From IMG/VR virus record IMGVR_UViG_3300020165_000106, positions 1-29,610 of that record: a DNA stretch of 29,610 bases. One strand, written 5' to 3'. This document shows, piece by piece, positions 1 to 29,610 of this stretch. This DNA comes from a virus. The position numbers and the translations under genes are program-made. Each line of letters begins with the position of its first letter. Positions within the stretch are counted from its first letter, which is position 1. Below the pieces are notes generated by a model. That model was given only the letters and a program-made list of their open reading frames with translations, did not search any database and had not been told where the DNA came from.

Positions 1-900
1 TTGATTTCTTATTTCTTCCACTTCCCAGATATTTCTTACATCTTCATCTGGTCTTACATATGCTTGTACTTTAGTGACGTTCAAAAATGTTCCTATTCCT
101 TTCTCTGTAACAGTTCCATTGCCATCTGTTATGTTTCTTAATTCAACTGGTTCTTTAAGATTTATTATGATTAGTCCGCCAACCTCATTGTATTGATCAA
201 AATAGTTGTCACTATATGTTGCGGCTGTACACCATTGTGTTCCTTGTCCCAAGTAACATGCGGCTTCTTCGTCCATTGGCCAATATGCTGTTCCAAATTC
301 ACTTTCGTAAATCTTTTTATAGCCGCCTGTAGGGAGTTCTTCTTTCTTTCCGTATTCTTCTTTGAAATACTGAACAGAGTTCATAAAGTTTTTTGCAGAT
401 GTATATTGAGCAATATCTCTGTATCTTTCTGGAAGTCTTTCTTTCATTTTTTTAAAATCATATAATGACTGACGTAATGTAGACTTGCCGTCTTCTACGT
501 TTGGAAATGCGTGGTAGTTATCAGAAAGAAACCATTTAAGAATATATTGTGTGTATCCTTTCTTTTCAGTAGGGTCATAATCTGCTAATGTTCCAATTAT
601 TCTGTTTACAATGGCACCTTTGTGTTCGTTATAAATTTCTGGAGTTAAGTTTTCATATTCTGTTGTGCTATGATTGGAAGTTACTGGTAAATTCTGATCT
701 AGTCGATGCTCACTATTCAATTGATCTAATGTACGAACTGCGATTGTTTCATAATCGTTCCCAACATCAGCATCACCTTTATAACCTGAATTAATTCGTT
801 CAGGTACCATTTTAAGTTTGTCTAGTATTTTTTGTCCGTACGTCTTTGCAAGGCTATCTAAAGCACCTCGGTATTCTACAATGAATTCATAATAACGCAT
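1..900 (-). CDS. Predicted internal head protein with capsid-targeting-like N-terminus and GTQWCTA motif (3' end outside window)
   Basis: This frame is open for 300 codons from ATG at 900 to the window edge, so the C-terminus is missing. The product begins MRYYEFIVEY. This closely resembles the short capsid-targeting peptide of T4 internal proteins, which ends in (I/L)-x-E and is cut by the prohead protease gp21; cleavage here would follow Glu9. The protein at 14324 has the same MRxxEFIxE start. Around residues 218-227 there is a GQGTQWCTAA motif, a hallmark I associate with large uncharacterised phage proteins, followed by a beta-rich GGLIIIN stretch. No enzymatic function can be assigned. 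A late-promoter box ends six bases before the ATG and there is no Shine-Dalgarno sequence. Packaging in the head and ejection into the host are inferred from the N-terminus only. The reading frame itself is certain. Confidence 0.8.
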   Translation of the reverse strand, partial: MRYYEFIVEYRGALDSLAKTYGQKILDKLKMVPERINSGYKGDADVGNDYETIAVRTLDQLNSEHRLDQNLPVTSNHSTTEYENLTPEIYNEHKGAIVNRIIGTLADYDPTEKKGYTQYILKWFLSDNYHAFPNVEDGKSTLRQSLYDFKKMKERLPERYRDIAQYTSAKNFMNSVQYFKEEYGKKEELPTGGYKKIYESEFGTAYWPMDEEAACYLGQGTQWCTAATYSDNYFDQYNEVGGLIIINLKEPVELRNITDGNGTVTEKGIGTFLNVTKVQAYVRPDEDVRNIWEVEEIRNQ

Positions 901-905
901 GTATG

Positions 906-913
906 TATTTAGT
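906..913 (-). promoter_or_regulatory. T4-type late promoter box, leaderless
   Basis: On the minus strand ACTAAATA is followed by five bases and then the ATG at 900. With T4 late-promoter geometry (box at -13 to -6), the first transcribed base is the A of that ATG. Confidence 0.6.
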
Positions 914-935
914 TAAATTTTTTTACCCAGAAAGA

Positions 936-963
936 TTGTAATTCCATAAGAATCAAGTATAAT
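936..963 (+). promoter_or_regulatory. Sigma70-type promoter of the tmRNA
   Basis: TTGTAA (936-941) and a perfect TATAAT (958-963) are separated by 16 bases. The predicted start is near 970, just upstream of the tmRNA precursor. It lacks the CCCAAAAGG spacer element seen at the 3783, 4141 and 5363 promoters. Confidence 0.65.
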
Positions 964-974
964 ACATCACATAA

Positions 975-1320
975 AACAAAGATTGTTTTTAGTGAAGGTA
1001 CTAGGTTCGGGACACCATATGATCGGTTATAAATTACCCGGTAATCATTTCCCTAGTATTTTCACTAAATACAATCTATCGTTGTATGAAGTGAAGTAAA
1101 AGGCACTTTGGACGCCGGTTCGACTCCGGCCACCTCCACCAATAAACAGCAGAGGGGGTGTCAGGGATTCGACAGAGTGATAAGTAACGGAGCAGACAAC
1201 GGGGTAGGCGATGACCCTAAATCAAGCAAACACTATAATTGACAACAATTATGAAATGGAAGATTACGCCTTAGCGGCCTAATCCCCCGAGGTTCAAGGT
1301 AACCTCGTCACCCAATACCC
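975..1320 (+). ncRNA. ssrA: Circularly permuted (two-piece type) tmRNA
   Basis: The tmRNA 3' part comes first. A T-arm (GCCGG, loop TTCGACT, CCGGC at 1114-1130) is followed by the acceptor strand CACCTCC (1131-1137) and an encoded ACCA ending at 1141. After a 12-base intervening segment (1142-1153), the 5' part starts with GGGGGTG at 1154. The two strands form a 7-bp acceptor stem with a G-U pair at the third position, the alanine identity element. GGATTCGAC follows. P2 can form between 1174-1179 and 1104-1109, and between 1184-1189 and 1080-1085. The resume codon is GCA at 1226 and the tag reads ANTIIDNNYEMEDYALAA, with stop TAA at 1280-1282. A CGAGGTT/AACCTCG hairpin follows. The role is rescue of stalled ribosomes and proteolysis tagging. 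The permuted form is typical of alphaproteobacteria. The outer ends of the mature pieces are not resolved; the precursor limits given are approximate. Confidence 0.93.
981..1076 (+). repeat. 25-bp imperfect stem-loop at the 5' end of the tmRNA precursor
   Basis: Bases 981-1005 pair with 1052-1076: 22 Watson-Crick pairs, two G-U pairs and one T-T mismatch. The loop holds a further palindrome (ATTACC-C-GGTAAT, 1033-1045). It lies directly upstream of the 3' strand of P2. It may be part of the acceptor-piece fold or a processing signal. Confidence 0.75.
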
Positions 1321-1321
1321 A

Positions 1322-1353
1322 GGAGGGGAAATTCGTTTCCCCTCCGCCTTTTT
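1322..1353 (+). terminator. Rho-independent terminator of the tmRNA
   Basis: GGAGGGGAAA and TTTCCCCTCC form a perfect 10-bp stem closed by a TTCG tetraloop, then GCCTTTTT. It ends two bases before the late promoter of the next gene, separating the two transcription units. Confidence 0.92.
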
Positions 1354-1354
1354 C

Positions 1355-1362
1355 GATAAATA
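1355..1362 (+). promoter_or_regulatory. T4-type late promoter box, leaderless
   Basis: GATAAATA ends at 1362. Five bases (CATCT) separate it from the ATG at 1368, so T4 spacing puts +1 on the A of the start codon. There is no Shine-Dalgarno sequence. Confidence 0.65.
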
Positions 1363-1367
1363 CATCT

Positions 1368-3161
1368 ATGAACATACTTGAATTAGAAAAATTTAAAATC
1401 GAAGATGCAATTAATTTCCATGATGAATACAATCCTTTGTTGTTTGATGGGGATAAATTAAAGCCTGTTATTAAAAGACAGTTAGATATTATCACTAATG
1501 ACTTTATTGAATACATGGGAATTCCTGATCTAGCAGTTGAAGATGTAATTATTACAGGTAGTAATGTTGCATATACATATACTCCACATTCAGATATTGA
1601 TTTACATTTACTTGTAGATTTTGCAAAACTACCTAATTCAGATGTTTACAAAGAATTATTCAATGCTAAGAAGTCTTTATACAATGATACTTACGAAATA
1701 ACTATCAGAGATATTCCTGTTGAATTGTATGTACAAGACACAGCACAAGCACATACTAGTTTAGGTGAATACAGTTTATACAAAGATGAGTTTACACGTA
1801 TTCCTACTAAGAAAAGAGCAAACTTAGATGAAATATCAGCAGAAGCAAAGTTTGAAAGATTAGAAGAACTTTGTATTGAAGGCTTAAAAACAAAAGATTT
1901 AGATAAAGTCAACGAAGTCTTATCAATTATCAAACGATATCGACAAGCAGGACTAGATACTAAGGGAGAGTTTGGTCCTGAAAACTTAGCATTTAAGGCT
2001 ATCAGATCAAAAGGATACTTTCAAGCATTGTTTGATTTACGTAACAAGTTAAGAGCCCAACAACTATCTATTGAAGAAGAACTGCTACGCAGAACATTTG
2101 AAGAGTCTATTGGTATCACTGAACAAGAAGTCGAACTATCAGAAGAAGGTGTTACTGAACAGTATGGCGAATACGGCGTAGGCATGTTAGCAAGACGATA
2201 TAATGTGAGCAGAAAAGAAATAGCAAAGCAAGTCGATTTAGGTGTGCGACTCGAAATGAGGCATAATTCTAAAGTCTCAGCAATTACTCCAGAACTTCGC
2301 AGAGAACAAGCCTCTGAAATAGCAAGAAACAATATTGCAAAAAGGTTAGACTACTATCAACATTATGACAAGCACATGCAAGAATCATTGCAATATGATT
2401 TAGATCAGGAGTATGATGAATATGGCATGCCAGACTACACTAAGTATCTAAATGCAATTAGTAGGATTGTCAGATACACAAAGAGTAAAGGGGAAATCAT
2501 CCAACGTCTTCTAAAACAATTTCCTAATATAGATAAAAGAGATGGGAAGATGCTCATACAGCGATGGGAAGTGGTAAAGTCGCATAGTAAGAAAGATAAA
2601 GAAAGTTTGGTATCAGAAGAAAAGCAATATGCTTTATACGTTGATGGCAATCCATTAGTTAGAGACTCTAGTCGAACAGAAATAGAAAAACATATAGCAT
2701 TTTTAAAATCTAAGGGTCACAAAGGTAAGTTTGATATTAGATATGTAGACTTCTCTCCTAAAAGAACATCAACAACGATCGGTGAAGCATCAGATGAATC
2801 TGATTGGTCAGATGAAGATTTGAAAAATCTAAGTCTGGAAATGCAGAAGATGGCAAAAGAAATGAAACGAGAGTTAAGACTCGCAAAAAGAAGAGCCAAA
2901 TACCATGGTGTTGACCCTGATACTTATATGGGCTTAGATGAAGCATCAGGATATATTCCAAGTGAAGCACAAAAGAATGATCCAAGATTTTCTTATGCAT
3001 TAACTAAAGATGTAAGACCAGACACAATGAAGAAAGGCGCAAAAGCAATGGGACTTGGTGATATTGCACGTGACGGTCGTCCACCACTTCTAAGACCAGG
3101 AAAGGCTACAACAAAGAAAAAATCTAATCCTAACAAAGACTTTGGTAAAGGCATATACTAA
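1368..3161 (+). CDS. Large late protein with N-terminal nucleotidyltransferase-fold domain
   Basis: 597 residues. The N-terminal part carries a nucleotidyltransferase signature: GSN at 64-66, then SDIDLH with acidic residues at 76 and 78, and a plausible third carboxylate near Glu119 (IPVELYV). This is the GS...DxD pattern of the Pol-beta/MNT superfamily, which transfers a nucleotide or is an inactive scaffold. The middle (about 240-420) is charged and helical. The last 100 residues contain SGYIPSEAQKNDPRFSYAL and a basic end, a tail style I associate with large structural or packaged proteins of marine T4-like phages. The gene has its own leaderless late promoter and is followed three bases later by the next gene. 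The NTase substrate is unknown. Late expression suggests a virion-associated or late regulatory role, which is inference. Confidence 0.85.
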   Translation: MNILELEKFKIEDAINFHDEYNPLLFDGDKLKPVIKRQLDIITNDFIEYMGIPDLAVEDVIITGSNVAYTYTPHSDIDLHLLVDFAKLPNSDVYKELFNAKKSLYNDTYEITIRDIPVELYVQDTAQAHTSLGEYSLYKDEFTRIPTKKRANLDEISAEAKFERLEELCIEGLKTKDLDKVNEVLSIIKRYRQAGLDTKGEFGPENLAFKAIRSKGYFQALFDLRNKLRAQQLSIEEELLRRTFEESIGITEQEVELSEEGVTEQYGEYGVGMLARRYNVSRKEIAKQVDLGVRLEMRHNSKVSAITPELRREQASEIARNNIAKRLDYYQHYDKHMQESLQYDLDQEYDEYGMPDYTKYLNAISRIVRYTKSKGEIIQRLLKQFPNIDKRDGKMLIQRWEVVKSHSKKDKESLVSEEKQYALYVDGNPLVRDSSRTEIEKHIAFLKSKGHKGKFDIRYVDFSPKRTSTTIGEASDESDWSDEDLKNLSLEMQKMAKEMKRELRLAKRRAKYHGVDPDTYMGLDEASGYIPSEAQKNDPRFSYALTKDVRPDTMKKGAKAMGLGDIARDGRPPLLRPGKATTKKKSNPNKDFGKGIY

Positions 3162-3164
3162 ACA

Positions 3165-3779
3165 GTGGATGATCACAAGCATTTTTTTGTTGATAATTTC
3201 TTAGATGTTGATCTATTAAATAAAACAACATTAGAAAAAAATGAATTGCCTTCTGATGAAACATTGCCTATTAAGTGTGGCTATCTAATAAACTCAGATG
3301 GTAGTTTAGAAGAAGATAGAAAAAACCCTACTCTATATAATCGATACCATGACAATTCAATTGTTAAGAGTCTACTCCCTGAGTCTACTGGAGAGTTAAT
3401 TGATCTTATACAATCGCAACTGCAATCTCATTTATCTAATCCAACTGTGTATAATCTTAAAGTATTGACAAACAATGTTATGGACAAGACACACACATGG
3501 GGAAGATGGCACAAAGATTTTAATCCTATAGAAGGTTATGATGATCTTACTAATCTTTGGTTGTCATTCTACACAATAAGCGGAGATGAGGTTAACTCAG
3601 AATTTCAAATATCACCCACAGAAGAATGGCCAGACATATGGAAGAGAGGCAGAAAAGAAGTCTTATCAAACAATAGACTTTTATGTCATAATATGAATAT
3701 GGGCCATCAATATCATCAGCATGACAAAAATGATGTAGTTATAGTGTACATTCGTTGGTACGATAATATTATCAAATAA
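3165..3779 (+). CDS. Unknown protein, possibly 2OG-Fe(II) oxygenase-like
   Basis: 204 residues from a GTG start three bases after the preceding stop; no better ATG lies near. Residues 114-119 read RWHKDF, an H-x-D pair (116, 118). Near the end there is GHQYHQHD (180-187), then a beta strand VVIVYIRW with Arg197. The H-x-D...H...R order and a tryptophan-rich middle strand (NLWLSFYTISGDE) resemble double-stranded beta-helix 2-oxoglutarate/Fe(II) oxygenases, which are frequent in marine T4-like phages. The match is weak and the fold could be something else. It is probably co-transcribed with the nucleotidyltransferase-domain gene. Confidence 0.7.
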   Translation: MDDHKHFFVDNFLDVDLLNKTTLEKNELPSDETLPIKCGYLINSDGSLEEDRKNPTLYNRYHDNSIVKSLLPESTGELIDLIQSQLQSHLSNPTVYNLKVLTNNVMDKTHTWGRWHKDFNPIEGYDDLTNLWLSFYTISGDEVNSEFQISPTEEWPDIWKRGRKEVLSNNRLLCHNMNMGHQYHQHDKNDVVIVYIRWYDNIIK

Positions 3780-3782
3780 TAC

Positions 3783-3811
3783 TTGACATTACTCCCAAAA
3801 GGTCTTATAAT
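3783..3811 (+). promoter_or_regulatory. Composite sigma70 promoter with CCCAAAAGG spacer box (copy 1)
   Basis: TTGACA (3783-3788), 17-base spacer, TATAAT (3806-3811). Within the spacer CCCAAAAGG lies 5 bases after -35 and 3 bases before -10. The ATG at 3819 is seven to eight bases past the -10, so the transcript would be leaderless or nearly so. Confidence 0.85.
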
Positions 3812-3818
3812 TACGGGT

Positions 3819-4091
3819 ATGACTGAGAAATTCTCTAATGCAGTAGAAGCCCGTAAATACTTGGACTCTCTACTAAAGCAAATAAAAACCGTTTCGTTCA
3901 ATGCTGACATCAGGCAGATATGGACCAACGTGAATGCGATGGTCGATGAACTGTCAACTATAGAAGTCAGATGCAGACAACGTAATAATTGGAATGCCGC
4001 TGACATATATAGAGCAGAAATGCAAGAAAATTGTAATCTAATAGAGAAATATATCTTAATGCTAACCCTTATGGAGCCAGAAGGTGACTAA
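3819..4091 (+). CDS. Small helical protein, promoter shared with the AAA+/VWA pair
   Basis: 90 residues, MTEKFSNAVE to MEPEGD. I chose ATG 3819 because the upstream in-frame TTG at 3783 is the -35 hexamer of the promoter and cannot be translated from this transcript. The protein is predicted to be mostly helical, with two Cys (in VRCRQR and QENCNL) and no recognisable motif. It has the same composite promoter as the next two genes, which suggests it belongs to the same regulon and perhaps acts with the ATPase and VWA protein; that link is inferred from promoter sharing alone. A start codon at or one base after the predicted +1 implies a leaderless mRNA. Confidence 0.75.
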   Translation: MTEKFSNAVEARKYLDSLLKQIKTVSFNADIRQIWTNVNAMVDELSTIEVRCRQRNNWNAADIYRAEMQENCNLIEKYILMLTLMEPEGD

Positions 4092-4140
4092 GTTGTTGAT
4101 TCATATAGGCAAAATAATTCAAATTAATTTGCGAAAAGGC

Positions 4141-4169
4141 TTGACATCAGACCCAAAAGGCTTTATAAT
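4141..4169 (+). promoter_or_regulatory. Composite sigma70 promoter with CCCAAAAGG spacer box (copy 2)
   Basis: TTGACA (4141-4146), 17-base spacer containing CCCAAAAGG in the same register as at 3783, TATAAT (4164-4169). It drives the AAA+ gene; a GGAG Shine-Dalgarno sequence precedes that ATG. Confidence 0.9.
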
Positions 4170-4202
4170 ATACATATATTCAATAAAACAACGGAGTTAA
4201 AA

Positions 4203-5300
4203 ATGTCTCAATTAACTGATAATCTGACTGTAACATCAGTCCAAACTAAGAAAGCACTTGTAAAAGCATTTGCTAAAAAACGTCCTGCTTTTCTATGGGG
4301 TCCTCCCGGAATCGGCAAATCTGAACTCGTAGCAGAAATCTGCAACGAAATGGGCGGTCATATGATTGACTTAAGAATGGCTCAGATGGAACCTACTGAT
4401 ATTCGTGGTATCCCCTTCTTCAACAAAGATTTAGGTGTTATGGATTGGGCACCCCCAATCGAACTTCCTTCTGAGGAACTTGCTAGTCAATATCCTATCG
4501 TAGTTCTTTTCTTAGATGAAATGAACTCAGCAATGCCAGCAGTACAAGCGGCAGGCTATCAACTGATACTAAATGGTCGTGTAGGCAAATATGTTCTTCC
4601 TGAGAATGTTGTCATTGTTGCGGCAGGTAACAGAGATTCAGATAAAGGTGTTACTTACAGAATGCCGATGCCGTTAGCAAACAGATTTCTTCACTTAGAA
4701 ATGCGTCCTGACTTTGCTTCTTGGCAGAACTGGGCTGTTCTGAATGGCATTCACCAAGATGTAATTGGTTACTTGTCATTCGCAAAACAAGACTTGTATG
4801 ACTTTGATGCTAAATCTTCTAGCAGAGCATTTGCTACTCCTAGAACTTGGACATTCGTTAGTCAACTACTTGAAGAAGATGATTGCGATGCTGATACACT
4901 CTACAATCTTGTAGCAGGTACAGTTGGTGAGGGACTTGCAACTAAGTTCATGGCACATCGTAAGATTGCTAGTAAAATGCCTAACCCATCTGATATCTTA
5001 TCAGGTAAGGTTAAGGACTTAGATGTTACAGAAATCTCTGCAATGTATTCTTTGACTATCTCAATGTGCTATGAACTTAAAGAGGCACTTAATACTGATA
5101 AAGTAGAATCTAAGAAGTTCCACGAAATGTGCGATAACTTCTTCGGCTACATCATGGCTAACTTTGAAACAGAGTTAGTGGTCATGGGTGCGAAAGTTGC
5201 ACTTAAAACTTACAAACTTCCGATCGAACCTTCTCAGTTGAAAAACTTTGATGACTTTCACAAACGATACGGTAAGTACATTGTTGAGGCAGGCAACTAA
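4203..5300 (+). CDS. MoxR-type AAA+ ATPase
   Basis: 365 residues. Walker A is GPPGIGKS (33-40), Walker B LFLDEMN (102-108), sensor-1 region AAGNRDSD (140-147) and an arginine-finger candidate in ANRF (159-162). This layout is that of MoxR/AAA_5 ATPases, which form hexamers and work with VWA-domain partners to remodel or activate target proteins. The C-terminal third is helical. The next gene encodes a VWA protein with a metallopeptidase domain, the typical MoxR partner. Each gene has its own copy of the same promoter, and a terminator separates them. A GGAG ribosome site precedes ATG 4203. The assignment to the family is firm; the substrate is unknown. Phage roles could be virion maturation or host takeover. 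Confidence 0.93.
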   Translation: MSQLTDNLTVTSVQTKKALVKAFAKKRPAFLWGPPGIGKSELVAEICNEMGGHMIDLRMAQMEPTDIRGIPFFNKDLGVMDWAPPIELPSEELASQYPIVVLFLDEMNSAMPAVQAAGYQLILNGRVGKYVLPENVVIVAAGNRDSDKGVTYRMPMPLANRFLHLEMRPDFASWQNWAVLNGIHQDVIGYLSFAKQDLYDFDAKSSSRAFATPRTWTFVSQLLEEDDCDADTLYNLVAGTVGEGLATKFMAHRKIASKMPNPSDILSGKVKDLDVTEISAMYSLTISMCYELKEALNTDKVESKKFHEMCDNFFGYIMANFETELVVMGAKVALKTYKLPIEPSQLKNFDDFHKRYGKYIVEAGN

Positions 5301-5312
5301 AATTGCTGGCCT

Positions 5313-5360
5313 GGAAGAGTGTAAGGTCCGAGACATTCCTTACACTTTTCCGAACTTTTT
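5313..5360 (+). terminator. Rho-independent terminator after the AAA+ gene
   Basis: GGAAGAGTGTAAGG (5313-5326) pairs with CCTTACACTTTTCC (5338-5351), 14 pairs including one G-U, loop of 11, then GAACTTTTT. The following promoter begins three bases later. Confidence 0.88.
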
Positions 5361-5362
5361 AC

Positions 5363-5391
5363 TTGACATGTCTCCCAAAAGGTAGTATAAT
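5363..5391 (+). promoter_or_regulatory. Composite sigma70 promoter with CCCAAAAGG spacer box (copy 3)
   Basis: TTGACA (5363-5368), 17-base spacer with CCCAAAAGG in the same register, TATAAT (5386-5391). It drives the VWA-metallopeptidase gene. Confidence 0.9.
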
Positions 5392-5396
5392 AGACT

Positions 5397-5404
5397 TATA
5401 AATA
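5397..5404 (+). promoter_or_regulatory. Perfect T4 late promoter box
   Basis: TATAAATA matches the T4 consensus exactly. It predicts +1 at 5410, 12 bases before the ATG at 5422. Together with the sigma70 promoter just upstream it would give both early and late expression. Confidence 0.6.
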
Positions 5405-5421
5405 CTTAAGAGTACTGACAC

Positions 5422-6729
5422 ATGACAAAAAACACTTCAACAACTAATAACGACAAAGAGAACAAACTGGCTCATCTAGTCGGTCCTACTGACCCTCAGA
5501 TAGATAATCAAGCACGTGAACGTTTAATCACTGCTCGTATCGGTCTTCTACTTCGTCATTCATTCTTTGGTAATCTTGCAACTAGACTTGAACTAGTTAA
5601 TGCTGATGAATGGTGTCCTACTGCCGCAACTGATGGCAAAAGATTCTACTACAATGCACGTTTCATTATGATGTTGCGTAAGAAAGAGGTAGAGTTTCTT
5701 GTAGGACATGAAGTGTTACACGTAGTATATGATCACATGGATCGTAGAGGTGACAGAGATCCTCAACTTTGGAACATTGCAGATGATTACTGTGTCAATG
5801 CTGACTTGAAACGACATAATGTTGGTGAATTTATTACGACTGTACCATGCTTGTATAATTACAAATATGAAAACATGCCAGCAGAACAAGTATATGATGA
5901 CCTTTACGAAAATGCAGAATTCATTGATGTTGATCAACTGTTAGAACAAATGCTAGACGAACATATGGATGGCGATGGTGAAGGTGAAGGTGCTGGAGGC
6001 GATGAAGACGGTGCAGGTGATAAAGAAGGAAAAGGTCCTGTCAAAATGTCTCAAGCAGAAAAAGATGAACTCAAGCAAGAAATCAAGGAAGCAATTCTTT
6101 CAGCCGCAGAAGGTGTAGAGGCAGGTAACTTGCCAAAAGGTGTTGAGAGGATGATCAAAGATATGACTGCTCCTGTTATGGACTGGAATGAGTTGATTCA
6201 ATCAAATGTCACATCTTCATTTAGCAATGACTATTCATTTATGAAGCCTAATCGTAGAGGTTGGCATATGGATGCAATCTTACCTGGTATGACTCCTGGT
6301 GAAGAAATCGAGGCAGATGTCTTTATCGATCTATCAGGCTCTATCGGTTACGAACAAGGTTCTACGTTCTTATCAGAAGTAGGAGGCATGATGTCTCAAT
6401 TCGATGGTTACAAATTACGTGTCCATTGTTTTGATACAGCAGTCTACAACACCAAAGAATACTCAAGTGATAACATGGAAGATATCGAGCAGTATGAAAT
6501 GTATGGCGGTGGCGGTACTGACTTTGATTGTATTTTCAATCATCTTAAAGAAGAAGGTCGAGTGCCAAAACTTCTCATAGTATTCACAGATGGTTATCCT
6601 TTCGGCTCTTGGGGAGACGAGGACTATTGTGATACAACTTGGATCATTCATGGTGATCCTAATCCGAATCCCCCTTTCGGTACGTTTGCTCTTTATGAAG
6701 ATCATAAGAACAAGGCAAGGGCCGCTTGA
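5422..6729 (+). CDS. Zincin metallopeptidase-VWA fusion protein (DUF2201 type), partner of the MoxR ATPase
   Basis: 435 residues. The N-terminal domain contains HEVLH at 96-100, the HExxH zinc-peptidase motif, followed by VVYDHM. Residues about 182-210 form a Gly/Asp/Glu-rich linker. The C-terminal VWA domain has an intact MIDAS: DLSGS (303-307), Thr366 in GGTDF, and Asp390 in VFTDGYP. The combination matches the DUF2201_N putative metallopeptidase plus DUF2201 VWA-like architecture, which in bacteria is encoded beside MoxR ATPases. Metal-dependent proteolysis triggered by ATPase remodelling is a reasonable model but unproven. No strong Shine-Dalgarno sequence is seen (AAGAG nine bases upstream). 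The TGA stop overlaps the TTG start of the next gene. Confidence 0.92.
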   Translation: MTKNTSTTNNDKENKLAHLVGPTDPQIDNQARERLITARIGLLLRHSFFGNLATRLELVNADEWCPTAATDGKRFYYNARFIMMLRKKEVEFLVGHEVLHVVYDHMDRRGDRDPQLWNIADDYCVNADLKRHNVGEFITTVPCLYNYKYENMPAEQVYDDLYENAEFIDVDQLLEQMLDEHMDGDGEGEGAGGDEDGAGDKEGKGPVKMSQAEKDELKQEIKEAILSAAEGVEAGNLPKGVERMIKDMTAPVMDWNELIQSNVTSSFSNDYSFMKPNRRGWHMDAILPGMTPGEEIEADVFIDLSGSIGYEQGSTFLSEVGGMMSQFDGYKLRVHCFDTAVYNTKEYSSDNMEDIEQYEMYGGGGTDFDCIFNHLKEEGRVPKLLIVFTDGYPFGSWGDEDYCDTTWIIHGDPNPNPPFGTFALYEDHKNKARAA

Positions 6730-7028
6730 GCAAAGACGAATTAGAACCTCACAGACCTGCTTCGGCAGGTCCAAAGGATAAGTTTATCTATGAAACTCCA
6801 GATGGTGGCAATACAGTGTATGCAAGACCATTTGGTGTGCATGAACTAGCACAAAGAAAAAAAGTTTATGAGAACCCGGAGATGCTAAAAGAGAAAGCCT
6901 TCTTTGAACGTTGGCATATGTATAGAGATATACTTGAAGCATCAGAAGATAACCCTGCTCTCACCAAGTTACTAGAACAAGTTGAGATCATATATAATTT
7001 AAGTAATGAAGAAAGAAGAAATAGTTGA
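6726..7028 (+). CDS. Small unknown protein
   Basis: 100 residues from a TTG start that overlaps the TGA of the VWA gene, with GGG shortly upstream; this coupling is why TTG is preferred, since the first in-frame ATG lies deep in the protein. The product is charged, with GGNTVYARPFGVHELAQRKKVY near the middle and a helical C-terminal half. No family is recognised. The position suggests translation coupled to the zincin-VWA protein. Confidence 0.7.
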   Translation: MSKDELEPHRPASAGPKDKFIYETPDGGNTVYARPFGVHELAQRKKVYENPEMLKEKAFFERWHMYRDILEASEDNPALTKLLEQVEIIYNLSNEERRNS

Positions 7029-7233
7029 ACTGATAACTAAATTAAAATCAGATGAAGATAAACATGGTAAGATTGAAGCCATTGTTTACGATGTTAACGG
7101 TGGTATGTTTACTACTGATTCAATCAGATTAGATATGGATGGAGGTAGATTGATAATCAGTCAAATAAACTCTCCTTCATATGATAGTAACAAAAAGAAT
7201 TGGCAACAAGAATTGGAGTTTGCACGTAAATGA
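7006..7233 (+). CDS. Small unknown protein
   Basis: 75 residues, overlapping the preceding gene by 23 bases. It starts MKKEEIVELITKLK (helix) and continues with alternating strands (IEAIVYDVNGGMF, GGRLIISQI). No motif is recognised. It overlaps the next gene by an ATGA junction. Confidence 0.65.
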   Translation: MKKEEIVELITKLKSDEDKHGKIEAIVYDVNGGMFTTDSIRLDMDGGRLIISQINSPSYDSNKKNWQQELEFARK

Positions 7234-7496
7234 AACTTGAAGACATTAACAAGTCAACTTGGTTTGTTGAAAGATATGTAAAACATGTCCCTAAGCATTT
7301 TGTAGCAACTCGTTCTACTGTCACTGATGAAAACTTAGCCTGGGTATACGAAAGAACTTATGGAAGATTTAGTATTGTTAGACCTAATCCAGTGCAAGAA
7401 GATGATTCAACGTTAGTTAGTACCTTTTGGTTAGAGAACGTGTATGCATTTGAAGATCCAAAAGAAGCAGTTCAATTTGAGTTGACCTGGGCGTAA
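7230..7496 (+). CDS. Small unknown protein
   Basis: 88 residues, rich in Trp, Tyr and Phe (TWFVERYVKHV, AWVYERTYGRF, STFWLENVYAF). It starts in an ATGA overlap with the preceding gene and ends in a TAATG junction with the next. It looks like a compact alpha/beta protein with no recognised family. Confidence 0.65.
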   Translation: MKLEDINKSTWFVERYVKHVPKHFVATRSTVTDENLAWVYERTYGRFSIVRPNPVQEDDSTLVSTFWLENVYAFEDPKEAVQFELTWA

Positions 7497-7654
7497 TGTT
7501 TAAATGTATCTGTCATGCTGTTAGAGAAGGTGAATTTGAAAAATATCATCTTATAGGAACTAAATGTGGCAAGTGTATCAATTGTCCTCTGCCAGAAAAA
7601 AAACATAACAAATTTTACAAGAAATACAACAAGATGATAAAACGGGTAAATTAG
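7496..7654 (+). CDS. 52-residue cysteine protein with CxC and CxxC pairs
   Basis: ATG at 7496 overlaps the TAA of the preceding gene (TAATG), and the frame ends at TAG 7652-7654. The product begins MFKCICHAVREGEF and continues GTKCGKCINC, then a basic tail. Cysteines are at 4, 6, 24, 27 and 30. The CxC...CxxC order and the CHAV and GTKCGKC contexts resemble bacterioferritin-associated ferredoxin, which binds a [2Fe-2S] cluster. However, only 17 residues separate the two pairs, against about 31 in the E. coli protein as I recall it. A shortened Fe-S protein or a zinc knuckle are both possible. The gene position and coupling support that it is real. Confidence 0.6.
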   Translation: MFKCICHAVREGEFEKYHLIGTKCGKCINCPLPEKKHNKFYKKYNKMIKRVN

Positions 7655-7687
7655 TCCTGTACTTTTATTTTCATACCCTCAAAACGT

Positions 7688-7695
7688 ATTAAATA
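7688..7695 (+). promoter_or_regulatory. Probable late promoter box
   Basis: ATTAAATA, followed by ATAC as at the 18823 box, predicts +1 near 7701. The next ATG (7734) has a good GGAG ribosome site. Confidence 0.4.
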
Positions 7696-7733
7696 ATACT
7701 GTTAATGTAAAAACATACAACCAGGAGAATAGA

Positions 7734-8468
7734 ATGAGTTTTTTAAGACACGTAGGAAAACATGGTGATCGTAAGGTCGCAATAATTTTCCGTGAAGTAC
7801 CAAATGAAGAACATATGTGTTTAGTCGTATATCCACAATTGTTAAATGCAAATATCCATGATCCATTGATGGAAACTATTGAAAGTGATATCGGTCAGAA
7901 TAGTGAAGAACTTGCTGATGCGTTAAACAGACAATATACTAAGTCAGGTGATCGTATCCTTCAAGTATTACATGCTGAAGGAATGCTAAAGAAGATTAGA
8001 AATTCAGAAGTCATTATGACTCCTGCCGCTAATACTGCTATTAGACTTGATGAACTAAACACGATGCTTAATGAAATGAAGCAAGGTGCAGAGGCTACTC
8101 GTAAGATGGCTGAAGCAGATTCGCAAATGGGATTCACAGGCAATGCGGCCAATATCAAAGCACAATCTGAACAAGAAAATGCATTGATTGGTGAAGGCAA
8201 ACGACCTATGCCGACGATGGGAACAATTGATCCTACTGCGGCAGGCATGAATCAAAGTGGCGGAGCATTATCTGATGCGGCACTTGCAGAAGGATTCAAG
8301 CAACAAGCAGAGTCATTTACTGCTCAAGCAGAAGGCATGTTAGCAGAAGCAAGAAGTTTGATGGCGCAGGCCGCTGAACTTTCTCCTGCAAAGCCTAAAG
8401 CAAAACGAGCAACTAAGGCAAAAGCAAAAGCACCAACAAAAGCAAGAAAGACTAGTAAGAGCAAATAA
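7734..8468 (+). CDS. Conserved T4-like marine phage protein with histone H1-like basic tail
   Basis: 244 residues, preceded by CCAGGAG at a good distance. The N-terminal part (MSFLRHVGKHGDRKVAIIF, residues 1-105) is a compact domain that I associate with a conserved but unnamed protein of marine T4-like phages. Residues 105-220 are Ala/Glu/Met-rich and probably coiled. The last 30 residues are almost entirely Lys, Ala, Pro, Arg and Thr (AKPKAKRATKAKAKAPTK), like a histone H1 or nucleoid-protein tail. Nucleic-acid binding is therefore likely for the tail. The role is unknown. Confidence 0.8.
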   Translation: MSFLRHVGKHGDRKVAIIFREVPNEEHMCLVVYPQLLNANIHDPLMETIESDIGQNSEELADALNRQYTKSGDRILQVLHAEGMLKKIRNSEVIMTPAANTAIRLDELNTMLNEMKQGAEATRKMAEADSQMGFTGNAANIKAQSEQENALIGEGKRPMPTMGTIDPTAAGMNQSGGALSDAALAEGFKQQAESFTAQAEGMLAEARSLMAQAAELSPAKPKAKRATKAKAKAPTKARKTSKSK

Positions 8469-8482
8469 CCAAGGAGGTTACT

Positions 8483-8785
8483 GTGGCAGACAAACCCCGC
8501 TCAATACAAGACTGGGAACGCCTCCTGGAAGATGTTGAAAAACATCGTATTCCGGTTGAGTTTTTACAAAAACTTGTTTTACGTTTAGAAGGACGAAAAC
8601 AAAAAACAATTAACATTGACAAATATATTAAGCAAGGGTTTGACAGTGAAACGGTTGAGATCATAGTAGGCAAGATACTATCAGAACATGAAGAATCTAT
8701 TGAAAGTATTGACTTCATTTTGAATGTACCTAAAATTGCTGATGCAGTACAACCCGAAACTGATAAATTGCTGTCTGGTTTGTAA
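8483..8785 (+). CDS. Small unknown helical protein
   Basis: 100 residues from GTG 8483, justified by a full AAGGAGGT Shine-Dalgarno sequence. The protein is charged and helical (MADKPRSIQDWERLLEDVEK; IVGKILSEHEESIESIDFIL). No family is recognised. It is co-transcribed with the preceding gene and followed by a terminator. Confidence 0.75.
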   Translation: MADKPRSIQDWERLLEDVEKHRIPVEFLQKLVLRLEGRKQKTINIDKYIKQGFDSETVEIIVGKILSEHEESIESIDFILNVPKIADAVQPETDKLLSGL

Positions 8786-8801
8786 CAGTTATATACATTA
8801 T

Positions 8802-8828
8802 AGAAGGGACTTTGTCCCTTCTTTTTTT
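8802..8828 (+). terminator. Rho-independent terminator
   Basis: AGAAGGGAC, loop TTT, GTCCCTTCT, then a run of T to 8828: a perfect 9-bp stem. Confidence 0.93.
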
Positions 8829-8845
8829 ACTGATAAGGAATAAAA

Positions 8846-9514
8846 TTGAAAGTAAAACTAATTAGTCACTCACAAGCACCAATGTATGAGGACTCCGCAT
8901 TAGACTTAGTTGCATACTGTGCAAGAGTAAGTAATCCAGATAATCAAAACAATAAAGAAACAAATGAAAAACTTGTAAAATATTTGATGAAACACAAACA
9001 CTGGTCTCCACTTGAAATGGTAAGTGTTTGTTTAGAAGTAGAAACAACTAGAGATATCGCAAGACAGATTCTCCGTCATAGATCATTCTCATTCCAAGAG
9101 TTTAGTCAACGATATGCAGATCCAACTAAAGACTTAGAGTTTGAAATTCGTCAAGCAAGACTACAAGATCCTAAGAACAGACAGAACAGCATTGAATTAG
9201 ATTCTGAGATGGATGGTCATGCTGTGTTGCAAGGTGAATGGAAAAATAAACAACAACGAGTTATAGATGCTTCACTAGATGCATACAATTGGGCTATCAG
9301 TAAAGGCATTGCTAAAGAACAAGCAAGAGCAGTATTGCCAGAAGGTAATACAATGAGTAGACTATATGTAAACGGTACACTACGTAGTTGGGTTCATTAC
9401 ATTGAACTGAGAGAAGCAAACGGTACGCAATTAGAACACATTGAAATTGCGAAAGAAGTAGCAAAGGTTATACATGAAATTTTCCCATTAACATTGCAAA
9501 ACGAAACTGTATAA
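8846..9514 (+). CDS. thyX: Flavin-dependent thymidylate synthase ThyX
   Basis: 222 residues. It converts dUMP to dTMP using methylenetetrahydrofolate and FAD. The ThyX signature RHRx7S is complete at 77-87 (RHR then S87), followed by QRY. The length is normal for ThyX. The start is a TTG at 8846 with AAGGA a few bases upstream; no in-frame ATG fits better. It lies just after a terminator and heads the metabolic run that continues to 13249. ThyX in a phage supports thymidine supply for genome replication and is common in marine phages. Confidence 0.96.
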   Translation: MKVKLISHSQAPMYEDSALDLVAYCARVSNPDNQNNKETNEKLVKYLMKHKHWSPLEMVSVCLEVETTRDIARQILRHRSFSFQEFSQRYADPTKDLEFEIRQARLQDPKNRQNSIELDSEMDGHAVLQGEWKNKQQRVIDASLDAYNWAISKGIAKEQARAVLPEGNTMSRLYVNGTLRSWVHYIELREANGTQLEHIEIAKEVAKVIHEIFPLTLQNETV

Positions 9515-9520
9515 TATAAA

Positions 9521-9781
9521 ATGGTAAAGATGAAAGAAGAACACGAAGCAGTTGAAGTGGATGTCTTTGAAATCACTATGGGAGATGTCGAAGACCCTGA
9601 TCTATTTGTAGGTGCTCCTATTTACGAGTGGCAACAAACAGATGCAGGAAAGTATGTAATGGAACACAGTGACCCAACTGCTAAGTGGGTGAGATCACCA
9701 TATAATATGGGACATAAATATACAATTAAAGGATATTTCACAGACAAGCAAGTGACATATTTTAAACTAAAATACCAATAG
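9521..9781 (+). CDS. Small unknown protein
   Basis: 86 residues, acidic at the N-terminus (MKEEHEAVEVDVFEITMGDVED) and aromatic-rich afterwards. A possible alternative start is Met4. No motif is recognised. It sits six bases after thyX and six before the epimerase gene, in the same operon. Confidence 0.7.
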   Translation: MVKMKEEHEAVEVDVFEITMGDVEDPDLFVGAPIYEWQQTDAGKYVMEHSDPTAKWVRSPYNMGHKYTIKGYFTDKQVTYFKLKYQ

Positions 9782-9787
9782 GTTAAC

Positions 9788-10936
9788 ATGGCGACTAGAA
9801 AAAAGAAAAAAATACAAAACATTTGTGTCACTGGTGGATTAGGATTCATTGGTTCTCATGTCGTAGTTAAATTGATTAATGAAGGACACAAAGTTGTTAT
9901 CCTAGACACTAAGACTGATTACGGTATTATTAATAAAGCAGAACTTGATGCTGTGATGCAAGAAAGATTCTTTGGCATTGCAAATAGAATAACTGATTCA
10001 GTTAGTCTAAACATTTATACCATTGATGTTGCAAATCCTGAACTAAAAACTTTGTTTGAAAAAGAAAAGTTTGATAGTGTTATTCATCTAGCAAGTTTCC
10101 CAAGACAGAAAGTTGTCAATGCTGATCCAACACAAGGTTCTAAAGTAATGAGTGAAGGCTTGTTAAACTTATTAGAACTAAGCAGACAAACTAATGTTAA
10201 ACGTTTTTCTTATATTAGTTCATCAATGGTATACGGAGACTTTACAGATAACGTAGTCGAAGATGCAGTATGTGAGCCTAAAGGTCAGTATGCTATAATG
10301 AAGTATGCTGGAGAGTTGTTAGTCAAAGATTACACTAGACAATACGGACTAGATCATACTATCATTCGTCCTAGTGCTGTCTATGGGCCCTTAGATGTCT
10401 GTGACAGAGTTATCTCTAAGTTCTTTATCAATGCATTAACAGGAGAAAAGATAACAGTTAATGGCAAAATGGAAAAACTAGATTTCACATTTGTTAATGA
10501 TGTTGCTACAGGTATTGTTCAAGCAACTACAAGTCCTAATGCAAAAAACGAAACATACAATCTTACTAAATCAAAGGGCGTAACACTATATGATGCCGCA
10601 CAAGCAGTTAAAGATATTGTAGGTAAAGGTAATATCGAAGTTAAGCAAAAAGACAAAGATTTTCCTAGTCGAGGAACTTTAAGCATAGAAAAAGCAAAAG
10701 AAGACTTTGATTACAATCCAATAACTGATCTAAAAGATGGCTTGAACATTTACTACACTTGGTTAAATCATTCTAGTTACTGGCAAGAACAATTAAATCC
10801 TAAGAAAGATGAGATTAAAGTTACTCCTATTACTCAGTTAAAAAATGTTACAGAAGTAAAACCTAAGAAAAAAACAAAAGCAAAACCTAAAGCAAAACCT
10901 AAAACAAAAGCAAAGCCAAAACCGAAGGCAAAATGA
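9788..10936 (+). CDS. NAD-dependent epimerase/dehydratase (extended SDR) with Lys/Pro-rich tail
   Basis: 382 residues. The Rossmann motif is TGGLGFIG (15-22, GxxGxxG), with Asp40 at the end of strand 2 suited to NAD. The catalytic pair is Tyr168 and Lys172 (YAIMK), with serines at 144-146. RPSAVYGP (194-201) is typical of nucleotide-sugar epimerases and dehydratases. Residues 358-382 are a tail of repeated K, P, A and T (KPKAKPKTKAK) absent from ordinary family members and similar to the tail of the 7734 protein. The gene overlaps the radical SAM gene by ATGA. With the two following genes it suggests modification of a sugar or surface glycan. The substrate cannot be told from sequence. Confidence 0.93.
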   Translation: MATRKKKKIQNICVTGGLGFIGSHVVVKLINEGHKVVILDTKTDYGIINKAELDAVMQERFFGIANRITDSVSLNIYTIDVANPELKTLFEKEKFDSVIHLASFPRQKVVNADPTQGSKVMSEGLLNLLELSRQTNVKRFSYISSSMVYGDFTDNVVEDAVCEPKGQYAIMKYAGELLVKDYTRQYGLDHTIIRPSAVYGPLDVCDRVISKFFINALTGEKITVNGKMEKLDFTFVNDVATGIVQATTSPNAKNETYNLTKSKGVTLYDAAQAVKDIVGKGNIEVKQKDKDFPSRGTLSIEKAKEDFDYNPITDLKDGLNIYYTWLNHSSYWQEQLNPKKDEIKVTPITQLKNVTEVKPKKKTKAKPKAKPKTKAKPKPKAK

Positions 10937-12147
10937 CCGAGTCGTTTTGTGTCTTACCTTGGGTAAACATCACAGTTGACCCTGACGGCGCAATCAAGCC
11001 TTGCTGTATCTCACATGACTATATCAAAAAAGAAGATGGCACTAAGTTTAACTTAGGCTATGATTCTATCGATGACATTTACAATAGTAAAGAGTATGTC
11101 GAAATAAGACAAAAGATGTTAGATAACGAATACATTTCTGGTTGTGATGTATGTTATCATAATGAAAAAACTGGTCGTCAAAGTCGTAGACTTATCAACA
11201 ACGAACAATACAAAGATGTTGTTCCTACTACAACTGAAAGTAATCTTAAAATAAAGTTCTTTGATTTACGTTTTGGTAATCTATGTAATCTTAAATGTAG
11301 AATGTGTAGTCCTGCTAATAGCAATCAAATTGCAAAAGAAATCACTGAAATAAACAATGAAGAGTATTCTAAATTCTATCCTTTGTTTGACTTAGATTCA
11401 GAAGAATGGTGGGAGACAGATACGTTTGATGAAAACATAAAAAGTCAAGTAGACAATATAGATACGATTTACATGACTGGTGGCGAACCTACTGTTATTG
11501 AAAAAAACTTTGATATCATGCGTGAACTAATAGAGTTAGACAAAAGCAAAGACATTACATTGATTATCAATACGAATCTTACAAACACAAATAAAAGATT
11601 CTATCAGTATCTGCCTAACTTTAAGTCAGTCATACTACAATTAAGTATCGACGGCTATGAAGGTGTACAAGAGTATCTAAGATACCCTAGTCGATTTAGT
11701 CAGATTGATGAAAGTATACACAAACTAATCGAAATGGAGAACGTTAAACTATGGGCGACTCCTGTTATTCAAATAGGAAATTTAAACAAGATAGTTGATT
11801 TGTTTAAATACTTTGAAGACATTAACATGAAAGCAAACAAAGCATTAATAGATATTAGACCTATCATATTACAAGATCCACAGCATTTAAATATTGATTA
11901 TTTGCCAAAAGATTTCAAATTAAAAGCATATGCAAAAATACATATGTGGATGCTAGAATGTAAATTTCAATCGCAGATATTTAAAGATACGATAAATGCT
12001 TTACGGAAAAGATGTCAACAAGAAACGAAAGATATAAACATGTTGAAAGAGTACATAAAGTTTAACGATTTATTAGATGATCACAGAGGACAGAGACTAG
12101 CAGATTGTAACTACGATTTGCATACACTATTAAACGAATATGATTAA
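10933..12147 (+). CDS. Radical SAM protein with N-terminal SPASM/twitch-like cysteines
   Basis: 404 residues. The radical SAM motif is CNLKCRMC (C118, C122, C125), which binds the 4Fe-4S cluster that cleaves S-adenosylmethionine. Upstream there are extra cysteines: C6, C24, C25 (IKPCC) and C71, C74 (GCDVC). These resemble an auxiliary-cluster twitch or SPASM domain placed at the N-terminus. MTGGEPT (a GGE motif) follows. Proteins of this layout recur in marine phage and bacterial polysaccharide loci. It overlaps the epimerase gene (ATGA) and the aminotransferase gene (8 bases). The reaction is unknown. Confidence 0.92.
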   Translation: MTESFCVLPWVNITVDPDGAIKPCCISHDYIKKEDGTKFNLGYDSIDDIYNSKEYVEIRQKMLDNEYISGCDVCYHNEKTGRQSRRLINNEQYKDVVPTTTESNLKIKFFDLRFGNLCNLKCRMCSPANSNQIAKEITEINNEEYSKFYPLFDLDSEEWWETDTFDENIKSQVDNIDTIYMTGGEPTVIEKNFDIMRELIELDKSKDITLIINTNLTNTNKRFYQYLPNFKSVILQLSIDGYEGVQEYLRYPSRFSQIDESIHKLIEMENVKLWATPVIQIGNLNKIVDLFKYFEDINMKANKALIDIRPIILQDPQHLNIDYLPKDFKLKAYAKIHMWMLECKFQSQIFKDTINALRKRCQQETKDINMLKEYIKFNDLLDDHRGQRLADCNYDLHTLLNEYD

Positions 12148-13249
12148 GTATTTTGGATTAGATAGACAATATACACAACTGAAAGATGAGTTGCTAGATG
12201 CAACCGATTCAGTGTTGTCCAGTGGTAGTCTTAATGATGGTATATATGCACAAAAATTTGCAGACTGGTTATCGATAAAAACTAAAGCACATTATGTCAT
12301 ACTATGTCATAGTGGAACACAAGCATTAGAGATCATTGCTCGTTATGAAAGAGACACATCTCCAGACCAAGACCCTTATGCAGAATGGGAATATGATAAA
12401 GAAACATACAGAACAATCAGAGTTCCTAATCTGACATATCCTGCAACAATGAATGCATTTCTAAGTGCTGGGTTGAAAGTAGAACTAGCAGATACAGACA
12501 GAAATGGTATTATCGTTCCACAAGAAGAAGATGAATTACAAAAGATTGAATGTCATGTCGGTCTCTTCGGAGCACCTACTACTCAAGTAGAAAGTGATAA
12601 TGGTATAGCAGTCTTAAACAATAATGTTGCAATCATAGACGGAGCACAACATTGGTTGATAGCAGACGGCAACATAGGCACTGCAATGGCAATTAGTTTC
12701 GATCCTACTAAAAATTTAAATGCTTCGGGTAATGGTGGAGCCATCGTTACAAACAATCAAGCCTTATATGAATTTGCTAGTCAATGGCGAGACAACGGTA
12801 AGCCTCATCATTTCTATTCTGGTACTAACTCTAAAATGAGTGAATTAGATTGTGCCCATTTAATGGTTAGAACAAACTACATTGATGAATGGCAAGAACG
12901 TAGAAAGCAAATTAGACAATACTACATAGATCGATTTAAACATATTCAGCCATTAAGATGTTTAAGTGAAGGCTTTGAAACTCATGCTGATTCAAAATTT
13001 GTAATCTACTCTTCTACAGAACGTGATGGAATACGTGACTGGTTATTAAGCAAAAATATAGAAACTAGAATACATTATGAGACTTCTCTGTCTGAATTGC
13101 CAATTACAGATAACATGACCAAGCCTGATTTCATGTCTACAAGTACACTTCTTACACGATCATTGTTAAGTCTTCCTATGTATCCTGAACTGACTGATGC
13201 AGAAGTTGAAAGAGTTGCAGACGAAATTTGCATTTATTACCAACCATAA
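12140..13249 (+). CDS. DegT/DnrJ/EryC1/StrS-family PLP aminotransferase
   Basis: 369 residues. HSGTQALE (57-64) is the cofactor phosphate-binding region. DGAQ (168-171) contributes the Asp that contacts the PLP ring nitrogen. FDPTKNLNASGNGGAIVT has the Schiff-base lysine at 191. The family transfers an amino group to keto sugars of nucleotide-sugar pathways. With the epimerase and radical SAM enzyme upstream this forms a compact amino-sugar type cassette. It ends the operon, and a late promoter follows immediately. Confidence 0.94.
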   Translation: MIKYFGLDRQYTQLKDELLDATDSVLSSGSLNDGIYAQKFADWLSIKTKAHYVILCHSGTQALEIIARYERDTSPDQDPYAEWEYDKETYRTIRVPNLTYPATMNAFLSAGLKVELADTDRNGIIVPQEEDELQKIECHVGLFGAPTTQVESDNGIAVLNNNVAIIDGAQHWLIADGNIGTAMAISFDPTKNLNASGNGGAIVTNNQALYEFASQWRDNGKPHHFYSGTNSKMSELDCAHLMVRTNYIDEWQERRKQIRQYYIDRFKHIQPLRCLSEGFETHADSKFVIYSSTERDGIRDWLLSKNIETRIHYETSLSELPITDNMTKPDFMSTSTLLTRSLLSLPMYPELTDAEVERVADEICIYYQP

Positions 13250-13250
13250 T

Positions 13251-13258
13251 GCTAAATA
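13251..13258 (+). promoter_or_regulatory. T4-type late promoter box
   Basis: GCTAAATA followed by CTAGTAT, the same 14-base stretch as at 17244. It predicts +1 at 13264, giving a short leader with an AGGAG ribosome site before the holin gene. Confidence 0.6.
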
Positions 13259-13283
13259 CTAGTATATTATAGGAGATATGCGA

Positions 13284-13706
13284 ATGGCATTAGGAATTAT
13301 TGATTCAGTAATAGGAGTAGCGGCTCCATTACTAGACAAATTTATTGTCGATAAAGACAAAAAGGCCGAGTTTGAACATGAACTCAAAATGGTCTTACAC
13401 AACGCAAACTTACAACAAAATCAAATCAACTTAGAACAAGCAAAGCATCCAAGTATTTTTGTAGCAGGGGCAAGACCAGCAATCATGTGGATATGTGCAT
13501 TTGGATTAGCATGGTCTTATGTTCTAGCACCAATTGCTAATTGGGGTGTTGCGATCAGTGGAGCAGAAGTTATACTTCCAGTGATTCAAACAGAGGGCTT
13601 GATGACTCTTACATTGTCTATGCTAGGTCTAGGTGGTATGCGTAGTTTTGAAAAGATGAATGGATTGGCAAGAGAGAATATGAAAGCCACTCCACCAAAA
13701 CAATAA
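13284..13706 (+). CDS. Holin of the 3-TM / gene-transfer-agent type
   Basis: About 140 residues from ATG 13284. I prefer this to ATG 13278 because AGGAG then lies eight bases upstream rather than two. The N-terminal part has a helix and a charged stretch (VDKDKKAEFEHELK). Then come ARPAIMWICAFGLAWSYVLAP, a hydrophobic central segment, and MTLTLSMLGLGGMRSFEK. This pattern matches the GTA_holin_3TM family, small membrane proteins thought to open the inner membrane for lysis or release. A late promoter directly upstream fits lysis timing. No endolysin is seen in this window. Confidence 0.85.
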   Translation: MALGIIDSVIGVAAPLLDKFIVDKDKKAEFEHELKMVLHNANLQQNQINLEQAKHPSIFVAGARPAIMWICAFGLAWSYVLAPIANWGVAISGAEVILPVIQTEGLMTLTLSMLGLGGMRSFEKMNGLARENMKATPPKQ

Positions 13707-13718
13707 GATTGTTACTCG

Positions 13719-13749
13719 CCCAATCGCATAAATACTATATAAGATTGGG
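13719..13749 (+). promoter_or_regulatory. Late promoter box inside an inverted repeat
   Basis: CATAAATA (13727-13734) predicts +1 near 13740 for the gene at 13758. CCCAATC (13719-13725) and GATTGGG (13743-13749) flank it. A further GATTG at 13707-13711 could pair alternatively with CAATC. Confidence 0.5.
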
Positions 13750-13757
13750 ATAAACAT

Positions 13758-14324
13758 ATGGCTGTAAACTACGAAATTATTAATATTGGGGCATTACCAA
13801 ACGATGGTTCTGGTGATCCGTTAAGAGTCGCCTTTGGCAAAATAAACAATAACTTTGCGACTCTATCATCGACTGCTATTATATCATCAAACAGTTACAC
13901 AACTGGTAATACGGCAGGACAAGTCATTTGGGAATACCCAGCAAACGCATTTACATTAGGTTCATTCTTTATTAAATCTAATGATCCTGGCACTATTGAT
14001 CAACAAGATGTCAGATTAGATGCACAACTAAGTGCTAACTCAGCCAATATTAAATTCTCAGCATATTCATCTACACAATGGGGAAATGTTTTAATACCAG
14101 GAAGCGGTTATGACATGGATGTCACTTCTGGTAATGTTAGAATTACTGTTGACCCTGATGTTGCAAACGTAAGTGGATCACAATCATTGTTTCATTTTAT
14201 TAATTCTTCAGTTATGTTCCAAGGCGAAGCACCAGCAGGCTTACCACTAGCACTAGATGGTTATGTAGACTCTGAACTAGCAACTGAAATCAACGACATA
14301 ATAACAACTGAAGAAACACCATAA
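13758..14324 (+). CDS. Structural protein with fibre/whisker-type N-terminal motif
   Basis: 188 residues. The N-terminus INIGALPNDGSGDPLRVAF, followed by GKINNNFATL, is the repeated GDxLRxAFxKxNxNF motif of T4-like tail-fibre, baseplate and neck-whisker proteins, which probably mediates attachment. The rest is Ser/Thr/Asn-rich and beta-like, with no Cys. It ends in a TAATG junction with the next gene. A virion role is likely; the exact location is not shown. Confidence 0.8.
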   Translation: MAVNYEIINIGALPNDGSGDPLRVAFGKINNNFATLSSTAIISSNSYTTGNTAGQVIWEYPANAFTLGSFFIKSNDPGTIDQQDVRLDAQLSANSANIKFSAYSSTQWGNVLIPGSGYDMDVTSGNVRITVDPDVANVSGSQSLFHFINSSVMFQGEAPAGLPLALDGYVDSELATEINDIITTEETP

Positions 14325-14710
14325 TGAGAGCAAAAGAATTTATAACTGAAGATAACGCACCTGGTAAACTAACCAAACGTCAACGTTACGGTTCAAGAGG
14401 AATGCATAAGTTCCAAGATGTAGATGGTAGAGATAGAATCTACGAATTGAATCGTGTAATGATGGCTCTTGCTCAAGCAAACGGTAATAGTGGTGCAGAT
14501 GATGGCATTGATTTAGATTCAGAAAGTTGGATTGGTACAAGTAACATGGCTGTGCCATATACTGAAGTAGAATCTAATATGTTAAAGTCTGCATACAAAG
14601 CAGTAGGCAGTGAATGGGAAGATTTAAACGGCGGTGATATGAAGTCCGTTGAGTTACCTTCAATCAATAAAGAAAGTCCGATAGAAGGCTTTAAAGGATA
14701 TCCAAGATAA
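14324..14710 (+). CDS. Predicted packaged internal protein with capsid-targeting-like N-terminus
   Basis: 128 residues beginning MRAKEFITEDNAPGKLTKRQ. The first nine residues follow the same MRxxEFIxE pattern as the 1-900 gene, ending in the I-x-E cleavage signal used by the T4-type prohead protease. The body contains YGSRGMHKFQDVDG and YELNRVMMALAQANG, which I recognise as recurring in unnamed marine T4-like phage proteins. It starts in a TAATG overlap with the structural gene and ends in one with the membrane protein, so it is co-translated within a late structural operon. Head localisation is inferred. Confidence 0.8.
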   Translation: MRAKEFITEDNAPGKLTKRQRYGSRGMHKFQDVDGRDRIYELNRVMMALAQANGNSGADDGIDLDSESWIGTSNMAVPYTEVESNMLKSAYKAVGSEWEDLNGGDMKSVELPSINKESPIEGFKGYPR

Positions 14711-15069
14711 TGTTAAAAGAAATGGCAAAAGACTTTTTCATTAAGTGGCAACAAGCATGTTATGTCTGTTTCCCCATGATGGTACAAGGTGATTTATTTG
14801 CTCTTACATTTTCTCATTGGATCAAAGCAAACCAAACAGGAATTATAGCAGGGACTGGAGCAGTCTTATTAGGGTATACTTTCTTAAAAAATTACAAAGA
14901 TAGAAAATGGTTTCATGGTGTAACTATTGCATTTGCTGTTTTCTTTGCTGATTTAATAGTGCATCCATCGCACTTTGCAGGTGCATTTGGTGAAGCGGCT
15001 TTAACTGCGGTTGCATCAGGATTACTTGCAACTTATTTTGTTTACAAACCACTAATGAGTAAAAGATAA
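14710..15069 (+). CDS. Membrane protein with three predicted transmembrane segments
   Basis: 119 residues. The hydrophobic segments are approximately TGIIAGTGAVLLGYTFL, GVTIAFAVFFADLIV and AALTAVASGLLATYFVY, after an N-terminal part with two Cys (ACYVCFPMM). It starts and ends in TAATG junctions. The size and topology would suit a holin or antiholin, but a better holin candidate lies at 13284; it could also be an accessory inner-membrane protein. Confidence 0.75.
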   Translation: MLKEMAKDFFIKWQQACYVCFPMMVQGDLFALTFSHWIKANQTGIIAGTGAVLLGYTFLKNYKDRKWFHGVTIAFAVFFADLIVHPSHFAGAFGEAALTAVASGLLATYFVYKPLMSKR

Positions 15070-15623
15070 TGGCAGCCATTAATGTTCCAGTCAAAGGCTT
15101 AACAGGATTAATTACAATCTTTGCATATGCCGATGATGCAGTAACTACAATAGCAGATGTACTTGCATCAATCGTTGCCTCTGATGGTATTGCGGTAGGA
15201 AACTATTATAACTTAGCACTAGTCAGAGATACTAGTAACGACAATCTTACAACACCTACAGCAACACTTGCATCATTGAACTTTGTAGGTGCAACTGGTA
15301 CAGATCCTTTCGCCTCAGGCGCTATTGTTAGTGAGACATTTGATAATGCAACACAAACAACTATTCCAGCAACAGATATCTTTCTTACTACACCAGCATC
15401 TACTATAAATGCTCCTGCTAGTACGTTACAGTTTAGACAAGAGTTAAGAGTATCAGAAGTAGCAGAACTTAACAGAAAAGGCGGAGCAACTGGCAATGTC
15501 AATCTACCTGCATACAATGCATTAAACACTGCTAACTTAGACTTGCTACCTGCTAAGTATGTTGGCAATACAGCAACTCCTACTTCAACAGTACCACTCG
15601 CAACTAGTCGTCCTTGGACATAG
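15069..15623 (+). CDS. Probable structural protein
   Basis: 184 residues, rich in Ala, Thr and Asn, with no Cys or Trp until the last residues (PWT). It contains a charged element RQELRVSEVAELNRKGG. The composition resembles small tail or fibre-accessory proteins and the operon context is structural. No family can be named. Confidence 0.7.
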   Translation: MAAINVPVKGLTGLITIFAYADDAVTTIADVLASIVASDGIAVGNYYNLALVRDTSNDNLTTPTATLASLNFVGATGTDPFASGAIVSETFDNATQTTIPATDIFLTTPASTINAPASTLQFRQELRVSEVAELNRKGGATGNVNLPAYNALNTANLDLLPAKYVGNTATPTSTVPLATSRPWT

Positions 15624-15650
15624 AAAAATATTATAAGCCATTGACCTGCT

Positions 15651-15658
15651 CATAAATA
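15651..15658 (+). promoter_or_regulatory. T4-type late promoter box
   Basis: CATAAATA predicts +1 at 15664. A GAGGAG ribosome site precedes ATG 15695. Confidence 0.6.
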
Positions 15659-15694
15659 TTAGTATCTAAAACACGATGCTGAGGAGCAATTTAA

Positions 15695-16393
15695 ATGGAT
15701 ATACCGTTCGACATAAACAACACCCTAGATTTAATCAAATTAAAATTTTATAACGAATGGTTATATACTGCTCACATCTATGATGAAGGCGATAGTCCAT
15801 TTCATAAAGATTTAACAAGCCAAATTGTAACACAATACATTGATCCATTAGAATTAGATAAAGATGCTCACATCCTTGACTTAGGTTGTGGTCCTGGATA
15901 TTTCTTAGATGAAATGAAACACCGTGAATTTACTAATGTAACTGGTGTAACTTTGAGTCCAGGTGATGTGCAACTTTGTACAGAAAAAGGACATACTGTT
16001 AAAGGCTATGATTTATCATTTTTACCTCAGAAAGATGGTTACTATGATGAAAGTGTGGACTTTATTTTCTTACGTCATGCATTAGAACATTCACCTTATC
16101 CTATCTTTAGTTTGATGGAATACAATCGTATTCTTAAGCAAGGCTCAAAGATTTACATTGAAGTGCCTGCTCCAGATTGTGCCCGTCAACATGAATGGAA
16201 TCTAAATCATTATAGTATTTTTGGTCATCAACAATTGGCCGCATTACTAAACAGATGTGGATTTAAGATTGAATTGTTTAATAATTTAGAATTTAAGTTA
16301 GAACAAGAAAACGACAAAGGCGAAAAAGTTCCTGTTGATGAACATTACTATTGTATTCTAGCCACAAAAGATCGCCCGTTAGATATTAAATAA
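15695..16393 (+). CDS. Class I SAM-dependent methyltransferase
   Basis: 232 residues. Motif I is HILDLGCGPGYF (59-70), the SAM-binding loop. RHALEHSPYPI and IYIEVPAPD follow in the order seen in small-molecule methyltransferases of the Methyltransf_11/23 type. A good GAGGAG site lies upstream. It ends in a TAATG junction with the SGNH gene, so the two are coupled and may modify the same glycan or cell-envelope target. The substrate is unknown. Confidence 0.9.
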   Translation: MDIPFDINNTLDLIKLKFYNEWLYTAHIYDEGDSPFHKDLTSQIVTQYIDPLELDKDAHILDLGCGPGYFLDEMKHREFTNVTGVTLSPGDVQLCTEKGHTVKGYDLSFLPQKDGYYDESVDFIFLRHALEHSPYPIFSLMEYNRILKQGSKIYIEVPAPDCARQHEWNLNHYSIFGHQQLAALLNRCGFKIELFNNLEFKLEQENDKGEKVPVDEHYYCILATKDRPLDIK

Positions 16394-17043
16394 TGCGTTT
16401 AGTTGCATTTGGATGCAGTTACACACAGGGTATTGGTTTAAATGGTCTTGATTATACTTATAGTCGATATTATGATAGTCCAATAGAGTCTGTTCTTAAA
16501 GTTAAATCTGCAAGTAACGATGCTTGGCCACATTTATTAGCAGATAAACTAGATTTAGAATGTGTTAATTTAGGACAAGGAGGAAACAGTTCTAAATTTG
16601 TATTCCAAATGATTAGAGAGTTTGAATTTCAGGAAACTGATATAGTTGTGATTCAATGGCCACAGCCTGAAAGACACGTTATCTGGCAAGGTGACATAGA
16701 AGGATATAATACTTTATTGCAAATAGCACCAGGATACGGACATGCAGTACATTATTATCGACATTATTACACAACCTTTGATGCTTGTTACAATACTGCG
16801 GTGTATATAGAAAATACACACACATATTTAAAAGATAAATGTAAGGCATTGTACTCAGTTAGTTATAATGATACTGAGCAGATGATTGAGAATGAAACAT
16901 TACAAGCAACATTTCCTATTTTAGCAGACGTAGGAAAATTTTTCATTACCAAACTTGGTGATGATATTTGTGCTGACGGTCATCCTGGAAAAACTTACCA
17001 TGAAGAGTTTGCTAATCGAATGGCGGAGAAAATACAATCTTAA
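16393..17043 (+). CDS. SGNH/GDSL-type hydrolase
   Basis: 216 residues. GCSYTQG (7-13) supplies the block I serine (Ser9), NLGQGGNS (59-66) the block III Asn, and ADGHPG (194-199) the block V Asp-x-His pair (195, 197). These are the catalytic triad and oxyanion residues of SGNH esterases, which remove acyl groups from carbohydrates or lipids. No signal peptide is present. It is translationally coupled to the methyltransferase gene. A role in glycan deacylation or surface modification is plausible but not shown. Confidence 0.87.
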   Translation: MRLVAFGCSYTQGIGLNGLDYTYSRYYDSPIESVLKVKSASNDAWPHLLADKLDLECVNLGQGGNSSKFVFQMIREFEFQETDIVVIQWPQPERHVIWQGDIEGYNTLLQIAPGYGHAVHYYRHYYTTFDACYNTAVYIENTHTYLKDKCKALYSVSYNDTEQMIENETLQATFPILADVGKFFITKLGDDICADGHPGKTYHEEFANRMAEKIQS

Positions 17044-17081
17044 CTTTTATAAAATATACATTATCTTGGATTAGTCAACAA

Positions 17082-17237
17082 TTGGCGATTCCATTTTGGG
17101 CAGTAGGGCATTTACACTTAAGTCTTAGAATGGATATCTACCAAGACGTACATATGATCATAGCCTCAGTGGGTATGAATGTTCTTGTTGCTATAGGTTT
17201 CTTTTTAGATTACCAAGATTATAAAAAGTCACACTAA
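17082..17237 (+). CDS. Possible small single-TM protein
   Basis: This frame is open across the gap between the SGNH and terminase genes and ends at TAA 17235-17237. It encodes a hydrophobic segment MIIASVGMNVLVAIGFFLDY followed by a charged end. Possible starts are TTG 17082 (51 residues) or ATG 17130 (35 residues); neither has a clear ribosome site. It could be a small membrane or lysis-accessory protein, or chance. Confidence 0.35.
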   Translation: MAIPFWAVGHLHLSLRMDIYQDVHMIIASVGMNVLVAIGFFLDYQDYKKSH

Positions 17238-17242
17238 ACTCT

Positions 17243-17250
17243 ACTAAATA
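17243..17250 (+). promoter_or_regulatory. T4-type late promoter box, leaderless
   Basis: ACTAAATA plus CTAGT and then ATG at 17256: +1 coincides with the start codon. There is no Shine-Dalgarno sequence. Confidence 0.65.
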
Positions 17251-17255
17251 CTAGT

Positions 17256-18818
17256 ATGAGCAATTTTAATACAAGTGGTACAGGCGAATTAGTCAAACCC
17301 GCATACAAAAAAACGCACTTCAAAGACCAGACAGAAGTTGATGATTTTGTAAAGTGTTGTGACCCTGATACTGGTTATCTATACTTTATGGATAACTTCT
17401 TTTACATTCAACATCCAACGCAAGGATCAATTCAATATCATCCTTATGAATACCAAGAACGATTAATCGACACATATCATAACTACCGTTATTCAATCGC
17501 ATTGATGCCTAGACAATCAGGTAAGTCTACATCAGCCGCAGGTTATCTATTATGGTATGCTATGTTTGTACCTGATGCTACAATTCTAATTGCCGCACAT
17601 AAGTACACAGGCTCACAAGAGATCATGCAACGTATCAGATATGCATATGAAGCATGTCCTACGCATATTAAAGCAGGTGTAACTACGTACAACAAAGGCT
17701 CACTAGACTTTGAGAACGGCTCTCGTATCGTCTCAGCAACGACTACAGAGAACACAGGTCGTGGTATGTCTATTACACTTCTATACTTAGATGAGTTTGC
17801 ATTCGTAAGACCTACAATTGCAGAGCAGTTTTGGACTTCTATCACACCAACACTAGCAACAGGTGGTAAAGCAATTATCACATCTACTCCAAACTCTGAT
17901 GAAGATCAGTTTGCATTGATTTGGAAACAAGCAAATAAGAATATTAATGCACAAGGAGAAGAAACAGAACTAGGTGTTAATGGATTTAAACCCTTTAGAT
18001 CATATTGGAAAGAACAGCCTGGTCGTGATGATAAATGGGCAGAAGAAATTAAAGCACAGTTAGGTGATGACAGATTTGCACGTGAGATTGGTTGTGAATT
18101 CTTAATCGCAGACGAAACTTTAATAAATCCTAATACACTAATCATGTTAGAGTCAGTAGAACCTGTTAATAGAATGGGACAAGTCAGATGGTTTCAAAAA
18201 CCCAAAAAGGATATGGTCTATGTATTAGGACTAGATCCGTCATTAGGTACAGGTGGAGACCCAGCCGCTATACAAATCTTTGAAGCAAATACTACTACAC
18301 AAATAGGCGAGTGGAAAGATAATAAAACTGATATTCCTCAACAAATTAAGTTACTAGGACAGATTACACAACATATTGCAGAAATAACTGGTGAACCAAA
18401 TAACATCTACTACTCACTAGAAAACAATTCGATCGGAGAAGCGGCTTTAGTATCATTATCAGAGTATGGTGAATCAAACATTCAAGGTATCTTCTTAAGT
18501 GAAAAGGGTAAAAAACGTAGAGGATATAACACAACACAAAAAGTAAAACTTGCGGCATGTGCTAAGATGAAAACATTGATGGAAAGCAAGAAAATGAATG
18601 TTAAAAGTAAAGCATTGATCAGTGAATTAAAAACATTTGTTGCATCTGGTGGCAGTTACGCCGCTAAGATAGGAGACAACGATGATTTAGTAATGGCTAC
18701 ATTACTTGTAGTACGTATATTGCAAGACATTACAGACTTCCATAGTGATTTGACAGAGCATATGCGTGACCATGATGAAATGGTTGCACCCTTGCCGTTC
18801 TTTGCTGTGATTAACTAA
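17256..18818 (+). CDS. 17: Terminase large subunit (T4 gp17-like)
   Basis: 520 residues. It is the DNA-packaging motor: an N-terminal ATPase and a C-terminal RNase H-like nuclease. Walker A is MPRQSGKS (84-91) and Walker B LLYLDEF (175-181). Candidate nuclease carboxylates are Asp327 (GLDPS), Glu389 (SLEN) and Asp477 (NDDLVMA), in the order and spacing of gp17. The length is somewhat below T4 gp17. It is transcribed from a late box placed so that the message is leaderless. The small terminase subunit is not identified in this window. Confidence 0.97.
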   Translation: MSNFNTSGTGELVKPAYKKTHFKDQTEVDDFVKCCDPDTGYLYFMDNFFYIQHPTQGSIQYHPYEYQERLIDTYHNYRYSIALMPRQSGKSTSAAGYLLWYAMFVPDATILIAAHKYTGSQEIMQRIRYAYEACPTHIKAGVTTYNKGSLDFENGSRIVSATTTENTGRGMSITLLYLDEFAFVRPTIAEQFWTSITPTLATGGKAIITSTPNSDEDQFALIWKQANKNINAQGEETELGVNGFKPFRSYWKEQPGRDDKWAEEIKAQLGDDRFAREIGCEFLIADETLINPNTLIMLESVEPVNRMGQVRWFQKPKKDMVYVLGLDPSLGTGGDPAAIQIFEANTTTQIGEWKDNKTDIPQQIKLLGQITQHIAEITGEPNNIYYSLENNSIGEAALVSLSEYGESNIQGIFLSEKGKKRRGYNTTQKVKLAACAKMKTLMESKKMNVKSKALISELKTFVASGGSYAAKIGDNDDLVMATLLVVRILQDITDFHSDLTEHMRDHDEMVAPLPFFAVIN

Positions 18819-18822
18819 AAGA

Positions 18823-18830
18823 GATAAATA
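18823..18830 (+). promoter_or_regulatory. T4-type late promoter box, leaderless
   Basis: GATAAATA plus ATACT and then ATG at 18836: +1 coincides with the start codon. There is no Shine-Dalgarno sequence. Confidence 0.65.
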
Positions 18831-18835
18831 ATACT

Positions 18836-21493
18836 ATGGCAATCGATCAGGAATCATTTAATAAACGTTTATACGACCTCTTAAAGACTCATGGCTACAA
18901 CCCTGTGGCTAAGAACTCAAAGAATGAGAAACTCCCAGTACCACAAGAAGCAGATATTTTTGAATTTGACTTCGTTAAAGATGGTGAAAATTACGGAAAG
19001 GTATGGGCAACAATCAATAAAGCAAAAAATTTAGAAATTTATTATAGTGATGATGTAGCATCAAGCCCTCCTGGAAAAACTCCAGGAAAAGAATATGACG
19101 ATTCATGGCATGGACTAATAAAACAATTAAAGCAATGGGCAGGTCGTAAACTACTGTCTTTTGAACTAAAAGACATGTCTAATTTAAACGATGATATGAC
19201 GCAACGGAAATGGCACGATATGAAAGAAGTAACTAATGAAGGTTATCATGCAGTTAATAAAACAACTTCATACAATGATAATATACCAAATGTAAAAGTT
19301 GTTATTCAACATGATAGACAAATCGGTGAAGGTGAACAACGTTGGAGAAACGTTCATAAAATCTTTGTAGAAAATACAGAAGGCGAAAGATTCGCAGTCC
19401 CAACTAAAATGCCTGGCATTGCAAGAGTATATGGTAGACATGTAGCAGAAGGTGGAACTCCTTATGATGATCGTGGTAAGCACATCACTTCATTAGTAGA
19501 AGAATATACTAAGATGGCTGGCTTTGTTCGTGCTACTCGTAGAGGTGAATTCAACGAGTCAGTGGCACAACTAATAGAAGAAGGTGTCAATCATCATAAA
19601 TCACTAAGAGAATCTTTGCAAAAGATGAGAAGTCATAGAGGATACAATGCTTACTTTGAATCATGGACTCCGCCATTAATGGAAGACGATGGTGATTCAT
19701 CAAGTATTGCTGAAATGTTTGCACAAGGAACAATTGATCCAAGAATCGAAAGTGTTTTACCTATTCTCAACAGATTAAACAGTGGCATCATCAATGAGAT
19801 TGAAGAAGTCAATGAGTTAGATCAATGGGCTAAAGGCATTACAGAAATCACAGAAGAAGTGATAGAAGAAGAAAAAAGAGATACACATTGCTCAGCCAAA
19901 TGTTGTGGAGCAGATGTAAAAGCAGAAGACTGTGGTTGTCCTGCAGATTGTCCTCATTGTAACTGCAATGCAAAACTTGAAGAAAACATCTCTGACAACA
20001 AAGAACCAACTATTGACCAAGAAATGGATTCATATTTTGGATCTAAGCCTGGTCACTTAGAAGAAGCCCATGGTCTTGCTGATAAGGTGAAAATGACAAA
20101 GCAAGGAGAAGGTATAGCAGACGAACAAATTTACATTATCCATAAGCAGACTACGAGCCAACCTAAAAGAATACAACAAGTACAGAAAGCACAGGAACTA
20201 ATCCGAAAACGTAAGTTGGAATTACAAACTGAAGATGGATTTGATGCGGATACAAATAGAGAGTGGTATATATTAATCGCCACTGAACAACGTTATAATG
20301 CCTACCTCGCTGGTGATACCAAACCACTAACAGTTAATGTTGTCGATGATGCATTCGCAACCGCAGAAAAAGAATTAAGTAAAGACAAAACAGACATAAC
20401 ACCTCTCAAAAAATCATCCTTGTCATTGCCAGGTATGATTGCTAAAGGAATGGAACTAGCAAATCCTTATAATCAACCTAAACAGTCAAACATCGACCCT
20501 AAAGACCGACGAGTTGCTGAAGAAAAAGACAACAAAGGTTTTACTGATAAAGAAATTAAGATGGCATTTGGTATAGCAAATGACAAAAGATACAAAGACG
20601 GTAATATGTCAGGTGCAATTAAAGCAATCGAAGGCATTAAGAAAGGATTATCAGATCACCCGTCAGTTAAAAATGTACTTGATAAGACTCAAGGGCTACA
20701 AGAAACTAAATCTGGTGGACAAACATTTGCTGGAAATTATAAAACAGGCAAAGCAGGTCAATGGAGAAACACAGGGCCAACTAAAGGAAGACCTGCAAAA
20801 GTAGGTGATTTAGTTGGCGCAGAAAGTGCAGAGCCAAAAAAAGCAATGCTTGAAGATGAAGAATATGATGCATTATCTGATGGTGATATAATTCTATTAA
20901 GAAACGGTGATGAGTATACAATTAGTCATAACCCAGATGGAACAATTGATGCTATAGCAGATGAAGGAAACATAGTAATAGATTTCGATGAACTTAAAGA
21001 TCAAGTTGTTAATGTTGGTGATCCTGCAGATAGAAAAGATCATACACCTGATAACATGCCCACAGAAGGCATAGGCGGTCAAGTAGGCCAATTTATGGAC
21101 GAGATCACTGCTGATGAACCAGAAGATGTATACGAAGCAGATAATTCAGCATTAGTCAAAAGAGCAATGGAAAGATTTAAAGGCATTGATAAAAAAATGG
21201 CTCAGAAAATAGCAAATGCAGTGAAGCCAAAAGGAACAATTAATTCTAAACTATATGTAGAATTAGGTGATCTTTATGATAAGAAAGATATGAAAGGTGT
21301 TGAGGCTTTACTTAAAGAAGCATTTGCATGGGACGAACTCGATGAAGCCGAAAATTCACCAGATGGAAACGTTGGTGCTGACGATGATGGAAATAATGAT
21401 AAGTATAATCAAAATGCAAATCAAGTACAAGATCGTAAGAGCATACAAGAAGGTGATGATTTGCTCGCCATTATAAGAAACATCAAAATTTAA
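18836..21493 (+). CDS. Large late protein with 8-cysteine cluster
   Basis: 885 residues immediately after terminase. The N-terminal 280 residues look folded (SFNKRLYDLLKTHGYNPV at the start). Residues 352-377 contain eight cysteines and nearby His351 and His374 (HCSAKCCGAD, EDCGCPADCPHCNC), a likely zinc or other metal-binding insert, since the rest of the protein is almost free of Cys. Long acidic stretches follow. The C-terminus ends GDDLLAIIRNIKI, similar to the end of the gp32 protein. The late leaderless promoter and position suggest a virion or packaging-associated protein. I recognise the type from marine T4-like phages but know no function. Confidence 0.85.
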   Translation: MAIDQESFNKRLYDLLKTHGYNPVAKNSKNEKLPVPQEADIFEFDFVKDGENYGKVWATINKAKNLEIYYSDDVASSPPGKTPGKEYDDSWHGLIKQLKQWAGRKLLSFELKDMSNLNDDMTQRKWHDMKEVTNEGYHAVNKTTSYNDNIPNVKVVIQHDRQIGEGEQRWRNVHKIFVENTEGERFAVPTKMPGIARVYGRHVAEGGTPYDDRGKHITSLVEEYTKMAGFVRATRRGEFNESVAQLIEEGVNHHKSLRESLQKMRSHRGYNAYFESWTPPLMEDDGDSSSIAEMFAQGTIDPRIESVLPILNRLNSGIINEIEEVNELDQWAKGITEITEEVIEEEKRDTHCSAKCCGADVKAEDCGCPADCPHCNCNAKLEENISDNKEPTIDQEMDSYFGSKPGHLEEAHGLADKVKMTKQGEGIADEQIYIIHKQTTSQPKRIQQVQKAQELIRKRKLELQTEDGFDADTNREWYILIATEQRYNAYLAGDTKPLTVNVVDDAFATAEKELSKDKTDITPLKKSSLSLPGMIAKGMELANPYNQPKQSNIDPKDRRVAEEKDNKGFTDKEIKMAFGIANDKRYKDGNMSGAIKAIEGIKKGLSDHPSVKNVLDKTQGLQETKSGGQTFAGNYKTGKAGQWRNTGPTKGRPAKVGDLVGAESAEPKKAMLEDEEYDALSDGDIILLRNGDEYTISHNPDGTIDAIADEGNIVIDFDELKDQVVNVGDPADRKDHTPDNMPTEGIGGQVGQFMDEITADEPEDVYEADNSALVKRAMERFKGIDKKMAQKIANAVKPKGTINSKLYVELGDLYDKKDMKGVEALLKEAFAWDELDEAENSPDGNVGADDDGNNDKYNQNANQVQDRKSIQEGDDLLAIIRNIKI

Positions 21494-21501
21494 AGAGTTA
21501 G

Positions 21502-21705
21502 ATGGCAGACAAGAAAAAGAAACAATCGAAAGTCTACATGATACCGGAGTGTGAGACTAGAAACTCTCACACTTATCATTACACTGCTATTAAGACAAAA
21601 AACTTAACTGTTAATAATCAAAAGTTAAGATTCAAAAAATACAATCCAGTTAAACGAATACATGAATGGTTTGTGGAAGCAAAATTACCCCCACATACCA
21701 AATAG
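21502..21705 (+). CDS. rpmG: Ribosomal protein bL33 (phage-encoded)
   Basis: 67 residues, slightly longer than the usual 50-55. The C-terminal half reads KLRFKKYNPVKRIHEWFVEA then KL, which matches the bL33 pattern KLxxKK(F/Y)(D/N)PVxRxHxxYxEAK(I/L). The N-terminal half (SKVYMIPE...HTYHYTAIKTKN) corresponds to KIKLVS...FYTTTKN with a few extra residues. Only one Cys is present, so it is of the zinc-free type. bL33 sits at the ribosomal E-site side of the large subunit. It is probably co-transcribed with the 885-residue gene. Its stop lies four bases from the end of the convergent minus operon. Incorporation into host ribosomes is inference. Confidence 0.85.
   Translation: MADKKKKQSKVYMIPECETRNSHTYHYTAIKTKNLTVNNQKLRFKKYNPVKRIHEWFVEAKLPPHTK
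21548..21573. repeat. Perfect 9-bp inverted repeat within the bL33 gene
   Basis: AGTGTGAGA (21548-21556) and TCTCACACT (21565-21573) with an 8-base loop. It lacks a T-run on either strand, so it is not a normal terminator. It could slow convergent transcription or act as a regulatory RNA hairpin. Confidence 0.6.
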
Positions 21706-21709
21706 TTAT

Positions 21710-22141
21710 TTACTCAACATCATTCAAAGGATTTTCTAAGATCGTTTGAATTCTTTCTTCTAATTCTTTTCTCATCTCACGCATTTCTTTGTCTTGCTCT
21801 TTGAAACGTTCTTGCATCTCACGCTCCATCTCATAAACATCATCACGTACTTCACGTTGAGTTTTTGATGATTCACTTTCTACTCTACGTGCTAAACGAG
21901 ATGCTTCTGTAATCTCTCCTTGCAAGTTATCTTTGATAACTTCTGTAAGTTCAGTCAATCTGACAATCTCTTGTTCAATTACTTCTGGTTGCAGATTTTC
22001 TAATTTTTCTTCTGCTTCAAGTAATCTATTATAGAGTTCAAAGCCTCCCCATAAACCACCTATTAATGTTCCTAATAAAGGTAAAATGATAAGCAGTTTA
22101 CTGCCACTCATCTTAATGCCTTCGTATTCTACACTTGCCAT
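21710..22141 (-). CDS. Single-TM protein with long coiled coil
   Basis: 143 residues. An N-terminal transmembrane segment (KLLIILPLLGTLIGGLWGGF, about 15-34) is followed by roughly 100 residues of heptad-like charged helix rich in Glu, Arg and Lys. It is the last gene of the minus-strand operon, nine bases after the preceding one. It is probably anchored in the inner membrane with the coiled coil on one side. I associate the MSGSKLLI...GGLWGGF N-terminus with unnamed marine T4-like phage proteins. Confidence 0.8.
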   Translation of the reverse strand: MASVEYEGIKMSGSKLLIILPLLGTLIGGLWGGFELYNRLLEAEEKLENLQPEVIEQEIVRLTELTEVIKDNLQGEITEASRLARRVESESSKTQREVRDDVYEMEREMQERFKEQDKEMREMRKELEERIQTILENPLNDVE

Positions 22142-22150
22142 AATATACTC

Positions 22151-22555
22151 CTATTGTTTACTGCTAAATGCTTTTCCTGCTTCAGCAATACCAAATGATC
22201 CTAGTGTTACAACAACAAACGATGTATAGATAAAGTCTGATATGACTAAATCTGTGCCGTCTAATCCTGTCACTAAGTCTACTACACCAAACGCAACCAT
22301 CATAAAAAACGATGCAAAGCCAATGATTGATTTTTCATTGATTTTGTTGTCGTCCATAAATAGGCCACTAATAGTAAACTTTTCTTTTGGTTTCACTTCA
22401 TGGGAAACTTTTCTTAAGTCTTTGGTCAATGCTTCCATCTCTTTGATTTTGTCATTAGCCTCGTCTAATTTTAGAAGTAGATCAGTATACTTGTCTAAAT
22501 CTAAGTTTTGAACGACTCCGTCGCCGCCCTCGATTTTGATGTTTTCTTCACTCAT
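22151..22555 (-). CDS. Membrane protein with N-terminal coiled coil and two TM segments
   Basis: 134 residues. Residues 20-50 form a charged helix. KINEKSIIGFASFFMMVAFG and IYTSFVVVTLGSFGIAEA contain two predicted membrane segments near 78-97 and 108-125. It starts in a TAATG junction with the large exported-protein gene upstream. Two membrane segments and small size are also seen in holins, but here the neighbours are exported proteins. The function is unknown. Confidence 0.8.
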   Translation of the reverse strand: MSEENIKIEGGDGVVQNLDLDKYTDLLLKLDEANDKIKEMEALTKDLRKVSHEVKPKEKFTISGLFMDDNKINEKSIIGFASFFMMVAFGVVDLVTGLDGTDLVISDFIYTSFVVVTLGSFGIAEAGKAFSSKQ

Positions 22556-25500
22556 TATTTTTGCTCCTGTGTTTCTTCATCTGGATTAATTCCATATTGC
22601 ATAAGAACCATCTTATACAATTTTTCTTGTGTGTTGCCAGCCATACGATAGAATCCCATTTTGTTGTCATCTATCCTACCATCTGGCATTTGTTTTTTGT
22701 CAAAGAAGCCTGCATTTCCTTGACTATATACTTGCTCACCTGTATAAGCACTGAATCCTGCTGTATAACCTATATAAGCAACAGCAATAGTTTGGTCTGC
22801 ATAACCACCGTCATCAGTAGGTTCGCCTTCTTGTATATTCTGTAGTTGAGCCTCTAAGTTTGCTTGTGCAACTGTAGCGCCAACAGAGTCTGCTAGACTC
22901 TCAACTGCTTCTGTAGTACGTTGTTCTTGTGCTGAGTTCTGTACTTCAAAACGTTGAAAGTTTGGTGCTTGTTGACTTAAAAATTCAGTCAACCCTGTAC
23001 CAGTCGCCAATGCTTCAGTTAAACTATCTTCAAACTGTACGTCAGTACTACTAATTCCACCAGTACCGTCATCAAAGTTTTCCACAAATAACTGTTCTTC
23101 TTGCATCATTTCTTGTTGTTGTACAGCAACTTCAAAGGCAGAAGTCTGTACAACGTCTACAGACGTGCTAGAGACATCAATAGCAGTGTCTACTTGACCA
23201 GTTACTTGTTCAAATTGTTGTTGACTTGAACTGTCTGCAATTGCACCAGTCGAATCACTACTAGATGAACTAGCAACTGATTGTGAACCAGTGTTATTAA
23301 AACTGCTACCGTCTTGACCTGCGAAACTTTGTGATGCACCTGAATCAACTTGCACTGACGCAGAGGCTCCACCGTCACTAATTACATCTTCAATAACGTT
23401 GGCAGTTTGTGCATCATCTGAGACTGCGGAAGCAATCTGTGCAATAGCAACACTTTGATAAGAAGGTCTTGACTTAGAAGACGAGCCAGAACTTGAAACA
23501 GCCTGTTCTGCTTCTTTCTCTACACGAACTTCTTCTTGTGCTATTTCTTCACGGACTTCTTCTTGTTCTTCTTCTACGATTAATACTTGTTCCTCGATCA
23601 CTTCCTCTTCTCTTATTTCTTCAGTAGATTCTTCAGCAGTTAATTCTTCTAATTCTGCTTCACTAATTAATTCTTCAAATGCCTCATCTTCTACGATAAG
23701 TTCAAATACTTCATCAGATTCTACAAAGATTTCTTCTTCAGTGTAATCAGGCATTAACTCATCATCTTGTGCTATCCAAACTTCTTCTTCAGGAGCACCT
23801 TCAACAAATGTGTCCCAATTGATTTGACCTTCTTCATCAAATTCTATGTTTTCGTGCCATTGATCAACTTCTTCTTGTCCATATGTTGCAACATCATGTT
23901 CATACCAATCTTGGTCTGTGAACGAATAAAAATCGTCTCCGTATGTTTCAACCATACCCTCTAATCGTTCTGTTTCTTGTTGTTGAAATTCTTCAGTTGC
24001 CCAAACATCAGCAGTAAGTGTGTCAATGTTACCATTAGGATCCCATTCAAGTGACTGTTGTTGCATTGCAGTATCATGTAATTGAGTATCATAGTTTTCT
24101 AATCCACCTACAGTGTCTAATACATAGTCACCCGGTCTGTGCCCGTTGAATTGTACTGCTAATGGATCTTCTCCTAATGCGGCTATGTGTTCTTGCCCCA
24201 TTGTTACAAACATAGCATCTTGCGGGGAAAGTCCTTGATCGACAAGCATTTGTTGTTCTGTGTTTAAGTCATCATATGAGATGTTAGGATCAAGTCTAGG
24301 GTCATATACACCACCTTCCATCCAGGGTTCATCACCAAAGTCACCATTGACACCTCCGTCATCATAGACATAACCATCATTGTATACAGATCCATCTGTA
24401 TTGTATTGTTCTCCAGTATTAGGATCAGTCATTAATCCTGTAGTTGGATCGTAACCTCCTGAACTAGTAGCAATAATTGCGGCATCATACCCAGGACAAC
24501 TTGGATCATACAATGGATCAATTTCACACATCAACCCTTGATCTACTTCATTGCCTTCATATAACTCACATCCACTATCATATTGTGAATCTAAATTACA
24601 TTGATATTCTAAATATGCTAGATCATACAATAAACAATCTGTTGAATATAAAGGATTGCTTTGACATTGTACTGGTTCACCGTCTGCTTCTGAATATAGT
24701 ATACCTCCACCGTCTTCTAAGTATCCACCATCCATATCATCAAAAGTATTGTCAACACTACCATCACCTAAGTTATCTGTATTGTCATCATAAAATAGAT
24801 ATTGAGTATAGTTTGTATTGCTTTTTTGTTCTCCGATCAAAACATCATGGTTTATGATATCTAAATCACCATACAAAAATCCATAGTTGTCAGGTTTGTT
24901 TACTTCTGCTCTTTCTGAATCAGTACAGGCTATTCTTGTATTACTGTCTCCGCATTTTGCATTAGAGTCGTTGTAATCAAATATGTAAACTTCAAAACTA
25001 TTTTCTGATACTCTATTGTATTCTCTTAAATTATACCAACCGAATATGGCATAATCATCAAATGCTTTATATAATAATGCACTGTTACTGTTTCCCCCAA
25101 TCAAGTCAGTATAAAAGGGAAAAAGAGTATCAGTTACATGTTTAGTATAACCTTCTTCTCCACTACCTAATTGATTTGGTGTGTAGTCGTAGCACATCAA
25201 ACTGTTCCAATTACCAATGCTGTAATCTTCTTTTACTAATTTAAGACAACCATTCGTACTCATTACTGCGGCAGTATACGAGTCGTTATGCCACTCCCAT
25301 GAAAAACCAAATTCCATTCTTACATAACAACCACTGTCATCACTAAATGAACCATAGTTATCTGTAACTATGGTTTTACAACCTGACACACCAGTCAGAC
25401 CACTACGAGTCAAATCATACAAATCTCCGTAATTTCCAGTAACTGAGTAAATGGTATTGGTGCCGTCGGCATTCGACTCGTTATAGTCAGGAGGATTGTA

Positions 25501-25560
25501 TTGTGCTACCGCAAACATGGGTAGCATCAATAGTAATGATATTATTGTGAATCGTGCCAT
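22555..25560 (-). CDS. 1001-residue exported acidic protein with C-x9-C repeats
   Basis: The N-terminus (MARFTIISLLLMLPMFAVAQ) is a clear Sec signal peptide, likely cut after residue 20 or close by. Residues 60-250 are beta-rich with FGFSWEW, STNGCLKL and DTLFPFYTDL, reminiscent of a nidogen-like (NIDO) extracellular domain. Three repeats follow, each C-x9-C: 299-309, 321-331 and 345-355, with a PLYDPSC type core. Residues 620-720 are extremely Glu-rich. The segment after it (KSRPSYQSVAIAQIASAVS) and the C-terminal part (DKKQMPDGRIDDNKMGFYRM) look conserved. It overlaps the preceding gene by 19 bases. Export to the periplasm or surface is well supported by the signal peptide; function is unknown. 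Confidence 0.88.
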   Translation of the reverse strand: MARFTIISLLLMLPMFAVAQYNPPDYNESNADGTNTIYSVTGNYGDLYDLTRSGLTGVSGCKTIVTDNYGSFSDDSGCYVRMEFGFSWEWHNDSYTAAVMSTNGCLKLVKEDYSIGNWNSLMCYDYTPNQLGSGEEGYTKHVTDTLFPFYTDLIGGNSNSALLYKAFDDYAIFGWYNLREYNRVSENSFEVYIFDYNDSNAKCGDSNTRIACTDSERAEVNKPDNYGFLYGDLDIINHDVLIGEQKSNTNYTQYLFYDDNTDNLGDGSVDNTFDDMDGGYLEDGGGILYSEADGEPVQCQSNPLYSTDCLLYDLAYLEYQCNLDSQYDSGCELYEGNEVDQGLMCEIDPLYDPSCPGYDAAIIATSSGGYDPTTGLMTDPNTGEQYNTDGSVYNDGYVYDDGGVNGDFGDEPWMEGGVYDPRLDPNISYDDLNTEQQMLVDQGLSPQDAMFVTMGQEHIAALGEDPLAVQFNGHRPGDYVLDTVGGLENYDTQLHDTAMQQQSLEWDPNGNIDTLTADVWATEEFQQQETERLEGMVETYGDDFYSFTDQDWYEHDVATYGQEEVDQWHENIEFDEEGQINWDTFVEGAPEEEVWIAQDDELMPDYTEEEIFVESDEVFELIVEDEAFEELISEAELEELTAEESTEEIREEEVIEEQVLIVEEEQEEVREEIAQEEVRVEKEAEQAVSSSGSSSKSRPSYQSVAIAQIASAVSDDAQTANVIEDVISDGGASASVQVDSGASQSFAGQDGSSFNNTGSQSVASSSSSDSTGAIADSSSQQQFEQVTGQVDTAIDVSSTSVDVVQTSAFEVAVQQQEMMQEEQLFVENFDDGTGGISSTDVQFEDSLTEALATGTGLTEFLSQQAPNFQRFEVQNSAQEQRTTEAVESLADSVGATVAQANLEAQLQNIQEGEPTDDGGYADQTIAVAYIGYTAGFSAYTGEQVYSQGNAGFFDKKQMPDGRIDDNKMGFYRMAGNTQEKLYKMVLMQYGINPDEETQEQK

Positions 25561-26873
25561 TCTGCTTCACAACTCTTAGTAGATTTACGTCTTCCTTTAA
25601 AGTCAGGTCTAGTACATTTTTCTAAATAAGCGGCTTCATCAGCAGATACGTTTGATATTTGGTCAACTTCAATTTTGTCAGAACTGAATACGCCTAAGAT
25701 TTTACTCTTAACACCTTTCTTTTGATCAGGACGTCTGTCTTCATTCTTTTCCCATCTGTCAGAAGCGGCTGGTCCAATTGCACCCATATACGGACAAGGT
25801 GTTCCTGCCATTTCCATTGCTTGAAATACTCTAGGATCCTGACACATTAATGATACTGCGGCTACTTTCATACCCATATCATATATTGTTTTGGACAACT
25901 TGATTCTTTCACAGTTCATGTCTCTAACAGACTTACCACCTGATAAACCGAATACTTGACCCTGAAACGCTCCAGACACACCTGTTGTACATAAGTCTTG
26001 TGAATAACTAGACCCGATACTCGGTGCAATCGCACTTGCTGGTGGTGCCTTAGTTGTGATCTCTTGTTTAATAGTTTGATCAGTTTTGTTTATGTTGGTG
26101 TTGTTATTCGTATTAGTGTTCTCATTTTTGTTCTCTGACTTGTTATTAGTCGTTACATTAGAATCACTTGTACTGGTCGAAGTGTTGTTATTGTTATTGG
26201 TGTTATTCGAGGTCGTATTATTGTTATTCGTGTTAGTATTGTTTGAAGTACTATTAGAATTTACATTTTGGTCAATATTAGAATTGTTGTTATTCGTATT
26301 GGTGTTATTCGAGGTACTGTTTACCGTACTATTGTTGGTATTGTTATTGGTATTGGTATTGTTACTAGTCGAATTATTGGTGTTATTGTTCGTGTTAGTA
26401 TTGGTATTAGTCGAAGTATTGTTATTCGTATTGTTATTGGTATTGGTATTGGTACTTGTTGAAGTATTGGTATTATTGTTTGTGTTATTATTGGTATTAT
26501 TGTTTGTATTGGTATTGGTCGAAGTACTAGTATTGGTATTATTGTTCGTGTTAGTATTGGTACTAGTCGAAGTATTATTATTAGTATTGTTATTAGTGTT
26601 GGTATTGGTATTGGTGTTCGTATTGGTATTGGTGTTAGTATTGGTATTATTGTTCGTATTGGTATTAGTAGAGGTGTTGGTGTTAGTATTGGTATTAGTC
26701 GAGGTGTTGGTATTCGTATTTGTGGTAGTACTTGTAGAAGTACTTGCTTCACAATTCTCGGTACCCGCTGTACAGGTGCCAGTGGCCTGTGCAGAAATAT
26801 TTGGCGTATATGCCATGGCAATAAATAAAAGTGCAAATGCAATCGATAGTCGCATGTTAGAATTTATGAACAT
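25542..26873 (-). CDS. 443-residue exported protein with Asn/Thr repeat
   Basis: First gene of the minus operon. After a short N-region comes a hydrophobic signal sequence (RLSIAFALLFIAMAYTPNIS then AQA). Met7 is an alternative start, but AGGA lies nine bases before ATG 26873. Residues 44-262 are almost entirely Asn and Thr with some Ser. The C-terminal domain (263-443) has six cysteines at 295, 321, 344, 360, 420 and 435 and the element MCQDPRVFQAMEMAGTPCPY. The repeat could be a flexible spacer, or an N-rich assembling segment. It is probably co-exported and works with the 1001-residue protein downstream. Confidence 0.85.
   Translation of the reverse strand: MFINSNMRLSIAFALLFIAMAYTPNISAQATGTCTAGTENCEASTSTSTTTNTNTNTSTNTNTNTNTSTNTNTNNNTNTNTNTNTNTNTNTNTNNNTNNNTSTSTNTNTNNNTNTSTSTNTNTNNNTNNNTNNNTNTSTSTNTNTNNNTNNNTSTNTNTNTNNNTNNSTSNNTNTNNNTNNSTVNSTSNNTNTNNNNSNIDQNVNSNSTSNNTNTNNNNTTSNNTNNNNNTSTSTSDSNVTTNNKSENKNENTNTNNNTNINKTDQTIKQEITTKAPPASAIAPSIGSSYSQDLCTTGVSGAFQGQVFGLSGGKSVRDMNCERIKLSKTIYDMGMKVAAVSLMCQDPRVFQAMEMAGTPCPYMGAIGPAASDRWEKNEDRRPDQKKGVKSKILGVFSSDKIEVDQISNVSADEAAYLEKCTRPDFKGRRKSTKSCEAEWHDSQ
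26088..26744. repeat. Low-complexity tandem repeat encoding Asn/Thr runs
   Basis: Irregular short units built of AAT/AAC and ACT/ACC codons on the minus strand encode 219 residues of N, T and S. Codons vary between units, so the repeat is kept at the protein level as well as in the DNA. Such DNA is prone to length change by slippage. Confidence 0.9.
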
Positions 26874-26910
26874 ATGTAGTTTTCCTATATAGAAATGAGG
26901 TTAGCACTTG

Positions 26911-26918
26911 TATTTAGT
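26911..26918 (-). promoter_or_regulatory. Probable late promoter box for the minus-strand operon
   Basis: On the minus strand ACTAAATA predicts +1 near 26905, giving a leader of about 32 bases with an AGGA ribosome site before ATG 26873. Confidence 0.5.
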
Positions 26919-26997
26919 ATTTGGGAAAAATAAAACGCTACTAGACTATCGGTTCCATTTGTTTTTTATACTTTTTTTATCTTTTGGTACAACCGGG

Positions 26998-27037
26998 GAT
27001 AAATAGTAGTTGACTCAGGAAGATATTAGTGTATAAT
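26998..27037 (+). promoter_or_regulatory. Overlapping late and sigma70-type promoters of the gp32 gene
   Basis: GATAAATA (26998-27005) is a late-type box with +1 near 27011. TTGACT (27010-27015), a 16-base spacer and TATAAT (27032-27037) form a sigma70 promoter with +1 near 27044. The gp32 leader would be about 100 bases. Confidence 0.65.
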
Positions 27038-27043
27038 AGATTC

Positions 27044-27106
27044 ATGTGTCAAAAATTGTTTTTAACAAAAACTACACTAGTGAGACTTCGGTCTTGCGAC
27101 AACTAA
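27044..27106 (+). CDS. Possible 20-residue leaderless upstream peptide in the gp32 leader
   Basis: The frame opens with ATG 27044, seven bases past the -10 (the predicted +1), and ends at TAA 27104-27106. It encodes MCQKLFLTKTTLVRLRSCDN. A small AGAC-TTCG-GTCT hairpin (27083-27094) lies inside it. It may be chance, or a leader peptide or regulatory element for gp32. Confidence 0.25.
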   Translation: MCQKLFLTKTTLVRLRSCDN

Positions 27107-27145
27107 ACGAAAGCTAAAATTAAAGCACATTATAGGAGAAACAAT

Positions 27146-28138
27146 ATGGCAAGTCTAGCTGACATCCGTGCCCGTCTCGCGGCACAAGAAAATAAACCTA
27201 CAGGGAATTATCCCCAATCTGACGGAGCGATTTATCCTCATTGGAAAATGGACGAAGGTGCATTAGCATCATTGCGTTTTTTACCCGATGCTGATACTGG
27301 TAACTCATTCTTTTGGATTGAACGACAAGTCATCAAATTACCATTCAATGGTATTAAAGGTGAAGTAAATTCAAAACAAGTGACTGTTCAAGTTCCTTGT
27401 GTTGAAATGTTCGGAGAAAATTGTCCTGTACTAGCAGAAGTTCGTCCTTGGTACAAAGACGAAACTCTAAAAGAAATGGCTAACAAATACTGGAAGAAGA
27501 GAAGTTATCTTTTTCAAGGCTTTGTACGTCAAAACCCAATTGGGGAAGACAATACTCCTGCGAATCCTATTCGTAGATTTGTTATTTCACCTCAAATCTT
27601 TCAAACGATCAAGTCTTCATTGATGGATCCTGAAATGGAAGAGTTGCCAACTGATTACATGCGTGGTCTTGATTTCAACATTAAGAAAACGACTAAAGGT
27701 CAGTATGCTGATTACTCAACATCATCATGGTCTCGTAAAGAAACTGCATTGACTGAAGTAGAACAAGCGGCTATTGAAGCACATGGTCTATTCAACTTAG
27801 CAGACTTCTTACCTAAGAAGCCAAGTGAGTCAGAACTCAGAGTCATTAAAGAAATGTTCGAGGCATCAGTAGATGGTCGTCCATACGATACTGACAAGTT
27901 CGGTGCTTACTATCGTCCATATGGTGTTGATGCACCTACAGGAACTCCAGCACCGGCCCCAGCGCCAGCGGCTGAAGTAGCAACTCCAGTAGAAACATCT
28001 ACTCCGTCGGAACCAGTAGTCGAAACTGCACCAGCAGTAGAAACTCCTTCAGCGGCTCCAGTTGAAAATGCTGAGCCATCTAGTGATAAAGCACAAGACA
28101 TTCTAGCAATGATTCGTGCAAGACAAAACAATTCGTAA
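27146..28138 (+). CDS. 32: Single-stranded DNA-binding protein (T4 gp32-like)
   Basis: 330 residues, with AGGAG upstream. The N-terminus (MASLADIRARLAAQE) is the basic cooperativity region. The core contains PCVEMFGENCPV (two Cys, 85 and 93) where T4 gp32 binds zinc. One T4 Cys appears replaced here (CPVL rather than a C-x2-C pair), so zinc binding may be altered. A Pro/Ala-rich linker (about 265-300) leads to a C-terminal tail ending DKAQDILAMIRARQNNS. The protein coats single-stranded DNA in replication, recombination and repair. It precedes uvsX by one small gene. The roughly 100-base leader could carry translational autoregulation as in T4. Confidence 0.94.
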   Translation: MASLADIRARLAAQENKPTGNYPQSDGAIYPHWKMDEGALASLRFLPDADTGNSFFWIERQVIKLPFNGIKGEVNSKQVTVQVPCVEMFGENCPVLAEVRPWYKDETLKEMANKYWKKRSYLFQGFVRQNPIGEDNTPANPIRRFVISPQIFQTIKSSLMDPEMEELPTDYMRGLDFNIKKTTKGQYADYSTSSWSRKETALTEVEQAAIEAHGLFNLADFLPKKPSESELRVIKEMFEASVDGRPYDTDKFGAYYRPYGVDAPTGTPAPAPAPAAEVATPVETSTPSEPVVETAPAVETPSAAPVENAEPSSDKAQDILAMIRARQNNS

Positions 28139-28150
28139 GAATTGCGAGTC

Positions 28151-28170
28151 TGGGGGAGGAAACTCCCCCA
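28151..28170 (+). terminator. GC-rich hairpin with GAAA tetraloop after gp32
   Basis: TGGGGGAG, GAAA, CTCCCCCA: a perfect 8-bp stem, followed by TATTTG rather than a long T-run. It may be a weak terminator or an mRNA 3'-end stabiliser separating gp32 from uvsX expression. Confidence 0.5.
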
Positions 28171-28188
28171 TATTTGTAGGAGAAAACT

Positions 28189-28425
28189 ATGACACTACCA
28201 GACGAAAGATTTAGAGCCCTTAAACAAGGGAAGAAATTATTAGAAGAACTTTGCGATCCAGGCAAAACTCCACGTGTACCAAGTCTTATCAGAGATAGGG
28301 CAAGGGCGGCACTGAGACATTATCCTGCTGATTATGATTTAGATGATATGGCAGTGGCCTGCCCAGAAATCTTGCAAAAGCCTTCTAACTCTAGTAGAAT
28401 TAACAATAAACAATCTAATCAATAG
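28189..28425 (+). CDS. Small BPSL0761-like protein
   Basis: 78 residues, with TAGGAG upstream. MTLPDERFRALKQGKKLLEE and VPSLIRDRARAALRHYPADY match the pattern I remember for the BPSL0761 family (MTxPDERxRA...LRHYP), found in proteobacteria and marine T4-like phages. The function is unknown. It lies between the gp32 and uvsX genes. Confidence 0.8.
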   Translation: MTLPDERFRALKQGKKLLEELCDPGKTPRVPSLIRDRARAALRHYPADYDLDDMAVACPEILQKPSNSSRINNKQSNQ

Positions 28426-28433
28426 GAGTTAAC

Positions 28434-29516
28434 GTGGCAAAACCATTTGACGTTTCCAAATTTAGGAAAGACATAACCAAATCTATCGATGGCTTATCGA
28501 TAGGTTTCAACGATCCAACTGATTGGATCTCAACAGGTTCATATGCATTGAACTATCTTATTTCAGGAGACTTTGACAAAGGTGTTCCTCTAGGTAAGGT
28601 AACAGTCTTTGCAGGTGAATCAGGCGCAGGTAAATCATACTTTGCCGCAGGCAACATTGTAAAGTCAGCACAAGATCAAGGCATCTTTGTAGTCTTAATT
28701 GACACAGAGAACGCACTTGATGAAGCATGGCTACAAGCATTACAAGTTGACACTTCAGAAGAAAAACTTCTTAAGTTAAGCATGAGTATGATTGACGATG
28801 TAGCAAAAACTATATCAACCTTTATGAAAGATTACAAAGCAATGGCAGACGAAGAACGTCCTAAAGTGTTATTTGTAATTGACTCATTGGGTATGATGTT
28901 GACACCAACTGATGTTGATCAATTCGACAAAGGTGACATGAAAGGTGATATGGGTCGTAAGCCTAAAGCACTAACATCATTAGTAAGAAACTCTGTTAAC
29001 ATGTTCGGTAGTTATAACGTTGGACTTGTTGCAACTAATCATACATATGCATCGCAAGATATGTTTGACCCAGATGATAAAATATCAGGTGGTCAAGGCT
29101 TTATCTATGCATCAAGTATTGTTGTTGCTATGAAGAAGATGAAACTGAAAGAAGATGCGGCAGGGAATAAAATCTCTGAAGTAAAAGGTATTCGTGCAGG
29201 CTGTAAAGTAATGAAGACTCGTTATGCAAAACCTTTCGAGGGTGTGCAAGTGAAGATTCCTTATGAGACAGGCATGAATCCTTATTCAGGTCTTGTTGAC
29301 TTGTTTGAGAAATCAGGCGTGTTAACTAAGCAAGGCAATCGATTGAAGTATATCACTCAATCAGGTGAAGAAATTCTCAAGTTTAGAAAGCCTTGGGAAG
29401 CAAACGAAGATGGTTGTTTAGATAACCTTATGTCCGAATACTCTGAAGTTAAAGATGCGTTAGATGTTGTAAATAACGAAGATGCATTGACTAACGAAGA
29501 GGTAGACGTAGTATGA
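28434..29516 (+). CDS. uvsX: UvsX RecA-like recombinase
   Basis: 360 residues from a GTG start with AGGAG ten bases before it. Walker A is GESGAGKS (61-68) and Walker B LFVIDS (ending Asp150, Ser151). ATNHTYASQD and GGQGFIYASS correspond to the L1/L2 and core regions of RecA-type proteins. The acidic C-terminus (NNEDALTNEEVDVV) is usual for UvsX. It catalyses strand exchange in recombination-dependent replication with gp32. The TGA overlaps the ATG of the next gene (ATGA). Confidence 0.96.
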   Translation: MAKPFDVSKFRKDITKSIDGLSIGFNDPTDWISTGSYALNYLISGDFDKGVPLGKVTVFAGESGAGKSYFAAGNIVKSAQDQGIFVVLIDTENALDEAWLQALQVDTSEEKLLKLSMSMIDDVAKTISTFMKDYKAMADEERPKVLFVIDSLGMMLTPTDVDQFDKGDMKGDMGRKPKALTSLVRNSVNMFGSYNVGLVATNHTYASQDMFDPDDKISGGQGFIYASSIVVAMKKMKLKEDAAGNKISEVKGIRAGCKVMKTRYAKPFEGVQVKIPYETGMNPYSGLVDLFEKSGVLTKQGNRLKYITQSGEEILKFRKPWEANEDGCLDNLMSEYSEVKDALDVVNNEDALTNEEVDVV

Positions 29517-29610
29517 ATTTAAATGACTTATCAACTGTTTGGGTATTGATTAAACCCAGTATTGAAGATGGTGACCCTAGGGAAGCCGCCGATCTGTTAG
29601 TAAATCATTT
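29513..29610 (+). CDS. Start of an unknown gene (3' end outside window)
   Basis: ATG 29513 overlaps the uvsX stop (ATGA), and the frame stays open for 32 codons to the edge. The peptide starts MNLNDLSTVWVLIKPSIEDG and is helical. In T4-like phages helicase gene 41 is often near uvsX, but nothing here identifies this product. Confidence 0.65.
   Translation, partial: MNLNDLSTVWVLIKPSIEDGDPREAADLLVNH

Follow-up and report, generated by a model that had tools for sequence, protein, structure and literature searches.

A phage-encoded, circularly permuted tmRNA gene with an aspartate resume codon and its conservation in related viral contigs

Introduction

tmRNA is the bacterial RNA that frees stuck ribosomes and marks the unfinished protein for destruction. 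The 29,610-base stretch of DNA analysed here (the window) is an IMG/VR virus record in which a gene for such an RNA had been proposed from the sequence at 975-1353, with its two halves in permuted order. This raises the question of whether the gene is a working tmRNA gene of the phage itself, and what a phage would gain from it. The window contains T4-type phage genes and, as judged from the IMG/VR record and the assigned terminase, UvsX and ssDNA-binding protein, is phage DNA.

Results and discussion

An intact two-piece tmRNA gene

The Rfam search that had been suggested as a check gave a match to the permuted tmRNA model RF04321 (tmRNA_permuted) with 129.6 bits (Infernal; E 2.1e-25, threshold 47) at 1080-1282, spanning the full model (positions 1-213 of 213). 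The beta_tmRNA model RF01850 matched 1030-1348 with 109.4 bits (Infernal; E 1e-32), and ARAGORN reported one permuted tmRNA (tmRNA*) in the window. The folding z-score of 975-1353 was -6.0, and the T-arm/acceptor motif occurred once in the window against 0 expected. These matches, the viral contig and the covariation in relatives described below bear out the main part of the original prediction, and the segment 1078-1320 is an intact circularly permuted (two-piece) tmRNA gene (Table 1).

The predicted anatomy was also recovered. The acceptor/T-arm half, whose CCA ends at 1141, precedes the coding half with the tag, which starts at 1154, and the two are separated by the 12-base spacer. The standard one-piece layout (RF00023) was not found, as the coding part does not lie between the halves of the tRNA domain. 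Positions 1131-1137 and 1154-1160 form the 7-bp acceptor stem, which contains G1156-U1135, the G3-U70 alanine determinant, and P2-type helices connect the acceptor and coding pieces. The proposed extent does contain the tmRNA, but its start at 975 takes in a hairpin leader at 980-1077 that lies outside the tmRNA proper.

Table 1. Features of the tmRNA locus and phage genes of the window (positions in the window)
Feature	Position	Strand	Basis or remark
Sigma-70-type promoter TTGTAA-16-TATAAT	936..963	+	10/12 matches; same box before the tmRNA in L125 and L126
Hairpin leader	980..1077	+	arms 980-1005 / 1052-1077; about 100 nt, between promoter and tmRNA
T4-type late-promoter-like motif TAAATAC	1066..1072	+	predicted start ~1077; putative function
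Acceptor piece	1078..1141	+	RF04321 alignment, helix test; 5' boundary estimated
T-stem	1114-1118/1126-1130	+	within acceptor piece
3' acceptor strand; discriminator A; CCA	1131-1137; 1138; 1139-1141	+	within acceptor piece
Intervening segment, 12 nt	1142..1153	+	read from sequence, RF04321 alignment
Coding piece	1154..1320	+	RF04321 alignment, relatives, helix test; 3' boundary estimated
5' acceptor strand GGGGGTG	1154-1160	+	within coding piece
Hairpin	1202-1217	+	within coding piece
AUAA element	1235-1238	+	within coding piece
Tag reading frame DNNYEMEDYALAA plus stop TAA; resume codon GAC	1241..1282	+	ARAGORN, RF04321 alignment, relatives
3' hairpin	1288-1307	+	within coding piece
Intrinsic terminator GGAGGGGAAATTCGTTTCCCCTCC + GCCTTTTT	1322..1353	+	stem 1322-1345 plus T run
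Further TAAATAC boxes	1357-1363, 5399, 13253, 13729, 17245	+	just upstream of genes
Further TAAATAC boxes	905, 26910	-	just upstream of genes
ThyX	8846-9514
Terminase large subunit	17256-18818
ssDNA-binding protein	27146-28138
UvsX	28434-29516

A 13-residue tag that starts with aspartate

The tag had been read as 18 residues ending in YALAA, starting at an in-frame GCA at 1226. The ending stands, but the tag is 13 residues long, DNNYEMEDYALAA (1241-1279, stop codon 1280-1282). There is a strong preference for an AUAA or AUAG tetramer ahead of the resume codon, and a two-base spacing is also preferred; mutating the tetramer shifts the frame (PMC4236655). No correctly spaced AUAA/AUAG accompanies the GCA at 1226, which lies inside a conserved pre-tag element, and the five added codons change amino acid in L122 and L126, two of the related viral contigs described below. 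The GAC at 1241, two bases after AUAA, is aligned gap-free to the GCA that the Rfam model has as its consensus resume codon. We therefore placed GAC as the resume codon, based on the AUAA-NN rule, homology and a change of stop codon in one relative (TAG in L122, TAA in the window).

Across the relatives L122-L125 the 13 tag codons vary only synonymously (GAT/GAC, TTA/CTA), leaving the tag identical. The L126 tag, DKNNYAMEDYALAA, is one residue longer and has one substitution. The GAC (Asp) resume codon is present in the window and in all relatives. An alanine codon (GCN) is typical at this position without being strictly required, and it was not found here. Among the 70 other viral permuted tmRNAs listed, the resume residue is Ala in 65, Gly in four and Asp in one, and the tags are 8-27 residues long. 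The tag length is thus ordinary, contrary to the suggestion that it is unusually long, whereas Asp as the first residue is rare. The Asp resume codon could reduce activity with the host SmpB.

L013 also has a phage permuted tmRNA (1031-1354, minus strand) in which Asp (GAC) is the resume codon, two bases after AUAA; its tag is DNHIDYRMAA, and the gene is apparently unrelated to the family of the window.

Conservation of structure and tag in related viral contigs

A search with the downstream ORF revealed five related viral contigs, in all of which the tmRNA occupies the same position. The gene is complete in four of them (L122, L123, L125 and L126), while L124 begins inside it. The order of a minus-strand ORF1, the tmRNA, a nucleotidyltransferase (NTase)-like ORF, an ATPase and a VWA gene is largely kept. 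The spacer is 12 nt in L122 and L123 as well, and longer in L125 and L126.

Covariation was assessed in the five complete copies (the window and the four full-length relatives) at 44 pairs, comprising the Rfam model pairs and two 3' hairpins. In this small alignment, in which the terminator helix is partly misaligned, the pairs were formed in 93.9% of cells, compared with 45-61% when the structure was slid along the sequences. Changes on both sides were found in 10 of the 44 pairs against a shuffled mean of 4.2, and 10 was never reached in 500 shuffles. The G3-U70 pair is invariant among the five sequences. Together with the synonymous changes in the tag, these patterns indicate selection on the RNA structure as well as on the tag.

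Promoters, terminator and the 5' end

The locus had been proposed to have its own promoter and terminator, and we found a promoter-like site at 936-963 and a strong intrinsic terminator, the stem of which is preserved in the relatives despite altered sequence. T4-type late promoters follow the pattern TATAAATA. The motif TAAATAC occurs ten times in the window, with eight copies within 1,852 intergenic bases (0.85 expected; Poisson p 3e-6), typically directly before genes such as the terminase gene. In this phage family TAAATAC probably serves as a late-promoter signal of the T4 type. It lies directly next to the tmRNA in L125, and L126 has TAAATAG in that place. In the window the predicted late start at ~1077 lies some three bases ahead of where pairing in the tmRNA begins, from which we infer that the late start coincides with the mature 5' end of the acceptor piece.

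The leader between the sigma-70-type promoter and the tmRNA is a hairpin with 26-nt arms (-38.3 kcal/mol, z -6.9), in which 25 of the 26 positions can pair as RNA, two of them via G-U. It is present only in the window record and absent from L122, L123, L125 and L126. In L122 and L123 a small ORF that begins like a signal peptide fills the same slot, behind a composite TATAATAAATAC box, and the tmRNA of these contigs is probably the 3' part of the small-ORF transcript. The slot between promoter and tmRNA thus tolerates insertions, since it holds the leader in the window and the small ORF in L122 and L123. From the sequences, three ways of making the tmRNA 5' end can be distinguished among the relatives. 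The small ORF lies at 847-1215 in L122, between promoter box and tmRNA, and in the matching region of L123.

Several explanations of the leader were tried and rejected. A known RNA was not supported, as the only match, to a miRNA model, was below threshold and attributable to chance. An assembly palindrome is unlikely, given arms that differ at 3 of 26 positions and flanks that align to the relatives on both sides. A widespread element was not found either, with 0 exact matches of the loop-side 19-mer in IMG/VR. The long helices upstream of the tmRNAs of L055, L090 and L114 overlap an apparent small ORF and were not accepted as comparable leaders. A role of the leader in processing or timing is possible, resting on one record. 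It is conceivable, though we think it unlikely, that the phage switches its tmRNA production during infection, with early sigma-70 transcripts carrying the 98-nt leader and late transcripts beginning at the mature 5' end, from the T4-type promoter that lies within the 3' arm of the hairpin. If so, the early leader would need removal, for example by RNase III, or would delay maturation, and the supply of a tmRNA with a phage-specific, Asp-start tag would be coupled to the late programme.

Probable function and alternative explanations

The evidence argues strongly for a functional, vertically maintained two-piece (circularly permuted) tmRNA encoded by the phage, and its most likely role is ribosome rescue in the infected cell by means of the host SmpB, alanyl-tRNA synthetase (AlaRS) and proteases. 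The precursor of two-piece tmRNAs is permuted and probably processed by RNase P and tRNase Z, and a two-piece tmRNA is functional in Caulobacter (reviewed in PMC3985003). In the phage, a single precursor RNA would be transcribed. The sigma-70 promoter (936-963) is its probable source, joined at a later stage of infection by the T4-type late promoter, which would start at the 5' end of the acceptor piece. The host RNase P and 3'-end enzymes would excise the 12-nt spacer, and the acceptor piece with its CCA and the coding piece would stay paired via the acceptor stem and the P2 helices. Once the tmRNA has been charged at its G3-U70 pair by the host AlaRS, it would be carried by host SmpB and EF-Tu to ribosomes that have stalled on broken mRNAs, which are expected to abound as phage nucleases degrade host mRNA. 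Translation would restart at GAC, append the tag DNNYEMEDYALAA and free the ribosome at the stop codon, and the -LAA end would direct the tagged product to host ClpXP-type proteases. The presumed benefit is that ribosomes are recycled for the phage once the host tmRNA becomes limiting or is no longer made. Apart from SmpB, the phage RNA comes with all the parts required. No SmpB gene was found in the window or its relatives, which are fragments, or in four complete phages that include two carriers of a permuted tmRNA; host SmpB is therefore probably used. Compatibility with the host SmpB, AlaRS and protease adaptor is assumed.

The gene could also be a relic that does nothing in the phage, either a host tmRNA gene that was picked up or what is left of an attachment site, as tmRNA genes are common integration sites (PMC9004378). 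However, the gene is complete, with compensatory changes, a purified tag frame and its own promoter and terminator, it occupies the same site in the five relatives, and no integrase was recognised among the examined window proteins; such a relic is extremely improbable. The selection on structure and tag argues that phage tmRNAs are working parts of ribosome rescue rather than relics of integration. The RNA might instead be charged and bound by SmpB mainly to inhibit host trans-translation, as with the tag-less RNA of mycobacteriophage DS6A, whose tmRNA consists only of the tRNA-like domain and inhibits tmRNA in E. coli (PMC11915505, PMC4131195), and the unusual Asp resume codon would suit such a decoy. 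Yet a decoy could do without the tag frame, stop codon, AUAA element and -LAA end, whereas all of these are conserved and the changes seen are synonymous. Selection on the tag frame makes this role, in our view, very improbable.

The tag might also serve to send tagged products, including proteins from phage-cleaved messages, down another protease or adaptor route than that taken with the host tag. It is fixed across L122-L125, and its first ten residues, searched with fully degenerate codons, were found in none of 84,980 prokaryote species genomes; neither the tag nor the T-arm matched a host in the species-genome collection. The YALAA end, however, is an ordinary ClpXP-type signal, other viral permuted tmRNAs listed include tags ending in EDYALAA or EEFALAA, and there is no sign of a distinct fate. 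A separate proteolytic route is therefore improbable, and rescue with disposal through host proteases remains the preferred reading.

Comparison with known two-piece tmRNAs

The original prediction implied that a phage gene of this kind was new. Two-piece tmRNAs are, however, known from Methylophilales phage Melnitz and about 50 marine or aquatic phages, and the 2022 survey of 18,146 phage genomes reported 53 unique two-piece structures, 50 of them marine or aquatic (PMC9004378). We also found at least 70 other IMG/VR contigs with an ARAGORN-confirmed permuted tmRNA in a scan allowing spacers of 4-34 nt; the 12-nt spacer of the window gene is at the short end of those found in viruses. The window gene thus adds a new example to a known class. 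A well-supported phage family, related by its terminase to jumbo myophages, joins the carriers of their own two-piece tmRNA. The three 5' arrangements among the relatives, together with the rare Asp resume codon, offer concrete handles on the question of when phages require a rescue RNA of their own, and why.

Melnitz and other marine myophages resemble the window in encoding a complete permuted tmRNA with a tag, with a promoter upstream, in marine or aquatic phages. The window gene differs from the Melnitz type in its gene neighbours, its Asp resume codon and its hairpin leader. A distant-mode blastn search with the window gene against phage records did not find the Melnitz-type two-piece tmRNA. 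No glutamine riboswitch like that of Melnitz was detected, either in the whole window at the Rfam gathering threshold or in 900-1400 with hits considered up to E = 5. With the alpha, beta and cyano two-piece tmRNAs of RF04321 the gene shares all tRNA-domain helices, CCA, G3-U70, AUAA and an -LAA tag, but it has GAC instead of GCA/GCN as the resume codon.

Phage-borne permuted tmRNAs also occur in Menderavirus (Stenotrophomonas) and in the Sinorhizobium jumbo phage Phosso, with tags that start with V or A (ARAGORN, by eye) and in other neighbourhoods. Stenotrophomonas phages of the Menderavirus kind have the gene in a tRNA cluster (L134, 1973-2346; 16 phage records), and it is unannotated in Mendera and several other Stenotrophomonas phage records. 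The gammaproteobacterial host of these phages has a one-piece tmRNA. In Phosso, an unannotated permuted tmRNA was found with 113 bits (L136, 1501-2103, minus strand; PV764938.1, 349596-350198). Its spacer is about 400 nt, compared with 12 in the window gene. Between the CCA and the 5' acceptor strand this spacer contains an inverted repeat, CCCCATCATAACAACATG / CATGTTGTTATGATGGGG, that extends into the acceptor strand, giving the impression that the tmRNA gene houses a further structured element.

Genomic context

The terminase of Phosso is a relative of that of the window (48.7%). The ORF behind the tmRNA (1368-3161) has a nucleotidyltransferase-like N-terminus (GS...SDIDLHLL; assignment phrog_36119), a fast-changing middle part and a strongly conserved C-terminal motif, EASGYIPSEAQKNDPRFSYALTKDVRPDTMKKGAKAMGLG. 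We considered this ORF as a partner of the tmRNA and rejected it: the nucleotidyltransferase match was sub-threshold, no relative was found among solved structures, and the ORF has its own late-promoter motif, located behind the tmRNA terminator. A minus-strand block at 21710-26873 comprises four genes, which are possibly a surface or lysis module. Two of their products, an acidic protein of 1001 aa and an Asn/Thr-repeat protein of 443 aa, each have a signal-peptide-like start and lack matches in Pfam.
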